From: Deinococcota bacterium
Lineage (GTDB): Bacteria > Deinococcota > Deinococci > Deinococcales > Trueperaceae
Length of the DNA: 64,000 nt
Assembly: GCA_963170125.1 (NCBI GenBank)
Contig: CAUJFI010000110.1
Location: forward strand, 1-64,000
Direction of reading: 5' to 3'
Part shown: one piece after another, positions 1 through 64,000 of the stretch
Layout: the number at the start of each line of letters is the position of its first letter
How positions within the stretch are numbered: the stretch's first letter is position 1
Translations under genes and position numbers: made by a program
The notes under the pieces: generated by a model
Databases searched by the model: none
What the model was told of the DNA's origin: nothing
The model's input: the letters and a program-made list of their open reading frames with translations, nothing else

Positions 1-280
1 CCGTCACGGCGCGGCGGACCGCCACCGCGACCCCCCGCGCGTCGAACCCCATCAGCATCACGTCCGGCCCCAACTTCTCGTTTATGCGGTCGGCCAGGTC
101 GTCCTCGCCCGCCTCGGCGGGGGCGCCGGTCAGCGCGGCTACGATGTCGTCGAGCGCCTCGGGGGGCTCAAGGAAGAAGTCGCCGCTGACGTGGACATCC
201 GTCAGGCGCCCGTCGCTCAGTTCCAGATCGACCACCACCAGCTTGCCGCCGGGTTGTTTGAACTCGCCATGCAGGGGCAT
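1..280 (-). CDS. Lipoate--protein ligase accessory (C-terminal-domain) protein, LplB-like, partial at window edge
   Basis: The reverse-strand frame starts at an ATG at 280 and runs off the left edge (about 93 residues visible). It begins MPLHGEFKQPGGKLVVVDLE and continues with SGDFFLEPPEAL and a GFD..GVAVAVRRA ending. This matches the small C-terminal accessory domain of lipoate-protein ligase A, which in Thermoplasma-type systems is a separate polypeptide needed for lipoate adenylation. The catalytic ligase would be expected just beyond the left edge, but that is not visible. The start is supported by TATCAT seven bases upstream, a leaderless-type promoter. The visible part is close to the usual full length of the domain. 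Confidence 0.75.
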   Translation of the reverse strand, partial: MPLHGEFKQPGGKLVVVDLELSDGRLTDVHVSGDFFLEPPEALDDIVAALTGAPAEAGEDDLADRINEKLGPDVMLMGFDARGVAVAVRRAVT

Positions 281-287
281 GTGGGCG

Positions 288-293
288 ATGATA
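288..293 (-). promoter_or_regulatory. Leaderless-type -10 box of the LplB-like gene
   Basis: TATCAT on the reverse strand ends seven bases before the ATG at 280, leaving no room for a ribosome binding site. It fits the TANNNT-N5-7-start pattern seen repeatedly in this window. Confidence 0.5.
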
Positions 294-367
294 GCGCCGC
301 CATGCCGTCGCCCAGGTTGACCAGGGTCAAAGCGTAGTAAGCGGCTCGGGATTACTCTGCGCTTGAC

Positions 368-1315
368 ATGGCAGACCTGCCCGCACCGACCGTCCCCGCC
401 CTCGCGAGTAACGTGGCGGCGCGCCTAGCGAACGCGAGCGTCGAGGTCAAGACCGAGACGCCGCTCCTCCCAAGAGCCGCGTTCTTCCTCATCTCGGTGG
501 CGTCGCTCGTGGGCGTCTACTTCACGGGTAGGCTTCACGGCCTCGAGGGCGTCGGGCTCGTGTGGCGGTGGCTCCACTTCTGGGGTCTGGCCCTGACGTC
601 CGGCATGCTCGCCTGGCGCCTGCTCTACCTCCGGCGCTCGGAGAGCGGCCTGAGCGACGAGCGCGTCGGGGTGCTCTTCCGCGACCTCCTAGGGCGGATC
701 GGCGTGCTGCGCCGTTTCCTCGTCCCGCTGCTCCTCGTGGGGGCCCCGGCACCTTGGTTCGTCCCCTACCTGAGCCCGTGGCAGGCAGCGGCGCTAACGA
801 CCACCAGCCTGGCGACGGCCCTGGCCGTCCTCGGAGCGCACGAGCGCCGCTCCGCGGCGTTCGCCGCTTTCTCCCTCGGCCTGGCGGGCCTCGCGCTCTG
901 GGGTTGGTCGGACAGCGCGGGCCTCGCCCCGTTGGCCGCCGTCAGGACCGTGCACCTCTGGGCGTTCGCCGCCTGGCTCGGGGGCGCGCTCTTCAACCTC
1001 GGCGCCGCCGTGCCGGCCGGGCGGCGCAACGCCAACCTCGACGCAGTCGTCGCCGGCGCGCGCCAGCTCGAGCGCTTCAGGTGGGTCGTGCGAACCGCCT
1101 TGCCGACGGTCATCCTCACGGGTGTGTGGATGGCTCTACGCTACGGGGGCGTCGCGAGTCCGTTCTGGCAAGCCGGTCTCGGCCTCCTCGTGCCTCTCAA
1201 GCTCGTGCTCATCCTCGCGCTGGTCGTCATCTTCATCACGTGCCCGCTCTACCGGGCGTGCTCGCCCGTCCGCGGCGTCTGCAACCTCGAGGACCTCGAG
1301 CCGGTCGGTCGGTGA
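368..1315 (+). CDS. Multi-pass membrane protein, CopD/DUF2269-like
   Basis: A 315-residue hydrophobic protein with about eight predicted membrane segments. A segment near residues 195-220 reads VRTVHLWAFAAWLGGALFN, resembling the His-containing helix of CopD-type or other small haem/metal membrane proteins. The C-terminal tail has three cysteines (TCPLYRACSPVRGVCNLED) after the last helix. A TusA-like gene begins two bases after its stop, so the pair is probably co-transcribed and may act together on sulfur or redox chemistry at the membrane; that link is inference. A TACTCT hexamer lies nine bases before the ATG. The precise substrate cannot be stated. Confidence 0.6.
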   Translation: MADLPAPTVPALASNVAARLANASVEVKTETPLLPRAAFFLISVASLVGVYFTGRLHGLEGVGLVWRWLHFWGLALTSGMLAWRLLYLRRSESGLSDERVGVLFRDLLGRIGVLRRFLVPLLLVGAPAPWFVPYLSPWQAAALTTTSLATALAVLGAHERRSAAFAAFSLGLAGLALWGWSDSAGLAPLAAVRTVHLWAFAAWLGGALFNLGAAVPAGRRNANLDAVVAGARQLERFRWVVRTALPTVILTGVWMALRYGGVASPFWQAGLGLLVPLKLVLILALVVIFITCPLYRACSPVRGVCNLEDLEPVGR

Positions 1316-1317
1316 GG

Positions 1318-1662
1318 GTGAGCGAGGCGCTGGAGCGGCCGTCTGCTAGCCGGGAGGCGCCGGAGCGGTCGGTGGCGGACCCGGGCGGGGGAGGCGCCGT
1401 CCACAAGCTGGACAACCGCGGCTCGGCCTGCTCGCTCGGCCTCCTGCGTGTGAAGCAGCGCCTAGCGGAGATGCCGTTGGGTGACGTCCTTGAGGTCGTG
1501 ACGCGCGACCGCTTCGCGCCGTACGAGGTGCCGGCTTGGGTGGAGCGTCAGGGGTTGGAGCTCGTCTCGCTCGTGCGGTCGGGCGTCTGGCTCTTCTCGA
1601 CCACCACGTTCACGATCCGGAAGACCGTCGCCGTGCTGCCACCCAGGCAGAAGGTCGTCTAG
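1318..1662 (+). CDS. TusA/SirA-like sulfur-carrier family protein with degenerate CPxP motif
   Basis: 114 residues from a GTG two bases after the preceding stop. An N-terminal low-complexity stretch is followed by a TusA fold signature: KLDNRGSACSLGLLRVKQRL, then GDVLEVVTRD and a C-terminal beta strand. TusA proteins relay sulfur as a persulfide on the Cys of a CPxP motif. Here the Cys is kept (ACSLG) but both prolines are replaced. Coupling to the membrane gene upstream suggests a dedicated partner. Its last 53 bases overlap the convergent helicase gene. The family call is reasonably firm; sulfur-transfer activity is uncertain because of the changed motif. Confidence 0.65.
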   Translation: MSEALERPSASREAPERSVADPGGGGAVHKLDNRGSACSLGLLRVKQRLAEMPLGDVLEVVTRDRFAPYEVPAWVERQGLELVSLVRSGVWLFSTTTFTIRKTVAVLPPRQKVV

Positions 1663-3379
1663 CCGAAAGTTCACGCGACCGCGCCATCGCGCTGGCCAGC
1701 TTCAGCACGCCGTTCCACCGCCGCTCCAGCATGCTGGGCGGTGGGGTGGTGGCGTGGTGCCTCAACCGCGCCGCCACCGCTCCCCGGTGCGCCTCCAGGA
1801 AGATGTACTCGCGCTTGGCGCGCGTGAGCGCGACGAACAGGACGTTGGCCTCGGCCTCCTCGTCGGCCGCGTCCTTCCCGGCGATGCCGAGGCCCTCCGG
1901 GCGCAGGAGCAGCACCCGCTGCGCCTCGCGCCCCTTCGCCTTATGGATGGTGGAGAGGAGCACGCCATCGCGGACGTCCTCGCGCGCCAGAAGATCGTGC
2001 GCCGCCGCTTCGAGCTCCGCGAACGTCAAGGACGGGGGCCGCAGCAGGGACGTCAACCGGCCGTGGGCACGGCGCTCCTGCCCAGCCCGCAGCAGTAGCG
2101 CGAGGGCGTGGTGCGAGTCCGCGCTACCCGTCAGGCGCGCCGGCAACGCCTGACTGGTGAGGAGCTGCCGCTCCAGGTGCGCGGCTTCCTCGCTAGCGTG
2201 GCGCCCGACGAGGCTCACGGCTGCGGCCGGCAGGCGCTCCGCGCCGCCGAACACGGTCCGTGCCAGCTCCAGGACCGTGTCGACGATCTCCTCGCCCAGG
2301 ACCCGCGCCGGCACCCCGGCCTCTGCGAGCGCCAAAGCGATGCGCAGCAAGGGCGCGTTGACGCGGCTCAGCACCAGGTCGCCTGGCCGTGCGCCCCGGG
2401 CCAGGTTGGCCTCGAGACCGAAGCGCACCGTGCCCAGCCCGGCTCCCGGCGCGGGCTCCATCTCGGGCGCGAAGCGCCGGGCGAGCATGACGTGCCTGAC
2501 GGGGCAGCGGTACGAGACGGAGAGCGGCAGCACGGCGGCGTCCGTCCGCACCCCGACGCGCTCGAGCGAACGGCGGTCCGCGCCCGCGAAGGCGTAGATG
2601 GCCTGGCGCGGGTCACCGACGAAGAGCGCCCGCGCGCCCTCGTCAACGAGCCGCATGACGAGCTCCAAGCTCATCCTGCTCAGGTCCTGAGCTTCGTCGA
2701 CGCAGGCGAAGTCGTAGCGGTCGAGCGGATGAGGGTCCGTGGCGGGCAGGTAGACCATGTCCGTGAAGTCGACCTCGCCGCTCGCTGCTGCGCGCCTACC
2801 GTCCGTCAGAAGCGGAGCGAGCAGCGCTACCACGCCCGGCAGCGTGCCGTGCGGCACCGGACTCTCCAGGCCGTAGCGCGTCGCGAGGGCCATGACGGCG
2901 GCCGCGTCCGTCGGCTCGACCAGCTCGATCCGGGCGAAGTCGGCCAGCCTGGCCAGGAAGTCGGCTACCGTCCCGGACGCGAACTCGGGCGCGCGCGCCT
3001 CGAGCAGCGCGAGGGCGAGCCGCCGGTACTTGGCGGGGGCAGGCGAACCGCTCGCCACCGCCGGATGGCTCCGCACCAACGCGGCGCGCCCGAGGGCGTG
3101 GATAGTGGTCGCCTCGACGCCGGGCGGGAGGCGCGCCCGCAGCTCGGCAGCCGTCGAGCGGTTGAAGGCGAGGAAGCAGGCCTTCGTACCCGGCGGCAGG
3201 CGGCGTGCGACGCCGACGAGCGTGGTCGTTTTGCCGCTACCGGCGGTGGCCATGACCAGTCCGTGGTGCCGCGTTTTCTCCACGTGCTCGAAGACGGCAC
3301 GCTGGTAGGGGCTCGGGGAGTCCGGCGCCGGACTTCCCGCCGCGGGCCGCTTGACTTTGGCTTCGACGGCTATGTGCAT
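1610..3379 (-). CDS. UvrD/Rep-family (superfamily 1) ATP-dependent DNA helicase
   Basis: 589 residues with the ordered SF1 motifs: Walker A ATAGSGKTTTL (near residue 45), a FLAFNRST segment (Ia), Walker B VDEAQDLSRM, motif III GDPRQAIYAFAGAD, motif IV YRCP, motif V STIHKAKGREAQRVLLL and motif VI VLFVALTRAKR. It should unwind DNA from 3' to 5' during repair or fork clearance. It is shorter than UvrD/PcrA (about 700-750 residues), so the 1B/2B insertions are reduced. The ATG at 3379 is the first in frame, with no clear ribosome site. Its C-terminus overlaps the end of the convergent TusA-like gene by 53 bases. Confidence 0.85.
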   Translation of the reverse strand: MHIAVEAKVKRPAAGSPAPDSPSPYQRAVFEHVEKTRHHGLVMATAGSGKTTTLVGVARRLPPGTKACFLAFNRSTAAELRARLPPGVEATTIHALGRAALVRSHPAVASGSPAPAKYRRLALALLEARAPEFASGTVADFLARLADFARIELVEPTDAAAVMALATRYGLESPVPHGTLPGVVALLAPLLTDGRRAAASGEVDFTDMVYLPATDPHPLDRYDFACVDEAQDLSRMSLELVMRLVDEGARALFVGDPRQAIYAFAGADRRSLERVGVRTDAAVLPLSVSYRCPVRHVMLARRFAPEMEPAPGAGLGTVRFGLEANLARGARPGDLVLSRVNAPLLRIALALAEAGVPARVLGEEIVDTVLELARTVFGGAERLPAAAVSLVGRHASEEAAHLERQLLTSQALPARLTGSADSHHALALLLRAGQERRAHGRLTSLLRPPSLTFAELEAAAHDLLAREDVRDGVLLSTIHKAKGREAQRVLLLRPEGLGIAGKDAADEEAEANVLFVALTRAKREYIFLEAHRGAVAARLRHHATTPPPSMLERRWNGVLKLASAMARSRELSARRPSAWVAARRRSSGS

Positions 3380-3479
3380 GAGAAGGTCCCGCCTCCGAGC
3401 ATCGCCCGGCGGCGGGACCGTGAACTAGAGAACCGGGCCTAGGCCTGCTGGGCGCCAGTCCGGTGGTCGCCTTCGCGGC

Positions 3480-5051
3480 TCAGTCCTGGCGGACGGCTTC
3501 CTGCCTGCGCGGACCGTTGCGCCGGTGCTGCGGCGGTCGCCCGCTCGCCCCGCCGCGCTCGCCGCCTCGGTCGTCCGCTCGCTGCTGACGCTCTTGCTGC
3601 GGGCGCCTCGCCTGCCCGCCTTGCGGCTGGGACTGGCCAGAGCGGCCTTCGCCTCGGCCGTTGGAGCCCCGTGAGCGCTGACCGCTATGCGCGCCGCCGC
3701 CGGAATGCGGGCGCTGGCCGGCGGGTGAGCCGGCGCCAGCCTGTTGGTCGCGCGGGCCGCGGCTGCCGCCGCTGCCGGAGCGCCGCCGGTTGCCGCCGCG
3801 GCGCTCGCCACTGACCTCGCCACCGCGGGCGGTGGAACCCTCGCGCTTGCTGTCGAGGGCCTCGAGCTCGGCCACCGGGCCGGCGTAGCCGTCCACGGGT
3901 CGGCGCTCGATGCGCATGCGCAGGCGCCGCTCTAGCTGGCGCACGTTGTCCAGGTCGTTGATCGTGACGAACGTGAGCGCCTCGCCGCTGCGCTCGGCCC
4001 GACCGGTGCGGCCGATGCGGTGCGTGTAGGCCTCCGGCGTGTCGGGGAAGTCGTAATTGATGACGTGCGACACGCGGGCGACGTCGATGCCGCGAGCCGC
4101 GATGTCCGTGGCGACGAGCACGTGGTACGTGCCGTCCTTGAAGCCGTCCAGCGCTTCCTGCCTGCGCCGCTGCGAGAGGTTGCCCTGCAGCTCGGCGACG
4201 AAGTGGTTCGCCTTGTCGAGCGTGGCGGCTAGGCGCTTGGCGCGGTGCTTCGTCCGGGTGAAGACGAGGACGGAGCGGAGGTCCTTGCCCTTGAGCATCT
4301 CGAGCAGGAGGTCCGTCTTCGCGGTCTCGTCCACCGGGATGAGCGCGTGGTCGATGGTCTCGGCAGGAGCGACCCGGCTGATCTCGACCTTGAGCGGGTC
4401 CGTGAGGAGGTCGTCGGCGAGGTGGGCGATCTCCTGGGGCATGGTGGCGGAGAAGAGGAGCCGCTGCGCCTCTACCGGGACGGCCTTGAGAATCTGCCTG
4501 ACCGACGGCAGGAAGCCCATGTCGAACATGTGGTCGGCCTCGTCCAGGACGAGCGCCTCGACCTGCGTGAGGTCGGCGTTGCCCCGCTGCATGTGATCGA
4601 GGAGCCTGCCTGGGCAGGCGACGATGATGTCGGCCCTGCCGCGAAGAGCGTCGACCTGCGGCTGGAAGCCCACCCCGCCGTACACGGTGGCGCTACGCAG
4701 GCCGGTCGCCTGACCGAGGGTGCGGAACTCGTCGTTGATCTGTTCAGCGAGCTCGCGCGTGGGGGCGACCACGAGGGCGCGCACGGTGCGGCGCTTGCCC
4801 CCGCCGCCGTGGCGGGCGCCCAGTGAGCCTACGGGACCGTTGCCTAGGAGCAACCGGTGGAGGATCGGGAGGACGAAGGCGGCGGTGTTGCCGGTGCCCG
4901 TCTGTGCGAGGCCGAGCACGTGGCGGCCCGCCATGGCTTCGGCGATCGTCTGCTGTTGGATGGGCGTGGGCTTCGTGTAACCCGCGGCGCGCACGCCGAG
5001 GCCTACCCGCGGGTCCAGGTCGAACCCGTCGAACGAATCTTGGTTTTGCAT
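3480..5051 (-). CDS. DEAD-box RNA helicase (RhlE/CshA-like) with Walker A Lys-to-Asn change
   Basis: 523 residues. It has a Q motif (GYTKPTPIQQQ), motif Ia PTRELA, DEAD at about residues 170-173, SAT (LLFSATMP) and HRIGRTGRA. The C-terminal 120 residues are rich in Gly, Arg, Ser and Gln (RGG-like), typical of an RNA-binding tail. Motif I reads AQTGTGNTAAF: residue 55 is Asn (AAC) where the family has the ATP-binding Lys. Motif Ib is CPGR instead of TPGR. These changes would be expected to cripple ATPase activity unless the base is an error. The start at 5051 is chosen because AGGAAGGA lies about 13 bases upstream; the frame stays open to 5363 without homology. Confidence 0.85.
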   Translation of the reverse strand: MQNQDSFDGFDLDPRVGLGVRAAGYTKPTPIQQQTIAEAMAGRHVLGLAQTGTGNTAAFVLPILHRLLLGNGPVGSLGARHGGGGKRRTVRALVVAPTRELAEQINDEFRTLGQATGLRSATVYGGVGFQPQVDALRGRADIIVACPGRLLDHMQRGNADLTQVEALVLDEADHMFDMGFLPSVRQILKAVPVEAQRLLFSATMPQEIAHLADDLLTDPLKVEISRVAPAETIDHALIPVDETAKTDLLLEMLKGKDLRSVLVFTRTKHRAKRLAATLDKANHFVAELQGNLSQRRRQEALDGFKDGTYHVLVATDIAARGIDVARVSHVINYDFPDTPEAYTHRIGRTGRAERSGEALTFVTINDLDNVRQLERRLRMRIERRPVDGYAGPVAELEALDSKREGSTARGGEVSGERRGGNRRRSGSGGSRGPRDQQAGAGSPAGQRPHSGGGAHSGQRSRGSNGRGEGRSGQSQPQGGQARRPQQERQQRADDRGGERGGASGRPPQHRRNGPRRQEAVRQD

Positions 5052-5208
5052 GCTGTTGTGTGTATCCTTCCTGGCCAACCACGAGCCAGGAAAGTTCAGG
5101 GCAAGCGGAAAGCGCGTAGCCACTCTACGACATCGCTGCTCAGGACGTGTCGGATGGCCGACATCGCGCCCCGCAGGGCTGACCGCCTGGCCCCGTCGGC
5201 CGGTCCGC

Positions 5209-6180
5209 CTAGCTTCGCGCCGCGTCGACCGCCGACCCCTCGATCTCCCCCAGGACGGCGATGATGGCCGTAGCGGTGGCCGTCTGGTTGTCCACCTCTG
5301 CACCGTTCGCGAAGGCCTCGTCGTCCAGGTAGCTTTCTGACCCGTTATGGCGCATGGGCCCAAGCACCACGTTCACGAGGCGCCCGTCGCGCCGCAGCCT
5401 GTTCCAGTGCGAGCCGCGCGCGAGGGGCCACCGGCCGGGGAAGAGGACGCGCCCGTACAGCGGGACGTGGTCGCTTGGGCTCCGCAGGTCGTAGAGGCGG
5501 TCGAGCGCGTCGAGCCCGGCGTCGCTCGCCATGACGCCCGCGAGCGAGACGACGGTGAGCGGCGCGTCGAGGGCGCGCTTCAGGAAGCGCGCGGCGACGA
5601 TGCCGATCTGGACGCCGCCGCTGTAGCCGAGGACCGTGATGGGTACCCCGCTGCCCGGCACGTACCCCGCCCGCAGCAGCGAGGTCAGCATGACCTGGGC
5701 CTCGCCGCGCCCGTAGACGGGGCCGTAGCGCTGGTCGGCGGCCACCAGGACCTGGAAGAGGTTACGGATGTTGATGCTGAACGCGAGGAGCGAGTGCTTG
5801 CCGGCCAGCTTGTACTCGAACATCCGCCGCCAGAAGCGCGCCAACGGGCGTTCGTCGAGCAGTCCGACGTTGCGCACTGAGTAGGGCATCAGGTCGCCGA
5901 GGATGACGGCGCGCGGCAACGCGGCGTCCAGCTGATTGAGGAGACCCTGGACGTCATCGTAGTTCTCGGCGCCGACCTTGGCGATGCCATCCAGGTACAC
6001 CACGAACTGCCGTGGCTCCTTGTCGCCGCCGATCCTGCGGTACGCGGCGTGACTGGCCTCGTGCGGGTGCTCCAGGCCTTCGCCGTACCAGCCCGCCCAC
6101 CAGCCCAGCGTCTCGATAGGCGAGAGGAGCAGCGACAAGGTCAGCGCCCCGATCGCGACGGCGATGAGGAGCGTTATCAC
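5209..6180 (-). CDS. Putative alpha/beta-hydrolase-fold protein, membrane-anchored
   Basis: 323 residues starting at GTG 6180, with one N-terminal hydrophobic segment (residues 1-20) that would anchor it in the membrane. ITVLGYSGGVQIG, about two thirds along, fits the G-x-S-x-G nucleophile elbow of alpha/beta hydrolases, and QFVVYLDGI could be the oxyanion-side strand. A candidate catalytic His lies in GPMRHNGSESYL. Its start overlaps the stop of the upstream membrane protein by four bases (6177-6180), so the two are one operon and likely work together. Substrate unknown. Confidence 0.55.
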   Translation of the reverse strand: MITLLIAVAIGALTLSLLLSPIETLGWWAGWYGEGLEHPHEASHAAYRRIGGDKEPRQFVVYLDGIAKVGAENYDDVQGLLNQLDAALPRAVILGDLMPYSVRNVGLLDERPLARFWRRMFEYKLAGKHSLLAFSINIRNLFQVLVAADQRYGPVYGRGEAQVMLTSLLRAGYVPGSGVPITVLGYSGGVQIGIVAARFLKRALDAPLTVVSLAGVMASDAGLDALDRLYDLRSPSDHVPLYGRVLFPGRWPLARGSHWNRLRRDGRLVNVVLGPMRHNGSESYLDDEAFANGAEVDNQTATATAIIAVLGEIEGSAVDAARS

Positions 6181-6878
6181 GCCGCCCCACCCGGCTTGCG
6201 GCCAGGCCGCCGCCTGGCTCTAACGCGCGGCTCGGCTAGACCCGGCTCGGGCGCGGAGTCGATGAGCTCGAGCCACTCGCGCCTGTTGGTCACGAGTGGC
6301 ACGCCGGCGGCCTGCCTGCGCGCCAGTCTGGCGAGGGCGATGAGGGGCCCACCCACGGTGCGCTGGACGCTGACGAGGATGAGCGCGCCGAGCGCGACGG
6401 TCAGCAGCGCCTCGAGGGGCGCCAAGCTCAGGCCCTCCGCCACGCCGACGATCGTGGCTACCACGCTCCAGATCCAGAGCAGCACGGAGATGGGCAGCCC
6501 CAGGTACGGGATGAACGAGAGGTAGCCGAAGAGGCGTGGCGCCTGGCCGAGCGCGACCATGCCGGCCACGAACGAGAAGGGCACGTCGATGCGCAAGGCG
6601 TACCGTGCCAGCAGGTACACGGAGAGTGCGAAGAAGAGGTAACCGAACGCGAAGATGAAGGCGGAGATCAGGAGCGAGATGGCGAAGCGCCGCGGCGAGA
6701 CGCGGTTGACGAAGAGCACCACGCTCTCCCCGACGGCCTCCGAGAGGCCGGCCGCGAGGAGGACGTAGAAGGCTAGCCGTAAGGCCCCGCCGCCCAGGCG
6801 GAGGAGTTCGGTGGTGCCCGGCTGCAGGAGGAGGGTGTCGCGGATGAGCGCGATCGCGGTCTCCAGGTCGAGCATCAT
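6177..6878 (-). CDS. Membrane protein of unknown function (YIP1-like topology)
   Basis: About 233 residues with five hydrophobic segments (LAFYVLLAAGL, ISLLISAFIFAFGYLFFALSV, FSFVAGMVAL, ISVLLWIWSVVATIVGVAEGL, LLTVALGALILVS) and a basic C-terminal tail ending RARRRPGRKPGG. The WSVVATIVGVAEGL helix resembles the last core helices of YIP1-type proteins, but I cannot confirm the family. ATG codons at 6878 and 6875 sit 4 and 7 bases after TAGGGT, so the start is probably one of these. It overlaps the downstream hydrolase gene by four bases. Confidence 0.5.
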   Translation of the reverse strand: MMLDLETAIALIRDTLLLQPGTTELLRLGGGALRLAFYVLLAAGLSEAVGESVVLFVNRVSPRRFAISLLISAFIFAFGYLFFALSVYLLARYALRIDVPFSFVAGMVALGQAPRLFGYLSFIPYLGLPISVLLWIWSVVATIVGVAEGLSLAPLEALLTVALGALILVSVQRTVGGPLIALARLARRQAAGVPLVTNRREWLELIDSAPEPGLAEPRVRARRRPGRKPGGAA

Positions 6879-6914
6879 CAAGACCCTATCAGTAAGGAGG
6901 ACGGCGCGCGCTTC

Positions 6915-6943
6915 TTGAGCGGACCGTGCCGATGTGCTAGCAT
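6915..6943 (+). promoter_or_regulatory. Promoter of rpsT
   Basis: TTGAGC (6915-6920) and TAGCAT (6938-6943) are separated by 17 bases, a good vegetative sigma promoter. It leaves a leader of about 150 bases before the rpsT start, unlike the leaderless genes nearby, and so room for autoregulation by S20. The leader itself shows no obvious known element. Confidence 0.55.
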
Positions 6944-7103
6944 CGCCAGGCTATCGGCACCTCGAGCCGAGGGTTCGTCGCGGACGGAGTTCGCTGCGGA
7001 CCTAAGCGATGAGGGCGTGGGACCCGGCCGGGACCCAGAGGATTCCAAAGCGCCAAGCAGGGCCCGAACAGCCCATGCGTACATAGGAAGAACGAGGAGC
7101 AAC

Positions 7104-7382
7104 GTGTCACAGAACGCATCCGCGATGAAGCGCCACCGCCAGTCCGAAGAACGGCGCCTCGCCAACCGGGCCAAGAAGAGCACCATCCGCACCTTCACCA
7201 AGAAGGCGGTCGCCGCCGCCGAGTCTGGTGACTTCGCCGCCGCCGCCAAGTACCAGAAGGTCGTCCAGGGCCTCGTCGACCGCGCCATCAAGTCGTCCAC
7301 CTTGCACAGCAACACGGCCGCTCGCCGCAAGTCGCGCCTCGCCAAGCGCATCAACTCGCTGCAGCAGGGCAACGCTCAGTAG
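7104..7382 (+). CDS. rpsT: 30S ribosomal protein S20
   Basis: 92 residues, the normal length for S20. It is Lys/Arg/Ala-rich and helical, with the family pattern KRHRQSEERRLANRAKKSTIR, AAESGDFAAAAKYQK and a LHSNTAARRKSRLAKRI ending. S20 binds 16S rRNA early in 30S assembly. The start is the GTG at 7104, because GAGGAG lies five bases upstream at 7094-7099; the upstream open frame is non-homologous. Followed by a strong terminator and monocistronic. Confidence 0.95.
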   Translation: MSQNASAMKRHRQSEERRLANRAKKSTIRTFTKKAVAAAESGDFAAAAKYQKVVQGLVDRAIKSSTLHSNTAARRKSRLAKRINSLQQGNAQ

Positions 7383-7425
7383 ATCTCGGCAGTTGGCGGT
7401 TGGCCCTTCGCGGGCCGCTCATGCC

Positions 7426-7461
7426 GGACCGGCGGGCAAGAAAGCCCGCCGGTCCTCGTTT
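7426..7461 (+). terminator. Rho-independent terminator of rpsT
   Basis: A perfect 12-bp GC-rich stem (GGACCGGCGGGC pairing with 7444-7455) closes a six-base AAGAAA loop and is followed by TCGTTT. It lies 44 bases after the rpsT stop. Confidence 0.8.
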
Positions 7462-7546
7462 GGTGTGCCTTACGGACCTCGGCGCGCGGCGACGCCCCGC
7501 GCGCTAACGCCCTCCGGAGCTCGCGGACCGTTGCCGTGCGCCTCGG

Positions 7547-7552
7547 TATGCT
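7547..7552 (+). promoter_or_regulatory. Leaderless-type -10 box of the trmJ-like gene
   Basis: TATGCT is followed by six bases and then the ATG at 7559. No Shine-Dalgarno sequence is present. Confidence 0.5.
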
Positions 7553-7558
7553 GGCCGG

Positions 7559-8359
7559 ATGAACGCAGTACCTTCCGAAGGCGTCGACGGTCGTGGCGGA
7601 CCAAGGGTCGTGCTCGTGCGCACGAAGGAGTCCGCGAACATCGGTGCCGCCGCGAGGGCCATGTTCAACTTCGGGCTGCACGACCTGTGGCTCGTGGCGC
7701 CGCGATGCCGCGTCGACCACCGGTCGTACGACCTCGCCACCCACGCCGAGCCCGTGCTGAAGGGCGTTACCCAGGTCGCCACGCTCGACGAGGCCCTGGC
7801 GGACGTCACCCTCGCCTTCGGGACGAGCGCGCGACCGCGCAAGGCCGAGAACTACCAGGTCATCACGCCGCGGGCCGCCGCCGCGAAGCTCGGCAGGGGC
7901 ACCGCAGTCGTGTTCGGCCCGGAGGACCATGGGCTGGCCAACGAGGAACTCACCCGCTGTCAGGCGCAGATCGTGATCCCGACTGTGGACTTCGCCTCGC
8001 TCAACCTCGCCCAGGCCGTTCTGGTAGTCGCGTACGAGTACGCCCAGGCCGGGGGTCGCCCCGAGGCGCCCGCGCTGGCCGGGGACGGCGGGCCGAGCGA
8101 CCCCAGGCACACGCCCGCTAGCCGCGACCAGCTCGAGCGCTTCTACGCCCAGCTGGAGGAGACCATGCTGCGGATCGGCTACACGGACGATTGTCGGGCG
8201 CCGGGCATGCTGCGCGTGTACCGCGGGCTCGTCGACCGCGCCGGGCCGACGGCGCACGAGGTCGCGGCTTTCCGCGGTCTGCTCAGCCAGGTGGTCTGGG
8301 CCACGGGGCAAGCAGAGGCGAGGTCCGAGGCACCGCGTTCGGGTCCGGGCGAGCCCTGA
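7559..8359 (+). CDS. trmJ: SPOUT-family RNA 2'-O-methyltransferase, TrmJ-like
   Basis: 266 residues. The N-terminal half carries the SPOUT/TrmH-family motifs: VLVRTKESANIGAAARAM (motif 1), VVFGPEDHGLANEEL (motif 2) and PTVDFASLNLAQAV (motif 3), which form the knotted SAM site. The C-terminal extension with LERFYAQLEETMLRIGY matches TrmJ, which methylates the ribose at position 32 of tRNA anticodon loops. TrmJ rather than another SPOUT enzyme is favoured by that extension. Start chosen from the -10 hexamer six bases upstream. Confidence 0.85.
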   Translation: MNAVPSEGVDGRGGPRVVLVRTKESANIGAAARAMFNFGLHDLWLVAPRCRVDHRSYDLATHAEPVLKGVTQVATLDEALADVTLAFGTSARPRKAENYQVITPRAAAAKLGRGTAVVFGPEDHGLANEELTRCQAQIVIPTVDFASLNLAQAVLVVAYEYAQAGGRPEAPALAGDGGPSDPRHTPASRDQLERFYAQLEETMLRIGYTDDCRAPGMLRVYRGLVDRAGPTAHEVAAFRGLLSQVVWATGQAEARSEAPRSGPGEP

Positions 8360-8367
8360 ACCCGCGC

Positions 8368-9108
8368 TCAAAGTCCGGCTAGCGCTTTGGCCTTGCCGAG
8401 CACGTCGTCGAACATCGCCGGCGTGAGCCTGCCCGTGTTGGTGTTCTGGAAGCTGACGTGATAGCTGTCTATGAGGGTTAGGGCGCCGCTCGCCTGCCCG
8501 CCTGGCAACCCGCCCAGCTCATGCACCGCCCCATGGGCGAACGGATGGGCCGCCAACGTGGTGCGCAAGCCGCGGGAGCGCCATACCGCGAGCGCGGCCT
8601 CGTGACCGATCTTGCCGATGGCCAGCGCCACGCGGGCCGAGCCCAGGCCGTCGAGGTCGTGGGCCAGCCAGCGCCTGCAGTCGACCAGCTCGTCGCGCTC
8701 CGGCCTGTTGCCGGGCGGGACGCAGCGCATGGCCGCGGTGATCCACACGCCCGTGAGCGTGAGCCCGTCGTGTCGCGCGGTGGCCTCCGGCTGCGACGCC
8801 AACCCGGCGCGGTGCAGGGCTGGGTAGAGGAAGCCGCCCGAGGCGTCGCCGGTGAACATGCGCCCTGTGCGGTTGCTCCCGTGGGCGCCGGGTGCCAGGC
8901 CGACGAGGACGAGCTTGGCGTCCGAGTCGCCGAAGCCGGGCACGGGCGCGCCCCAGTACTGCGCGTCGCGGTAGGCGCGGCGCTTCTCCCGCGCGACGCG
9001 CTCGCGGTACTCGACCAGCCGGGGGCAGAGCCGGCACGAGGCCAGGGCGGGCGGGTACGGGTCGAAGGTCGGGGCCTCGGCGGGCGGGTCCTCGCTAGGC
9101 GAGCTCAT
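8368..9108 (-). CDS. udgB: Uracil-DNA glycosylase, family 5 (UDGb)
   Basis: 246 residues. Family-5 motifs are clear: GLAPGAHGSNRTGRMFTGDASG spans motif A, and the C-terminal DSYHVSFQNTNTGRLT is motif B with its His and NTGRLT. Cysteines at CRLCPRL, MRCVPP and VDCRRW are the expected 4Fe-4S ligands. The enzyme excises uracil and oxidised or deaminated bases from DNA and is typical of Deinococcus/Thermus relatives. The ATG at 9108 is supported by TACCCT six bases upstream. Divergent from the DUF2461 gene. Confidence 0.9.
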   Translation of the reverse strand: MSSPSEDPPAEAPTFDPYPPALASCRLCPRLVEYRERVAREKRRAYRDAQYWGAPVPGFGDSDAKLVLVGLAPGAHGSNRTGRMFTGDASGGFLYPALHRAGLASQPEATARHDGLTLTGVWITAAMRCVPPGNRPERDELVDCRRWLAHDLDGLGSARVALAIGKIGHEAALAVWRSRGLRTTLAAHPFAHGAVHELGGLPGGQASGALTLIDSYHVSFQNTNTGRLTPAMFDDVLGKAKALAGL

Positions 9109-9114
9109 CCGGTT

Positions 9115-9120
9115 AGGGTA
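9115..9120 (-). promoter_or_regulatory. Leaderless-type -10 box of the UDGb gene
   Basis: TACCCT on the reverse strand ends six bases before the ATG at 9108. Confidence 0.45.
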
Positions 9121-9199
9121 GCGCGCCCATCAGGCCGGGCCGGGCCAGCCGGCTACCTGCTCTGGCCGTCCCGGCGGCCCCGGGCCCCGGGCGGCGGGG

Positions 9200-9205
9200 T
9201 AGGCT
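9200..9205 (+). promoter_or_regulatory. Leaderless-type -10 box of the DUF2461 gene
   Basis: TAGGCT ends five bases before the ATG at 9211. Confidence 0.45.
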
Positions 9206-9210
9206 TCGGC

Positions 9211-9861
9211 ATGGTGCGCACCCCGGACTTCGAGGGTTTCCATCCGGACGCGCTGCGCTTCTTCAGAGAGCTGCGGGAGAACAACGAGCGCTCGTTCTGG
9301 CTGGCGAACAAGGCGCGCTACGACGAGCACGTCAAGGCGCCGATGGTGGCGCTCGGCGCTGCCCTGGAGGGCGCCTTCGGCGAGCCTCACCTCTTCCGCC
9401 CGTACCGCGACGTGCGTTTCAGCAAGGACAAGCGGCCCTACAAGCTGCAGGTCTCCATGGTCTTCGGCGGCAACGGACCGATGACGGTCGGGTCGCGCTA
9501 CGTCCAGTTCGACGGCGGGGGGCTCTACGCAGGCGGCGGCGCGTACATGCTGGCGCCCGAGGCCTTGGCGCGCTTCCGGGTCGCCGTGGCGGAGGGGCGC
9601 AGCGGCACCGAGCTGGCCGAGAGCCTAACCGAGTTGGAGCAGGCCGGCTACGCCATCGAGGGGGAGACGCTGCAGCGGCCGCCGCGCGGCTTCGAGGCCG
9701 ACCACCCGCGCATCCGTTTGCTCAAGCACAAAGGCATCTACGTCGGTCGCTCCTTCGAGCCGGCCGCCTGGCTGTACGGGCCCGAGGCCCTCGACCGGGT
9801 GGCCAGGGTGTTCGGTGACGTGGAGCCGTTGGTGGCGTGGTTACGGCGGCATGCCGGTTGA
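9211..9861 (+). CDS. DUF2461 (TIGR02453) family protein
   Basis: 216 residues matching the DUF2461 pattern: FHPDALRFFRELRENNERSFW at the N-terminus, then FRPYRDVRFSKDKRPYK, a Gly-rich GGGLYAGGGAYMLAPEALARFR and a LKHKGIYVGRSF segment. The family is widespread and uncharacterised, with a conserved basic RD.RFSKDK.PYK core suggestive of nucleotide or phosphate binding (inference). The start follows from the upstream -10 hexamer; the long open frame before it is the antisense of the UDGb gene. Confidence 0.8.
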   Translation: MVRTPDFEGFHPDALRFFRELRENNERSFWLANKARYDEHVKAPMVALGAALEGAFGEPHLFRPYRDVRFSKDKRPYKLQVSMVFGGNGPMTVGSRYVQFDGGGLYAGGGAYMLAPEALARFRVAVAEGRSGTELAESLTELEQAGYAIEGETLQRPPRGFEADHPRIRLLKHKGIYVGRSFEPAAWLYGPEALDRVARVFGDVEPLVAWLRRHAG

Positions 9862-9920
9862 GGAGTGACTGGGGCCGTGCCCGGCGCTCGAGTCAGCGTG
9901 TGTCTTGGCCCGGGCGACCG

Positions 9921-9948
9921 AAAACGGCGCCTCCTCAGAAGCGCCGTT
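9921..9948 (-). terminator. Terminator downstream of tRNA-Arg
   Basis: On the reverse strand AACGGCGC pairs with GCGCCGTT across a ten-base loop and runs into TTTT. It lies about 17 bases past the tRNA-Arg 3' end. Confidence 0.6.
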
Positions 9949-9964
9949 CCCATCGTACTTCCTA

Positions 9965-10041
<77 letters not shown>

Positions 10042-10072
10042 GTGTCACCCGGCCTCGTGGCCTGGGCACGAA

Positions 10073-10103
10073 AGGATATCACGGGCGGGCGCTGCTTGTG
10101 CAA
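10073..10103 (-). promoter_or_regulatory. Candidate promoter of tRNA-Arg
   Basis: On the reverse strand TTGCAC (10103-10098) and TATCCT (10078-10073) are 19 bases apart, upstream of the tRNA 5' end at 10041. Confidence 0.4.
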
Positions 10104-10190
10104 CTAGGCCGGTCGTGAACGCGTACGAGGGCAGCTGCCGATCGGCCCCTTGGCGTACGCTGACGAGGCCGTGAGCCGGCACCGGACCGC

Positions 10191-11390
10191 ATGACAACCC
10201 CGCTCGACAATCCCAGGGCCCCCGCGCTCCACCGCGCCAGGGTCGCGGTCTCGGCGCTCTTCTTCTGTAACGGCGCCATGTACGCCAGCATCCTCCCGCG
10301 CTACCCGGAGATCAAGACGGCCCTCGGCCTGAGCGACGCGGCCTACGGCCTCGCCATCGCCGCCTTGCCGGTCGGCGCGCTGGTGTCCGGCCTGGCCGCG
10401 GCCGCGCTCGTCCGGCGCGTCGGCTCGGCCCGGTTGGCGGCCTACGGGTCGGTGGTCCTTGCGTTGGCGATCCTGGCCGTCGGGCTCTCGGCGACACCGC
10501 TGCTCTTCGCCCTGGCCCTCTTCACTGTCGGCCTGGTCGACTCCGTCGTCGACGTGGCGCAGAACGCGCACGGTCTACGGGTGCAGCGTGGCTACGGGCG
10601 CTCGATCATCAACTCCTTCCACGCCATCTGGTCGCTCGGTGCGGTGTCGGGCGGCCTGCTCTCGGCCGGCGCCGTCGCGCTGCGGCTGCCGCTGGCGGCT
10701 CACCTATCCCTTACGGGCGCGCTGTTCTCGGCGGTCGCGCTCCTGGCTCTACGGTCATGCCTGCCAGGTCCTGACGAGGTGGGTCGTCGGCCGGGGAGGA
10801 CGGCCGGTGCCTCGGTCGGAGGCAGCTTGGCCGCCCTGCGCCGTATCGCACCGACCGTGGCGGCGCTCGCGCTCATAGCCGTCGCCGGCGTCACCGTCGA
10901 GGACGTCGGTGGCAGCTGGTCGAGCCTGTACCTTCGCGAGTCGTTGGGCGCGCCCGGCGCATTGGCGGCGTTGGGGTACATCAGCCTGGTCGGCTTCCAC
11001 TTCCTGGGGCGGTTGCTTGGCGACGGCATGGTCGACCGTCTCGGCCAGCGCGCCGTTGCCCGGTTGGGCGGTCTGCTCGCCGCGGTCGGCATGGGCGCCG
11101 CCCTGGCTTTCCCTACGGTGCCGAGCACGCTCCTCGGCTTCGCGGCCGCCGGCTTCGGCGTGGCGACGCTGGTGCCCGCCGCGCTGCAGGCCGCCGATGC
11201 GCTGCCCGGGCTGCGGCCCGGCACCGGGCTGGCGCTGCTCACGTGGCTGATGCGCCTCGGCTTCCTGCTCTCCCCGCCGGTCATCGGGCTGATCTCTGAC
11301 GCGAGCGACCTGCGCACGGCGCTGCTCGTCGTGCCCTTTGCCGGGGTGCTGGTGTTGGTGTTGTCGGGCGTGTTGCGGCCGCGATCGTGA
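10191..11390 (+). CDS. Major facilitator superfamily transporter
   Basis: 399 residues with about twelve hydrophobic segments. The first cytoplasmic loop carries a degenerate MFS motif (AAALVRRVGSARLAAYG), and DSVVDVAQNAHGLRVQRGYGRSIINSFHAIWSLGA matches the Ynf/YbjJ-type group of efflux-like MFS proteins. Substrate unknown. An upstream TACGCT (10156-10161) is nine bases before a seven-codon GTG mini-ORF (10171) whose TGA overlaps the MFS ATG, which could couple translation; this is speculative. The DUF817 gene starts within its stop codon (GTGA overlap), so the two form an operon. Confidence 0.8.
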   Translation: MTTPLDNPRAPALHRARVAVSALFFCNGAMYASILPRYPEIKTALGLSDAAYGLAIAALPVGALVSGLAAAALVRRVGSARLAAYGSVVLALAILAVGLSATPLLFALALFTVGLVDSVVDVAQNAHGLRVQRGYGRSIINSFHAIWSLGAVSGGLLSAGAVALRLPLAAHLSLTGALFSAVALLALRSCLPGPDEVGRRPGRTAGASVGGSLAALRRIAPTVAALALIAVAGVTVEDVGGSWSSLYLRESLGAPGALAALGYISLVGFHFLGRLLGDGMVDRLGQRAVARLGGLLAAVGMGAALAFPTVPSTLLGFAAAGFGVATLVPAALQAADALPGLRPGTGLALLTWLMRLGFLLSPPVIGLISDASDLRTALLVVPFAGVLVLVLSGVLRPRS

Positions 11391-12211
11391 GGGTCCTCGA
11401 CGCTTCGGCCGCGGTCGCCCGCCTCGGCGGCTACGCTCTGGAGCTTCTCCACTTCGGCCTGAAGAACGCCCGGGCGTGCGTCTTCCCGGTGTACGTGTTC
11501 GTCATGCTGGCCCTGTCGCAGCTGGTGCCGTTGCCCATCGCCCGCTACGACTTCATGCTGTGCGCCTGTATCGCGATGCAGGCGGTCATGCTCGCCACCG
11601 GGCTCGAGACACGCGACGAGCTGAAGGTCATCACCCTCTTCCACCTGCTCGGGCTTGGCCTAGAGCTGTTCAAGACGCACGCGGGCTCATGGTCGTACCC
11701 CGAAGCGGCGCTGGCGAAGGTGTGGGGTGTGCCCCTGTACAGCGGCTTCATGTACGCCAGCGTCGCAAGCTACATGATCCAGGCTTGGCGGCTGCTTCGG
11801 CTGCGGTTCCTCGGCTGGCCGCGGGCTTGCCTCGTCGTGCCCCTCGGCGCGCTCATCTACCTGAACTTCTTCACCAACCACTTCCTGCCGGACCTCAGGT
11901 TCTGGCTCGTGGCGGCGGTGCTGGCGGTCTTCGGGCGCACGTGGGTGGCCTTCACGCCGCTGACCAAGGAGCGGCGCATCCCCCTGCCCTTGGCCTTCCT
12001 GTTGATCGGACTGTTCGTGTGGTTCGCCGAGAACATCGCCACCTACTTCGGCGCCTGGCAGTACCCGCATCAGGAGGACGGTTGGCGCCTGGTGAGCTTC
12101 CACAAGCTCTCCTCGTGGGCGCTTCTCGTGATCGTGAGCATGATGGCGGTGGTGCAGCTCAAGCGCGTCAAGGGCGGCAGGGCCGACGAGCGTCAGGACG
12201 TGATGCCCTAG
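11387..12211 (+). CDS. DUF817 (YoaT-like) membrane protein
   Basis: 274 residues with about eight membrane segments and the family signature residues LGLGLELFKTHAGSW, PLYSGFMYASVASY, ALIYLNFFTNHFLPD and NIATYFGAWQYPHQEDGW. DUF817/YoaT proteins are conserved integral membrane proteins of unknown function. The GTG start at 11387 overlaps the MFS stop by four bases, implying translational coupling. No catalytic role is proposed; the conserved Lys, His and Asn residues inside the membrane region are unusual for a purely structural protein. Confidence 0.8.
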   Translation: MRVLDASAAVARLGGYALELLHFGLKNARACVFPVYVFVMLALSQLVPLPIARYDFMLCACIAMQAVMLATGLETRDELKVITLFHLLGLGLELFKTHAGSWSYPEAALAKVWGVPLYSGFMYASVASYMIQAWRLLRLRFLGWPRACLVVPLGALIYLNFFTNHFLPDLRFWLVAAVLAVFGRTWVAFTPLTKERRIPLPLAFLLIGLFVWFAENIATYFGAWQYPHQEDGWRLVSFHKLSSWALLVIVSMMAVVQLKRVKGGRADERQDVMP

Positions 12212-12286
12212 GCTTCGGTGACTGACACAACATGAGAGCCGGCCTGCACGAGACCGGCTTCCGGTGCCCCTTAAGGCGACTTGGTT

Positions 12287-12380
12287 TGGCGGAGAGGGAG
12301 GGATTTGAACCCTCGATGGAGGTTTTGGCCCCCATACTCCCTTAGCAGGGGAGCGCCTTCAGCCGCTCGGCCACCTCTCC
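12287..12380 (-). tRNA. tRNA-Ser(GCT)
   Basis: A type II tRNA with a long variable arm. On the reverse strand, acceptor GGAGAGG pairs with CCTCTCC, the D-arm is GGCCGAGCGGCTGAAGGC, anticodon stem CTCCC..GGGAG presents GCT, the variable arm is TATGGGGGCCAAAACCTCCATC, T-loop GTTCAAATC, discriminator G and encoded CCA. Confidence 0.95.
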
Positions 12381-12403
12381 ACGTTGCCCTGCTGATCGTA
12401 CCT

Positions 12404-12493
12404 TGGCGGAGGGTGAGGGATTCGAACCCCCGGACGGGTCACCCCGTCTACGGTTTTCAAGACCGCCGCCTTCAACCGCTCGGCCAACCCTCC
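12404..12493 (-). tRNA. tRNA-Ser(TGA)
   Basis: A second type II serine tRNA 23 bases upstream of the first in transcription order. Acceptor GGAGGGT, D-arm GGCCGAGCGGTTGAAGGC, anticodon stem/loop CGGTCTTGAAAACCG with TGA, long variable arm, T-loop GTTCGAATC, discriminator G and encoded CCA. Both tRNAs are probably processed from one transcript. Confidence 0.95.
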
Positions 12494-12607
12494 GGTCAAC
12501 CGCTGAAGCACAACATAACCCTGCGGCAGCTCCCTGTGCCCGTCCGAGACCTGGCGCGCCCCTCGGGAGACACGTGTCAGGGACCGTCCGTCCGGTCAGC
12601 GTAGGCA

Positions 12608-12636
12608 AGTATATGTGCGCCTTCTGGGGGTGTCAA
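12608..12636 (-). promoter_or_regulatory. Consensus promoter of the tRNA-Ser pair
   Basis: On the reverse strand a perfect TTGACA (12636-12631) and TATACT (12613-12608) are separated by 17 bases, the best vegetative promoter in the window. It implies a 5' precursor of about 105 bases before tRNA-Ser(TGA). Confidence 0.75.
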
Positions 12637-12775
12637 CGACGAGCCGTGGGTCTCCTCACGCCACGTCCACGCCCGCTCGCCACGTACTCCCCTGGAGTTC
12701 CCCCTTATGGACCGGCCGCGGCCACCATGCATGATGAGAGCACCGGCCGGGCTCACTTCTACGAGACCAACTGGA

Positions 12776-14167
12776 CTAGCCGATCAGCCTGGCCAAGCCC
12801 TCGGCCAACGAGGCGACCCACCAGAGCCTGTCGTGGCCGCCGTTGAACTCCACGTAGCTGAGGTCGTAACCCTTGGCTAGCAGCACGTCGCGCAGGTGGC
12901 GGGTGTGGTGTAACATCCCGCGCTCGTGCAGGCCGACTTCGAGCCGGAACTTCACGGGCAAGCGCTCGGCGCGGGCGAAGCAACGGTTGAGCCACGCGGG
13001 CTCCTCGCCGAGCGCCCGCGTCGTCGGCCACCAGAACGAACCCGACTGGCTGTAGACGTTGCCGAACCGGTGTGGCGCGCGCAGCGCGGCGTAGGCGGCC
13101 GTGAGTCCACCGAGGCTGGACCCGGCGATGATCGTGCGCTCTGGTGCGAAGGCCAGACCCTCGCCGGCCAACCTTGGGAGCAGCTCTTCGTCCAGGGCGT
13201 CCACGAACACCGGTGAACAGGCGAGTTCCCTTAGGCGGGTCGGCGCGTCGACGGAGTCGATCAGGACGGCGGTCATGGGCGGCAAGAGGCCGGCGGAGAT
13301 CGGCGCGGCGAGCACGGCGTCGATCAGGCCGCGGTACGCCCAGCCCTCGCCGTCCGTCATGACCAGCAGCCAGTCGCCTCGTCCGGCCGCCGACGTGTAG
13401 GTCCACACGGAGCGTTCGTTGCCGAGGAGCGCGCTCTTGAAGCGCGTCTCCTGGAGCTTGCCCGAGGTGGGGCGTCCGGGGCCGCCGTCGGCGTCGGAGG
13501 CGCCGCTCGCGACGCGCTTGGAGGCGGTCGTGGGGGCTGCCTCTGAGCCGGAGCCGGTGGCGCTCACCGTGGTCGCCGGTGCGCCGGGCAGCTCGACCCA
13601 CGATCCGTCGGTCACGAGCGCCTGCCACGCGCCTGCCCGCCTATGCAGTGGGTCCGGTCGGGCGCACACCTGGGCGCCGAACCAGTGCTCCAGGTCGACG
13701 CGCGGCGTGCAGCTGCCTGCTGCCAGCGAGCGCTCGACGAAGGCGAGCGCGCTGGCCGGCGGTTCGTCCGGCGGCGTGCCGAGGGCGTAGCTCGCGCGCC
13801 AGTCGGAGCGCATGCGCAGCGTCAGGTGGCGTAGGTCGGTGCCTGGCAGGTGGCGAAGCACGCTGTCGGAGTACGCGTCGGGCTCCGTGACGCGGTTGGC
13901 CAGGAGCACCACGTCCTTCGTCGGGTCGCTCTCGCGTGCCAGGAACGTCACGAGGAGCTCCTCCGTGGAGTCCGGTGCCGGCTCGACGAGCGGGGTGCCG
14001 ACCACCTCGGCGTGGCGCCAGAAGTCGGCGAGGGCGCCTCCCCCGCCGGCGGCGAGCGCGACCCCCAGCGCTTCGATCGTGGGGCTGCCGGCGAGCTGGG
14101 GACCCGGTCTCTGAGGTTTGGGAGGGACGGTGATGCCCGAGGTCGGGCGCGGCAGTGGGTCTTCCAT
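12776..14167 (-). CDS. fes: Ferric enterobactin esterase-like protein (Fes/IroD family)
   Basis: 463 residues. The N-terminal half (to about 170) is the enterochelin-esterase substrate-binding domain with VTFLAR..., LRHLPGTDLRHLTLRMRSDWRASYAL. A low-complexity Gly/Ser/Thr linker (about 195-235) joins it to an alpha/beta hydrolase with MTAVLIDSVD, nucleophile elbow IAGSSLGGLTAAY and a terminal GGHDRLWW His. It should hydrolyse imported catecholate siderophore esters in the cytoplasm to release iron. It is divergent from the fepBDGC set, whose promoter region it shares. The linker is longer than in enterobacterial Fes. Confidence 0.85.
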   Translation of the reverse strand: MEDPLPRPTSGITVPPKPQRPGPQLAGSPTIEALGVALAAGGGGALADFWRHAEVVGTPLVEPAPDSTEELLVTFLARESDPTKDVVLLANRVTEPDAYSDSVLRHLPGTDLRHLTLRMRSDWRASYALGTPPDEPPASALAFVERSLAAGSCTPRVDLEHWFGAQVCARPDPLHRRAGAWQALVTDGSWVELPGAPATTVSATGSGSEAAPTTASKRVASGASDADGGPGRPTSGKLQETRFKSALLGNERSVWTYTSAAGRGDWLLVMTDGEGWAYRGLIDAVLAAPISAGLLPPMTAVLIDSVDAPTRLRELACSPVFVDALDEELLPRLAGEGLAFAPERTIIAGSSLGGLTAAYAALRAPHRFGNVYSQSGSFWWPTTRALGEEPAWLNRCFARAERLPVKFRLEVGLHERGMLHHTRHLRDVLLAKGYDLSYVEFNGGHDRLWWVASLAEGLARLIG

Positions 14168-14176
14168 CGCCTAATC

Positions 14177-14206
14177 TTGACCGATTTACTCAGGATACGG
14201 TAGCGT
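14177..14206 (+). promoter_or_regulatory. Candidate promoter of the fepBDGC operon
   Basis: TTGACC (14177-14182) and TAGCGT (14201-14206) are 18 bases apart in the fes/fepB divergent region. I could not recognise a Fur or DtxR palindrome there. Confidence 0.45.
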
Positions 14207-14283
14207 CTCACCGTCAGCGCCCCGCTCGGCCGGATCCCGGCGCGCGCCGCAGCCCGTCACGGGCAGGAAAGGACCATCACGAC

Positions 14284-15231
14284 ATGACGACTGGCACAGG
14301 TCGTTTCACCCTTCGCAGCCTCGCTCTCGCTCTGGCGCTCGCGCTCGTGGCTCTCGGCTCCGCCCAGGGCGCGAGCTGACCCCGCACCTTCACGAACGCT
14401 GATGGCACGACCACCGTCATCCCGAGCCGGCCGCAGCGCGTCCTCTCCACGTCCGTCAGCGTCACGGGCAGCCTGCTCGCCATCGACGCGCCCGTCGTCG
14501 CCAGCGGCTCCGCCGGTAACGGCACCTACTTCGCGCAGTGGGGCAAGGTGGCCGAGGAGCGGGGTGTCGTGAACGTCTGGCCGGCCGGCGCCGTCGACCT
14601 CGAGGCCGCGTACGCCGTGCAGCCCGACCTCATCGTGGTCTCCACGAGCGGCGCCGACTCCACTCTCGACCAGCTCGCCGAGCTGCAGGAGATCGCCCCA
14701 ACGATCGTCGTCGACTACGGCGGCCAGACGTGGCAGGAGCTCGCCACGCAGCTCGCCGCGGCCGTCGGGATCGAGGCGCACGCCGCCGAGGCCATCGCGG
14801 ACTTCGACGCCTACGTGGCCGCCGCCAAGGTCCGGATCCACGTGCCCGCCGGCACGGCCAACATCATCAGCTTCAACGGCGCCGGCACGACCAACCCGAT
14901 CGCTCGGGCCGTCGGCGCTCACGCGCAGCTGCTGAGCAGCCTCGGCTTCCTGATCGAGGACCCCGACCCGGCATGGCACACCCAGGCCACCCTCCGTAAC
15001 GACTTCGTATGGGCTGAGTTCGAGCGCCTGACGGACCTTACCTCGGAGACGACCTTCCTCCTGCGCGTCGGTCCCGACGGCGTCGCGTCGTTCGTGTCCG
15101 AGCCCGTCCTCGCCAACATGCCGTCGGTGAAGACGGGTCAGGTCTACGGTCTCGGCGTGAACTCGTTCCGCATCGATTACTACGGCGCCACCGAGATAGT
15201 CGACGGCATCGTCGCCGAGTTCGGCAACTGA
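14284..15231 (+). pseudogene. fepB: FepB-like siderophore-binding protein gene interrupted by an in-frame TGA
   Basis: The ATG at 14284 opens a signal peptide (SLALALALALVALGSAQGAS) that ends at TGA 14377-14379. The same frame then continues without a break for 283 codons as a full periplasmic binding protein: PRTFTNADGTTTVIPSRPQR, STSVSVTGSLLAIDAPVVASG and a C-terminal VYGLGVNSFRIDYYGA, all FepB hallmarks. In relatives the residue at the stop is Trp (FepB mature N-terminus ..WPR..), so TGG became TGA. Everything else is intact, pointing to a recent mutation, a sequence error or readthrough. TGA is a normal stop elsewhere here. AAGGA lies about 12 bases before the ATG. Confidence 0.85.
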
Positions 15232-15239
15232 ACGACCTC

Positions 15240-16235
15240 GTGGCGCGCCGCCCGCTCGTGGTGGTCGCCAGCGTGGCGCTCCTGGCGGTGCTCGCCCTGC
15301 TCAGCTTCGCGGTGGGCACCAAGCCGCTAGCGCCCAGCACCACCTGGGACGCCGTCTTCGACTTCGACCCCGCCAACGCCGACCACTTGCTCGTCAGGTA
15401 CCTGCGCCTGCCGCGAACTGCGCTGGCCCTGGTGGTCGGCTGTTGCCTCGGGGTGGCGGGGGCGGTCATGCAGGCGCTCACGCGCAACGCCCTTGCCGAC
15501 CCCGGCATCCTTGGCGTCAACGCCGGTGCGGCCGCGGCGATAGCCGCCGCCATCGCGTTCTTCGGCGTCACGAACGTGACGAGCTACATGTGGTTCGGGC
15601 TCCTCGGCGCCGCGCTGGCCGGGTTGGCTGTCTTTCTCCTCGGCGGCATGCGGCGCGGGTCGAGCCCAGTGAGGCTGGTGCTGGCGGGCGCGGCGCTCTC
15701 GATCGTCCTCCTCGCGCTCACCCAGGTCATCATCGTCAACAGCGAGGAGACGGTGTTCGACCAGTTCAGGCACTGGACGGTCGGCTCGCTCCAAGGGCGC
15801 GGGACCGGCGTCGTACTCCCCGTGAGTCTCCTGGCGCTCGTGGGCGTCGGGACGGCGTTCGGCCTGGCCAAGGCGCTCAACGCCGTGGTCCTCGGCGAGG
15901 AGGTGGGGAGGTCGCTCGGCACCGACCCTGTCAGGGTCTGGAGCCTGACCGCCCTCGTCGTGATCCTGACGAGCGGGGCGGCCACCGCCGCCGCCGGGCC
16001 GGTCGGCTTCGTCGGCCTCACCGCTCCGCACCTCGCGCGCTTCGTCACCGGCCCCGATCATAGATGGGTGCTGCCCGTCTCCATGCTCTTCTCGGCGATC
16101 CTCGTGCTCGGCGCCGACGTGTTGGGTCGCGTCGTGGCTCCGCCCGGCGAAGTCGGCGTGGGGATCATGGTCGCTCTCATCGGCGGCCCGTTCTTCGTCT
16201 ACCTGGTGCGCAACCGGAAGCTGGTGCAGCTGTGA
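15240..16235 (+). CDS. fepD: Iron-siderophore ABC transporter permease (FecCD family, FepD-like)
   Basis: 331 residues from a GTG eight bases after fepB. It has FecCD-family features: LRLPRTALALVVGCCLGVAGAVMQALTRNALADPGILGVNAGAA, then about ten hydrophobic helices and ATAAAGPVGFVGLTAPHLARFV, the region that contacts the ATPase. It forms half of the inner-membrane channel that imports ferric siderophore. The last four bases overlap the FepG gene (GTGA). Confidence 0.9.
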   Translation: MARRPLVVVASVALLAVLALLSFAVGTKPLAPSTTWDAVFDFDPANADHLLVRYLRLPRTALALVVGCCLGVAGAVMQALTRNALADPGILGVNAGAAAAIAAAIAFFGVTNVTSYMWFGLLGAALAGLAVFLLGGMRRGSSPVRLVLAGAALSIVLLALTQVIIVNSEETVFDQFRHWTVGSLQGRGTGVVLPVSLLALVGVGTAFGLAKALNAVVLGEEVGRSLGTDPVRVWSLTALVVILTSGAATAAAGPVGFVGLTAPHLARFVTGPDHRWVLPVSMLFSAILVLGADVLGRVVAPPGEVGVGIMVALIGGPFFVYLVRNRKLVQL

Positions 16236-17317
16236 GCGCACCGGCCGCGCACCGGAACGCCTCGCCGACTGTGGCCAAGCATGCCGCTCGCGGTTCGGCC
16301 GTGTGGCGCTGGCGCGGCCTCTCGCTCGCCTGGCGGCCCAGGCGGGCCGCGGTCGTGCTCGCGCTCATGGCCACTACCGCGCTCGTCGCCGCCGTCGCCA
16401 TGACCGTAGGGACCTTCCACGTGGCGTTGGCCGACGTCCTCGCGATCCTCGCCGGCAGGGGGGAGGGCGGCGTCGCGGAGAGGATCGTCATGAACATCCG
16501 GCTGCCGCGCGTCCTCGCCGGCGTCTTCGCCGGAGCCGCGCTCGGGGCGTCCGGAGCCGTGTTCCAGTCCGTGTCGCGCAACGCGCTCGGGTCGCCTGAC
16601 GTCATCGGCTTCACGACCGGCGCCGCCACGGGCGCCATCTCCCAGATCGTCCTCTTCGGCGGCGGCCCCAACCAGGTGGCCGTCGCGGCCGTGATCGGCG
16701 GGGTGCTCACGGCGGCGGTCGTCTACCTCCTGGCGCTCAGAGGCGGCATGGTGGGCGGCTACCGCCTCCTGCTGACCGGCATCGGCGTCGGCGCCATCCT
16801 CGGCGCCCTCAACGGGTTGCTGCTCGTCAGGGGCGCCCTCGACGACGCCGTCAACGCCAACCTCTGGCTCGCCGGCTCGCTCAACGCGCGCAAGTGGACC
16901 CACGTGTACCCCGTCATGCTCGGCACGCTCGCGCTCGTGCCGCTGCTCGCCCTCGGGGCCAGGCGCCTCTCGCTCATGGAGATGGGCGACGACCTCGCCA
17001 GGCAGCTGGGCGTGGCGGTCGAGCGCACGAGGCTGCTCAGCGTGTTCGGCGCGGTCCTGTTGGCCGCCTTGGCCACCGCCGCCACCGGCCCCATCGCCTT
17101 CGTCGCGCTGGCTGCGCCGCAACTGGTCGTACGCCTCGGTGGCCGCTCCGACCTGCCGGTGATCGGCGCCGCGGCCATGGGCGCGTGCTTGCTGGTGGTG
17201 GCCGACCTTGTCACCCAACTCGCCCCCTTGGGCGCCAACCTCCCGATCGGGCGCATGACGGGCGTCATCGGGGGCGTGTACCTGATCTGGCTGCTCACAC
17301 GCGGTCGGAACCTATGA
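16232..17317 (+). CDS. fepG: Iron-siderophore ABC transporter permease (FecCD family, FepG-like)
   Basis: 361 residues. After a basic N-terminal extension of about 40 residues come FecCD motifs: IRLPRVLAGVFAGAALGASGAVFQSVSRNALGSPDVIGFTTGA and ATAATGPIAFVALAAPQLVVRL. It pairs with FepD to make a heterodimeric permease. The GTG start at 16232 overlaps the FepD stop, and its own stop overlaps the ATPase start by four bases, so the three products are translationally coupled. Confidence 0.9.
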   Translation: MSAPAAHRNASPTVAKHAARGSAVWRWRGLSLAWRPRRAAVVLALMATTALVAAVAMTVGTFHVALADVLAILAGRGEGGVAERIVMNIRLPRVLAGVFAGAALGASGAVFQSVSRNALGSPDVIGFTTGAATGAISQIVLFGGGPNQVAVAAVIGGVLTAAVVYLLALRGGMVGGYRLLLTGIGVGAILGALNGLLLVRGALDDAVNANLWLAGSLNARKWTHVYPVMLGTLALVPLLALGARRLSLMEMGDDLARQLGVAVERTRLLSVFGAVLLAALATAATGPIAFVALAAPQLVVRLGGRSDLPVIGAAAMGACLLVVADLVTQLAPLGANLPIGRMTGVIGGVYLIWLLTRGRNL

Positions 17318-18111
17318 GCGAGCTGCTGGCCGCCCGGGAGGTGACGCTCGCCTACGACGGCGCGACGGTCGCCCGCGACGTGAGCGTCGCCGTTCCTGCC
17401 GGGCGCGTCACCGTCATCATCGGTCCGAACGCGTGCGGCAAGACCACGTTGCTGAGGGCGCTGGCGCGCCTGCTCGCACCGAAGAGCGGCAACGTTGTGC
17501 TGGACGGGAAGGACATCCGCAGGTACGGCACCAAGGAGGTGGCCAGGCGCCTCGGGTTGCTGCCGCAGGCGATGACGGCACCCTTCGGCATCACGGTCGC
17601 CGACCTCGTCGCCAGGGGGCGCTTCCCGCACCAGGAGCTGTTCAGGCAGTGGTCGCCCGCGGACGAGGAGGCCGTTCAGGCGGCCATGCGCCTCACGCGC
17701 GTTACGGCGCTGGCGGAGCGCGAGGTCGACGAGCTCTCCGGCGGCCAGCGCCAGCGCGTGTGGCTAGCCATGGTGCTGGCGCAGCAGACGCCCCTCATGC
17801 TCCTCGACGAGCCGACCACCTACCTGGACATCGCGCATCAGCTCGACGTGCTCGAGCTCTGCCGCAAGCTCAACCGCGAGGAGGGGCGCACGCTCGTGAT
17901 GGTGCTCCACGACCTCAACCAGGCCGCGCGCTACGCGGACCACCTCGTCGTGATGAAGGACGGCGCCGTCGTGGCGGAAGGCGCCCCGGCCGACGTGCTG
18001 ACGGTCGAGCTGCTCGCGCGCACTTTCGCCCTCGAGGCGCGCATAGCGACCGACCCGGTGTCCTCCACACCCATGGTGATCCCGGTCGCCAGCCTCGAGC
18101 GACACGACTGA
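17314..18111 (+). CDS. fepC: Iron-siderophore ABC transporter ATP-binding protein (FepC-like)
   Basis: 265 residues with Walker A GPNACGKTTLL (near residue 38), Q-loop LPQAM, ABC signature ELSGGQRQRVWLAMVLAQ, Walker B LMLLDEPTTYLD and switch His in VLHDLNQAARYAD. It powers the FepD/FepG permease. Last gene of the fep operon; its stop is seven bases from the convergent nanE stop. Confidence 0.92.
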   Translation: MSELLAAREVTLAYDGATVARDVSVAVPAGRVTVIIGPNACGKTTLLRALARLLAPKSGNVVLDGKDIRRYGTKEVARRLGLLPQAMTAPFGITVADLVARGRFPHQELFRQWSPADEEAVQAAMRLTRVTALAEREVDELSGGQRQRVWLAMVLAQQTPLMLLDEPTTYLDIAHQLDVLELCRKLNREEGRTLVMVLHDLNQAARYADHLVVMKDGAVVAEGAPADVLTVELLARTFALEARIATDPVSSTPMVIPVASLERHD

Positions 18112-18118
18112 GCTTGCG

Positions 18119-18844
18119 TCATCCGATGCCGGCGACGAACCGCTTGGCGAGCGCCAGCGTGTCGGTGATCGCCGTACCGACCACCACCGCGTGTGCCCCG
18201 GCCGCGAAGGCGGCCTTGACCTCCTCCGGTGTGCCGTACCGCCCCTCGGCGACGACCGGCCGGTCCTGCGCCGCGGCCAGGGCGGCGACGAGCGCCAGGT
18301 CCGGTCCGGTCGGCGGCGGCTCGCCGTTCGTGTAACCCGCGAGGGTGGTCGCCACGAGGTCGGCCCCCGCCTCCGCGGCGGCCACGCCTTCCGCGACGCA
18401 GGAGACATCGGCCATGATCGGCAGGTCGACGAAGGTAGCGCGGATCTGTCGGATGAGCTCGGCGGCGCTCGGCGCCCCCGTTCCCGTGCGTGGCCGCAAC
18501 GTCGCGTCCACCGCGACCAGGTCGGCACCGGCGGCCACCAGCGCCTCGGCGGAGGCGAGGCCGGGCGTGATGTAGGCGACGGGGTCTATGTCCGGGCGCT
18601 TGTCGATGCCGATGATCGGGACCGAGACGTTCGCCCTGATCGCGGCCACGAACGCCGGGCCGTCGGCCCGGATGCCGACGGCGCCGGCCAGCTCCGCCGC
18701 CCTCGCCATGGCCGCCATGTGGCTCGGGTGGCGCAACGGCGAACCCTCCGGCGCCTGGCACGAGATGACGAGGCCGCCGCGCAGCGCCGCGATCACGGCG
18801 CGCGCACGCGGACGGGCGGTCGGCCAGACCGGCAGGGCGCTCAC
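18119..18844 (-). CDS. nanE: N-acylglucosamine-6-phosphate 2-epimerase (NanE family)
   Basis: 241 residues from a GTG that overlaps the DUF4127 stop (GTGA). TIM-barrel motifs of NanE are clear: GGLVISCQAPEGSPLRHPSHMAAMARAA, SVPIIGIDKRPD, YITPGL, LVAVDATLRPR, PIMADVSCVAEGVAAAEAGADLVATTLAGYT and RPVVAEGRYGTPEEVKAAFAAGAHAVVVGTAIT. It converts ManNAc-6-P to GlcNAc-6-P. Last gene of the long amino-sugar operon; the ROK kinase in the divergent arm is the expected preceding step. Confidence 0.92.
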   Translation of the reverse strand: MSALPVWPTARPRARAVIAALRGGLVISCQAPEGSPLRHPSHMAAMARAAELAGAVGIRADGPAFVAAIRANVSVPIIGIDKRPDIDPVAYITPGLASAEALVAAGADLVAVDATLRPRTGTGAPSAAELIRQIRATFVDLPIMADVSCVAEGVAAAEAGADLVATTLAGYTNGEPPPTGPDLALVAALAAAQDRPVVAEGRYGTPEEVKAAFAAGAHAVVVGTAITDTLALAKRFVAGIG

Positions 18845-20514
18845 GCCGCCCCTCCAGCGCGCTGGACGCCCGGTGCCGCGCCCCGTTCGGTACCGCGTTC
18901 GTCGGCGCGCTCGATGGCGTAATCGATCTCGAAGACGCGCTGCCACGGGAACGCGAGGTGCGTCACCCGGTAAGGCAGCCCGAACCTCAGCGTCTCGGCG
19001 TCGAGGTCCGCGCGCGCCTGGTCGGCCACGGCGCCTTGCCGCGCCGCCGGCACGAACCCGCCCAGTCCGAGGGGCTTGAGCTCTGGCTGCAAGAGGAGGC
19101 GGGTGCGCACGCGCGCCTGGTAGAGCCAGTCGTCGACGAGGCGAGCGGCGACGGCCAGCTCCAGCGCGGCGCGGTCCGCGCCGAGGGTCGCCAGGCAGCC
19201 GAGCGTCACGGCCGAGCCGAGGGCGTTGCCCGCCGTGTTCCAACCCCCGTAGCCGACGAGCAGCGGCAGCGCGCCGTCGGTGGCCAGCCCCGTCATGAGC
19301 AGGTCGTCCGCACCGTTGACGTGGGCCACGTCCGCGAGCGCGACGAGCGCGGGGCCGTCCAGGAGCGCCCGGAGGGCGTCGCGGAAGGCCGGCAGCGACC
19401 GGTCGAGGCCGTCGACGGGCGCCTCCGCGGCGGCGAGCCAGGCCCGCTCGTCCTCGGTCAGCGTCCCGGGGTGCTCGGCGGCGTAGCCAAGCGCGTGCGC
19501 CACGCCGCCCTGCCCCTGCGACCGCGAGGGGCTGTTGACGCCGAGCCAGAGGTCCCCCGGCGCGCCGGGGGGCAGCTGCACGGCGCCGGCAGCGCGGAGG
19601 TGGACGGTGACGAGGTCGCCGAGGGGCCGGTCCTCGTACGCCGTCTGAACGTCGGCGCCGCGCCGCGACGCGTAGAACGCACTCACGCGCGGTCTGCGCC
19701 CGATCACCCGCGAGGCGAGGCGGGCGATCAGCGCCTGCGCGACCTCGTCGGCGCCCGGATAGACGAGCACGCGGTCGTCCAGGCCGCGGCGCCGGACCTC
19801 CGCCTCGAGGCGGCGCCGGGTCATCACGTTCAGGCCCCACTCCGCCGTGTCGTCCTGGTTGAGGACGAGCGTGTCGATCACGCCGCCCGCTACGAGGTCG
19901 AGCGCGGCCAGGTTGACCGCGAGCGTGCGCTGTCTGATGTCGAGCTGGTCCTGCCAGACCTCTGCGGGCAGCTCGGCGCGCAGGCCGGCGAGCTCGCGCG
20001 CTTCCTCGGCGCTGAGCGCGTCGGCGCCGGCGCGATGCTCCAGCACGGAGCGCCGGAAGATGGCGCGGCCGTACGAGCGGTAGTAGCTCGGCTCCTCCGC
20101 GTCGTCGTCCTCGCGGCTCACGCGCTGGATGCTGCTGAACGCGAGGATGGGCAGCCCGGGCGCGGCCTCCCGCATGCGCCTCAGGACCTCCAGGCGCCGC
20201 AGTGCGCCGCTGAGGTCGTTGCCCGACTGGCGCGACGGGATGAGCCCGCCCCAGGCGAGCGTGTCGAGCGCGATGACAGCGCCTAGGGGCCGTCCGGAAG
20301 GGCTACCGGAGGCGCCCGCCCCGCTCGCGGCGGACAGGAGCCAGTCGGCCAGGCCGGCCACGTCAGCTGGCGTCTTGCGGCCGCCCAGGAGGGGGGTGGG
20401 GCTCGCCAGGCCCCAGCCGAGCGCGTCGGTGAGGAGGCGCGGGTAGGCGGCGTTGATGGGGCGCTCGTCTAGGGGGATGAGCAGCAGGGAGTCGATGGTC
20501 GTGGATCCCTTCAT
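18841..20514 (-). CDS. DUF4127 family protein
   Basis: 557 residues with DUF4127 hallmarks: LLLIPLDERPINAAYPRLL at the N-terminus, ALDTLAWGGLIPSRQ, a DD/NQDDTAEWGLN segment and GYGGWNTAGNALGSAVTLG near residue 430. Function is unproven in the literature known to me. The conserved Asp, Asn and Trp residues suggest an enzyme acting on a small molecule or glycan. Its position between the sugar permeases and NanE, overlapping nanE by four bases, ties it to amino-sugar handling. No signal peptide, so it is cytoplasmic. Confidence 0.8.
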   Translation of the reverse strand: MKGSTTIDSLLLIPLDERPINAAYPRLLTDALGWGLASPTPLLGGRKTPADVAGLADWLLSAASGAGASGSPSGRPLGAVIALDTLAWGGLIPSRQSGNDLSGALRRLEVLRRMREAAPGLPILAFSSIQRVSREDDDAEEPSYYRSYGRAIFRRSVLEHRAGADALSAEEARELAGLRAELPAEVWQDQLDIRQRTLAVNLAALDLVAGGVIDTLVLNQDDTAEWGLNVMTRRRLEAEVRRRGLDDRVLVYPGADEVAQALIARLASRVIGRRPRVSAFYASRRGADVQTAYEDRPLGDLVTVHLRAAGAVQLPPGAPGDLWLGVNSPSRSQGQGGVAHALGYAAEHPGTLTEDERAWLAAAEAPVDGLDRSLPAFRDALRALLDGPALVALADVAHVNGADDLLMTGLATDGALPLLVGYGGWNTAGNALGSAVTLGCLATLGADRAALELAVAARLVDDWLYQARVRTRLLLQPELKPLGLGGFVPAARQGAVADQARADLDAETLRFGLPYRVTHLAFPWQRVFEIDYAIERADERGTERGAAPGVQRAGGAA

Positions 20515-20530
20515 GGTCGGTGCGCGGCGC

Positions 20531-21361
20531 TCAGCCTTTCACCGCTGCGGTCGACACGCCCGCGATGAACGTCTTCTGGGCGAAGAAGAACAGCAGGATG
20601 ATGGGCACGCTCATGAGGAGCGAGCCGGCCATCAGGAGCGGCCAGGCCGCCGCGCGCGTGCTGGCGAGCTGCTGCAACCCGATGGCGAGCGTGTAGAGGC
20701 GGTCGTCGGTCAGATAGATGAGCGGGTTGAGGAAGTCCGTCCAGGTCCAGATGAATATGAACAGCGACGCCGTGGCGAGGGCCGGTTTGGCGAGCGGCAG
20801 GACGATGCGCGCGAAGATCTGCCACTCGCTGGCGCCGTCGATCCGCGCGGAGTCGGAGATGTCGTTCGGGATGGCCGAGTAGAACTGGCGCAGCAGGAAG
20901 ACGGCGAAGGCGCTGCCCGTGAGCGCCGGTACGATCAGGGGCAGGAAGGTGCCGACCCAGCCGAGCTTCTGGAACATCACAAACTGCGGGATGAGCGTCA
21001 CCTGGGGCGGCAGGACCATCGTGGCGAGGAGGCAGTAGAAGAGGAGTTCGCGGCCCGGCCACTTGATGCGGGAGAAGCCGTAGGCCACGACGGCCGAAGA
21101 GGCCACGTAGAACGCCACGCTCGTCACGGTCACGAACACGGTGTTGGCCAGGTAGCGCAGGAACGGGATCTCCGTCATGAGGCGCCAGTAGTTGGACCAC
21201 ATCACGGGCGCGGGCACCCACTCCGGTGGGATGGCGAACACCTGCGCGTCGGTCTTGAGCGACGTGGAGATCATCCAGACGAACGGCGTCAGGAAGAAGA
21301 CGGCGCCCGCGACGAGCACGACGTAGACGACGAGGTTCCAGAGGCTGTTGCGGCGGCTCAT
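20531..21361 (-). CDS. Carbohydrate ABC transporter permease (MalG type)
   Basis: 276 residues with six hydrophobic helices and the EAA loop (DSARIDGASEWQIFARIVLPLAKPA) that docks the ATPase. The N-terminus (VVYVVLVAGAVFFLTPFVWMISTSLK) is typical of CUT1-family MalG proteins. The ATG overlaps the stop of the upstream MalF-type gene by one base. The start is taken there because the frame further upstream is the shadow of that gene. Confidence 0.9.
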   Translation of the reverse strand: MSRRNSLWNLVVYVVLVAGAVFFLTPFVWMISTSLKTDAQVFAIPPEWVPAPVMWSNYWRLMTEIPFLRYLANTVFVTVTSVAFYVASSAVVAYGFSRIKWPGRELLFYCLLATMVLPPQVTLIPQFVMFQKLGWVGTFLPLIVPALTGSAFAVFLLRQFYSAIPNDISDSARIDGASEWQIFARIVLPLAKPALATASLFIFIWTWTDFLNPLIYLTDDRLYTLAIGLQQLASTRAAAWPLLMAGSLLMSVPIILLFFFAQKTFIAGVSTAAVKG

Positions 21362-22254
21362 CAGCTGCGCGCCTCGTAGTAGACCCAGCCGGACGTACGG
21401 AAGACGCCGACGAGAGCGACCGCCGTGATCGCGAGCAGGACCCACGCCATGGCCGAGGCGTAGCCCATCCGGAAGAACTGGAAGGCGTTCTGGTACAGGT
21501 AGAGGGCGTAGACGAGCGTGGAGTTGGACGGGCCGCCGCCCGTCATGATGTAGATGTTCGTGAACGCCTGGAACGACGTGATGATGCCCATGATCAGGTT
21601 GAAGAGGATGACGGGGGAGAGCATCGGGAGGGTCACGAAGCGGAAGCGTTGCCACCTGCTCGCCCCGTCGAGGTCGGCGGCCTCGTAGAGCGCCACCGGC
21701 ACGTTCTGCAGCCCGGCCAGGTAGATCACCATCGAGCCGCCGACGCCCCACAGGCTCGCGAGGATGAGCGCCGGCTTGGACCAGGTAGGGTCGGCGAGCC
21801 AGCCGGGGCCGTTGATGCCGAGCTGCCAGAGGAACTCGTTCACGGGGCCGTAGTCCGGGTTGAGGAACCAGCGCCACAGGAGCGCGGCCGCCACGGCGGG
21901 CACGACGCTCGGCAGGAAGTACACCGTGCGGAAGAGCCCTTGCAGGCGCACCTTGTTGTTGAGGAGCATCGCGATCACCAGGCTCAGGCCCAATGAGAAC
22001 GGGATGCCGATCGCGGCCAGGTAGAGCGTGTTGTAGAGCGTCTTGCCGAAGAGCGGGTCTGCGAACAGGTCGGTGTAGTTGCGCGCGCCGATCCACCTGG
22101 GGGCGGACACGACGTTGTAGTCGGTGAACGAGAAGTAGAGCGAGGCGAGCACGGGGTAGACCGTGAAGACGACGAACCCGATGAGCCAGGGGGATACGAA
22201 GGCCAGCCCCAACCAGAGGTCGCGACGTTGCCGGCGGGTCATGGACCTAGGCAC
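21361..22254 (-). CDS. Carbohydrate ABC transporter permease (MalF type)
   Basis: 297 residues, six helices, with GLAFVSPWLIGFVVFTVYPVLASLY at the N-terminus and EAA loop YEAADLDGASRWQRFRFVTLPMLSP. CUT1-family partner of the downstream permease. A GTG at 22254 and an in-frame ATG at 22242 are both possible starts. No ATPase gene is present in the locus, so a shared MsmX/MalK-type ATPase elsewhere must energise it. Confidence 0.9.
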   Translation of the reverse strand: MPRSMTRRQRRDLWLGLAFVSPWLIGFVVFTVYPVLASLYFSFTDYNVVSAPRWIGARNYTDLFADPLFGKTLYNTLYLAAIGIPFSLGLSLVIAMLLNNKVRLQGLFRTVYFLPSVVPAVAAALLWRWFLNPDYGPVNEFLWQLGINGPGWLADPTWSKPALILASLWGVGGSMVIYLAGLQNVPVALYEAADLDGASRWQRFRFVTLPMLSPVILFNLIMGIITSFQAFTNIYIMTGGGPSNSTLVYALYLYQNAFQFFRMGYASAMAWVLLAITAVALVGVFRTSGWVYYEARS

Positions 22255-22338
22255 GCTCGGCCGCCCGGCGCGGCGCCGGCTCCGGCGCGCGGCCGGCCGG
22301 GCGGCCGGCTCCGGCGCCTCTGGCAGGGGACGGGCTCA

Positions 22339-23643
22339 TCAGCGGTACTTCTCCAGCTCGCGTTGCACGTTGCGCTGGGCCGTCTCGAGCGCCTCGCGGG
22401 CCGTCGCGGTGCCGTCTTGGACGGCGGCCAGCGCCTGGTTGAGCTGGTCGCTCAGGTACAGGCCGACGGGGAGGCCAGGCGGCGTGTAGACGTAGCCGGT
22501 CAGCAGCATGTCGATGTACGTCTGCATGTGCGGCGTGATGGTGTCGGCGAAGACGGGCATGGCCAGCGCGTCGCGCCGCGGCGGGATGTTGGCGAGCGCG
22601 GCCGCGAAGCGCGCGGACTGCTCGGGCGCGCTCAGCCAGAGGAGGAAGCGCGTGGCCTCGGCCTTGTGCGTCGCCTGGGCCGGTATCACCCAGAAGGAGC
22701 TCTGCACGGGCGTGACGTCGGCCCGGCCATCCTCCGGGGCGGGGAAGTTGGTGACCCCCCAGTTCAGGTCGGGGGCGTACTCGCGCGTGAACGCGACCTC
22801 CCACTGCCCGCCCTCTTGCATGGCGATCTGCCCGCGGTAGAAGGGGTTGAACGGGCTGGCCATGTCGCCCCATCCCGCCTGGAAGCGGCGGATCTTCGCG
22901 ATGTCGTACTTTTTGTAGAACGCCGTGAGCCACTCGAAGGCGGCCACGTTCCCAGGGTGGTCGAGGGTGACCTCTAGCGTCTCTGGGTCGTAGAGCTGGC
23001 CGCCGAACGCGTAGCAGTAGATGGCCGTGACGTTCGGGTAGAACCCCAGGCGACGCATGTTGCCGCGCGCGTCGACGGTCGTGAGCTGCTCGGTCAGGGC
23101 GTCGAGCTCCGCGATGGTGCGCGGGGGCGCCTCGGGGTCGAGGCCGGCCGCGGCGAAGACGTCCTTGTTCCACATGAAGGCGTAGACGTTGATGGTGGTA
23201 GGCACACCGTACTTCGCGCCCTGGTAGGCGCCGTACTCCCAGATGCCGGGCAGGTAGTCCTCCGGGCCGACACCCGCGGCGCTCAGGTCGTCGGTGAGGT
23301 CTGCCAGTGCGCCGCCGTAGCCGAGGGGGACGACCATCCAGTCCCAGACGGTCACGAGGTCGGCGGGGGCGCCGCCGGCGAGCGAGGCGAGGATGCGCTC
23401 GCCGTCGCCGATGGGCACGAACGACGAACGCACCCGCACCTCGGCCTGGCTGGCGTTGAACTCGTCGACGAGCGCCTGCAAGGCCTGCCCCTCGGAGCCG
23501 CCCCAGGCCTGCCAGAAGGTGATCTCGGTCTGGGCGGACGCGGCGGAGAGGAGGGCGAGGCTGGCGAGCGCGGCGACCCACGCGCGCAACGAGCGGCGGC
23601 GTAGGTTCCGAGTGGTGGGGCGGTCAGACGGCCGCGGGGTCAC
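22339..23643 (-). CDS. Extracellular sugar-binding protein (CUT1 family)
   Basis: 434 residues. The signal peptide (SLRAWVAALASLALLSAASAQ) is followed by TEITFWQAWGGSEGQALQALVDEFN, the classic start of family-1 solute-binding proteins, and by PYGVPTTIN-like, FYRGQIAMQEGGQWEV and SSFWVIPAQATHKAEATRFLLWLS segments. It captures the sugar outside the membrane for the two permeases downstream. The GTG start at 23643 is supported by GAGGAG eight bases upstream. The lipobox is absent, so it is secreted rather than lipid-anchored. Confidence 0.9.
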   Translation of the reverse strand: MTPRPSDRPTTRNLRRRSLRAWVAALASLALLSAASAQTEITFWQAWGGSEGQALQALVDEFNASQAEVRVRSSFVPIGDGERILASLAGGAPADLVTVWDWMVVPLGYGGALADLTDDLSAAGVGPEDYLPGIWEYGAYQGAKYGVPTTINVYAFMWNKDVFAAAGLDPEAPPRTIAELDALTEQLTTVDARGNMRRLGFYPNVTAIYCYAFGGQLYDPETLEVTLDHPGNVAAFEWLTAFYKKYDIAKIRRFQAGWGDMASPFNPFYRGQIAMQEGGQWEVAFTREYAPDLNWGVTNFPAPEDGRADVTPVQSSFWVIPAQATHKAEATRFLLWLSAPEQSARFAAALANIPPRRDALAMPVFADTITPHMQTYIDMLLTGYVYTPPGLPVGLYLSDQLNQALAAVQDGTATAREALETAQRNVQRELEKYR

Positions 23644-23719
23644 GGTTCACGCTCCTCACTGACAGGCCCCCTGGCGGCTGGGGCCGTCTGCGGGCGGCCC
23701 GGTCGCCCAGCACGGGTCC

Positions 23720-25216
23720 TCATCGTCCGAGCTCCTTCAGGTACTCCAGGTAGTCCTGGTAGAGCTGGGCGGCCGCTCCGCCGGCCCTGGGGCTCATGTG
23801 GTTCGGGAAGGCGAACGCCACGAACTTGGCGACGTAAGGCGCCTCGAGCTCGAGCTGGCTCCTAACGGTGGCGATCCTCGCGCTAGTGGCCTGCCAGGCG
23901 AGGTCGTCGACCGGCCAGCCGTGGGTCTGCTCGAAGACCTCCAGGTCCGACCAGAGCGCCACGCCGTGCGCGTCCGTCACGGCCTTGAGGGCCCGGTAGA
24001 CGGGCACGCCCTCCTCGACGGTCGTCCGTCGCGTGCCGACGCCGTCCTGCATGGCGATGACGTCGAGATCCGCCTGCGCAAGGGTGGCGTCCCACCACGC
24101 CGCGTACGCCTCGCCGTCCGGCCGCATGCCGAAGTACGGCGCCACCATCACGGGGCGACCGACCTGGGCGTGGGCGGCGTCCGCCATGGCGGCGAGGTAG
24201 GTCGTCATGGCCGCGTGGGCGACGGGGGTCACGAAGCTCCGGTCGTCGATCTCCTCGGGGAGGTAGTAGCCAACCAGCGCGGGCGAGGCGCCGTAGAGCC
24301 TCTCCAGCTCCAGCATGAGCGCCGTGTTGCTCGCGGAGGAGGCGTTCGGGTCGAACTTGCCCTCCCAGTAGGCCGGGTCGAGGGCGAGGCCGAGCCAGAC
24401 CCGGAAGCCCGCGCCCTCCGCGGCGGCCAGCAGCTCGCCTATGGGGTCCCACGTCCGCATGTCGGCGCCGGCGGCCTCGCCGTCGTGCCACCCTGCCGGA
24501 CGCCCGAGGCTCAGGTAGTGGGCGCCGTCGCCTGAGACGGAGACCGCGATGGCGGCGGGCAGCTCGACGGCCGAGACGTCCGAGCGCATGAACTGGACCT
24601 CGACGCTGTCGAAGGCCGTCGGTTCACCAAGGTCGAAGTCGATGACGATCTCGCCGGCAGGCAGCTGCCAGCCGACCATGTCGGACCAGGCGAAGTTGGC
24701 GCTGCCGTCCGTGAGCTTCCCGCCCGTCGCGGCGTTCGGGTCGAGGTAGGTGCCGGAGGGGCCGGGCGTCAGGGCGTAGCCGCGGCCGGCCACGACGTTA
24801 CGGCCGTTGTCGAGCACGCGGACCTCGGGGATCATCGTCCACTCCTTGCTGCTCGGCGTGACGACGACCCGCACGTGCGTCGCCTTGGCCGGAGTTTCCG
24901 CCTGCCAGGCGAGCGTGGCGATGGACTCGTTAGGCGGCAGGGTCGCCGCCGCGGGCGGCGCGCCCGGGATGGCAGCGACCGTCGGGAAGTAGCTCACCTC
25001 GCCGTAGCGGGAGTACTGGACGATCAGCGTGTCGAAGCCGACCGAGCGCATGCGCTCCAGCTCCGCGCGCCACCCGTCCTCACCGAGCGTGGCGAGCTGG
25101 TAGTCGAACTGCACGAACGTGCCGGTGAGCACGGGTTCCGTCTGGGCGAACGCCGTGCCCACCAGGGCGATGGCCCCGGTGAGCACGGCGTCGCGCACCT
25201 GTCTCCGCAGCGTCAT
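23720..25216 (-). CDS. Secreted DUF4434 glycosidase-like protein with inserted discoidin-like module
   Basis: 498 residues with a signal peptide ending AFAQ (residue 25). Residues 30-78 (TGTFVQFDYQL.., GFDTLIVQYSRYGE) and 255-490 (LAAAEGAGFRVWLGLALD, GYYLPEEIDDRSF, MVAPYFGMRPDG, DVIAMQDGVG, SDLEVFEQ) form a DUF4434 TIM-barrel domain, a family suspected to act on glycans. Between them, residues about 80-250 hold a discoidin/F5-8C-like module with KLTDGSANFAWSDMVGW, the same module duplicated in the gene upstream. Its ATG directly follows that gene's TAG. Glu and Asp in PEEIDD are candidate catalytic residues (inference). Confidence 0.7.
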   Translation of the reverse strand: MTLRRQVRDAVLTGAIALVGTAFAQTEPVLTGTFVQFDYQLATLGEDGWRAELERMRSVGFDTLIVQYSRYGEVSYFPTVAAIPGAPPAAATLPPNESIATLAWQAETPAKATHVRVVVTPSSKEWTMIPEVRVLDNGRNVVAGRGYALTPGPSGTYLDPNAATGGKLTDGSANFAWSDMVGWQLPAGEIVIDFDLGEPTAFDSVEVQFMRSDVSAVELPAAIAVSVSGDGAHYLSLGRPAGWHDGEAAGADMRTWDPIGELLAAAEGAGFRVWLGLALDPAYWEGKFDPNASSASNTALMLELERLYGASPALVGYYLPEEIDDRSFVTPVAHAAMTTYLAAMADAAHAQVGRPVMVAPYFGMRPDGEAYAAWWDATLAQADLDVIAMQDGVGTRRTTVEEGVPVYRALKAVTDAHGVALWSDLEVFEQTHGWPVDDLAWQATSARIATVRSQLELEAPYVAKFVAFAFPNHMSPRAGGAAAQLYQDYLEYLKELGR

Positions 25217-26290
25217 CTACTCAGCTGCTTCCTGGACCTCCGGCACCGCGGCCCCGGTCTGCACCACGACCTCGGCGAGCATGAGCCACCCGGTACGCTG
25301 GCGGATCTGGAGCTTGACGTAGCGGCCGCCGACCGGCTCCTGCAGGTCCTCCCAATAGACGGAGTTGATGAGCTCGTTCATGGCGGGGGAGGGGGCGGTC
25401 TTGGCGGCGAGGCCGACGACCGTGAAGTTCTCGCCGTCGTCCGAGACGGACACGAGGATGCTGTACGGCAGGTTGACGGCCGAGGCGAACGAGCGCATGA
25501 ACAGGCCGGCGACGCGGGTGATGCCGTCGACGTGCTCGCCGAGGTCGACCACGACGACCGGGTTGAAGGTGGCGTCGGCGATGCCGACCATGTCGGCCCA
25601 CGAGTAGGCGTACGCGCCGTCGGTCAGCTTGGCGCCGTCAGGGTCCGGGTACGCCTCGGAGGCCGCCGGCTGGAGTGAGTAGGTCTTGCCTAGCGCCACG
25701 TTCACGGCCTCGGCGCTGGCGGGCGTGTTCCCCGAGGCAGCGGGCAGGCGGTCGGCCGGGACGGCGCCGTTGCCCACCTGGAGCTCGGCGACCATCGTCC
25801 AGCCGCCGCCGGGCAGGAGCTCGACGCGCACGTACTGCCCGTAACCCGCCCACGCCTCGTCCGCCCAGACGAGCGTGCCGATCGTGTCGTTCGCGACCTC
25901 GCCCTCCAGGGCAACGTTGGCCAGGCCGAGGTCCTCCCATAGGACGCCGTCTTCCGAGACGGAGACGATGGCGGTGGGGAGCGAGACGGCCGAGCCGTCG
26001 GAGCGCATGACCTTCAGGGCGACGTAGCTGATCGTGTCGTAGACGGCGCCGAGGTCGACGGTGAGGGCGACCGGCTCCGCGCCTTCGAAGCCGACCATGT
26101 CGGCCCACGCGAAGGCGTAGGCGCCGTCCGTGAGCTTGAGCCCGTCGCCGTCCGGGTACGCCTCGGCGGCCGGGCGGCTGGACGTGACGAGCTTGCCGGC
26201 GGCGATGTCGAAGTCCGCCGACTGCGCGAAGGCGAACGTCCCGGCGAGCGTGAGCGCCGCGATTAGGAGCTTGATCGACTGGGGTTGCAT
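25217..26290 (-). CDS. Secreted protein with two tandem discoidin-like carbohydrate-binding modules
   Basis: 357 residues: signal peptide to AFAQ, then two repeats of about 150 residues. Each begins with GK-x-Y/V..AYPD-x-DG-x-KLTDGAYAF/YxWADMVG, continues with a VDLG..D.I..V strand, MRS..SAV.LP and SVS.DG, and ends with a YV+ strand (VGNGAV / VQTGAAV). This layout is typical of F5/8 type C domains that bind sugars. It is the first gene of the amino-sugar operon and likely presents substrate at the cell surface. The start at 26290 is set by AGGAGG six bases upstream; the longer frame to 26365 lacks a signal sequence at its N-terminus. Confidence 0.7.
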   Translation of the reverse strand: MQPQSIKLLIAALTLAGTFAFAQSADFDIAAGKLVTSSRPAAEAYPDGDGLKLTDGAYAFAWADMVGFEGAEPVALTVDLGAVYDTISYVALKVMRSDGSAVSLPTAIVSVSEDGVLWEDLGLANVALEGEVANDTIGTLVWADEAWAGYGQYVRVELLPGGGWTMVAELQVGNGAVPADRLPAASGNTPASAEAVNVALGKTYSLQPAASEAYPDPDGAKLTDGAYAYSWADMVGIADATFNPVVVVDLGEHVDGITRVAGLFMRSFASAVNLPYSILVSVSDDGENFTVVGLAAKTAPSPAMNELINSVYWEDLQEPVGGRYVKLQIRQRTGWLMLAEVVVQTGAAVPEVQEAAE

Positions 26291-26350
26291 GCGGTCCTCC
26301 TGGTGGGTGTCGACCGACCGGCCTGCCGAGGTCGGTCGCCGCACCCCAGA

Positions 26351-26388
26351 TTGAGCGAGGCTCAAAAACCATGAACTTGAGATTGAGC
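26351..26388. promoter_or_regulatory. Candidate RpiR operator: TTGAGC inverted and direct repeats
   Basis: TTGAGC-GAG-GCTCAA (26351-26365) is a perfect inverted repeat with a three-base centre. Two further TTGAG(C) half-sites follow at 26377-26381 and 26383-26388. They lie in the 184-base divergent region between the discoidin operon and the RpiR gene, the natural place for the regulator to bind both promoters. Binding is inference. Confidence 0.5.
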
Positions 26389-26474
26389 CACACTCGTTAT
26401 GGCATGCTAGGCGTGGAGGGTAGCTCTGTCAAGGGTCGGACCTCCCGCCCAGGGCTGCACGTATCGACTGCCTC

Positions 26475-27299
26475 ATGCCGCGTCTGTTGACCAAGCTCCG
26501 CGCCTCGCTACCCGATCTCAGCCCTGTGCTGCGGCGCGTGGCCGATTACGTGCTCGAACACCCGGACGCCGTCATCTACCACAGCGTCACCGAGCTCGCC
26601 GAGGCGGCGCGCAGCAGCGAGGGCAGCATCATCCGCTTCTGCCAGGACCTCGGCTTCTCCGGGTTCCAAGAGTTCAAGCTGACGCTGGCAGTCGAGTCTG
26701 GCACGCCGAGCCGCTCCCTCGAGCCCAACGGCGAGACGAGCCTCATGACCAAGCTCGCGCACCACGCCGCCGGCACGCTCGCCGAGACCGCGACGCTCTT
26801 CGAGCAAGACGTCTTCGAGACCGTGGCCCAGCGCCTGGCCGCCGCGACGCGTATCGACGTCTACGGCGTCGGCGCCTCGGGAGTCGTGGCGCAGTACTTC
26901 GCTTACAAGCTCCTGCGCTTCGGGTTGACGGCCCAGGCGTACACGGACCTGCACCTGGGCTCCATGAGCGCTTCCAACCTCTCGCCGACGTCCGTCGCCA
27001 TCGGCGTCTCCAGCTCGGGCTCCACCATCGACACGCTCCAGGCCGTCAAGGTCGCCAAGGCGGCGGGCGCCTTCACCGTCGCCGTCACGAACAGGCTCAA
27101 GAGCCCCCTCGCCAAGGTGGCCGACCGCAGCCTGTTCGCCTCGCCGCCCGAGTCGCCCCTCACGGGCGGTGACGTCTTCGCCAAGATCGGCCAGCTCCTC
27201 GTGCTCGAGGGGCTCGTGCGGCTCATGGCGGAAGCGGACGACGAGTTCAAGGAGGGCGTGCGGCGCACGGCCCAGGTCGTCGCGGACAGGAGCATGTGA
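26475..27299 (+). CDS. MurR/RpiR-family transcriptional regulator
   Basis: 274 residues. N-terminal HTH (residues 1-80) with SVTELAEAARSSEGSIIRFCQDLGFSGFQEFKL, then an SIS sugar-phosphate-binding domain (about 115-250) with RIDVYGVGASGVVAQYFAYKLLRFG, GVSSSGSTIDTLQAVKVAKAAGAFTVAVTN. Such regulators sense phosphosugars; here ManNAc-6-P or GlcNAc-6-P are reasonable ligands given NanE and the ROK kinase. It is divergent from the transport operon and three bases upstream of the kinase gene, so it probably controls both arms. Confidence 0.9.
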   Translation: MPRLLTKLRASLPDLSPVLRRVADYVLEHPDAVIYHSVTELAEAARSSEGSIIRFCQDLGFSGFQEFKLTLAVESGTPSRSLEPNGETSLMTKLAHHAAGTLAETATLFEQDVFETVAQRLAAATRIDVYGVGASGVVAQYFAYKLLRFGLTAQAYTDLHLGSMSASNLSPTSVAIGVSSSGSTIDTLQAVKVAKAAGAFTVAVTNRLKSPLAKVADRSLFASPPESPLTGGDVFAKIGQLLVLEGLVRLMAEADDEFKEGVRRTAQVVADRSM

Positions 27300-27302
27300 A
27301 CG

Positions 27303-28175
27303 GTGACACGAGTTCCTGTGCTCGCCATGGACGTGGGTGGCACGAAGCTGGCCGTCGCGCTCGTGCGTGGGGCGGACGTCATCGATCAGGAGCTGGCGAC
27401 CACCCCCGCCAACGACGGTCCCGAGGCGGTCGTCGCTGCGCTCGGGGTCGCCGCGACCAGCCTCCTCGCGCGCGCCGCAGAGGCCCCGGTGGCCCTGGGC
27501 GTGGCTTGCGCGGGCTTGGTCCGCGCCGGCAAGGTGCGGGCCGTCAGCCGCGACCTACTGCCTGGTTGGGACGACTTCCCGCTCGTGGAGCGGTTGGAGC
27601 GCGCCCTCGCCTTGCCCGCCCTTGGCTTGCCCGTCGTGGCCCTGAACGACGCGCAGGCCGCGGCCTACGGTGAAGCCCTGCACGGCGCCGGGCGCGGGCG
27701 CGGCTCGTCCTTCTTCGTCACGGTCTCCACCGGAGTCGGGGGCGGCTTCGTCGTCGGCGACCAGCTCTGGCAGGGGGCGACTGGCCTCGCCGGCCACCTG
27801 GGCCACGTGGGTGGCGGCGTGCTCGAGCGGATGACGTCTGGCACCGCGCTGGAGCGCAGGGCGGCCGAGTTCGGCCACGCCGCCACCGCCCGTGAGATCG
27901 TGGCCGCCGCCGAGGAGCGGCAGCCGTGGGCCCGCGGCCTCCTGGACGGCGCGGCGGCCGCCCTCGCGGCGGCGTTGGTGGACGTGAAGTACGTCGTCGA
28001 CCCCGAGGTGATCGTCCTGGGTGGCGGCGTCGGACTGAACCCCACGTTTCGCGCGGCGCTCGAGGTCGCCTTCCTCAGCGTCGACGAGGCGCTGCGGACC
28101 CCGGTTGTGGCGGCAGAGCTCGGCGCGGCGGCCGGGCTCGTCGGTGTCGCCGCGTGGGCCACGAAGGGCCGGTAA
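27303..28175 (+). CDS. ROK-family sugar kinase (probable N-acylmannosamine kinase)
   Basis: 290 residues from GTG 27303. ROK motifs: phosphate loop MDVGGTKLAVAL, catalytic Asp in NDAQAAAYGE, TVSTGVGGGFVVGDQLWQGATGLAGHLGHV, and VIVLGGGVGLNP. The usual ROK zinc site (CxCGxxGCxE after the second His) is missing; the stretch reads VGGGVLERMTSG with no cysteines, as in some zinc-free ROK kinases. Next to NanE the most likely substrate is ManNAc, giving ManNAc-6-P, but glucose or GlcNAc kinase activity cannot be excluded. Three bases after the RpiR stop. Confidence 0.85.
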   Translation: MTRVPVLAMDVGGTKLAVALVRGADVIDQELATTPANDGPEAVVAALGVAATSLLARAAEAPVALGVACAGLVRAGKVRAVSRDLLPGWDDFPLVERLERALALPALGLPVVALNDAQAAAYGEALHGAGRGRGSSFFVTVSTGVGGGFVVGDQLWQGATGLAGHLGHVGGGVLERMTSGTALERRAAEFGHAATAREIVAAAEERQPWARGLLDGAAAALAAALVDVKYVVDPEVIVLGGGVGLNPTFRAALEVAFLSVDEALRTPVVAAELGAAAGLVGVAAWATKGR

Positions 28176-28216
28176 GCCCATGCCGGCATCCTGGGTACGG
28201 TTGGCATGCTCGGCTG

Positions 28217-29608
28217 CTAGGGAACCCGCGCCAGCCTGCCCAAGGTCATGTCCACCCCGGCGGCGCAGCCCCTGACCGTCGGGTCGGCGGCCGACGGCGT
28301 CCAGCCCGCGCTGATGTCCTCGGCGCGGTAAGCGACGAGCGCCTCGCCCGAGGGGGTGACGGCCACGGCCGGCTGCCTGAAGAACCAGTAGCCCACGTTG
28401 CAGCCGCGGTAGAGGAAGATGTCGTCCGCCGGGAGGTCCTCGCCCGTCTCCACGGTGTCCGCGCCCCAGTCGTCCGACCTGGAGCGGCCGACGCAGTCGT
28501 TATCGCACGTGCCGAGGTAGATGTTGGAGCCGTGCGTGTACACGAGCCTGGGGTGCTCGGCGGCCGTGAGGACGAGCTGGAGACCGTCTCCCAGCCGCAG
28601 CGCCACCTCACCCGAGCTGAGGGCGATGGCCGTCCACGCCTCGCCCTCGGCGGCCGTGCAGCCCGCGTCGCACTCGAAGTACGCGAGGAAGCGCTCGCCG
28701 TCGTTCTGGCCCAGGAACGCGAGGCGCGCCCCGCCTGCGGCCGTGACCGCCAGGCTGACGGACGGCTGGATCTCCTCGACGTAGCGGTCGAAGAACGCGT
28801 GGCCGAGGCCGATGCCCGGCCAGTTGTCGACCTCCTCGGAGCCGCAGTCGACCTCGCACCTCAGGTAGGCGACGAGGTCGGCGCCCTCGACCGGGATGAC
28901 CGCAGCGACGTGCGCCACACCGCTCGGGTCGTAGACGAACGTGGGCTCGAGCCAGCTCTGCTCGCTTATCAGCCCGCGTCTCCAACTGGCCGGGTCGAGG
29001 CAGTTCCCGTCGCAGGAGAAGAACAGCGTGCCAGGGTCGGGGGCGAAGAGCCCAAGGTAGGTCTGCTCCGCGTGCATGAGGAAGCGCGGACGGCCGTCGG
29101 GGTCGAGCGCGAAGGCCTCGCCCGTCAGCTCCCAATCGCCGTCATGCGTGTAGACGTTGGCGAGCGACCAGGCGCGGTCGTCGCGGCAGTCGCCACCGCA
29201 TTCGGCGTAGAAGACGGAGTCGTGCGTGGCGAGCAGGAGCCGCGGCCTGCCGGCGCCGTCGAGCGCTACGAGGGCGTTGCCGACGGCGCCGGCCTCGCCC
29301 GTCTCGAACACGACGGTCCACATCTCCTCGGCGCTGCCGCAGCCGGGCGGGCAGTAGGCGTACACGGCGCCGGCGGCCGCAACGAGGGGGTAGACGAGGT
29401 GGAGGCCGCCGTCGGCGTCGGTACGCACGCGCGGGTCTCCGGTGTTGTAGACCTCCTCGCCGGTCGGCAGGAAGAACGGTTGCGCGAGGGCCCAGGCGGC
29501 GAGGCCTAGCATCAGGCAGACGAGCGCCAGGCGTGAGGCGCGGAGGGTGGGGCGGGGGCGTCTCGGGGCGCTACGTGGCGCTGCAAGGGAGGCTCTATTG
29601 GCTCGCAT
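28217..29608 (-). CDS. Secreted repeat protein with six C-x3-C motifs, probable beta-propeller
   Basis: 463 residues after choosing the ATG at 29608, which places a signal peptide (ALVCLMLGLAAWALAQ) at the N-terminus; the frame upstream is non-homologous. Six Cys pairs spaced C-x3-C occur at about residues 86/90, 137/141, 199/203, 251/255, 313/317 and 368/372, each after an aromatic strand (for example YAYCPPGC, FYAECGGDC, FFSCDGNC). Repeats such as DGAGRPRLLL, DPDGRPRFLM and DPSGVAHVAAV give a period of 50-60 residues, consistent with a six-bladed propeller. CATAAT lies nine bases upstream. I do not recognise a named family; the role is unknown. Confidence 0.6.
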   Translation of the reverse strand: MRANRASLAAPRSAPRRPRPTLRASRLALVCLMLGLAAWALAQPFFLPTGEEVYNTGDPRVRTDADGGLHLVYPLVAAAGAVYAYCPPGCGSAEEMWTVVFETGEAGAVGNALVALDGAGRPRLLLATHDSVFYAECGGDCRDDRAWSLANVYTHDGDWELTGEAFALDPDGRPRFLMHAEQTYLGLFAPDPGTLFFSCDGNCLDPASWRRGLISEQSWLEPTFVYDPSGVAHVAAVIPVEGADLVAYLRCEVDCGSEEVDNWPGIGLGHAFFDRYVEEIQPSVSLAVTAAGGARLAFLGQNDGERFLAYFECDAGCTAAEGEAWTAIALSSGEVALRLGDGLQLVLTAAEHPRLVYTHGSNIYLGTCDNDCVGRSRSDDWGADTVETGEDLPADDIFLYRGCNVGYWFFRQPAVAVTPSGEALVAYRAEDISAGWTPSAADPTVRGCAAGVDMTLGRLARVP

Positions 29609-29732
29609 AGCTGGACCATTATGCCGTGACGGGGGCGGCCACGGAACCTGCGTGCGGGGGGCCGGGGAACGTGCGTGCCCAGGCCAGACGAGCACCAACG
29701 ATTCGGGGAACGCGCGTTCCGGGGCCAGACAC

Positions 29733-30305
29733 TCAGCCGAGGAACCGCCGCGCCTCGTCGGGGGTGGGCAGCCGACAGGAGTCCTTGCGGCCAAACCACC
29801 GGTAACGGCGCTTCGCGACGAAGTCGTATACGGCGTCGCGCAGCCCAACCGGCAGGACGACGTACACGCTCAGCACGGGCCAGAGCCCGTTCAGGTGCTT
29901 GAGGAGCCGTAGACCTGCGGTGGAGCGGTCGTAGATGCGGCCGCCCTCGATCAGGAAGACGGTCGGCGGGTCGTCGTTCGCGCGCTCCGGCAGCGAGCCG
30001 TGCGGGAGCTGCGCCGCGTAGCGGGCGAGCAGCGCCATGCCCACGTCCGACTGCAGCGCGGCGAAGCGCACCTTGCCCTGTGGGTCGCGGTCGATCACGA
30101 AGCGGACGGCCGCGTTGCAGAGGTTGCAGACGCCGTCGAAGAGGAGGACGGGGCCAGCCTCGGAAGGGGCCGTTGCCTGCGCGTCGACCCCAGGGGCCGC
30201 CTTGGCATCGACCACGGAGCGCGCGGCCTGCGCGTCGGCCCCGGTGGTCGCCGCCTCACGACCGGCTGCCGCTTGGCTCGAAAGCTCGTCCGCAGGCGCC
30301 GTCAC
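29733..30305 (-). CDS. DCC-family (DUF393) thiol-disulfide oxidoreductase-like protein
   Basis: 190 residues. After an Ala-rich N-terminal extension of about 50 residues comes LLFDGVCNLCNAAVRFVIDRDP, the D-G-x-C-x-x-C-N signature of the family, then FAALQSDVG and a C-terminal FVAKRRYRWFGRKDSCRLP. DCC proteins have a thioredoxin-like fold and are thought to act as small redox proteins. Start GTG at 30305, divergent from the DinB-like gene; CAGACT lies six bases upstream. The extension is unusual and may not all be translated if a later start is used. Confidence 0.85.
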   Translation of the reverse strand: MTAPADELSSQAAAGREAATTGADAQAARSVVDAKAAPGVDAQATAPSEAGPVLLFDGVCNLCNAAVRFVIDRDPQGKVRFAALQSDVGMALLARYAAQLPHGSLPERANDDPPTVFLIEGGRIYDRSTAGLRLLKHLNGLWPVLSVYVVLPVGLRDAVYDFVAKRRYRWFGRKDSCRLPTPDEARRFLG

Positions 30306-30377
30306 GCTTCAAGTCTGCCACGCCCCTGTCGTGCGGTGCGTTCCGGTGCAGCGCGGCGGCGAGTACACTCCCGGCGT

Positions 30378-30845
30378 ATGAGCCTCATGCAGCGGTTGAT
30401 CGGGGCGGCCTTGCGGCCCCGCGTGAAGAGAAAGGCCCAGGGCAAGACGTTCGAGCAGCTAGCCGACCAGCTCGTCGCCTCGCGTGACTTCCTGATGCCG
30501 CGGGTTCTGGCGGCCAAGGACACGCCCGGCAACAGGGAGGTTATCAACCACTGGCTGGGCATCGAGCGTTGGAGCCTTGGCAACGCGCAGAGCTGGGAGG
30601 ACCCGCCCGCCCCACGCTCGTATCGCACCTCCAGGCTGCCGGAGGGCGCGACGCTCGCCGAGCTGCAGAGCGGCTTCGCCAGCGCGCGCGAGGCGAGCAT
30701 CGCGGCGGCGCGGGAGTTCGCGCGCAGCGGCGTGAACCCAGAAGCCGTCGTGACTCACAACGACCTCGGGCCGCTCACCTTGCTCGAATGGTTCCAGTAC
30801 ATCGACGATCACTCGCGGCGCGAGGTCATCCGGTTACGGCGATAG
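30378..30845 (+). CDS. DinB-like four-helix-bundle protein
   Basis: 155 residues, helical, with PGNREVINHWLGIERWSLGNAQSW in the second helix region and TLLEWFQYIDDHSRREVIRL at the C-terminus. The H..E/W..H pattern resembles DinB/YfiT-type metal-binding bundles, often linked to thiol or oxidative stress, but the metal triad cannot be fixed by eye. TACACT lies eight bases before the ATG. Convergent with the nitrilase gene (24-base gap). Confidence 0.5.
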   Translation: MSLMQRLIGAALRPRVKRKAQGKTFEQLADQLVASRDFLMPRVLAAKDTPGNREVINHWLGIERWSLGNAQSWEDPPAPRSYRTSRLPEGATLAELQSGFASAREASIAAAREFARSGVNPEAVVTHNDLGPLTLLEWFQYIDDHSRREVIRLRR

Positions 30846-30869
30846 CGCTGCAGGCGCCTGTGCCCAGCG

Positions 30870-31763
30870 TCAGCGCCCCGTCAGCTTGAGGTCGCCGAGG
30901 CCCTTGAACACCTCCCCCCGCTCGAAGCCTTCCTGGTACGGCGGAAAGCGCATGCCGTAATCGCGGAGCTGCTTCCACGTCTGGGCGATGCCCAAGGTGC
31001 CCGACTCGCGGGCGCGGGCCACGTCGTCCAGGTCGATGCGCTGCACGAAGAACGTCTCGCGCTCGCCGGCCTGATGCAAGACGAGCCCCTCCGGGCCGAC
31101 GAGCAGCGAGCGTCCGCCGCCCCAGGCCCCGACCGCGTTGACGTCTAGGAAGTACACCTGGTTGGTGATGGCGTGGGCGCGGCTCAGCACCGTCTCGAGC
31201 TCGCGGTCCTGCGTGGTCGTAAGGGTGGGGTGGAGTATGACCTCTGCGCCCATCCAGGCGAGCGTCCGCACCGTTTCCGGGAACCACATGTCGTAGCAGA
31301 TGGAGAGGCCGAAGCGTCCGACGCCGGGCACGTCGAAGACGCCGTACTCGCTGCCGGCCTTCGCCTCGGCCTCGAACGGGTACCAGGGGAACAGCTTGCG
31401 GTAACGCGCGACGATCTCGCCTGCCGGCGAGATGGCGACGGCCGTGTTGTAACAGGCGTCGCCCTCCGTCTCGTAGAGCGACCCCGGCACGAGCCAGCGG
31501 CCCAGGCGTCTGGCGAGCGCGCACAACTCGTCGGTGAGCGGCCCTGGGATGGGCGCGCGACAGAGCGCGTACTCCTCGCGGCTTGGCAGGCGCCCGAACT
31601 GCGCGACCCCGGAGGCGGCCAACTCGGGGAAGACCAGCATGTCTACCCACGGGAAGGAGTGGACTATGCGCTGCGCCACCCCCGCCATCTTGGCGACGGT
31701 AGCCGGCGGGTCCCACGGTTCGACGGCCAGCTGCACGGCGGCCAACCCGAACGGCCGGCTCAT
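30870..31763 (-). CDS. Carbon-nitrogen hydrolase (nitrilase superfamily amidase)
   Basis: 297 residues with the catalytic Glu-Lys-Cys triad: VDMLVFPELAASG (Glu), RYRKLFPWYPFE (Lys) and FGLSICYDMWFPETVR (Cys). The segment LHPTLTTTQDRELE plus VYFLDVNAVG fits amidases that cleave carboxylic or carbamoyl amides. It starts 25 bases after the dipeptide-type permease gene and is probably the last gene of that operon, so it likely hydrolyses the imported compound. Substrate unknown. Confidence 0.88.
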   Translation of the reverse strand: MSRPFGLAAVQLAVEPWDPPATVAKMAGVAQRIVHSFPWVDMLVFPELAASGVAQFGRLPSREEYALCRAPIPGPLTDELCALARRLGRWLVPGSLYETEGDACYNTAVAISPAGEIVARYRKLFPWYPFEAEAKAGSEYGVFDVPGVGRFGLSICYDMWFPETVRTLAWMGAEVILHPTLTTTQDRELETVLSRAHAITNQVYFLDVNAVGAWGGGRSLLVGPEGLVLHQAGERETFFVQRIDLDDVARARESGTLGIAQTWKQLRDYGMRFPPYQEGFERGEVFKGLGDLKLTGR

Positions 31764-31788
31764 GAGGCGGCCTCGCTCGAAACAGGTC

Positions 31789-32766
31789 TCATCTGTACTC
31801 CTTGGGGTCGAAGAGGTCGCGTAGCGCGTCTCCGACGAGGTTGAAGCTCAAGACGGAAAGGAAGATGGCGAGGCCGGGGAAGGTGCTGGTCCACCAGGCC
31901 GTGCGCAGGAGCGCGCGACCGTCCTCGATCATCAGACCCCAGTCGGCCGCGGGCGGTTGGCTGCCGAGCCCGATGAAAGCGAGGCCGGTCGTGGCGAGGA
32001 TCACCGTGCCGACGTCGAGGGAGGCCTGGACGAGGATCGGAGTGATGGAGTTCGGCAAGATATGGCGCAACATGATCTTCGGCGCGCTCGCGCCGAGCGC
32101 CCTGGCCGCCTCGACGAACGCCTGGTGGCGCAGCGAGAGCGCCACCCCGCGCACGAGGCGCGTGTACCACGGCCACCACGAGACGGCCAGGGCTATGACG
32201 GCGTTGGTGAGGCTCGGGCCTTGGAGCGCGACGATGGCCATCGCGAGGAGGAGGGAGGGGAAGGCGAGGAAGAGGTCGCAGACGCGCATGATCGCCTCGT
32301 CGACCCACCCGCCCATCAGGCCGGCGATGGCGCCGAGCGGTGCCCCGATGGCCACGGCCAGGAGCACGACGATGAGCGGGGCGATCAGGGCTGGACGGGC
32401 GCCGTAGATGATGCGGCTCAGCACGTCCCTCCCGAGCCGGTCCGTGCCGAGCACGAACTCCTTCGACGGCGCCGAGACGCGGGTCGAGACCGACGAGCGC
32501 CCCGCGCCCATGGCCGGGTAGGGCGCCAGCTTGGGAGCGAACGCTGCCACCGCGATGAGCAGGGCGACGCAGCCGATGCCGAAGACCGCGAGCGGGTCGC
32601 GCTTGAGGACCGCCAGTGCGCGCTGCCACGCGCTGCGCGGCGGCGCAAGGTCGTCGTGACCGGGCGGCGCCTCGGCAGGCTCGCGACCACCCGTCTGGCC
32701 GGTCGCCAGTCCGCCGGCGAACATGCGCCAGCCGGCGCCCGTCACGCCGGAGCTGTCGCGCTTCAC
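31789..32766 (-). CDS. dppC: Peptide/nickel-type ABC transporter permease (DppC-like)
   Basis: 325 residues starting at a GTG that overlaps the DppB stop. After a Gly/Pro-rich cytoplasmic N-terminus (about 45 residues) come six helices, the EFVLGTDRLGRDVLSRIIYGAR motif of OppC/DppC proteins and EAA loop VEAARALGASAPKIMLRHILPNSITP. It forms the second half of the importer with DppB. No ATP-binding subunits (DppD/F) are encoded nearby. Confidence 0.9.
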   Translation of the reverse strand: MKRDSSGVTGAGWRMFAGGLATGQTGGREPAEAPPGHDDLAPPRSAWQRALAVLKRDPLAVFGIGCVALLIAVAAFAPKLAPYPAMGAGRSSVSTRVSAPSKEFVLGTDRLGRDVLSRIIYGARPALIAPLIVVLLAVAIGAPLGAIAGLMGGWVDEAIMRVCDLFLAFPSLLLAMAIVALQGPSLTNAVIALAVSWWPWYTRLVRGVALSLRHQAFVEAARALGASAPKIMLRHILPNSITPILVQASLDVGTVILATTGLAFIGLGSQPPAADWGLMIEDGRALLRTAWWTSTFPGLAIFLSVLSFNLVGDALRDLFDPKEYR

Positions 32767-33803
32767 GCCACCCTCACGCGCGGGTCGAGCAGCGCCTGAC
32801 TGGCGTCCACGAGGAGGTTGACCAGGACGTAGCCGGCGGCGCCGAACAGCGTCATGCCGAGGATGGCGGGGTAGTCCACGTTGAGGAACGACCTCACGGT
32901 GAACGAGCCGAGGCCGGGCCAGGCGTAGATGACCTCGACGTAGAACGTCCCGGTGAGCATGAACGCCATGGTGAGCCCTATGACGGTGAGCGTCGGTCCG
33001 ATGGCGTTGCGCAGCGCGAAGCGCCCGAGCACCCGCCTCTCGGCCACCCCGTAGGCGCGCGCCGTACGGATATAGTCCTGCGACAGCACCTCGAGCATGG
33101 CGGCGCGCGTCATGCGCGTTACGAGCCCGATCGGGTAGGCGGCCAACGTCACGGCCGGCAGCACGATGTGCGCCAGCGCGTCGCGGAACGCCGTGAGATT
33201 GCCGGTCACCAGCGTGTCGAGGAGGTTGAGCCCCGTGATGTTCGTGATGGGCGCCACGAACCGCAGGCCGGCGTCCACCCGTCCGGCGGACGGGAACCAA
33301 CCGAGGACGTGCACGAACAATAGCTGCAGGAGCAGGCCGAGCCAGAAGGCCGGCAAGGACACCCCGATCACGGAGGTGACGCGCACGACGGCCTCGCCGA
33401 GGCTCCCCCGCAACCTGGTCGAGACGACGCCCAGGGGCACGCCGATGCCGACGGCGAGGAGCATGGCCGCGAACATCAGCTCGAGCGTGGCGGCGATGCG
33501 CGAGCCGAGCTCCTGCGTGACGGGTCGCTTGGTGGCGAGCGAGTTGCCGAGGTCGCCCCTGGCGAGCCCGCGCAGGTACTGACCGTACTGCTCGACGAGC
33601 GGACGGTCGAAGCCGAACCGCTTCTGGATGTCGGCGATCTCGGCCGGTCGCGCCCGAGGCCCCAGGTACAGGGCGGCCGGATCGGACGGGATGATCCGCG
33701 TCAGGGCGAAGACGATCGTCGCCACCCCGACGAGGACGAGGATGGAGAGCGCGAGGCGGCGCGTGATGAACTTGAGTAGGTCCACGGGGTCGGGTTCAGC
33801 CAC
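32763..33803 (-). CDS. dppB: Peptide/nickel-type ABC transporter permease (DppB-like)
   Basis: 346 residues from GTG 33803. N-terminal TRRLALSILVLVGVATIVFALTRIIPSDPA, YLRGLARGDLGNSLATKRPV and EAA loop IRTARAYGVAERRVLGRFALRNAIGP are standard for OppB/DppB. It lies 63 bases downstream of the binding-protein gene, with a perfect hairpin between them, and overlaps dppC by four bases. Confidence 0.9.
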   Translation of the reverse strand: MAEPDPVDLLKFITRRLALSILVLVGVATIVFALTRIIPSDPAALYLGPRARPAEIADIQKRFGFDRPLVEQYGQYLRGLARGDLGNSLATKRPVTQELGSRIAATLELMFAAMLLAVGIGVPLGVVSTRLRGSLGEAVVRVTSVIGVSLPAFWLGLLLQLLFVHVLGWFPSAGRVDAGLRFVAPITNITGLNLLDTLVTGNLTAFRDALAHIVLPAVTLAAYPIGLVTRMTRAAMLEVLSQDYIRTARAYGVAERRVLGRFALRNAIGPTLTVIGLTMAFMLTGTFYVEVIYAWPGLGSFTVRSFLNVDYPAILGMTLFGAAGYVLVNLLVDASQALLDPRVRVA

Positions 33804-33810
33804 CAGCGTC

Positions 33811-33845
33811 CGTCCCTACCGCCTCATACCGAGGCGGTAGGGACG
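33811..33845 (-). promoter_or_regulatory. Intercistronic hairpin between the binding-protein and DppB genes
   Basis: CGTCCCTACCGCCTC (33811-33825) pairs perfectly over 15 bp with 33831-33845 around a five-base loop. There is no U-run, so it is more likely an RNA-stabilising or partial-terminator element that raises binding-protein over permease expression than a full terminator. That role is inference. Confidence 0.55.
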
Positions 33846-33866
33846 GTAAGGACGGAGCTTGGCGCC

Positions 33867-35435
33867 TCAGTTCGCGAGACGGATGGGGTAGAAGAACGTT
33901 GCGAACGGGTAGTTGATGTTGTACTCGAAGCCGCTGAGGTAGGTCGGGATGGCGTACCAAGCGCCGGCATCGAGGAAGTACAGGCCGGCGGCGTCGTCGA
34001 CCAGGAGGGTCATGGCGTCGACGTAGAGCGCCTGCGCCGTGGCGCGGTCGGTGCCGGTCAGCTCGATGGCGCGGTCGACGAGGTCGTCGAAGACCGAGTT
34101 GCGCCAGTAGCTGAGGTTGAAGAACGGCACGTCGCTGCTGTGGAACATCGACCACAGGTTGTCGGAGCCGGCGTCTGAGTAGGTCGGCCAGTACAGGAGG
34201 AGGAAGATGTCCTGCGCCTCGACCGGGTCGGCCTTGGCGATCGCCCACTGTTGGTTGAAGAGGAGGGGCTCGATCTCGACCTGGATGCCGATCTCGCCTA
34301 GCGCGTCGGCGAGGACGGGGGCGAAGGCGCGTTCGATGGCGTTCTCGGCCGCGTAGGTCAGGCGGAGCGTGAAGCCGCCGCCCTCATGGCCGGCCTCGGC
34401 CAAGAGCTGCCTGGCCTTGTCGAGGTCCTGGTGGTACTGCGGGACCTCCTCCGACCATGGGTAGATGCCCTGCGGTACAGGCCCGCGGCCTTGCGTTCCC
34501 AGGCCCTCGGCGCCGACCGCGATGATGTCGTCGTACGGGACGGCGTAGGAGATGGCCTGGCGCACGCGCACGTCGTCGAGGGGCGCGCGGACGGTGTTGA
34601 GGAACCCGACGTAGTTGAAGGGGGTCACGACCGTCTGCACCGCGTAGCGGGCGTCGGCCGAGATGCTGGCGTACGAGGTCGGAGGCAGGCTGAGGGCGAG
34701 GTCGACCTCGCCTGCGAGCAGCATCTGCTCCTGGAGGACCTGGTCGGAGACTATGCTCACGACGACGTTCTGGAAGTGACCGGGCTCGGCCCAGCCGCCC
34801 CAGTAGTCGGCGAAGGCGCTCAACACGACCTCGGCGTCAGGCTGGTACTCCGCGAGCGTGTACGGTCCGGTGCCGGCGGCTATGCCCGCCTCGAAGTAGC
34901 CCTCGTCCGCCTCGGCGGCGTCGAGCGCCGCTGGGCTGACGATCCAGGCGCCGTAGAGGGAGGCGGCGATGAGGTCGAGCGGAGCCGGGTAGGCGAGGTC
35001 GAAGCGCACCGTCATGGCGTCGACGGCGACCACGTCGGAGACGGGTGCCCAGATGAACGCCGCGCCGCCGATGGCCCGGTGGCGGTCGATCGAGCGCACC
35101 ACGGCGTCGGCATCGAGTGACTCGCCGTCGTGGAACTTGACGCCCTCGCGCAGGTGGAAGGTCCAGGCCAAACCGTCGGCGGACGTCTCCCACGAGGTGG
35201 CGAGGGCCGGCGTGAACTTCTCGGTGGAGCCGGCGGCGTTGGCCCACAGGAGCGGCTCGTAGATGTTGGCCAGGTAGACGGCCTCGGTCGAGAACGACAG
35301 GCTCGGGTCCCAGGTCGTGACGCTGGCAGTGCTGGCCACCCTCAGGGCGGTCGTCGACTGTGCCGACACGACCCCGAGAAGCGCCAGCGCCAGGGCGAGC
35401 GTTGCGAAGCGAACGAACGACGGTGCTTTCGTCAT
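33867..35435 (-). CDS. ABC transporter substrate-binding protein, family 5 (peptide/oligopeptide type)
   Basis: 522 residues. The signal peptide (FATLALALALLGVVSAQ) is followed by STTALRVASTASVTTWDPSLSF, TEKFTPALATSWETSADGLAWTFHLREGVKFHDG (a family-5 signature), FLNTVRAPLDDVRVRQAISYAV and a C-terminal TYLSGFEYNINYPF. It binds peptides or related amides outside the membrane. The start at 35435 is set by AGGAGG about six bases upstream. Divergent from the giant BTAD regulator. Confidence 0.9.
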   Translation of the reverse strand: MTKAPSFVRFATLALALALLGVVSAQSTTALRVASTASVTTWDPSLSFSTEAVYLANIYEPLLWANAAGSTEKFTPALATSWETSADGLAWTFHLREGVKFHDGESLDADAVVRSIDRHRAIGGAAFIWAPVSDVVAVDAMTVRFDLAYPAPLDLIAASLYGAWIVSPAALDAAEADEGYFEAGIAAGTGPYTLAEYQPDAEVVLSAFADYWGGWAEPGHFQNVVVSIVSDQVLQEQMLLAGEVDLALSLPPTSYASISADARYAVQTVVTPFNYVGFLNTVRAPLDDVRVRQAISYAVPYDDIIAVGAEGLGTQGRGPVPQGIYPWSEEVPQYHQDLDKARQLLAEAGHEGGGFTLRLTYAAENAIERAFAPVLADALGEIGIQVEIEPLLFNQQWAIAKADPVEAQDIFLLLYWPTYSDAGSDNLWSMFHSSDVPFFNLSYWRNSVFDDLVDRAIELTGTDRATAQALYVDAMTLLVDDAAGLYFLDAGAWYAIPTYLSGFEYNINYPFATFFYPIRLAN

Positions 35436-35568
35436 CTTTTCCCTCCTACGTCCCGCTACGTGACCGGTCGGCCGGGCGGGACTCGCTATCACGGTTCTTT
35501 AGGCGAGTCTACGTTCCGCCGTTGGCAGAACGTTGGCAGGCCGCCCGAGGTCGCCGAGGGCCAATTGG

Positions 35569-35574
35569 TACAGT
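35569..35574 (+). promoter_or_regulatory. Leaderless-type -10 box of the MalT/BTAD regulator
   Basis: TACAGT is followed by six bases and then GTG 35581. No ribosome binding site is visible, which is why 35581 is chosen over the earlier in-frame ATG at 35533. Confidence 0.45.
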
Positions 35575-35580
35575 CCTGAC

Positions 35581-38500
35581 GTGGTGCTCTACACGAAGTT
35601 CGTGGTGCCACGCTACACGGAGGCGCGCGTGCCGCGGCCGAGGCTGTCCGGGGCGGTGGCCAGACAGGCACGTCAGGCGGCTGCCATGATCGTCGCTCCG
35701 CCCGGCTACGGCAAGACCGTTCTGCTCGCCGAGGTCGCGGAGACGCTTGCGCGGCCGCTCCTATGGCTGCAGCTGGACGAGGGCGACAACGACCCGGTGG
35801 CGTTCGTCGGGGCGCTGGCCGAAGGCGCGCGGCGTAGCTTCCCGGCTATGGCGGAGCGCTTGGCGGCGCTCGATCTGAGCGACCCCGGTGGTCAGGAGGG
35901 CCGCCTCCTGGCCGTCGTCGCCAACGCGTTCGCCGACACCTTGCTCGACGACTGGACCCTGGTCGTAGACGACCTACACCTGGTCGCCAACCCGCGGGTG
36001 CTTGCGTTGGTGGCCCGCCTCGTGGAGTTCCCACCCCCCGGAGTGGCCCTGCTCGTGGCCTCGCGCACGCGTCCGGCGCTGCCCCTCAACCGTTGGTTGG
36101 CCCGCGGCGTCGTAAAGCTGGTCGACGTCGACGACTTGCGCTTCACGCAAGCGGAGGCGGACGCCTGGCTCCGGCGCGACCTGCCCGGACTCGACACCCG
36201 GGTCGTCGCCCGTCTGGTGGAGCGCACCGAAGGGTGGGGCGCCGGGCTCTACCTGGCGAGCGGCCTCCTCTCCGGCGGGACGGACGCCACCGCTCTGGCC
36301 GATCGGCTGAGCGGCTCCAACCCCGCCGTGGGCGGTTACCTCATGGACGAGGTGTTCGAGCGGCAGAGCCCCGACCTGCGCCGCTTCCTCGTCTCCAGCG
36401 CCGTCCTGCCGCAGTTCGACGCCGGCTCGTGCGCGCGCATGCTCGCGCTCACCGCTGCCGAGTGCGAGAGGCGCATCGAGCACCTGACGCGCGAGCAGAC
36501 GTTCCTCCAGCCACTCGACGCCGAGGGGCGGTGGTACCGCTATCACCCACTCTTCCGGGAGTTCCTTCTCGAGCGCCTCGTGCGGCACGACGGCGACCTC
36601 GCAGCGCGGCTGCGCCTGGCGGCCGGTGGCGCAGCGGAAGTGGAGGGTGACCTCGCGTCGGCGGTCGGCTTCTACCTGGACGCCGGCGCGCGTACGGAGG
36701 CGGCGAGGCTCCTCGAGGAGCGCGGCACGGCGATGCTCGCGCAGGGGCGCGGCGAGGCGTTGCACCGGTGGCTGCTCCGATTGGGCGAGGAGGTCGACGC
36801 CTCCTCGGAGTTGCGCCTGCTGTTGGGACGCGTGCTCAGGCGGCGCGGCAAGCTGCACGAGGCGAGCGCGGTGCTGAGGCGCGTGGGGGAGACGCGCGCC
36901 GCGCCCGCCGCCGGTGCGGCGCTGACGGAGCTGGCTGTCATCGCGCGCTCCCAAGGCGACTACCGCCGCGGGGCCGAGTGGGCGCGGCAGGCCGTGGCGG
37001 CGGCCGGTGACGTCGCGCCGGCGGCGGCGGGGGCACGCGCGGTGGCGTTGATGGAGCTCGCGCGCTGCCGGTGCCACGTCGAGGGGATGCTCGTCGGGCG
37101 CCAAGTGGCCGAGGAGGCCGTCGAGGAGCTCGCGTCGGCCCCGCAACCGGGCGGCGACGGGCGGCTCAGGGCGTCGATGCTCGGCTCCCTCGGGCAGATC
37201 TGCTGGTGGCAGGGCGACGTTGCTGCCGCGGTCGGGTACCTGGAGGAGGCGTTGGCCGACCTCGACGACGCCGGCGGTATGCGCGCGGCCGACGGCCTGC
37301 GCGCCGCGGAGGTGCGCCTCGCCCTTGCCAGCCCGACCCTCTACACGCACGACCACCGGGAGGCGCGGCGCCACGCCGAGCAGGCGCTCGCCACGTTCCA
37401 ACGGCACGAGGCCAAGGAGCGCATCCCCGCCGCATACGCGGTGCTTGGCAACGTGTACACGCGGGCCGGGGAGCTGGACCGCGCCGAGGCGCTCTTGCGC
37501 TCGGCCATCGCGTTGGCCGACGAGATCGACGGTGCCAGCTACGACCGCGTCATGGCCGCCGGCTACCTGGCGCACGTGCTGGAACTCCAGGGTCGCCTGG
37601 CCGAGTCCGCCCAGGTGGCGAGCGAGGCGCTGTGGGCGTTCGACGGCGGGCCCGTCGGTTACGAGGTCTACGTCTGCCGCAGCGTGCTGGCCGACACGCA
37701 CCTGAGCGCGGGACGGCTCGACGAGGCGCAGCGCATCTACGCCGAGCTCGTCGAGATCGGCGAGGAGCGGCAGTACCGCATCCCGCTTGCGCTCGTGTAC
37801 TTCGGCCTCGCCTACATCGCGCTCGAGCGGGGCGAGGCTGGGGGCGTCGAGTTGGCGGAGCGGGCGTTCGACATGCTGGCCCCGAGCCATGCCTGGCGCC
37901 TGGTGGTCGACCAGGGCCAGCGCGCGGAGCGGGTGCTGGCGGCGGTGCGGCCCGTGCGACCGGCCGACCCGTTCGTCCAGCGGGTGACGGCCGCGCTCGG
38001 GCGGCGGCGTGTCGAGGACGGCCCCGGCACGGCGCACGCGGGGGGCGGTGAGACCGGCCATGCCGACGTGGAGGTCCGGTTGCTCGGCGAGTTGCGCGTG
38101 CTCGTCAACGGCGAGGCCTTGCCGGCCAGGGCCTTCACGTCGAGCAAGGCGCGCGACCTCCTCGCGTACCTGGTGGCGCGCAGGGACGAGACGGTCACCC
38201 TGGAGGGGGCGCTGGCCGACCTTTGGCCCGACGAGCCGACCAGGGCGAAGACCGCGCTGCATACCGCCCTCTACCGCCTGAGGAAGGCGCTCCAGCGCGG
38301 GCCGGACGACACGACGCGCTTCGTGCTCGTCGAGGTGGGGCGCTACCGTCTCGACACGGCGCGCTTCGACGTCGATGTCGACCGCTTCGAGAGTCTCACC
38401 TCCCAGGCGCGCGAGGCACCGGTGGCGCGGCAGGTCGAACTGCTCAGGCAGGCCGTCGCCATGGTGCGTGGCGAGGTGATGGCCGGCCTCGACTACGCGT

Positions 38501-38805
38501 GGGCCGCTCCCCTGCGCATGCGCCTCACCGAGTCGGTCGCCAACGCTCTGCATAGGCTCGGCGAGCTCCTCCTCGCTACGGAGCAGGCGCAGGAAGCGCG
38601 CGACGTCGCATTGCGCTACGCGCAGTTCGACCCGTTCGACGAGCGCGCCTACCTGCTCTCGATGCGCGCGCAGAAGGCGCTCGGCGACCTCGTCGGCGTC
38701 GAGCAGACCTACCGGCGGTTGGTCGAGCTCCTCAAGTCGGAGCTCGGGGTGCAGCCGACCGCCGAGACGGAGCGCCAGTACCGAGACCTGCTGGAGCGGC
38801 CGTAG
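35581..38805 (+). CDS. MalT-like ATPase regulator with C-terminal winged-helix and BTAD domains
   Basis: About 1074 residues. N-terminal MalT-type STAND ATPase with LYTKFVVPRYTEARVPRPRL, Walker A APPGYGKTVLL (near residue 40) and Walker B WTLVVDDLHLV; a winged-helix relay with YRYHPLFREFLLERL; a long TPR-rich middle (about 350-830); then an OmpR-type winged helix (VRLLGELRVLVNGEALP.., LHTALYRLRKAL) and a BTAD all-helical domain. Most SARP regulators have the order DNA-binding-BTAD-ATPase; here the output domains are at the C-terminus. It may control the divergent peptide-import operon. Ligand unknown. Confidence 0.85.
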   Translation: MVLYTKFVVPRYTEARVPRPRLSGAVARQARQAAAMIVAPPGYGKTVLLAEVAETLARPLLWLQLDEGDNDPVAFVGALAEGARRSFPAMAERLAALDLSDPGGQEGRLLAVVANAFADTLLDDWTLVVDDLHLVANPRVLALVARLVEFPPPGVALLVASRTRPALPLNRWLARGVVKLVDVDDLRFTQAEADAWLRRDLPGLDTRVVARLVERTEGWGAGLYLASGLLSGGTDATALADRLSGSNPAVGGYLMDEVFERQSPDLRRFLVSSAVLPQFDAGSCARMLALTAAECERRIEHLTREQTFLQPLDAEGRWYRYHPLFREFLLERLVRHDGDLAARLRLAAGGAAEVEGDLASAVGFYLDAGARTEAARLLEERGTAMLAQGRGEALHRWLLRLGEEVDASSELRLLLGRVLRRRGKLHEASAVLRRVGETRAAPAAGAALTELAVIARSQGDYRRGAEWARQAVAAAGDVAPAAAGARAVALMELARCRCHVEGMLVGRQVAEEAVEELASAPQPGGDGRLRASMLGSLGQICWWQGDVAAAVGYLEEALADLDDAGGMRAADGLRAAEVRLALASPTLYTHDHREARRHAEQALATFQRHEAKERIPAAYAVLGNVYTRAGELDRAEALLRSAIALADEIDGASYDRVMAAGYLAHVLELQGRLAESAQVASEALWAFDGGPVGYEVYVCRSVLADTHLSAGRLDEAQRIYAELVEIGEERQYRIPLALVYFGLAYIALERGEAGGVELAERAFDMLAPSHAWRLVVDQGQRAERVLAAVRPVRPADPFVQRVTAALGRRRVEDGPGTAHAGGGETGHADVEVRLLGELRVLVNGEALPARAFTSSKARDLLAYLVARRDETVTLEGALADLWPDEPTRAKTALHTALYRLRKALQRGPDDTTRFVLVEVGRYRLDTARFDVDVDRFESLTSQAREAPVARQVELLRQAVAMVRGEVMAGLDYAWAAPLRMRLTESVANALHRLGELLLATEQAQEARDVALRYAQFDPFDERAYLLSMRAQKALGDLVGVEQTYRRLVELLKSELGVQPTAETERQYRDLLERP

Positions 38806-38890
38806 TTCCAGGCCGGCGTCTAGCCCCCGTGTAGGTCCGTCGCCGCATACCGACCTCGCGCTCGAGGCGGCCTTGGAGGCGTATAAATAG

Positions 38891-38906
38891 TTGCTTTGCA
38901 AAGCAA
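38891..38906. promoter_or_regulatory. Perfect palindromic MarR operator
   Basis: TTGCTTTGCAAAGCAA is a perfect 16-bp palindrome just before the MarR-family gene and just after an AT-rich TATAAATAG stretch. Its TTGC..GCAA arms are typical of MarR-type sites, and its location suggests autorepression of the marR-mhqO-mhqD operon. Confidence 0.75.
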
Positions 38907-38962
38907 TTTGTTATAGAGTTTGCGGCGTGGCGAGCGAACGGCGCGCCATGGGAGGAGAGAAG

Positions 38963-39409
38963 GTGGCCAAGCTCTCGAACACGGAGCTCCGCGCCTGGCG
39001 CGGCTTCCTGCACACGCACGACGACCTCTGGAAGGCGTTGGACGCCCGGTTGGCGAGCGCCTTCGACCTGAGCATCCCCGGCTACGAGCTCTTGCTAGCG
39101 CTGGAGGAGGCGGGCGGTGGCGGTGTGCGGATGGCCGAGCTCGCCAAGCGCCTGCGCTTCTCGGCCGGCGGCCTCACGCGGCTGGTCGACAAGCTCCAGG
39201 ACGCGGGTCTCACGGAGCGCCGCAAGTGCGAGGTGGATGGCCGCGGCTTCTACGTCCATCTGACACTCGCCGGACGGCGCCACCTGAGGCGCGTGCACGT
39301 CAAGCACCTGGAGGCCGTCCGCGCCCTCTTCCTCGACAAGCTCACGCCGGGCGAGCAGGCCGCCCTGGCGGAGATCTGGGACAAGTTACTGACGACGCGA
39401 GGAGCGTGA
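38963..39409 (+). CDS. MarR-family transcriptional regulator
   Basis: 148 residues with the winged helix typical of the family: [73 protein letters not shown]. Length is normal for MarR. GTG 38963 is chosen because GGAGGAGA ends a few bases upstream; ATG 38948 and GTG 38927 are in-frame alternatives without a site. By context it resembles MhqR, the repressor of quinone-detoxification genes. It is followed four bases later by the dioxygenase gene and preceded by a palindromic operator. Confidence 0.88.
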
Positions 39410-39413
39410 TCGG

Positions 39414-40379
39414 ATGAAGACGGACCTCGACCTGACCGGTATCCACCATCTCACGGCCATCTCGGCGAACATCCGCGAGAACAAGCGTTTCTACACGGAG
39501 GACCTGGGACTGCGGCTCGTCAAGCGCACGGTGAACCAGGACGACACGAGCGCCTACCACCTCTTCTACGCGGACGGCGCCGGGTCGCCAGGCACGGACC
39601 TGACCTTCTTCGACTGGCCGCTGACCCGCGAGCGCAGGGGCAACCGGAGCGTCACCCGCACCGCCCTGCGGGTGCGAGGCGAGGCAGACCTCGGTTACTG
39701 GACAGAGCGCTTCGACGACCTGGGCGTGCCGCACGGTCCGGTCACCGAGACCGACGGCCGCCTGCGGGTGGACTTCGAGGACCGGGAGGCCCAACGCCTG
39801 GCCCTCGTGACGGACGGCGGCCTTGGCGCCGCCCCGGTCGTCTGGGAGCGTGGCCCCGTGCCGGCCGAGCATCAGCTCCGCGGCCTCGGCCCCATCACCC
39901 TGACGGTGCCGGGCCTGGCCCCCACCGACGCCGTCCTGCGCGAGGTCTTGCGCATGCGCCCGGCACGCGAGTACCCCGATCCGGAGAGCCCGCGCCACAC
40001 GGTGCACGTCTACGAGATGGCGGCGGGCGGCCCGCACGCCGAGCTCCACGTGGCCGAGCGGCCGGACCTTGCCCTCGGCCGACAGGGCGCCGGCGGCGTG
40101 CACCACGTCGCCTTCCGGACGCCGACCGGCGCGGAGTACGGCGCATGGGCCGAACGGCTCGACGAGCTGGGCGTCCCCAACAGCGGTCCCGTGGACCGGT
40201 TCTGGTTCCGCAGCCTCTACTTCAGGGAGCCTGGTGGCGTGCTGTTCGAGATCGCGACGGACGGTCCGGGCTTCGCCGTCGACGAGGACCTGGCCACCCT
40301 CGGCGACAGGGTCGTCCTGGCGCCGTTCCTCGAACCGCGCCGGGACGAGATCGTCGCCCGCCTGAAGGCCCTCGACTGA
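39414..40379 (+). CDS. mhqO: Ring-cleaving dioxygenase of the glyoxalase fold (MhqO-like)
   Basis: 321 residues with two vicinal-oxygen-chelate modules. The first starts [36 protein letters not shown]; the second carries [11 protein letters not shown] and [16 protein letters not shown], giving His and Glu metal ligands. Homologues such as B. subtilis MhqO are hydroquinone-specific dioxygenases. The stop overlaps the hydrolase start by one base (TGATG). Confidence 0.88.
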
Positions 40380-41146
40380 TGGCCGCCTCGGACGACCGGC
40401 GCGTTGGGCGGCCGCTCGCGGGTCCCGGCACCGGGAGCTCCTCCGGAACCGGTGGCGCGGTGGACCGACTCGGCTGGGTCCACCGCTTCGCGCCGGGCGA
40501 AGGCTCCATGCCGGCCGGCGACCCGGGAGCGGCCGGTGGTCTCGCACCCACCGACGACCTCACCCTCCTGCTCCTGCACGGTACGGGCGGCGACGAGACC
40601 TCGCTCCTCGAGCTCGGCAGTGAGGTCGCCCCGGCGGCGAACCTGTTGAGCGTGCGCGGTCGGTCGCTCGAGGAGGGCGCTCCGCGGTTCTTCCGCCGCT
40701 TCAGCGCCACGCGCTACGACCAGGCGCACCTCGCCTCCGAAGCCGCCGCACTCGCCGACTTCGTCGGGGCGGCCGCCGACCGTTACGGCTTCGGGCGCGG
40801 CGGGCTCGTCGCGTTGGGCTACTCGAACGGGGCGAACATCGCCATCGGGGCCTTGACCTTGCGGCCCGGCGCGTTGGCCGGGGCGATCCTCTTCAGGCCC
40901 GTCATGCCCTTCGAGTCGCCGCCGTCGGCCGACCTGGCCGGCGTGCCCGTGCTCGTGACGCGCGGACGGCGCGATCCGTACGGGCCGGGCTCCGAGCCGG
41001 TCGCGCCCTACCTGCGGAGCTTAGGTGCCGCCGTCGTCGAGGAGGTCATCGAAGCCGGCCACGAACTCACGCGCCGCGACCTGGAGGCCGCGACGGCGTG
41101 GCTGGGCGCGGCGCCGTGGCGTGGCGGCGAACCGGCGGGTACTTAG
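40379..41146 (+). CDS. mhqD: Carboxylesterase/phospholipase-family hydrolase (MhqD-like)
   Basis: 255 residues with alpha/beta-hydrolase features: LLLLHGTGGDETSLLELG (oxyanion side), nucleophile elbow LVALGYSNGANIAIG (Ser), VLVTRGRRDPYGPG (Asp) and EAGHELTRRD (His). An N-terminal Gly/Ser-rich stretch of about 30 residues is extra. In the MhqR regulon an esterase of this type acts with the dioxygenase. Start ATG overlaps the dioxygenase stop. Confidence 0.85.
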   Translation: MAASDDRRVGRPLAGPGTGSSSGTGGAVDRLGWVHRFAPGEGSMPAGDPGAAGGLAPTDDLTLLLLHGTGGDETSLLELGSEVAPAANLLSVRGRSLEEGAPRFFRRFSATRYDQAHLASEAAALADFVGAAADRYGFGRGGLVALGYSNGANIAIGALTLRPGALAGAILFRPVMPFESPPSADLAGVPVLVTRGRRDPYGPGSEPVAPYLRSLGAAVVEEVIEAGHELTRRDLEAATAWLGAAPWRGGEPAGT

Positions 41147-41289
41147 CGGCGGGTCGCAGACGGGTCGGGGAGCGGCCGCCCTCTAGTTGCCGTGTCGCCC
41201 CGTCGATGGTCCGGCGCGCGACCTTGCTACAGTCGGGTCGGTTCGCCAGCCAGCGCGCACGTTGCGGCGGCGAAGAGGAAAGGAACTAC

Positions 41290-42054
41290 ATGTGGCCATT
41301 CGGTAAGAACGCTCAAGGTCGGCTCGAGGACGCACTCAAGGATCAGGAGCTCACCGCCAAGCTTGGCCTGAAGGTGAGCGTCAAGGACAAGGTCGCCTCC
41401 ATCTCCGGTCAGGTCCCGAACGAGCGGTACAAGAACCTCCTCAAGGCCCTCGCCACCGGCATCAACGGCATCGAGGACGTCGACCTGAGCGGAATAACGG
41501 TGACGGAGGAGGCCCAAGGGGCGGGCGACCAGGCGCAGTCGGGCGCGGTGGCGTCCACCGGCACCATGGCGTCGCCCGTCCCGGGCGGCTCCGCCGGCGT
41601 GGCGCAGCCCGCGGCCGACCCGAGCGCGTTGGCCAAGGCCGCTCTGGCCGGCATCAAGCAGGAGCCCGGCCTGCAGAACAACCCTCTCGACGTCCTCCAG
41701 AAGGGCAGCACCGTCGTGCTGCGCGGCGCGGTCGACGATCAGGGCGAGTTCGACAAGGCGCGCGCCATCGCCCTCGCGGTCCCCGGCGTGACGGGCGTCG
41801 ACGTCTCCGGTCTGCAGGTGATCGCGAACGCTTCTGCGCTCAACGTCACGGACAAGGACGGCGACATCGTCTACACCGTGAAGTCGGGCGACACGCTCTC
41901 GCATATCGCCCTCAAGTACTACGGGAGCGCCGGTCGTACGAGCTACATGAAGATCGCGGAGGCCAACGGCATCGCGGACCCCAACAAGATCCGCGTCGGT
42001 CAGGTCCTCAAGATCCCCGGCACCACGCAAGGCCCGGACCAGGTCCTCGCCTAG
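41290..42054 (+). CDS. BON and LysM domain protein (YgaU/Kbp-like)
   Basis: 254 residues. Two BON-like segments (about 5-65: LKVSVKDKVASISGQVPNERYKN; about 120-175: GSTVVLRGAVDDQGEFDKARAIA) are separated by an Ala/Gly/Pro-rich linker. A C-terminal LysM domain (VYTVKSGDTLSHIALKYYGS.., ANGIADPNKIRVGQVLKIP) would bind peptidoglycan or act as a K+-binding module as in Kbp. No signal peptide. AGGAAAGGA lies just upstream of the ATG at 41290. Confidence 0.85.
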   Translation: MWPFGKNAQGRLEDALKDQELTAKLGLKVSVKDKVASISGQVPNERYKNLLKALATGINGIEDVDLSGITVTEEAQGAGDQAQSGAVASTGTMASPVPGGSAGVAQPAADPSALAKAALAGIKQEPGLQNNPLDVLQKGSTVVLRGAVDDQGEFDKARAIALAVPGVTGVDVSGLQVIANASALNVTDKDGDIVYTVKSGDTLSHIALKYYGSAGRTSYMKIAEANGIADPNKIRVGQVLKIPGTTQGPDQVLA

Positions 42055-42143
42055 GGGAAGCCCGACGGCCAGCATCGGCAGCCGGCTGCTGCGCCCCGGA
42101 TAGCCTCGGGGAGGGCCCACGCCCTTCCCGAACGCAAGAGTAG

Positions 42144-42169
42144 AGGCGCCCGTGATACGACGGGCGCCT
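42144..42169. terminator. Hairpin between the LysM and GlmM genes
   Basis: AGGCGCCCG pairs with CGGGCGCCT around an eight-base loop. There is no clear T-run on either side, so its strand and strength as a terminator for the two convergent genes are uncertain. Confidence 0.4.
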
Positions 42170-42245
42170 GGTCGGCAACGAAGTGGTAGCGCGGCCAGCC
42201 GTTGTGCGTGAGCTGGAGGGTGCCGTCGGCGCGTGCCTTGGGCCT
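42168..42245 (-). pseudogene. Remnant of a secreted-repeat (Lipoprotein_15-type) coding sequence
   Basis: The reverse frame reads about 26 residues with ADGTLQLTHNGWPRYHFVAD. This resembles the repeat of the 'secreted repeat of unknown function' family (consensus near G..Q.TYNGWPLY.F.GD). No start, signal sequence or second repeat is present, and the fragment begins just after the glmM stop, so it looks like a decayed leftover rather than a gene. Confidence 0.4.
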
Positions 42246-42247
42246 AC

Positions 42248-43651
42248 CTACGCGTCGGCGTCAACGCTCGTGGCGCTCCTGACCGCCGCGACCACCTGAT
42301 CGGCTAGGCGCTCGACCTGGTCGCGGTCCGAGCCCTCGACCATCACGCGCACGAGAGGCTCCGTGCCGCTCGGCCTTAGTAGGATGCGCCCGCCGGCACC
42401 AAGCTCCATCTCGGCGGCGGTCACGGCGGCGGCCACGACGGGCGCCGCCGCCACGCGGTCCCGGGTCCCGGGCGTCACCGCGACGTTCTTCAGTACCTGT
42501 GGGTACACGGGGATCTCGTCCATCCACGCTTCGAGCGGCTTGCCGGACTTGCGCACCGCGGCGAGGGTCATGAGGGCGGTCAGCATGCCGTCGCCCGTAG
42601 GCGCCTTGTCCAGGAATAGCAGGTGGCCGGACTGCTCGCCGCCCAGCTTGAGGCCGTGCTTCATGAGCTCCTCGAAGACGTAGCGATCGCCCACCTTGGC
42701 CCGGTGCATGACGACGCCACGCTCCCTCAGGAACGTCTCCGCCCCGAGGTTGCTCATCTGCGTGGCCACGAGGCCGGGCTCCCCGCGCGACAGCGCGGTG
42801 ATGGCCAGCATGTGGTCGCCCGTCACGACGCGCCCCTTCGAGTCGACGAGCAGGGCGCGATCGGCGTCGCCGTCGAACGTCACGCCGACCTCGAACCCCC
42901 CCGCGACCACGTGCCTCGCCAGGGCGTCCGGGTGCGTCGAGCCGCAGCCGACGTTGATGTTCAGCCCGTCAGGCTCGGCGTTGATGACCTCGAGCCGCGC
43001 GCCGAGCTTCGCGAACAGCTGGGGGGCGATCAGGTGGCTGGCGCCATGGGCGCAGTCGACGACGAGGCGCATGCCGTCCAGGTACGGCGCGTTGTCGAGG
43101 AGGTGTTTGACGTAGAGGTCGAGCGCGCCCGCCTTGCCGCCGTGCGAGGCGCCGCCGCCGTCCCACGGCTTCGCCACGCTCACGCTGCCGACGCCGTCGC
43201 CGACGACCTGGGTGCGGCCGGCCCCGTCGTCCGCCGCGAGGCCATCGACGAGCTCCTCGAGTTGGGCCTCGACCTCGTCGGAGAGTTTCTCCCCGTCGCG
43301 GTTGAAGAGCTTGAGGCCGTTGTCGTCGAAGGGGTTGTGGCTCGCCGACACCATGAGGCCGGCGTCGGCGCCGAGGGCGCGCGTGAGGAAGGACACCCCC
43401 GGGGTGGGCAGCACGCCGAGCCACGTGACGTCGGCGCCGCGGGCGGTCATACCGGCCGCGGCCGCGTGGGCCAGCATGAGGCCGGAGCGGCGCGTGTCCA
43501 TGCCGATGAGGAGGCGGGGCCTGTCGCCCGTACGCGCGCGCACCGTCTCCGCCACGGCCATGCCGAGGCGCAGCGCGAAGGTCGCGGTCATTGGGTGGAT
43601 GCCGGCGACCCCACGAACGCCGTCGGTGCCGAAGTAACGCCGGTCAGACAT
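42248..43651 (-). CDS. glmM: Phosphoglucosamine mutase
   Basis: 467 residues. Starts RRYFGTDGVRGVAG; catalytic serine in LMVSASHNPFDDNGLK; metal loop FDGDADRALL; sugar loop LGGEQSGHLLF; and phosphate loop LLRPSGTEPLVRVM. It interconverts GlcN-6-P and GlcN-1-P for peptidoglycan precursor synthesis, after autophosphorylation of the serine. Length is normal (about 450). TATCAT seven bases upstream of the ATG indicates a leaderless transcript. Confidence 0.95.
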   Translation of the reverse strand: MSDRRYFGTDGVRGVAGIHPMTATFALRLGMAVAETVRARTGDRPRLLIGMDTRRSGLMLAHAAAAGMTARGADVTWLGVLPTPGVSFLTRALGADAGLMVSASHNPFDDNGLKLFNRDGEKLSDEVEAQLEELVDGLAADDGAGRTQVVGDGVGSVSVAKPWDGGGASHGGKAGALDLYVKHLLDNAPYLDGMRLVVDCAHGASHLIAPQLFAKLGARLEVINAEPDGLNINVGCGSTHPDALARHVVAGGFEVGVTFDGDADRALLVDSKGRVVTGDHMLAITALSRGEPGLVATQMSNLGAETFLRERGVVMHRAKVGDRYVFEELMKHGLKLGGEQSGHLLFLDKAPTGDGMLTALMTLAAVRKSGKPLEAWMDEIPVYPQVLKNVAVTPGTRDRVAAAPVVAAAVTAAEMELGAGGRILLRPSGTEPLVRVMVEGSDRDQVERLADQVVAAVRSATSVDADA

Positions 43652-43658
43652 GGGGGCA

Positions 43659-43664
43659 ATGATA
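43659..43664 (-). promoter_or_regulatory. Leaderless-type -10 box of glmM
   Basis: TATCAT on the reverse strand ends seven bases before the ATG at 43651. Confidence 0.5.
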
Positions 43665-43808
43665 CCCAGTCGCTCTCACGGCGCTCTTTCTCGAACCTTC
43701 ATCGGGTGGCGCGACACCCTGGCGCCGCCGCGAACGCTCGTCGCCGCGGGCGAGCCGTGCCGGCTCCGGGCTGCGGCGTACGGCCAGGCGGACTAAGCCG
43801 CCCCTGGA

Positions 43809-46442
43809 CTACTTGGCGTCCAGCCAGTTCGCGCCCAGGCCGACATCCGCGACGAGCGGCACCTTCAGGTCGATGACGGCGGCCATGATGTCGCGCACGA
43901 CCGCCACCGCCGCGCTGGCGCGTTCCCGCGGCACCTCGGCGACCACCTCGTCGTGGACCTGTAGGAGCAGGCGCCCACCGAACCCGGCCAATGCGGGCGC
44001 GAGCTCGAGCATGGCCAGCTTCATGACGTCGGCGGCGCTGCCTTGGATGGGCATGTTGTAGGCCATGCGCTCGGCCCCTTCCCGCACGCTGCGGTTGGGG
44101 CTCAGCAGGTCCGGCACGGCGCGCCTGCGGCCCATGATCGTCTCCACGTAACCGGTGGTCCTGGCAGTGGCCAGCGTGTCGTCGATGTAGGCTCGCACGC
44201 GCGGGTAGCGCTGGAAGTACGTCGCGATGAAGGCCTCGGCCCGATCGAAGGCGATCTCGAGCTCGCGGCTGAGCCGTTGCGCCGACATGCCGTAGAGGAC
44301 GCCGAAGTTGATGATCTTCGCCACCCTGCGCATGTCTGACGTGACGGCGTCCGGCTCGACGCCGTAGACGTTCGCCGCCGTGCTGCGGTGGATGTCCTCG
44401 CCGGTCATGAAGGCTTCGATGAGCGCGGGCTCCCCCGCGATGTGCGCGAGCAGCCGTAACTCGATCTGCGAGTAGTCGGCCACGAGGAGCGTCTGCCCCT
44501 CGCCCGCGATGAACGCGCGGCGTACCTCCCGCCCGCGGGCAGTGCGCACGGGCACGTTCTGGAGGTTGGGGTTGACGCTGGAGAGGCGTCCAGTGGTGAC
44601 GACGGCCTGCTCGAAGGTCGTATGCACGCGCCCCTCCCCGTCCGCGAGCGCCGGCAGGGGGTCAAGGTAAGTGCCCTTGAGCTTGGCCACCTCGCGGTGC
44701 TCGAGTATCAGGTCCACCGCCTCGTGCTGGCCCCTGAGGGGCTCGATGGCTCCCACGGCCGTGCTCTGCTTGCCCGTCGCCGTCCGGTGGCCGGCGCGAA
44801 GGCCGAGCTTCTCGAAGAGGAGCCAAGCCACCTGGTCGCGCGAGGCCACGTTGAAGCCGCCCGTTCCGGCGATGGCGGCGAGCCGAGCCTCCAGGACCGC
44901 CAGCTCGGCAGCGGCCTCGGCCGACATGTCCGCCAGGAGCGGCACGTCCAGGAGGATGCCCGCCACCTCCATGTCGGCCAGCACGTCCTGGAGCGGGCGT
45001 TCTATGCTCTCGTACACCTCGCGCTGCCTGCCTTGCAAGCGAGGCCCGAGTGCCTTGAGGAGCTCCGCGCTCACGGCGGCGTGGTCGCGGGCGCCCACGC
45101 CCCACTCGCCGACCCCGAGGCGCCGCGCCAGCGTCTCGGCACCGGCGCCAGCCGAGTCGAGGAGGTAGGCCATGAGCAGCGGGTCGTCGCCGGAGACCGC
45201 CTCAGCGCCGGCCAACCGGGCCGCCACGACCAGCGCCTTGGCGTCCGCCGCGTTGACCACCCCGAGGCGGGCCACCCGCTCGGCGACGCCGGCACCTGCC
45301 GACGCCTCCGCCACCCGGCCCGCGGCGGCGAGCGCCAGGTCCGTGACCCGGGCGGCCGTGGGCCGGACGTCGCTGAGGAGGTAGCCGTACGCCCAGTGAG
45401 CTCCGACGCCGGCGCCGTCGAGACGGAGGTCGGCAGCGACCTCGTCCCAGGGGGCCCGCTCGTACGCTGTGCGTTCGCTGAGGCCCAGCTCGAAGAGCAG
45501 GCTGCCGAACTCCAGCTGCTGCAGGGCGGCCGTCAGCTCCTGGGGCTGCATGCGCCGCTCGCCGGTGGGGATCACCTGGAGCGCGATCTCGGCGTCCGTG
45601 ACGATGCGCGACAGCTCGCGCGAGAGCGCGAGGGCCTCGAGACCGTCGCTGATGGCGGTCGCCTGGGCCTTGCTGGGCAGGGAGCCCAGGTTCGCGAGCA
45701 GCGCGTCCAGGTCGCCGTAGAGCTCGAGGAGCTTGCGGGCGGCGATGGGGCCGATGCCCTTGACGCCCGGGATGTTGTCGGAGGAGTCGCCGGTGAGGGC
45801 CCGGTAGTCCACCCACTGAGCGGGGGTCACGCCGTACTTGTTCACGACGGCAGCTGGGTCCATGCGCTGCTTCCCGTCCGGGCTCACGATGGTGACGTGG
45901 TCGCTGACGAGCTGCATGGCGTCGCGGTCGCTCGTGACTATCTCCACGAGCCACCCGTCACGCGCGGCGCGCGCGGCGAGGGAGCCGATGAGGTCGTCGG
46001 CCTCGAGCCCGGGGGTCTCGACCCGCTGCACGCCGATGAGGTCGAGGAGCGACTTGATGGCGTTGAGCTGGAGCGGGAAGTCGTCCGGCGCCTTGGGCCG
46101 GTGGGCCTTGTACTCCTCGTAGCGCGCCTTGCGGAACGTCGGGGCGGGCGCGTCGAACGCCACGACCAGGCCGTCTCCGGGCCGCTGCGCCTTGAGCAGG
46201 TCGAGGATGGCCCGCATGAAGCCGTAGACGGCGTTCGTCGGCATACCGGCGGACGTGGAGAGCTGGCGGATCGCGAAGTAGGCGCGGTAGGCGAGGCCGT
46301 GACCGTCGACCAGGACCAGGCGGGGGAGACCCGTAGCGCCCGCACCGCCGGCTTCCGTTCCCACGCCAGCGTCCGCGTCCGGCCCGACGTCCACCCCGAA
46401 GAGCGACGGTTGCCGTGGGTCGGTCCGCTTCTTGGCGCTCAT
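43809..46442 (-). CDS. polA: DNA polymerase I
   Basis: 877 residues. The 5'-nuclease domain (about 30-300) has LVDGHGLAYRAYFA, EADDLIGSLA, TSDRDAMQLV and GDSSDNIPGVKGIG. The central 300-480 region lacks the DxE/D exonuclease motifs, as in Taq-type enzymes without proofreading. The polymerase domain has motif A VADYSQIELRLLAHIAGE, the finger helix RRVAKIINFGVLYGMS and motif C LQVHDEVV. It acts in repair and Okazaki-fragment processing. It starts one base after the SDR stop, making it the last gene of a three-gene operon. Confidence 0.95.
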   Translation of the reverse strand: MSAKKRTDPRQPSLFGVDVGPDADAGVGTEAGGAGATGLPRLVLVDGHGLAYRAYFAIRQLSTSAGMPTNAVYGFMRAILDLLKAQRPGDGLVVAFDAPAPTFRKARYEEYKAHRPKAPDDFPLQLNAIKSLLDLIGVQRVETPGLEADDLIGSLAARAARDGWLVEIVTSDRDAMQLVSDHVTIVSPDGKQRMDPAAVVNKYGVTPAQWVDYRALTGDSSDNIPGVKGIGPIAARKLLELYGDLDALLANLGSLPSKAQATAISDGLEALALSRELSRIVTDAEIALQVIPTGERRMQPQELTAALQQLEFGSLLFELGLSERTAYERAPWDEVAADLRLDGAGVGAHWAYGYLLSDVRPTAARVTDLALAAAGRVAEASAGAGVAERVARLGVVNAADAKALVVAARLAGAEAVSGDDPLLMAYLLDSAGAGAETLARRLGVGEWGVGARDHAAVSAELLKALGPRLQGRQREVYESIERPLQDVLADMEVAGILLDVPLLADMSAEAAAELAVLEARLAAIAGTGGFNVASRDQVAWLLFEKLGLRAGHRTATGKQSTAVGAIEPLRGQHEAVDLILEHREVAKLKGTYLDPLPALADGEGRVHTTFEQAVVTTGRLSSVNPNLQNVPVRTARGREVRRAFIAGEGQTLLVADYSQIELRLLAHIAGEPALIEAFMTGEDIHRSTAANVYGVEPDAVTSDMRRVAKIINFGVLYGMSAQRLSRELEIAFDRAEAFIATYFQRYPRVRAYIDDTLATARTTGYVETIMGRRRAVPDLLSPNRSVREGAERMAYNMPIQGSAADVMKLAMLELAPALAGFGGRLLLQVHDEVVAEVPRERASAAVAVVRDIMAAVIDLKVPLVADVGLGANWLDAK

Positions 46443-46443
46443 G

Positions 46444-47214
46444 TCACACGTTCCAGGCTCCGGCGACCTCGAGCGTCGTACCCGTCACGTAGTCGGCCGC
46501 CGGGCTCAGGAAGTACCTGATCGCGCCGACCACCTCGTCGAGGCGGCCGACCCTGGCCATCGGCAGCTCGTGCAGCGGTTTGCTGACGCTGTTCTCGATG
46601 ACGCCCGGGCTCACCACGTTGACCGTGATGCCGTTCTTCGCCTCCGCGAGGGCGAGGGCCTTCGAGTAGAGGATGACGCCGGTCTTGGCTATCCCGTAAG
46701 CCACGATGCTCGGGCGGGCCTTGATGAGCTCGGCGCCCGCATAGCCCAGGTTGACGATCCTGCCGCCGTTGGGAGCGAGTCGCAAGTACGGCACGGCCCG
46801 CTGACACGTGTAGAACGTGGCGTCCAGGTTGCTCGCGAACATCTCGCGCCAGACCTCGCCGGAGAGGTCAGCGAGAGGGCCATGGTGGTAGTTGCCCACG
46901 TTGTTGACGAGCGCGTCGAGGCGTCCGAAGAGGGAGTGAGCGGCGTCGACGAGCCCGCGTGCCTCGGACTCGTCGGTGACGTCCGCTTGCGCCGCGACTG
47001 CGTGAGCTCCGAGGGCGGTGGCCGCCTCGACGACGCCGTCGGCTTCCGCGCGGCTCCTGCGGTAATGGATCATCACGTCGTAACCGTCCGCGGCCAGCGC
47101 CAGCGCGATCGCCTTGCCGATCCCCTTGGCCGAGCCCGTGACGAGCGCGGCGGGGCGCCCGTGCCGGGCGCGCGCGGGACGGCGCGTGGCCCCCTCGGGT
47201 CGGGACTCGCTCAC
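46444..47214 (-). CDS. Short-chain dehydrogenase/reductase
   Basis: 256 residues. NAD(P)-binding TGSAKGIGKAIALALA (TGxxxGIG), NNVGNYHH (NNxG) and a YxxxK catalytic pair in IVAYGIAKTGVILYSKALA, with the usual Ser position replaced around NLGYAGAELIKA. FabG-like fold; substrate unknown. GTG start overlaps the phosphotransferase stop by four bases, and polA follows. Substrate cannot be predicted, although the linked CDP-alcohol phosphotransferase hints at lipid or polyol metabolism. Confidence 0.85.
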   Translation of the reverse strand: MSESRPEGATRRPARARHGRPAALVTGSAKGIGKAIALALAADGYDVMIHYRRSRAEADGVVEAATALGAHAVAAQADVTDESEARGLVDAAHSLFGRLDALVNNVGNYHHGPLADLSGEVWREMFASNLDATFYTCQRAVPYLRLAPNGGRIVNLGYAGAELIKARPSIVAYGIAKTGVILYSKALALAEAKNGITVNVVSPGVIENSVSKPLHELPMARVGRLDEVVGAIRYFLSPAADYVTGTTLEVAGAWNV

Positions 47215-48119
47215 GGGCGGTGCGCCGCCGCGCGATAACGAGCGACCCTCAGGGCCTGGACGCCAAGGACGTACGGCAACTGACACCAGCAGATCACGAC
47301 GTAAGCGTAGGGCATGCCGAGCGCGAGGGCCACCCCGAGCGCCAGGTACTGGGTGCTCAGGCCGAGGTTGACGAGCGCGCCGGTGGAGAAGAGGTCGGCC
47401 CACCGCTGCCGCTGTTCCGCGGTGGCGGCGGCCCACGGCGTGCGGCCCGCGAGCCGGAACAGGGCGGCGTCAGCGGCCTCGAAGGCGCGGTCCTGAGGGG
47501 CAAGGACGATCAGGTAGACGCGGCGCACGACCGTCAGGTACCAGGGATCGCGCCGGCCCCTCGCTGCCGGCGTCGCTCGGGCTCGGAGCCCCCTCACCGC
47601 CTCATAGCGCTTCTGGGCGCCGAAGTCGGCGCTCAAGGCGAGGGTGACGATCACGAAGGCCGCCGCGCTGCCGAGCGCCCCTGCGCCGCCGAGCTCGAGG
47701 CCGCCGAAGAGCGCAACGGCGCTGCCAGGCGCAACGGCGCCGCCAGGCGCAACGGCGCCACCGAGCGCCGCGCTGTGCACGGCCAGCGCCGCGAAGAGCG
47801 CCACGTTGACGGCCAGGTCGCAGGCGGTGTCGAAGTAGCGCCCGAACTCGGTGACGCGCCCCGTGGCCCTGGCCAGGCCGCCGTCGACGTTGTCGAGCAC
47901 GGTCTTCACCTGCAGGAGCACCGCCGCGGCGAGCCAGTTGCCCGGGTGCGACGTCGCCACCAGGCCGGCGGCGAGGAAGCCGAGGAGCGTGTGCCCGGCG
48001 ACCACGTGCCACGGCTCGAGTCGGGTGCGCGCGAGCAGGCGCACGACGGCGTTCGCCGCGGGCTGCACGACCACCATCACGGCCTCTCGTCTCGGGCGAG
48101 GCTTGGCTGCTGCCGGCAC
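47211..48119 (-). CDS. CDP-alcohol phosphatidyltransferase family membrane protein
   Basis: About 302 residues with several membrane helices and the full family motif DGx2ARx8Gx3Dx3D (DGGLARATGRVTEFGRYFDTACD). It transfers a phospho-alcohol from a CDP donor to an alcohol acceptor in lipid or polyol-phosphate synthesis. The start is placed at GTG 48119 rather than GTG 48125, because TAGCCT ends six bases upstream of 48119. Around 47718-47765 an 18-base unit repeats about three times, encoding GGAVAP-like repeats in a loop. It leads the operon with the SDR and polA. Confidence 0.82.
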   Translation of the reverse strand: MPAAAKPRPRREAVMVVVQPAANAVVRLLARTRLEPWHVVAGHTLLGFLAAGLVATSHPGNWLAAAVLLQVKTVLDNVDGGLARATGRVTEFGRYFDTACDLAVNVALFAALAVHSAALGGAVAPGGAVAPGSAVALFGGLELGGAGALGSAAAFVIVTLALSADFGAQKRYEAVRGLRARATPAARGRRDPWYLTVVRRVYLIVLAPQDRAFEAADAALFRLAGRTPWAAATAEQRQRWADLFSTGALVNLGLSTQYLALGVALALGMPYAYVVICWCQLPYVLGVQALRVARYRAAAHRP

Positions 48120-48125
48120 GGGCAC

Positions 48126-48131
48126 AGGCTA
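48126..48131 (-). promoter_or_regulatory. Leaderless-type -10 box of the CDP-alcohol phosphotransferase operon
   Basis: TAGCCT on the reverse strand ends six bases before GTG 48119, and decides between two nearby in-frame GTG codons. Confidence 0.45.
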
Positions 48132-48244
48132 ACAGGGGTCGGGTCGCGGCGCCGGCGGCGGTTATCATCTGCTTCGCCCGCGGTCGGGTCGGTCGCCATG
48201 CGGCGACCGGCTACCGCCCGCAGCGGCTCGAGGAGCGTGAGCGC

Positions 48245-48436
48245 ATGGACGCGAAGTTCAAGTTGGTTACCTCGCGCAGCGTCGAGAACTTCGAGCGCCA
48301 GCTGGACGAGTTCATGGCTGGCCTCGCTCGCGACGACATCGTGGTCGATATCAAGTTCTCTACGGCACCGATCGGGTCCGGCGTGGAGTACAGCGCCCTG
48401 GTGCACTACCAGACGACCGAGCAGTGGCTCGACTGA
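48245..48436 (+). CDS. Small conserved protein, Cse60-like
   Basis: 63 residues: a helical N-terminal half (VENFERQLDEFMAGL) followed by a beta-rich half (DIVVDIKFSTAPIGSGVEYSALVHYQ). This pattern resembles the small proteins annotated as sporulation protein Cse60, which also occur in non-sporulating bacteria; no sporulation role is implied here. GAGGAG lies a few bases upstream of the ATG. It precedes the response regulator gene by 73 bases. Confidence 0.65.
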   Translation: MDAKFKLVTSRSVENFERQLDEFMAGLARDDIVVDIKFSTAPIGSGVEYSALVHYQTTEQWLD

Positions 48437-48497
48437 TGCCGTGCGCGCCCCGCAGCATCGTCGTGTACTTCATAGTGGCCGCGCCCCGGGGCGCTGG

Positions 48498-48503
48498 TAC
48501 ACT
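48498..48503 (+). promoter_or_regulatory. Leaderless-type -10 box of the response regulator
   Basis: TACACT is followed by six bases and then GTG 48510. Confidence 0.5.
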
Positions 48504-48509
48504 TGACGC

Positions 48510-49559
48510 GTGACGACAACGTTGGTGCTAGTCGTCGACGATGAGCCGTCGATGCTCAAGGTCAGTGAGTTGACTCTGGCCTCCGTCGGATACGACGTGA
48601 TCGCTTTCGAGGACCCGATCGAGGCACTCGCGGAGCTCAGGGACGGGTTGAGGCCCGACGTGATCGTGTCCGACGTCTCCATGCCGCCCATGGACGGCTT
48701 CGAGTTCCACGGCCACGTGCGTGAGATCTCCGAGCTGCGCGGCGTGCCGTTCCTCTTCCTCACCGCCCTCGAGGACCGCAACTCCATGCGCAAGGGCATG
48801 ACGCTCGGCGCCGACGATTACCTCACGAAGCCCGTGAAGAAGGAGGAGCTCCTCGAGGCCGTCGGTGTGCGCCTGCGGCGCATCGAGGAGTTGAGGCGCC
48901 CGCTCACGGGCGTCGTGGCTGCGCACGGCTTCGGGCACCCCATGGTCGTGCGGGAGGGGCAGAGGCTCGACTGGGACTCTCTGAAGGCGCTCGAGTTCCT
49001 CTTCTACCTGCTGGAGCACCGGTCCGGGGTCACCACCTTCGAGGTCGCCGAGGCCCTCTGGCCCGGCAAGACCGAGTCGAAGGCGTCGAGCAGCTTCCAC
49101 ACGACCCTCTACCGGCTCCGCAAGGTGATGGGCGGCGACGTGGTCGAGAGCGCCAACCGCCGCTACTACCTCCAGGAGAGCTTCCAGATCGGTTACGACG
49201 TCGACGCCTACCGGCAGCTGGCACGCCAGGCGCGCGAGACGGGCAGCATGCGTGACTTCGTCGCGGCCATCCGGCTCTACACCGGTCACTTCATGGCCGG
49301 CTTCGACTCCAACTGGGTCGACAACGTCCGGCTCAGCCTCCAGGCGTCGCACCTGACGCTCCTGGAGACGGCGGCCGCCAAGGCCGTGACGAGCGACGAC
49401 GTCACGCAGGCGACGACGCTCTACCAGCTCATGACGGAGCACGAGCCGTACAGCGAGACGGCGTGGGAAGGGTTGGCCGACGCCTGGGAGGCGCGCGGGG
49501 AACGTGCACGCGCCGCGGAGGCGCGCGAGCGCTTCGAGCGACTGATGATGGAAGGTTGA
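48510..49559 (+). CDS. Response regulator with receiver, winged-helix and BTAD domains
   Basis: 349 residues. Receiver domain with acidic pair VVDDEPS, phospho-acceptor Asp in DVIVSDVSMPP (near residue 53), Thr in FLFLTALED and Lys in DDYLTKPVKKEE. A winged helix follows (about 150-235: LDWDSLKALEFLFYLLEH.., SSSFHTTLYRLRKVMGG), then a BTAD domain. No histidine kinase is adjacent, so it is an orphan. GTG start with TACACT six bases upstream. It precedes fabI by about 40 bases and may or may not regulate it. Confidence 0.88.
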   Translation: MTTTLVLVVDDEPSMLKVSELTLASVGYDVIAFEDPIEALAELRDGLRPDVIVSDVSMPPMDGFEFHGHVREISELRGVPFLFLTALEDRNSMRKGMTLGADDYLTKPVKKEELLEAVGVRLRRIEELRRPLTGVVAAHGFGHPMVVREGQRLDWDSLKALEFLFYLLEHRSGVTTFEVAEALWPGKTESKASSSFHTTLYRLRKVMGGDVVESANRRYYLQESFQIGYDVDAYRQLARQARETGSMRDFVAAIRLYTGHFMAGFDSNWVDNVRLSLQASHLTLLETAAAKAVTSDDVTQATTLYQLMTEHEPYSETAWEGLADAWEARGERARAAEARERFERLMMEG

Positions 49560-49596
49560 AGCGCTCGGCCCCTACCGCCGACGCGAAGGAGTGAGC

Positions 49597-50394
49597 ATGT
49601 ACACCATCGACCTAAGCGGCAAGACGGGCCTCGTCATGGGCGTCGCCAACCAGCGCTCCCTGGCCTGGGCCATAGCGCAGCCCCTAGCCGACGCCGGCGC
49701 GCGCCTCGCCTTCAGCTACCAGTCCGACCGCCTGCGCCCCACCCTCGAGAAGCTCACCGAGGACTTGAACGCGCCGCTTCTGGTCGAGTGTGACGTCGGG
49801 AGCGACGAGCAGATCGACGCCATGTTCGAGCGGGTCGGCCGCGAGTTCGGCAAGCTCGACTACCTCGTGCATGCGCTCGCCTACTCGCCCGCGGCCACGT
49901 TCGAGCACCCGTTCGTCGAGACGACGCGCGAGGACTGGCGCACCGCCATGGACGTGAGCGCCTACTCCCTCGTCGCCACGACAAACCGCGCCGCGCGCCT
50001 CATGACTGAGGGCGGGAGCGTCGTCACGCTTTCCTACCTGGCCGCGGAACGCGTCGTGCCGCACTACAACATGATGGGCGTGGCCAAGGCCGCGCTCGAG
50101 GCGAGCGTGCGCTACCTCGCGTACGACCTTGGCCCCAAGGGCATCAGGGTCAACGCCATCAGCGCCGGCCCGGTGCGCACCATCGCGGCGCGGTCGATCG
50201 CCGGCTTCGGCGACCTCTACTCGCAGGCGGGGGAGATGTCGATGCTGAGGCGCAACATCGACCACGAGGAGGTCGGTGGCCTCGGTCTCTCCCTGCTCGC
50301 CGACAGGCTGGGCGGCGGTATCACGGGTGAGACCGTGTACGTCGACGCCGGCTTCCACGCCATCGGGCTCTTCCTCCCGCAGGGCAAGGAGTAG
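49597..50394 (+). CDS. fabI: Enoyl-[acyl-carrier-protein] reductase (NADH)
   Basis: 265 residues. FabI-type features: GKTGLVMGVANQRSLAWAIAQPL, ALAYSP near the Rossmann core, and the Tyr-x6-Lys catalytic pair in YNMMGVAKAALEASVRYLA (not the x3 of FabG). The C-terminus GGITGETVYVDAGFHAIG is typical. It performs the last reduction of fatty-acid elongation and is the target class of triclosan. ATG 49597 is chosen since GAAGGAG lies five bases upstream; the GTG at 49591 overlaps that site. Confidence 0.95.
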   Translation: MYTIDLSGKTGLVMGVANQRSLAWAIAQPLADAGARLAFSYQSDRLRPTLEKLTEDLNAPLLVECDVGSDEQIDAMFERVGREFGKLDYLVHALAYSPAATFEHPFVETTREDWRTAMDVSAYSLVATTNRAARLMTEGGSVVTLSYLAAERVVPHYNMMGVAKAALEASVRYLAYDLGPKGIRVNAISAGPVRTIAARSIAGFGDLYSQAGEMSMLRRNIDHEEVGGLGLSLLADRLGGGITGETVYVDAGFHAIGLFLPQGKE

Positions 50395-50441
50395 GCGCCT
50401 GGTCCCCGGTCGCCCTCCCTACGAGGCCCGGGCTTTGAGGC

Positions 50442-50447
50442 TATACT
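50442..50447 (+). promoter_or_regulatory. -10 box of the trp operon
   Basis: TATACT ends seven bases before the leader-peptide ATG at 50455, so transcription should begin at or next to that ATG. Confidence 0.6.
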
Positions 50448-50454
50448 CACGCGC

Positions 50455-50508
50455 ATGATTCCACTCCACCGTCGGACGGGAACCACCTGGCGATGGCGGC
50501 GGCACTGA
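50455..50508 (+). CDS. trpL: trp leader peptide
   Basis: A 17-codon ORF (MIPLHRRTGTTWRWRRH, stop TGA) lies 79 bases upstream of trpE. It holds two Trp codons separated by one Arg codon (50488-50490 and 50494-50496), where Trp is otherwise rare. The tryptophan codons could stall ribosomes when charged tRNA-Trp is scarce, as in classic trp attenuation. TATACT seven bases upstream would start the transcript at the ATG. Confidence 0.7.
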   Translation: MIPLHRRTGTTWRWRRH

Positions 50509-50550
50509 ACCTGCCGTTCACCACGCGACTGCCCGAACCCTGACCGGCAG
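50500..50550 (+). promoter_or_regulatory. Candidate attenuator region of the trp operon
   Basis: CGGCA (50500-50504) can pair with TGCCG (50512-50516), while CTGCCG (50511-50516) can pair with CGGCAG (50545-50550); the two pairings exclude each other. The first overlaps the end of trpL. No U-run follows the second stem, so a Rho- or translation-based switch is more likely than an intrinsic terminator. Confidence 0.4.
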
Positions 50551-50587
50551 CGCGGCCACCCAGAGTCGTCCACGAACGGAGTCATCC

Positions 50588-52041
50588 ATGCACGTTACTG
50601 AAGCGGGTGAGGGCGTGCTCAGCCAGCGAGCGCCCATCGAGCCCATCTACCGCGAGGTCCTGGCCGACCTCGAGACGCCGCTGACCGCCTACCTGAAGCT
50701 GGCCGGCCACCCGTCCTTCCTCCTCGAGAGCGTTGAGCAGGGCGAGCGCGTCGCGCGCTACTCGTTCATCGGCACGGGCCAGCGACTGCGCATCGAGGCG
50801 CGCGGCGACCAGGTCACCTTGACGCGCACCACGGGCACGAGCACCGTCACGAGCAAGGACCCCCTGCGCGTCATGTGGGACGAGGTGGTACGCGACACGC
50901 ATCCCGCCCCCGACCTACCCGCCTTCTGGGCCGGCGCCGTCGGCTACGCGAGCTACGACCTCGTGCGCCAGTACGAGCGCCTGCCGGACGCCAACCCCGA
51001 TGTCATCGGCGCGCCGGACATGCTGTTCGTCGAGCCCGAGCTGGTGGTCGTGTTCGACCACCTCAAGCGCCGGCTGTTCATCGTCGCGCCGGCCGAGGTA
51101 GGCAACGCCGCCGACGCCGCTAGGGCGTCGGCGCTGGTGGACGCCGCCTACGACCGCCTCCGCGGTCCGTTGCCTGGTGTGCCCGGTGACCGCGCCGGGC
51201 GCCTGGCCGAGTTCGTGCCCAGCTTGTCGCGCGAGGAGTACATGGCGGCGGTGACGCGCGCCGTCGAGTACATCCACGCCGGCGACGTCTTCCAGGTCGT
51301 GCCGAGCGTCCGCCTGTCGGCCGACCTCGGCGCCCACCCGTTCGCCATCTACCGCGCGTTGCGCACCATCAACCCCAGCCCCTACCTCGGCTACCTCGAC
51401 CTCGGGGGCGTGACGCTCGTGGCCAGCAGCCCGGAGAGCCTCGTGCGCTCCGACGGCGCGCGGGTCGAGACGCTGCCCATCGCCGGGACGCGACCACGCG
51501 GCCGCGACGCCGCGCACGACGAGGAGCTGGCGGCCGAGCTGTTGGCAGACGAGAAGGAGCGCGCCGAGCACGTGATGCTCGTCGACCTGGGCCGCAACGA
51601 CCTCGGCCGGGTCAGCGCGCCTGGGAGCGTCGAGGTCGTCGACCTCATGCGCGTCGAGCGTTACAGCCACGTCATGCACATCGTCTCCGAGGTCGTGGGG
51701 CGGCTAGCGGTCGGTCGCACGCCCCTAGACGCCCTCTCGGCGACGTTGCCGATGGGCACCGCGTCCGGCGCTCCCAAGGTGCGCGCCATGGAGATCATCG
51801 ACGAGCTCGAGACCGTGCGGCGCGGGCCGTACGCCGGCGCCTTCGGCTACCTGGCGGCCGGCGGCGCCATGGACATGGCCCTCACGCTGCGCACCATGGT
51901 CGTGAAGGACGGTCGCATCCACCTGCAGGCGGGTGCGGGCGTCGTAGCGGACTCGGACCCCGCGGCGGAGTGGCAGGAGTGCATGAACAAGTTGGCCGCG
52001 CTGAGGCGTGCCGTGGAGATGGCGACCCGGGGGCTTGGCTG

Positions 52042-52042
<1 letters not shown>
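50588..52042 (+). CDS. trpE: Anthranilate synthase component I
   Basis: 484 residues. The N-terminal domain has SFLLESVEQGERVARYSFIG, the feedback-site region. Catalytic chorismate-binding motifs follow: GDVFQVVPSVRLSAD, ASSPESLVR, LPIAGTRPRGRD, DEKERAEHVMLVDLGRNDLGRV, ATLPMGTASGAPKVRAMEIIDELE, RRGPYAGAFGYL and LQAGAGVVADSDP. With TrpG it makes anthranilate from chorismate and glutamine. ACGGAG lies about seven bases before the ATG. The LLES sequence fits Trp-feedback-sensitive enzymes. Its stop overlaps the trpG start by one base. Confidence 0.96.
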
Positions 52043-52644
<602 letters not shown>

Positions 52645-52647
52645 GCC

Positions 52648-53484
52648 GTGGCCGGAGCCGCCCCAGCTGTCTCCGTGGTCGTGCCGACCCACGACCGGCG
52701 CGCCCTGCTGGAACGCAAGCTGCGCGCGTTGGAGGCCGAGCGCGTCGACTTCGAAGTGATCGTGGTCGCCGACGGTTGCAGCGACGGCACGGAGCGTTTT
52801 CTCGCCCGTTACGAACCGCCCTACGGCTTCTCCTGGTTGACGACGCCGGGCAAGCACGCCGCCTTCGCCCGCAACCAGGGCGCGCGCGTGGCGCGTGGCG
52901 CGGTCCTGCTCTTCAGCGACGACGATGTGATCCCCCGCCCCGGCTGGGTGGCGGCGAACCTCGCACTCCACAAGGCGCCGATGCGGGTCGGCTTGAGCCG
53001 GGAGGCGCTCCCCGACCACTTGAGCGAGGGTTGGACGCTCAAGGTCGTGCGCGGCTGGTGGAACGTCGTCAGCCGCTCGCTGAGCGTGCCCGCCGCCCTG
53101 TTCTGGGAGGTGGGCGGTTACGACGCGAGCTTCTCCTCCTACGGCGGCGAGGACCCCGACCTCGCGCTGCGCCTCAAGGCGGCGGGCGCCGTGTTCGAGC
53201 TGCTGCCGGAGGTGCTCGTCGAGCACTGGGACGAGGGTTTCCTGGACCACCTGGAAGCCAAGGCCGGCTCGGCCGGGGCGGCGCACGTGCGCGTGTGGCG
53301 CAAGCATCCACGGCGCGAGGTCGCCTTCGCCCTTGGTGTCCACCCGCTGTCGCTCGCCTTGAAGCGGGCGCTGCTCTCCACGGCCGCCAAGCCGTTCTGG
53401 GACGACGCCCATTACCGCTACGAGCGGGCGTACGCCGCGGCCGCGCGGCGCGCGCTCGCGGAAGGAGCTGGACCCACGCGATGA
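52648..53484 (+). CDS. Family 2 glycosyltransferase within the trp operon
   Basis: 278 residues with GT-A fold motifs: VSVVVPTHDRRALLERKLRAL, FEVIVVADGCSDGTERFL, ARNQGARVARGAVLLFSDDDVIPRPGW (DxD-like SDDD) and a GGYDASFSSYGGEDPDLALRLK acceptor loop (ED). It transfers a sugar from a nucleotide donor, acceptor unknown. It starts three bases after trpG and overlaps trpD by four bases (ATGA), so it is co-translated with the Trp genes although unrelated in function. Confidence 0.88.
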   Translation: MAGAAPAVSVVVPTHDRRALLERKLRALEAERVDFEVIVVADGCSDGTERFLARYEPPYGFSWLTTPGKHAAFARNQGARVARGAVLLFSDDDVIPRPGWVAANLALHKAPMRVGLSREALPDHLSEGWTLKVVRGWWNVVSRSLSVPAALFWEVGGYDASFSSYGGEDPDLALRLKAAGAVFELLPEVLVEHWDEGFLDHLEAKAGSAGAAHVRVWRKHPRREVAFALGVHPLSLALKRALLSTAAKPFWDDAHYRYERAYAAAARRALAEGAGPTR

Positions 53485-54518
53485 CTGGACTTCCTATCGG
53501 CGAGCTGCTCAACCGGATCTTCGACGGCGAGACGTTGGACAGGCAGATGGCGAGGGACGTCCTCGGCAGGCTCATGGACGGGCAGCTCTCGCAGGTTCAG
53601 GCGTCGGCCCTGCTGGCGGCGCTGCGCATGCGGGGCGAGACCGTGGAGGAGATCACGGGCTTCGCGGAGGCCATGCGCGCGCGGGCCATCCGGGTCCCGG
53701 TGAGCGTCGACGGCCCGTTGGTCGACACCTGCGGCACGGGCGGCACGGGCGTCGACACGATCAACATCAGCACGACGGCCATGTTCGTCGCCGCGGCCGG
53801 GGGCGCGCGGCTCGCCAAGCACGGCAACGTCGGCGTGACGCGCAAGTCGGGTTCGGCGAACGTTCTGGCCGAGCTCGGCGCGGACCTGGACGCGAGCCCG
53901 GAGCGCCTCGCCGAGTCCGTCGCGGTCACCGGCATGGCCTTCATCTTCGCGCGCCGCTTCCACCCCGCCATGGGGTTCGTCGCGCCCATCCGCGCCGACC
54001 TGCAGGCTCGCACCATCTTCAACAACTTGGGGCCGCTCACCAACCCGGCTGGCGCCGACCGCCAGCTCATGGGCGTCTACGACCCGCGCCTAACCGAGAC
54101 CCTGGCGGCCGTCCTGCGCGGCCTGGGGTTGAAGCGCGCCCTCGTCGTGCACGGCGACGTCATCGACGACTTCACCGTGACGGGGCCGAGCAAGGTGACT
54201 GAGCTCGCGGAGGACGGCGGTCTGACCACCTACGTGGTCACGCCGGAGGAGGTGGGCCTCGGCCGGCACCCGCTGGCGAGCTTCGCCGGCGGCGACCCCG
54301 CGACGAACGCCGGGCACCTGCGCGCCGTGCTCGCGGGGGAGGCCGGACCCGGCATGCGCGACGTGACGCTCTTCAACGCCGGCGCCGCCCTCTACCTCGC
54401 CGAGCGCGCCGGCACGCTGGCGGAGGGCGTCGCTCTCGCAGCCGAAGCGTTGGACAGCGGGGCGGCGCTCGCCAAGCTCGAGGAGTACCTCGGCTTCTCA
54501 CGGCGTCCGGCGGCTTGA
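53481..54518 (+). CDS. trpD: Anthranilate phosphoribosyltransferase
   Basis: 345 residues with VDTCGTGGTGVDTINISTTAMFVAAA (PRPP loop), AKHGNVGVTRKSGSANVLAELG, FARRFHPAMGFVAPIRADLQARTIFNNLGPLTNPAG and VVHGD..DDFTVTGPSKV. It joins anthranilate to PRPP. The start overlaps the glycosyltransferase stop; the longer upstream frame is its shadow. trpC, trpF and trpBA are not in the window. Confidence 0.96.
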   Translation: MTGLPIGELLNRIFDGETLDRQMARDVLGRLMDGQLSQVQASALLAALRMRGETVEEITGFAEAMRARAIRVPVSVDGPLVDTCGTGGTGVDTINISTTAMFVAAAGGARLAKHGNVGVTRKSGSANVLAELGADLDASPERLAESVAVTGMAFIFARRFHPAMGFVAPIRADLQARTIFNNLGPLTNPAGADRQLMGVYDPRLTETLAAVLRGLGLKRALVVHGDVIDDFTVTGPSKVTELAEDGGLTTYVVTPEEVGLGRHPLASFAGGDPATNAGHLRAVLAGEAGPGMRDVTLFNAGAALYLAERAGTLAEGVALAAEALDSGAALAKLEEYLGFSRRPAA

Positions 54519-54642
54519 GCTCGGGGCGGTCGGCGCGGCGGACCTCCGGTCGCGCCGTTGAGGCCGGTCGGCGCGGCGCCGGGTGGCGTGGGCGGCCCCG
54601 GCGTCGTCGAGCCGGCGTCACGGCTCATCTGCGGTTGCTAGC

Positions 54643-56850
54643 ATGGTGGGCGTGAAGCTCGTCCAAGGCCTGTTCCTGCTGCTCTTGACGGCCGCGCTGT
54701 CGGTCGGCGCGCTGCTGGCCTCCTCGGGGCTGAAGTGGGCCCAGGAGCTGCCGTCGCTCGAGTCGCTGGACGCGCTCGAGTTCTCCGCCACCTCGCAGGT
54801 GTTCGCCCGCGACGGCGTGACGCCCATCGGGGCCATCGTGCCCGTCACGGGCGAGGGGCGCGAGTCCACCAACCGCATCCCCGTGCGCCTCGACGAGGTG
54901 TCGCCCGCCGCGCTGCAGGCCATCGTCGCCTACGAGGACGACCAGTTCTACCGCCACTACGGCGTCGATGCGCCCGGCTTCTTCAGGGCCGTCTACGAGG
55001 AGTTCCTCGGCGACGCCTCGCGCGGCGGCTCGACCATCACGACGCAGGTCATCAAGAACCTCGTGTTGCACGACATCCGCTCGGAACGGTCCCTGGAGCG
55101 CAAGATCAAGGAGATCATGCTGGCCCTCGAGCTCGAGCGGCGCCTCACCAAGCCCGAGATCTTGCAGCGTTACATCAACATGGTCTTCTGGGGCGGCAAC
55201 GTCTACGGCATCCGCGCCGCGGCCCAGACGTACTTCGGCAAAGACCCCATCGAGCTGAACCTCGCGGAAGGGCTGTACCTCGCCCGGCTCATCCCGGCCC
55301 CGAACGCGCGCCACGACGACCTTCCCACGACCCGCCGCAGCATCCGTGAGGTCCTCGACAAGATGGTGAGGCAGGGCACTATCAGCTCGGAGATGGCCGA
55401 GCGCGCCTGGCGCTACCCCCTCGAGCCACTCGGTTGGGACGTCACCTACGACGGTGCAGGCAACATCGTAACGGCCGTCAGGACCGGGGCCGAGGTCGTC
55501 GTCCAGTCGAGCGTCAGCTCGGACCTGTCGCGCGCCGTCCTGATCGCCGTGCGCAACTGGCTGACCGAGCGGTACGGCGAGAGCGTCGTGTTCAGCAGCG
55601 GCGGCCTCCGGGTGACCACCACCATCGACGTGCAGGCGCAAGTGGCGGCCAACCAGGCGAGCCTGAGCGGTGAGGTCCCGCCGGGCGCCCAGATGGCGCT
55701 GGTCGGCATCGACCCGAGCACGGGGGCCGTGCTCGCCATGGTGGGGCAGAAGCTCGTCGACGGCGTCGCTCCGGGCGAGTTCAACCGCGCCACCCAGGCG
55801 TTGCGGCAGCCGGGCAGCTCGTTCAAGCCCATCGTTTACGCGACAGCCATCGAGCAGGGCGCCATGAACCAGTCGACCATCCTGGTCGACGAGCCGACGA
55901 AGTTCCAGATCCGCGGACAGGCGCCGTACGAACCCGGTAACCACGACCACACCTACGACGGCTTCCAGACCATCAGGGCGAGCCTCAACCGGAGCCGCAA
56001 CATCCCGGCCGTCAAGGCCCTCGAGGCGGCCGGCGTCGACGCCGTCGCGGAGAAGGCGCGCGAGCTCGGTTACAACGTGATGCCCTACTACGCCATGGCG
56101 CTGGGCTCCTTCGAGGCCACGCCCCTGCAGCACACGGCCGCGATGGCCGCCTTCGCGAACGGTGGCGTGTACATCGAGCCGTACTTCATCGAGCGCGTCG
56201 AGGACTCCGACGGCAACGTCCTCTACCAGGCCGAGCCCCGCTCCGCGCGCGTCTGGAGCGAGCAGACGGCCTACATCATGCTCGACATGATGCACGGCAA
56301 CGTCGTCGATCGCGAGCCGGCCTTCGGGCTCTCGAACCGCGCCGCCGTCCCGGGCCGCTGGATCGCCGGGAAGACTGGCACGACCAACGATGAGGTCGAT
56401 ATCTGGTTCGTCGGCATGACGCCCGGCATGGTGGCGAGCGTGTGGATCGGCAAGGACGACGCCACGAGCCTGCCGAGCCGCATGACGCTGAGCAACGGCA
56501 ACACCGACCAGGTCAACAGCTCGCGCCAGCCCATCTACATCTGGAACGACTTCGTCACCGCGGCCTTGCGGGGGAGCCCGGCCACGGGTGACGGCTTCCC
56601 GGTCCCAGAAGGCGTCGTCTTCAAGGACATGGACCTGAAGACGGGCGCCGTCGGCGGCGGCGGGGTGCGCGCCGCGTTCCGCTCGACCGATCAGGCGGTC
56701 GGCGGCGGCATCGACGCGGCCATCAAGCTCAGCCTCCCGATAGACACCGCCACGGGGAAGCGGGCCACGGTCGACACCCCTCCCGACCGCATCGAGATCA
56801 TCGAGGTCGACCCGCGCGACGTGGGGAACTACCTCGAAGGCACGGGCTGA
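54643..56850 (+). CDS. Class A penicillin-binding protein (bifunctional transglycosylase/transpeptidase)
   Basis: 735 residues. One N-terminal membrane helix (LFLLLLTAALSVGALLASSG); a GT51 transglycosylase domain with EDDQFYRHYGVDAPG (EDxxFxxHxG), GGSTITTQVIKNLVL and LALELERRLTKPEILQRYINMVFWG; then the transpeptidase with SSFKP (catalytic SxxK), SRN (NRSRNIPA) and KTGTT. It polymerises and cross-links peptidoglycan on the outer side of the membrane. ATG 54643 is chosen because the helix begins just after it. Confidence 0.94.
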   Translation: MVGVKLVQGLFLLLLTAALSVGALLASSGLKWAQELPSLESLDALEFSATSQVFARDGVTPIGAIVPVTGEGRESTNRIPVRLDEVSPAALQAIVAYEDDQFYRHYGVDAPGFFRAVYEEFLGDASRGGSTITTQVIKNLVLHDIRSERSLERKIKEIMLALELERRLTKPEILQRYINMVFWGGNVYGIRAAAQTYFGKDPIELNLAEGLYLARLIPAPNARHDDLPTTRRSIREVLDKMVRQGTISSEMAERAWRYPLEPLGWDVTYDGAGNIVTAVRTGAEVVVQSSVSSDLSRAVLIAVRNWLTERYGESVVFSSGGLRVTTTIDVQAQVAANQASLSGEVPPGAQMALVGIDPSTGAVLAMVGQKLVDGVAPGEFNRATQALRQPGSSFKPIVYATAIEQGAMNQSTILVDEPTKFQIRGQAPYEPGNHDHTYDGFQTIRASLNRSRNIPAVKALEAAGVDAVAEKARELGYNVMPYYAMALGSFEATPLQHTAAMAAFANGGVYIEPYFIERVEDSDGNVLYQAEPRSARVWSEQTAYIMLDMMHGNVVDREPAFGLSNRAAVPGRWIAGKTGTTNDEVDIWFVGMTPGMVASVWIGKDDATSLPSRMTLSNGNTDQVNSSRQPIYIWNDFVTAALRGSPATGDGFPVPEGVVFKDMDLKTGAVGGGGVRAAFRSTDQAVGGGIDAAIKLSLPIDTATGKRATVDTPPDRIEIIEVDPRDVGNYLEGTG

Positions 56851-56892
56851 GACGACTGTGGCGGCGGGCAGGAGCAGGGAAGGAACAGGACG

Positions 56893-57804
56893 ATGAACGC
56901 GCTTCAGAACGAGACCCTAACCGCGGTAGCCGGCCTGCGCGTCGGCCACTACACGGACCTGGAGGCCCGCACGGGCTGCACGGTCGTCCTCACGCCGGCG
57001 GGCGGCTGCGTGGCCTCGGGCGTAGCGCTTGGCCCCGCGCCCGGCTCGCGCGAGTACGTCCTGTTGCAGCCCGACAAGACGGTCCAGGCGGTCGACGCTG
57101 TCGTGCTGACCGGCGGCAGCGCTTTCGGGCTCGCCTCGGCCGATGGCGTCATGTGCTGGCTCGAGGAGCAAGGCCGCGGCTTCGACACGGGCGTGGCTCG
57201 CGTGCCCATCGTGCCGGCCGCCGTCCTCTTCGACCTGGCAGTCGGCTCCGCCAAGGTCCGCCCGGACGCAGCGGCGGGGCGCGCCGCGGCCGAGGCCGCC
57301 ACCGACGCGCCCGTCGCGCAAGGGCGCGTGGGCGCCGGCACGGGGGCGACGGTCGGCAAGCTGCGCGGGCCGGGCAACGCCACCGACAGCGGCCTCGGCA
57401 GTCACGCCGCGCTCGTCGGCGGGGCGGTCGTCGCGGCCATCGGCATCAGCAACGCCGCCGGCAACGTGATCGACCCCGACACGGGCAATCTCGTGGCCGG
57501 GGTACCGGAGACGCTGGGTCTCGCCGCCGCGGCCGGCTTCGCCGCCATGCCCGGCAGCAACACGACGCTGGTGCTCGTCGCCACCGACGCCCCGATCACG
57601 AAGGCCCAGGCCAACGCGCTCGCGACGAGCGCGCATATCGGCATCGCGAGGGTGACGCGACCGTCACACACGGTGTTCGACGGCGACAGCGCCTTCGTGC
57701 TCTCGACCGGCACGGGTCCGGAGGTCCCGCTCGCGGCCCTCTCCGTCGCCGTGCAGGAGGTGGTGGCGGCCGCGCTCGTCAAGGGCGTGCTGGCCGGTCG
57801 CTGA
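56893..57804 (+). CDS. P1-family peptidase (DmpA/L-aminopeptidase-like)
   Basis: 303 residues. N-terminal LRVGHYTDLEARTGCTVVL, then DAVVLTGGSAFGLASADGVMCWLEEQGRGF and the autocleavage region MPGSNTTLVLVATDA, where the Gly-Ser bond is cut in DmpA-type enzymes to free the catalytic Ser. These self-processing N-terminal nucleophile hydrolases cleave N-terminal amino acids from peptides or beta-peptides. GGAA-rich sequence (AGGGAAGGAACAGG) precedes the ATG. Confidence 0.9.
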   Translation: MNALQNETLTAVAGLRVGHYTDLEARTGCTVVLTPAGGCVASGVALGPAPGSREYVLLQPDKTVQAVDAVVLTGGSAFGLASADGVMCWLEEQGRGFDTGVARVPIVPAAVLFDLAVGSAKVRPDAAAGRAAAEAATDAPVAQGRVGAGTGATVGKLRGPGNATDSGLGSHAALVGGAVVAAIGISNAAGNVIDPDTGNLVAGVPETLGLAAAAGFAAMPGSNTTLVLVATDAPITKAQANALATSAHIGIARVTRPSHTVFDGDSAFVLSTGTGPEVPLAALSVAVQEVVAAALVKGVLAGR

Positions 57805-57830
57805 GGCGGAGGCGCCCCGCGGCGCGGGCG

Positions 57831-58994
57831 TCAGCGACCGACGCGGTAGATCATGCCGCTGTCGTACGCGGCGATGTACAGCTCGCCCGCGGCGTCCTCG
57901 CCGAAGGTGCTCACGTTGAAGCCCGTCTCGAACAGGGGCCTGGGCGCCCAGCCGTCCGCCGCGCTCGTGCTCCAGACGCGGCCGGACACGAAGTCGGCGA
58001 ACACGTAGTTGCCCTGGAGCGCCGGCACCTCGGCGCCGCGATAGACGTAGCCGCCCGTTATCGACGTGCCCCACTGCGGGCCGTGCGGGTACTCGAGGAC
58101 GGGGAGCGTGAGCCCGGTCTGGTCGCAACTCGAGGCCGCGTAGCAGTGCAGGCCCTCCATGACCTTCCAGCCGTAGTTGAGCCCGCCGGCCGTGCCGGCC
58201 GGTGTGAAGTTGACTTCCTCGTAGGCGTCCTGGCCGACGTCGGCGATGTAGAGGTCGCCGGTGTCCCTGTCGAACGAGAAGCGCCACGGGTTGCGGATCC
58301 CGTACGCCCAGATCTCGGGCAGGGCGCCGTCCCGCTCGACGAACGGGTTGTCGCTCGGCACGGCGTAACCGCGCTCGCCCGACACGTCGAGGCGTAGGAG
58401 CTTGCCGAGGAAGGTGCCGAGGCTCTGGCCGTTGCCTTGCGGGTCGCCGCCGCTGCCGCCGTCGCCGAGCCCGACGTAGAGGAAGCCGTCCGGCCCGAAG
58501 GCGATCTGGCCGCCGTTGTGGTTGGAGTACGGCTGGGCCTGCGTGAGCAGGACCTCCTCGGACTCCGGGTTGGCGCGGTCGGGGTTCCCCGGCGTGACCG
58601 TGAAGCGCGACAGCACGGTCTGTCCGCCGTTGCCCGTGTAATACACGTAGAAGCGCCCGGTCGCCCCGTAGTCGACGGGGAAGGCGAGGCCGAGCAGGCC
58701 GCGCTCGCCGCCCGTGCTGAGCTCGCCGGAGAGGTCAAGGAACGGTTCGCGGAGCAGCTCGCCGCTACGGACGATGCGGATGGCGCCGCTCTGCTCCGCC
58801 ACGAACAGGCGTTCGTCGCCGGCGTTCGTGATCACAACGGGCTGCCTGAGCCCGTCGGCCACTGGCACGAGTCGTTGCGCGACGACGTTCTGCGTGCAGG
58901 CTGCCAGTGCCAACGTGATGGCGAGGGCGGTCAGCGCGCCGGCGTAAGCGCCGAGGCCGTACCGGCGCTGAGGGAGAGTGGGCTGCTCGGACAT
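57831..58994 (-). CDS. PQQ-type sugar dehydrogenase (GSDH family), lipoprotein
   Basis: 387 residues. N-terminal helix ends in a lipobox (LALAACTQN), so it is probably anchored outside the membrane. Beta-propeller motifs of the glucose/sorbosone dehydrogenase family include GERGLLGLAFPVDYGATGRFYVYYT, YSNHNGGQIAFGPDGFLYVGLGDGGSGGDP, IWAYGIRNPWRFSFDRDTGDLYIADVGQ and EVNFTPAGTAGGLNYGW. It would oxidise sugars or alcohols with PQQ. The ATG is supported by TAGGCT six bases upstream, which lies inside the 3' end of trmH. Confidence 0.88.
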   Translation of the reverse strand: MSEQPTLPQRRYGLGAYAGALTALAITLALAACTQNVVAQRLVPVADGLRQPVVITNAGDERLFVAEQSGAIRIVRSGELLREPFLDLSGELSTGGERGLLGLAFPVDYGATGRFYVYYTGNGGQTVLSRFTVTPGNPDRANPESEEVLLTQAQPYSNHNGGQIAFGPDGFLYVGLGDGGSGGDPQGNGQSLGTFLGKLLRLDVSGERGYAVPSDNPFVERDGALPEIWAYGIRNPWRFSFDRDTGDLYIADVGQDAYEEVNFTPAGTAGGLNYGWKVMEGLHCYAASSCDQTGLTLPVLEYPHGPQWGTSITGGYVYRGAEVPALQGNYVFADFVSGRVWSTSAADGWAPRPLFETGFNVSTFGEDAAGELYIAAYDSGMIYRVGR

Positions 58995-59000
58995 GCCTAG

Positions 59001-59006
59001 AGCCTA
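59001..59006 (-). promoter_or_regulatory. Leaderless-type -10 box of the sugar dehydrogenase, overlapping the trmH stop
   Basis: TAGGCT on the reverse strand ends six bases before ATG 58994. Its first bases include the TAG stop codon of trmH (59006-59004). Confidence 0.5.
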
Positions 59007-59636
59007 GTCGATATCCTCCGTGAGGCCGGTGAGCGGAGGCTCAACCTCCTCTAAGGTCGCCCAGCGCGGCAACCACCTGAGGGTGAGTTCCCGGAGCTCC
59101 CGCTCGCTCAGGCTCGGACGGTCGTACATGCCGGCCGCGAGGCGCTGGCGCTGGGCCTCGAAGAGGATCACGGCCGCCGCCACGCTCACGTTGAGCGACT
59201 GCACCATGCCAAGCATCGGGATGATCACGTGCTGGTCCGCGAGCTCCGCGGCCCGAGGGCTGACGCCGTCCTTCTCGTTGCCGAGGAGGACGGCGCAGGG
59301 CACGGTGTAGTCCACCGCCCGGTAATCGACCGCCTCGGCCGAGAGGTGCGCGGCGTAGATCCGCTTCCCGCTCGCCTGCATGGTGGCGACGGCGGTGGCG
59401 ATGTCGGGGTGCACCACCAGGTCGACCCACTTGTCCGCGCTGGCGCTCGTGGCGCTGAAGGTGGCCACACCCCCGGTCGGCTTGACGGCGTGCACCGTGC
59501 CGATGCCGACGGCGTCGCAACTCCTAAGGATGGCCGAGAGGTTGTGCGGCTTGTGCACTTCCTCGGCGAGCACTGTCAGGTCCTGCTGGCGCTTCGCTAG
59601 GACATCGTGGATGCGCTCACGGCGCCGCAAGGTCAT
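59004..59636 (-). CDS. trmH: tRNA (guanosine(18)-2'-O)-methyltransferase
   Basis: 210 residues. SpoU-family motifs: [50 protein letters not shown] and [28 protein letters not shown]. It methylates the ribose of G18 in tRNAs. The C-terminal TrmH extension ([21 protein letters not shown]) is present. ATG 59636 has TATCCT six bases upstream. Divergent from the YbaK gene. Confidence 0.92.
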
Positions 59637-59642
59637 GGGCCG

Positions 59643-59648
59643 AGGATA
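59643..59648 (-). promoter_or_regulatory. Leaderless-type -10 box of trmH
   Basis: TATCCT on the reverse strand ends six bases before ATG 59636. Confidence 0.5.
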
Positions 59649-59691
59649 ACCGGCCGCCCGGCGAATGGGGCGGCGGCTCGCCGAACTGGGT

Positions 59692-59697
59692 TATTGT
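59692..59697 (+). promoter_or_regulatory. Leaderless-type -10 box of the YbaK/EbsC gene
   Basis: TATTGT is followed by six bases and ATG 59704; it mirrors the trmH box 44 bases away on the other strand. Confidence 0.5.
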
Positions 59698-59703
59698 GCT
59701 CGG

Positions 59704-60207
59704 ATGTCGTTGCAGGCCGTGAAAGATCACCTCAGGCGGTTCGGGAAGGCGGAAGCGGTCCTGGAGTTCGCGGAGTCGAGCGCCACGGTGGCGCTGGCGG
59801 CCGAGAAGGTGGGGACGGAGCCTGCCCGGATCGCGAAGACCCTGGCGTTCTACGACCCGGAAGACCAGACGCGCGCGCTCCTGGTGGTGGCCGCCGGCGA
59901 CGCCCGGCTCCACAACGGCTCGTTCAAGCGTCGTTTCGGGGGCAAGCCGAAGATGGTGGCGTCGGAGGACGTCGAGGCGCTGACCGGCCACCCCGTTGGT
60001 GGCGTGTGCCCGTTCGCCAACCCGGACGGCGTCAGTGTCTACCTCGACGAGTCGTTGCGGCGCTTCGACGTCGTCTACCCCGCCGCCGGCACGGCGGCGT
60101 CGGCCGTGGCGTTAACCCCGGCCGAGCTAGAGGTCGCCGCCCGCCCGGCCGGGTGGGTGGAGGTCTCGAACGGCTGGCGTGTCGACGGGGTCGAGGCCAC
60201 CCAGTGA
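59704..60207 (+). CDS. YbaK/EbsC-family aminoacyl-tRNA deacylase
   Basis: 167 residues. INS-domain features: TVALAAEKVGTEPARIAKTLAF (with the conserved Lys), GDARLHNGSFKRRFGGKPKMVASEDVEALTGHPVGGVCPFANP (the GHPVGGV loop) and DESLRRFDVVYPAAGT. Members clear mischarged aminoacyl-tRNAs such as Cys-tRNA-Pro. Start set by the -10 hexamer six bases upstream. Confidence 0.88.
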   Translation: MSLQAVKDHLRRFGKAEAVLEFAESSATVALAAEKVGTEPARIAKTLAFYDPEDQTRALLVVAAGDARLHNGSFKRRFGGKPKMVASEDVEALTGHPVGGVCPFANPDGVSVYLDESLRRFDVVYPAAGTAASAVALTPAELEVAARPAGWVEVSNGWRVDGVEATQ

Positions 60208-60255
60208 GCCGCGCGCGAACCCTTGGCGAGCCGCGCGCAGCTCACTCGTAGGAGG

Positions 60256-60717
60256 CTAGCGGAGCGCGGGCTCCAGGACCGTGAAGGTCAAGTAGTCCTG
60301 CAACGTGTGCGTGTCTACCGAGAGCACGCGCCACATGAGCACGTAACTGCCCGGGGCGAGGGGCTCGGCCGGCGTCAACGTCACCCTGGCCGACCGTCCC
60401 TGACCCGGAGCCAGCTCGAACGCGACGGCGCGGTCGTCCGGCCCGGAGGTACCGATCACCTCGGTCACGAGAAGGGCGGCCATGCCGTTGAGCTTGGCCG
60501 CGTGATTCTCATCGGCTACGTCGGGGGCGTTCTCGAGCCTGAACAGCTTGAAGGTGGAGAAGCCGACCTCGAGCTCCTCGCTGAACTCCAGGACGAGCGT
60601 TCCCGGCGCGGCCTCCAACACGGAGCCGTCCGCGGGCGTGGAGCTCTCCAGGTAGGCGTGCGCCTGCGCGAACCCGAGGAGCGCGGCCGCCGCCAGGACC
60701 AGGCCGGCGCGCCTCAT
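60256..60717 (-). CDS. copC: CopC-domain copper-binding protein
   Basis: 153 residues. Signal peptide to FAQA, mature N-terminus HAYLESSTPADGSVLEAAP giving the N-terminal His copper ligand of CopC proteins. C-terminal YVLMWRVLSVDTHTLQDYLTFTV contains the DxH pair of the Cu(II) site. No Met-rich Cu(I) loop is apparent. Its start overlaps the upstream gene by four bases (ATGA). CopD is not in the operon, though a CopD-like membrane protein occurs near the left end of the window. Confidence 0.85.
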   Translation of the reverse strand: MRRAGLVLAAAALLGFAQAHAYLESSTPADGSVLEAAPGTLVLEFSEELEVGFSTFKLFRLENAPDVADENHAAKLNGMAALLVTEVIGTSGPDDRAVAFELAPGQGRSARVTLTPAEPLAPGSYVLMWRVLSVDTHTLQDYLTFTVLEPALR

Positions 60718-61193
60718 GGCGCGGTGCTGGTGGGCGTCGCGGTGGTGGGAACCGTGATGACGGCGGCGTCGAGCACCGCCGGGTCGCTGTGCGCCGGCTT
60801 GTCGAAGCTGGCTTCGAAGCTGGCGTCCCCGATGAAGCCGCCGACCCTGAACGTGTAGTTGCCCTGGACGGAAGGGATGAAGTTGCCCGCGTACCAGCCT
60901 GCCTTCGCCGCGTTGGCCCGCAGCGTGAGGGTGAGCTCGCTGCCGTCCGGCGCCACGATGACGGCCGTGAGGCTCTTCTCGAGCCCCGCCACGGCCTCGC
61001 CGTTCGCGTTCCGAACCGCGAGGTCGATGCCGTTCACCTGGCCGGTGTAGGCGGGGTTCACGAGGAGGCCGACTATGACTGTGTAGGCGCCCTCCAGGAC
61101 GGCGACGGATTGGTGGGCGTAGGCGGCGGAGGCGAGGGCGAGGGCGGCGAGGGTGCTGGCGAGGGCGGTGGTGATCCGGCGTCTTCTAGTCAT
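60714..61193 (-). CDS. Secreted protein of the copC cluster, function unknown
   Basis: 159 residues. A signal peptide to AYAHQ is followed by a beta-rich domain (VIVGLLVNPAYTGQVNGIDLAVRN, LTAVIVAPDGSELTLTLRANAAKAGWYAGNFIPSVQGNYTFRVGGFIGD) with an immunoglobulin-like look and a Thr/Pro-rich C-terminus. The mature N-terminus begins with His. Overlaps its neighbours by four bases on both sides, so it is part of the copC operon and probably acts in metal handling outside the cell. I do not recognise a named family. Confidence 0.65.
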   Translation of the reverse strand: MTRRRRITTALASTLAALALASAAYAHQSVAVLEGAYTVIVGLLVNPAYTGQVNGIDLAVRNANGEAVAGLEKSLTAVIVAPDGSELTLTLRANAAKAGWYAGNFIPSVQGNYTFRVGGFIGDASFEASFDKPAHSDPAVLDAAVITVPTTATPTSTAP

Positions 61194-61660
61194 GGGGTTG
61201 CTCCTGACGGGATGGAGTGGCTCGCCCGACCCGCACGGGCCCGCGTCGAAACGCGGCGTGCCGGGCCGGTCGCGGTCTGAGTGTGGCCATCGGGCGTGAG
61301 TGGCGGCTGGAGGACGATCGGCCGCGAGGGTGGCCCGCGGGCCAACGTCGGCTCATGCAGCCACGACCGGAGCCGCGGCTCTAGCCGAGGCGGCAGCGCA
61401 TGAACAGGGGACCGCACGGGAACAGCGCCTACGTCGGCGAGCGGTATGGCCGCGCTGAGCAGGCCGACCTGCTGCAGGTTGTGGACGTGCTCGGGCGTGC
61501 CTTCCGGATGCTGGTGGCCGGGGAACTCGGTTCTGGCCGCCCAACTAGGCAGGCTCACGAACAGGAGCAGCAGGGTGCAGATGAAGTGCGCGGCCGCGCC
61601 CGCTCGCAACGCTCGTGCCTGTCGTGCCGTGAACGTCAGCATTCTCCGACTTGCGAGCAT
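61190..61660 (-). CDS. Secreted or membrane-anchored His-rich protein of the copC cluster
   Basis: 156 residues from ATG 61660 (61642 is an alternative with CGGAGA close before it). One hydrophobic segment (AHFICTLLLLFVSLPSWA) is followed by a His-rich stretch GHQHPEGTPEHVHNLQQVG with four His in 14 residues, a likely metal site, and then a Pro/Arg-rich tail. First gene of the copC operon. No family recognised; the tail resembles random high-GC sequence, so its exact extent is uncertain. Confidence 0.45.
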   Translation of the reverse strand: MLASRRMLTFTARQARALRAGAAAHFICTLLLLFVSLPSWAARTEFPGHQHPEGTPEHVHNLQQVGLLSAAIPLADVGAVPVRSPVHALPPRLEPRLRSWLHEPTLARGPPSRPIVLQPPLTPDGHTQTATGPARRVSTRARAGRASHSIPSGATP

Positions 61661-61861
61661 ACGTGCATTCGTGCGTGAGCGCTGTTCAAGTGCTCTTGCA
61701 ACCCGGTGCCCGAGGCCTTGGGTTGGCCCAGCGGGAGCGGCCCCACCTACCGCCGTGCGGACACGACGCTTCTGCGCCACCGACAGCGGTCACGGAGACT
61801 CCTGTCAGAGCCCTCTATGCTGGCCTCCAGAACCCATCCTGACGTGTTGGAGGTCGCGAGC

Positions 61862-62341
61862 ATGACCGACGTTCCGAGGAGCATGAGGATCCCGGTAGGC
61901 GAGGACAGGCTTGGCCGGAGCCGGTCCGTGTTCGGCGTGATGCCGTTCGCGATCAAGGTCTCCTCCCGAGACAGTGGGGGCGCCTCTCTCGTGATCGAGC
62001 AGGCGAACGCCTACCGCGGAGGGCCGCCTCGACACCTTCACCACGACCAGGACGAGTGGTTCTACGTGGTCGAGGGCGAGTACGTCATCAGCATCGGCGA
62101 GGAGACGCACCGCCTCATGCCCGGCGACTCCGTGCTGGCTCCGCGGCGCGTCCCTCATGCGTGGGCGTTGGTCGGGCATGCGCCAGGGCGCATGGTCATC
62201 GCGTTCTGGCCGGCCGGGAGGATGGAGGAGTTCTTCGATGCGGCCGTCGAACTCGACGACACCCCCGCGCCGGATGTGGCGCGCCCACTGTTCGCCGCGT
62301 ACGGCATGGAGGTCGTGGGTCCGCCGCTAGTCGTGGAGTAG
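61862..62341 (+). CDS. Cupin-domain protein
   Basis: 159 residues. Cupin motif 1 in RHLHHDQDEWFYVVEGEYVISIG (His, His, Glu metal ligands) and motif 2 in MPGDSVLAPRRVPHAWALVG (His). Single-domain cupin, quercetinase-like or sugar-binding; substrate unknown. TTGGAGG lies about eight bases upstream of the ATG, and a TATGCT box sits 41 bases upstream, so this gene has a normal leader. Confidence 0.85.
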   Translation: MTDVPRSMRIPVGEDRLGRSRSVFGVMPFAIKVSSRDSGGASLVIEQANAYRGGPPRHLHHDQDEWFYVVEGEYVISIGEETHRLMPGDSVLAPRRVPHAWALVGHAPGRMVIAFWPAGRMEEFFDAAVELDDTPAPDVARPLFAAYGMEVVGPPLVVE

Positions 62342-62442
62342 GCACGCGGCGCGGGTCTGTTCAGGCTTCCTGCGCGTCCGGGACGGCCCCGTGAGGCGCA
62401 ACGCGTCGGTTCGCCGCGGTTCCGGAGTAGGTTGATGCGCCC

Positions 62443-62997
62443 ATGAGAGAGTCGGCTCCCACGGTCGAGATACGACCGGCCGTCGCGGCGGACGCCCCGG
62501 CCATCGCCCAGGTACACGTGACGACGTGGCGCGAGACCTACGCCGGGCTGCTGCCAGACGACCTGTTGGCGGGCCTGTCCGTCGAGCGGCGCGAGGCCCA
62601 ATGGGCGGCTCAGATAGCCGTCGCCGACGCGCCTGGCAACACCAGCCGCGTACTGGTCGCGACGGCGCCAGGCCGGGGCGTAGTGGGCTTCGCGTCCTGC
62701 GGGCCGGAGCGCGAACCGGAGCACGGGTTCGACGCCGAGCTCTACACCATCTACCTGTTGGCCGAGTTCCACGGCCGCGGCATCGGTAGGGAGCTCTTCG
62801 TGCGCACGTGCGAGCAGGCGGTCGCCGTCGGGTTCCGGTCGCTGCGCCTCTGGGTGCTGGAGGGCAACCCCACGGCCGGCTTCTACGCTCACCTCGGCGG
62901 GGAGCCGGTCGGTCGGAAGGGCCTCGTCCTGGGCGACGGCTCGTACTTCGAGACGGCGTTCGGCTGGCGCGACCTCTCGACCCTCACCCCGCGCTAG
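62443..62997 (+). CDS. GNAT-family N-acetyltransferase
   Basis: 184 residues. VEIRPAVAADAPAIAQVHVTTWRETYAGLLPDDLLAGLSVERREAQW is the typical start of this group. Acetyl-CoA motif A is in LYTIYLLAEFHGRGIGRELFVRTCEQAVAVGFRSLRLWVLEGNPTAGFYAHLGG, with R/H-x-x-G-x-G pattern FHGRGIG. Acceptor unknown. TAGGTT lies nine bases before the ATG. Confidence 0.88.
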   Translation: MRESAPTVEIRPAVAADAPAIAQVHVTTWRETYAGLLPDDLLAGLSVERREAQWAAQIAVADAPGNTSRVLVATAPGRGVVGFASCGPEREPEHGFDAELYTIYLLAEFHGRGIGRELFVRTCEQAVAVGFRSLRLWVLEGNPTAGFYAHLGGEPVGRKGLVLGDGSYFETAFGWRDLSTLTPR

Positions 62998-63033
62998 GGA
63001 CCCGGTGCCGCCGGTCGAGGTCGCCCTGCACGC

Positions 63034-63063
63034 TTGACGCCCCGCCTCCGCGGGCGATATCAT
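63034..63063 (+). promoter_or_regulatory. Promoter of tRNA-Leu
   Basis: TTGACG (63034-63039) and TATCAT (63058-63063) are 18 bases apart, about 46 bases before the tRNA. Confidence 0.65.
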
Positions 63064-63108
63064 CGTTTTCGCCTTGTGGACGGTGTTGCAAGCGTTCACG
63101 GCGCCCGA

Positions 63109-63195
63109 GCCGAGGTGGCGGAATAGGTAGACGCGCCAGCTTGAGGGGCTGGTGGCCGCAAGGCTGTAGGGGTTCAAGTCCCCTCCTCGGCACCA
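63109..63195 (+). tRNA. tRNA-Leu(GAG)
   Basis: A type II tRNA: acceptor GCCGAGG pairing with CCTCGGC, D-arm GGCGGAATAGGTAGACGC, anticodon stem CCAGC/GCTGG around TTGAGGG with anticodon GAG, long variable arm TGGCCGCAAGGCTGTAG, T-loop GTTCAAGTC, discriminator A and encoded CCA. Confidence 0.95.
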
Positions 63196-63213
63196 AGGAA
63201 ATGGCGAACCGCG

Positions 63214-63245
63214 AGGTGGGACCGACGATTTTGTCGGTCCCACCT
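63214..63245 (+). terminator. Terminator of tRNA-Leu
   Basis: AGGTGGGACCGAC pairs perfectly over 13 bp with 63233-63245 around loop GATTTT, followed by TCGCTT. Confidence 0.7.
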
Positions 63246-63396
63246 TCGCTTGGTGAGCGGCGCGAGGCTTGATGAACGGGGCGAAAGCGGCCCTCGTTGC
63301 GCCGATCGGAGGCCCGCACCGCCGGTGCGGCCAAAGCCCGTGCGCCCGCGGTGGACTTCCGCCTATCCCGCTGGGAGCCGCCTGGGTGGCGCGTGA

Positions 63397-63402
63397 TAGC
63401 TT
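63397..63402 (+). promoter_or_regulatory. Leaderless-type -10 box of the XPD/DinG-like helicase
   Basis: TAGCTT ends five bases before ATG 63408. Confidence 0.45.
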
Positions 63403-63407
63403 GGCCC

Positions 63408-64000
63408 ATGCCGCTGGTCAACCGTCGCCTCGGAGCCGATCGCGAAGCCGATCACGGCAGCAGCAGGGGTCAGCCACCCGCGAGCTTCCCCTTCCCCCGC
63501 TTCCGGCCGGGGCAGGGCGAGGCGCTGACGCGCGCGCGCGAGGCGTTCGCGGAAGGCAAGCGTTTCGTGGTCATCGAGGCGCCCACCGGCGCGGGGAAGA
63601 GCGCCGTCGCGGTCACGCTCGCGCGCGAGGCCAACTCGGCGTTCGTGCTCACCAACCAGAAGGTCCTGCAAGACCAGTACGTCCGCGACTTCCCCGACCT
63701 GGCCCTCCTAAAGGGGCGGGCCAACTACGACTGCCTCGTGGCGCCCACGCACGCCGCTGCCGCCCCATGCATCGTCGGTCGGCGCTTCCCCCAGTGCGAC
63801 GACTGCCCGTACTTCACGGCCAAGGACGTCGCCATGCAGGCGAACGTCGCCACGCTCAACTACGCGTACTACCTGGCGGAACTCAACTACGCCGGCGGCT
63901 TCGCCCCTCGCGAGCTCCTGATCCTGGACGAGGCGCACAACGCCGAGGGCGCGCTCATGAACTTCGTGCAGGTCGTCCTGAGCGAGGGCGCGCTCTTGCG
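63408..64000 (+). CDS. XPD/DinG-family ATP-dependent DNA helicase, partial at window edge
   Basis: About 197 residues are visible before the window ends. Walker A is EAPTGAGKSAVAV; motif Ia is VLTNQKVLQDQY. Four cysteines in YDCLV, APCIVG, FPQCDDCPYF match the XPD/DinG 4Fe-4S cluster. They are followed by ANVATLNYAYYLAEL and the DEAH box LLILDEAHNAEG. Such 5'-3' helicases work in DNA repair. Start set by the leaderless -10 box. Confidence 0.88.
   Translation, partial: MPLVNRRLGADREADHGSSRGQPPASFPFPRFRPGQGEALTRAREAFAEGKRFVVIEAPTGAGKSAVAVTLAREANSAFVLTNQKVLQDQYVRDFPDLALLKGRANYDCLVAPTHAAAAPCIVGRRFPQCDDCPYFTAKDVAMQANVATLNYAYYLAELNYAGGFAPRELLILDEAHNAEGALMNFVQVVLSEGALL

Follow-up and report, generated by a model that had tools for sequence, protein, structure and literature searches.

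The window, the whole stretch of 64,000 nucleotides that was analysed, belongs to contig C110 in the draft genome (3.08 Mb) of a Deinococcota bacterium and contains, at positions 18119-28175, nine genes arranged in two divergent units. Leftward from the divergent intergenic region, on the minus strand, run the genes for a secreted protein with two F5/8 type C (discoidin) domains (25217..26290; PF00754 1e-12, two stretches), a secreted DUF4434 protein (23720..25216; PF14488 2.8e-42), a secreted substrate-binding protein (22339..23643; SBP_bac_1 2.5e-32), CUT1-type ABC permease 1, which is MalF/UgpA-like (21361..22254; PF00528 1e-19), CUT1-type ABC permease 2, which is MalG/UgpE-like (20531..21361; PF00528 9e-17; PRK10973 118 bits, below cut-off), a cytoplasmic DUF4127 protein without signal peptide (18841..20514; PF13552 3e-116), and the ManNAc-6-P 2-epimerase NanE (18119..18844; PF04131 1.6e-50). 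Rightward from the same region, on the plus strand, lie a MurR/RpiR-family regulator with HTH_6 and SIS domains (26475..27299; PF01418 8e-21, PF01380 5e-17) and then a ROK sugar kinase (27303..28175; PF00480 4e-48). Several of the genes overlap by a few bases: the GTG start of NanE at 18844 overlaps the DUF4127 stop, and the ATG start of permease 2 at 21361 overlaps the stop of permease 1. These overlaps, together with Pfam and NCBIfam profile assignments for all nine genes, bear out the gene functions and overlapping order given in the original prediction; the discoidin gene starts at about 26290 rather than 26365.

The intergenic region between the divergent units is 184 bases long. It contains a putative sigma-70-like promoter, TTGACA-17-TAGCAT (26404..26432, minus strand), which would read into the leftward operon; this is the only promoter-like match in 10.5 kb, and an alignment of the intergenic regions from four relatives shows both of its hexamers conserved. 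Between the promoter and the first leftward gene sits the palindrome TTGAGC-N3-GCTCAA (26351..26365, no strand assigned), a candidate RpiR operator. It is a single exact site in the whole genome, and whole-genome exact searches of two same-genus genomes again found it once in each, at the equivalent locus; the exact palindrome is not kept in two more divergent copies of the locus. A palindrome present once per genome fits a local repressor, which would most simply be the divergently encoded RpiR protein.

The order of the nine genes is kept in three genomes of the same genus and in one genome of another genus of the same family, and thus the locus is not a chance assembly; one of these order-keeping genomes stops within DUF4127 at a contig edge, before NanE would be reached. 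The closest named relative in the collections searched is a Trueperaceae assembly, whose DUF4127 protein is 84% identical. The locus is accessory, since two further same-genus genomes have neither DUF4127 nor NanE. Across 61 Deinococcota relatives, NanE is encoded in 13 of the 14 that have a long DUF4127 and in 7 of the 47 that do not (Fisher 1.4e-7), the single exception among the 14 being the genome that stops at the contig edge.

The enzymes that flank DUF4127 point to N-acetylmannosamine (ManNAc). NanE, the only one in the genome, scores 246.6 bits against the PRK01130 subfamily, over the cut-off of 189 bits, and so has the epimerase feature of nan operons; its PDB relatives are 1yxy and 3q58, and in the alignment it keeps those R, K, D and E residues that we take to be catalytic. 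The best NCBIfam match of the ROK protein is the ManNAc kinase PRK05082, at 178 bits and so below the cut-off of 283, and its best PDB match is 2aa4, E. coli NanK (1.9e-31), whose DVGGTK and NDAQAA stretches it retains. Its nearest solved relatives are thus ManNAc kinases, and the zinc CxC...C stretch is absent from it. The compact regulon with ManNAc-type chemistry that had been predicted is therefore supported, and the stated absence of a sialate lyase extends beyond the locus, with none over cut-off anywhere in the genome. The stated absence of a GlcNAc-6-P deacetylase is true locally but not of the genome, which encodes a NagA over cut-off at C91. A NagB candidate lies at C68 and scores higher as a deaminase than as a phosphogluconolactonase, and in a related genome (G010) NagA has a NagB-like gene immediately behind it. 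The puzzle of the enzymes missing from the locus is thus partly resolved. The score of the NagB candidate falls below its cut-off, which is a point against a complete ManNAc route in this genome.

The association of DUF4127 with NanE reaches far beyond the Deinococcota. Bacterial and archaeal genomes were scanned for DUF4127, and of the 184 encoding stretches obtained the best 80 were analysed. NanE lies at most 9 kb from DUF4127 in 48 of these best 80 loci, from many phyla, and the linkage is found in 41 of the 53 name groups, mostly genera, that the 80 represent; by our own estimate about 0.5 loci would be expected by chance if one or two NanE genes per genome were placed randomly. The cross-phylum linkage is solid, and the locus described here, which holds DUF4127, NanE, a sugar importer, RpiR and ROK together, is an operon of the type that we define by the joint presence of DUF4127, NanE, a sugar importer and either RpiR or ROK. 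What surrounds this core depends on the importer. Among the best 80 loci, those with a CUT1 ABC importer (permeases and binding protein) have a ROK gene in 31 of 36 cases and a HAD gene in 0 of 36, whereas those with a Lac/Cel-type PTS have ROK in 0 of 13 and a Cof-type HAD phosphatase in 13 of 13 (Fisher 3e-8 for ROK and 4e-12 for HAD, values that overstate independence because the loci are related). On the DUF4127 tree there are at least five changes of transporter state, and a single inherited accident therefore does not explain the split between importers and kinases. The exchange of ABC plus ROK for PTS plus HAD around a constant DUF4127 indicates that DUF4127 works at a step between the import of the sugar and ManNAc-6-P. 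The smallest operons, in Listeria and Enterococcus durans, consist of NanE, HAD, DUF4127, PTS IIC and RpiR, and an independently annotated Carnobacterium plasmid carries NanE-HAD-DUF4127-PTS IIC-RpiR. The rule that PTS loci are without ROK is not absolute, since Priestia plasmid loci combine DUF4127, NanE and RpiR with a Glc-type PTS and two ROK genes.

Some DUF4127 loci are without a nearby NanE, and these count against a general ManNAc reading. An Alkaliphilus plasmid has DUF4127 without NanE, RpiR, PTS or ROK, and on a Deinococcus plasmid its neighbours include an FAD oxidoreductase, NagZ and a CUT1 importer but not NanE. In Paenibacillus loci, which are without NanE, a glucosaminate-6-P pathway lies beside DUF4127, which suggests that the product of DUF4127 may not always be ManNAc.

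The original prediction had offered co-occurrence across genomes as a check, and DUF4127 is indeed conserved in its linkage to NanE, to ROK and to a sugar importer; its inclusion of the DUF4434 and discoidin proteins in the general system is not supported. In ABC-type DUF4127 loci, frequent additions are an FAD oxidoreductase, GH38, GH84 and secreted GHL10/DUF4985 proteins, and in Oceanobacillus DUF4855 takes the place of DUF4434. Because other secreted families (GHL10/DUF4985, GH84, DUF4855) replace the DUF4434 and discoidin proteins elsewhere, or no counterpart is present, these two are local accessories that stand outside the general DUF4127 system. DUF4434 is over cut-off in six of the 61 Deinococcota relatives, in five of the six at this locus, and is found beside DUF4127 again in one unrelated, unclassified bacterium (L054). 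The DUF4434 protein is TIM-barrel glycosidase-like, with 4h41, a "putative alpha-L-fucosidase", as its PDB relative (1.7e-8), and its PF14488 match is split: profile positions 1-51 align with residues 30-79 and positions 57-281 with residues 251-478. The barrel is interrupted at about residues 80-250 by an F5/8 type C insert similar to both repeats of the discoidin protein encoded next to it, all three sharing a KLTDG...MVG motif (KLTDG...DMVG). The importer has no ATPase within the locus; MalK-type ATPases are encoded elsewhere in the genome, at C130 and C20. The nearest solved relative of the binding protein is the mannan-binding protein MBP1 (4r9f, 8e-51), which presumably binds manno-oligosaccharides; sequence identity in the alignment is low, so the MBP1 ligand cannot be transferred to the protein of this locus.

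The DUF4127 protein of the window matches its profile above the gathering score and has the residues conserved family-wide. Around 35 residues are near-invariant across 86 long members, and a set that includes D16, R18, R95, R131, D221, D222, D256, E257, D395, N400, W425 and N430 is kept in most of the divergent shorter members. Several of the latter begin with a clear signal peptide, which makes a need for ATP or NAD unlikely and argues for a cofactor-free hydrolase. DUF4127 of PTS loci has its own residues, such as AG to NC beside an invariant WNT; these loci cluster on the DUF4127 tree, and so the residues may reflect descent rather than substrate. An AF2 model of the window's protein (pLDDT 87) and a deep-alignment model of a Bacillus ortholog (pLDDT 96.3, pTM 0.95) found nothing at E<=0.001 in a fold search of the PDB, only low-TM matches, mostly to barrel enzymes, and a sequence search of the PDB found no relative. 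One full-length relative was found in a viral structure library (TM 0.83), so the search does detect the DUF4127 fold where it is present. Comparisons by hhalign with GH84, GH38, GHL10 and DUF4434 proteins from the loci were negative, and profile comparisons with NagA, SIS, FAD oxidoreductase, HAD, esterase, EIIC and NanE revealed no relation. The catalytic Asp-Asp pair of GH84 follows barrel strand 4, and in the DUF4127 model the core strand that precedes the invariant D221-D222 may be the fourth. GH84 entries appear among the weak fold matches, but with TM-scores of about 0.2 and negative hhalign, so the likeness of D221-D222 to the GH84 pair is a hint only. With neither a solved fold nor any of the glycosidase profiles compared matching DUF4127, the term glycosidase is drawn from genomic context.

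We consider it probable that the locus is a self-regulated scavenging operon for a ManNAc-containing oligosaccharide, with DUF4127 as the glycosidase that frees ManNAc. Outside the cell, the secreted discoidin and DUF4434 proteins would bind and trim a polysaccharide, and a short oligosaccharide would be imported through the CUT1 permeases and their binding protein, powered by an ATPase encoded outside the locus. In the cytoplasm, DUF4127 would free ManNAc, ROK would phosphorylate it, NanE would convert ManNAc-6-P to GlcNAc-6-P, and NagA and the NagB-like deaminase, encoded elsewhere in the genome, would carry it to fructose-6-P. RpiR would control the operon, probably by sensing ManNAc-6-P; the report that NanR, an RpiR protein of S. 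pneumoniae, binds ManNAc-6-P (PMC12713135) counts for this explanation. The glycan of the locus would contain ManNAc. From its context, DUF4127 is best read as cleaving a glycosidic bond in an imported oligosaccharide and thereby releasing ManNAc or ManNAc-6-P. Di- or oligosaccharides are the usual cargo of CUT1 and Lac/Cel PTS importers, which counts for DUF4127 as a cleaving enzyme, and the smallest PTS operons encode no other enzyme that could cleave the sugar once imported. A more tentative proposal, to which we give a little less than even weight, is that DUF4127, with a fold new to the PDB, is the founder of a new family of glycoside hydrolases that release ManNAc or ManNAc-6-P from oligosaccharides. 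The constant HAD phosphatase of the PTS loci has no explanation if the PTS delivers a phosphorylated disaccharide, and this counts against the glycosidase reading.

It is also conceivable, although we judge it unlikely, that DUF4127 is not a glycosidase and supplies NanE with ManNAc or ManNAc-6-P made from an imported sugar or sugar phosphate by isomerisation, epimerisation or the removal of a non-sugar substituent (for example an ether or ketal). Such an enzyme would account for the lack of any fold or profile relation to the glycosidases compared, and the HAD phosphatase hints at more than plain hydrolysis; sugar isomerases do occur among the weak fold matches, but TM-scores of about 0.2 give them little meaning, and the usual cargo of the importers and the absence of another cleaving enzyme from the smallest operons speak for hydrolysis. 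ROK and NanE suffice for the use of free ManNAc, so that the operon might import ManNAc or a derivative of it with DUF4127 as an accessory off the main route; this is improbable given the retention of DUF4127 through at least five transporter changes and the secreted polysaccharide-acting proteins of the locus. Action of NanE and ROK on sugars unrelated to ManNAc would accord with the sub-threshold NanK score of ROK, a family whose specificity is hard to read from sequence, but it is quite improbable in view of the NanE subfamily score, the kept catalytic positions and the ManNAc kinases nearest to ROK. A variant sialic-acid (nan) operon with its lyase elsewhere, as NanE, a NanK-like ROK kinase and an RpiR regulator might suggest, was rejected as very improbable, since NanA (TIGR00683) is over cut-off in 0 of five genomes and its best score in the window's genome is 52 bits against a cut-off of 382.

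The interest of a ManNAc route from scavenged oligosaccharides lies in ManNAc being a building block of bacterial wall polymers. Sialic acid or free ManNAc is the starting point of the only NanE route that we know in detail. In the papers searched we found no characterised DUF4127 member and no mention of DUF4127, DUF4434 or "acetylmannosaminidase". If correct, the DUF4127 route, which occurs in Deinococcota, Bacillota, Spirochaetes, Proteobacteria and others, would account for many "orphan" nanE genes and gives this large family a directly testable function, and a new hydrolase family would imply that many bacteria can feed on cell-wall polymers that bear ManNAc, such as the linkage units of teichoic acids and secondary cell wall polysaccharides. 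4,6-Pyruvylated beta-ManNAc is a component of the latter (PMC6801904).

Three systems invite comparison with the locus. The nan operons (NanA-NanK-NanE with an RpiR-type NanR) share with it NanE, a NanK-like ROK kinase, RpiR and the outflow through NagA and NagB, but the locus has DUF4127 where the lyase would be, without a NanA over cut-off, and adds a CUT1 importer and secreted DUF4434 and discoidin proteins. The DUF4127-NanE-PTS(Lac/Cel)-HAD-RpiR operons of Listeria, Enterococcus, Carnobacterium, Clostridium and Collinsella, which were found in this analysis, share the core of DUF4127, NanE and RpiR, yet they use PTS and HAD instead of CUT1 and ROK and are without DUF4434 and discoidin proteins. 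The MurNAc recycling cluster of Bacillus subtilis (MurR, MurQ, MurP, NagZ, NamZ) likewise combines RpiR-type control with amino-sugar salvage, although it has the etherase MurQ instead of NanE, serves MurNAc rather than ManNAc and is without DUF4127; its NamZ belonged to a DUF family before its activity was found.

On its NanE side, the putative ManNAc-sugar operon is flanked by forward-strand genes for an ABC ATPase and two permease-like proteins (window 15240-18111), which, judged by eye, read like a siderophore or iron importer; they stop eight bases short of NanE, which lies on the opposite strand. Directly after the sugar kinase (ROK) gene at the other end, the reverse strand encodes a secreted, repeat-rich protein (window 28217-29848), possibly a beta-propeller by visual judgment, and the position of its gene beside the locus is kept in two same-genus genomes.

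Two same-genus genomes also encode a second DUF4127 copy (loci L048 and L049); a separate CUT1 importer and an FAD oxidoreductase accompany this copy, with NanE absent nearby. A subfamily of shorter DUF4127 proteins that carry signal peptides (L044, L045, L047, L050, L019 and L029) probably acts outside the cytoplasm; its hosts belong to other families of the same order, and their genomes mostly lack NanE. The predicted viral protein A0A346TNQ6, from the BFVD structure library, is a DUF4127 relative over its full length (TM 0.83, 25% identity).

An Acholeplasmataceae assembly (L090) encodes three DUF4127 proteins in tandem, flanked by GHL10 and GH84 genes. Four Bacillota DUF4127 operons (L071, L099, L109 and L123) additionally encode two proteins of one cluster, a xylose-isomerase-like protein and a protein of 207-234 aa without a Pfam match. 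In Paenibacillus (L057:9959-17593), the DUF4127 gene adjoins those for an EF_0837-type deacetylase, a GH130 phosphorylase, DgaE, DgaF and a PfkB kinase, a neighborhood that represents a different downstream route.
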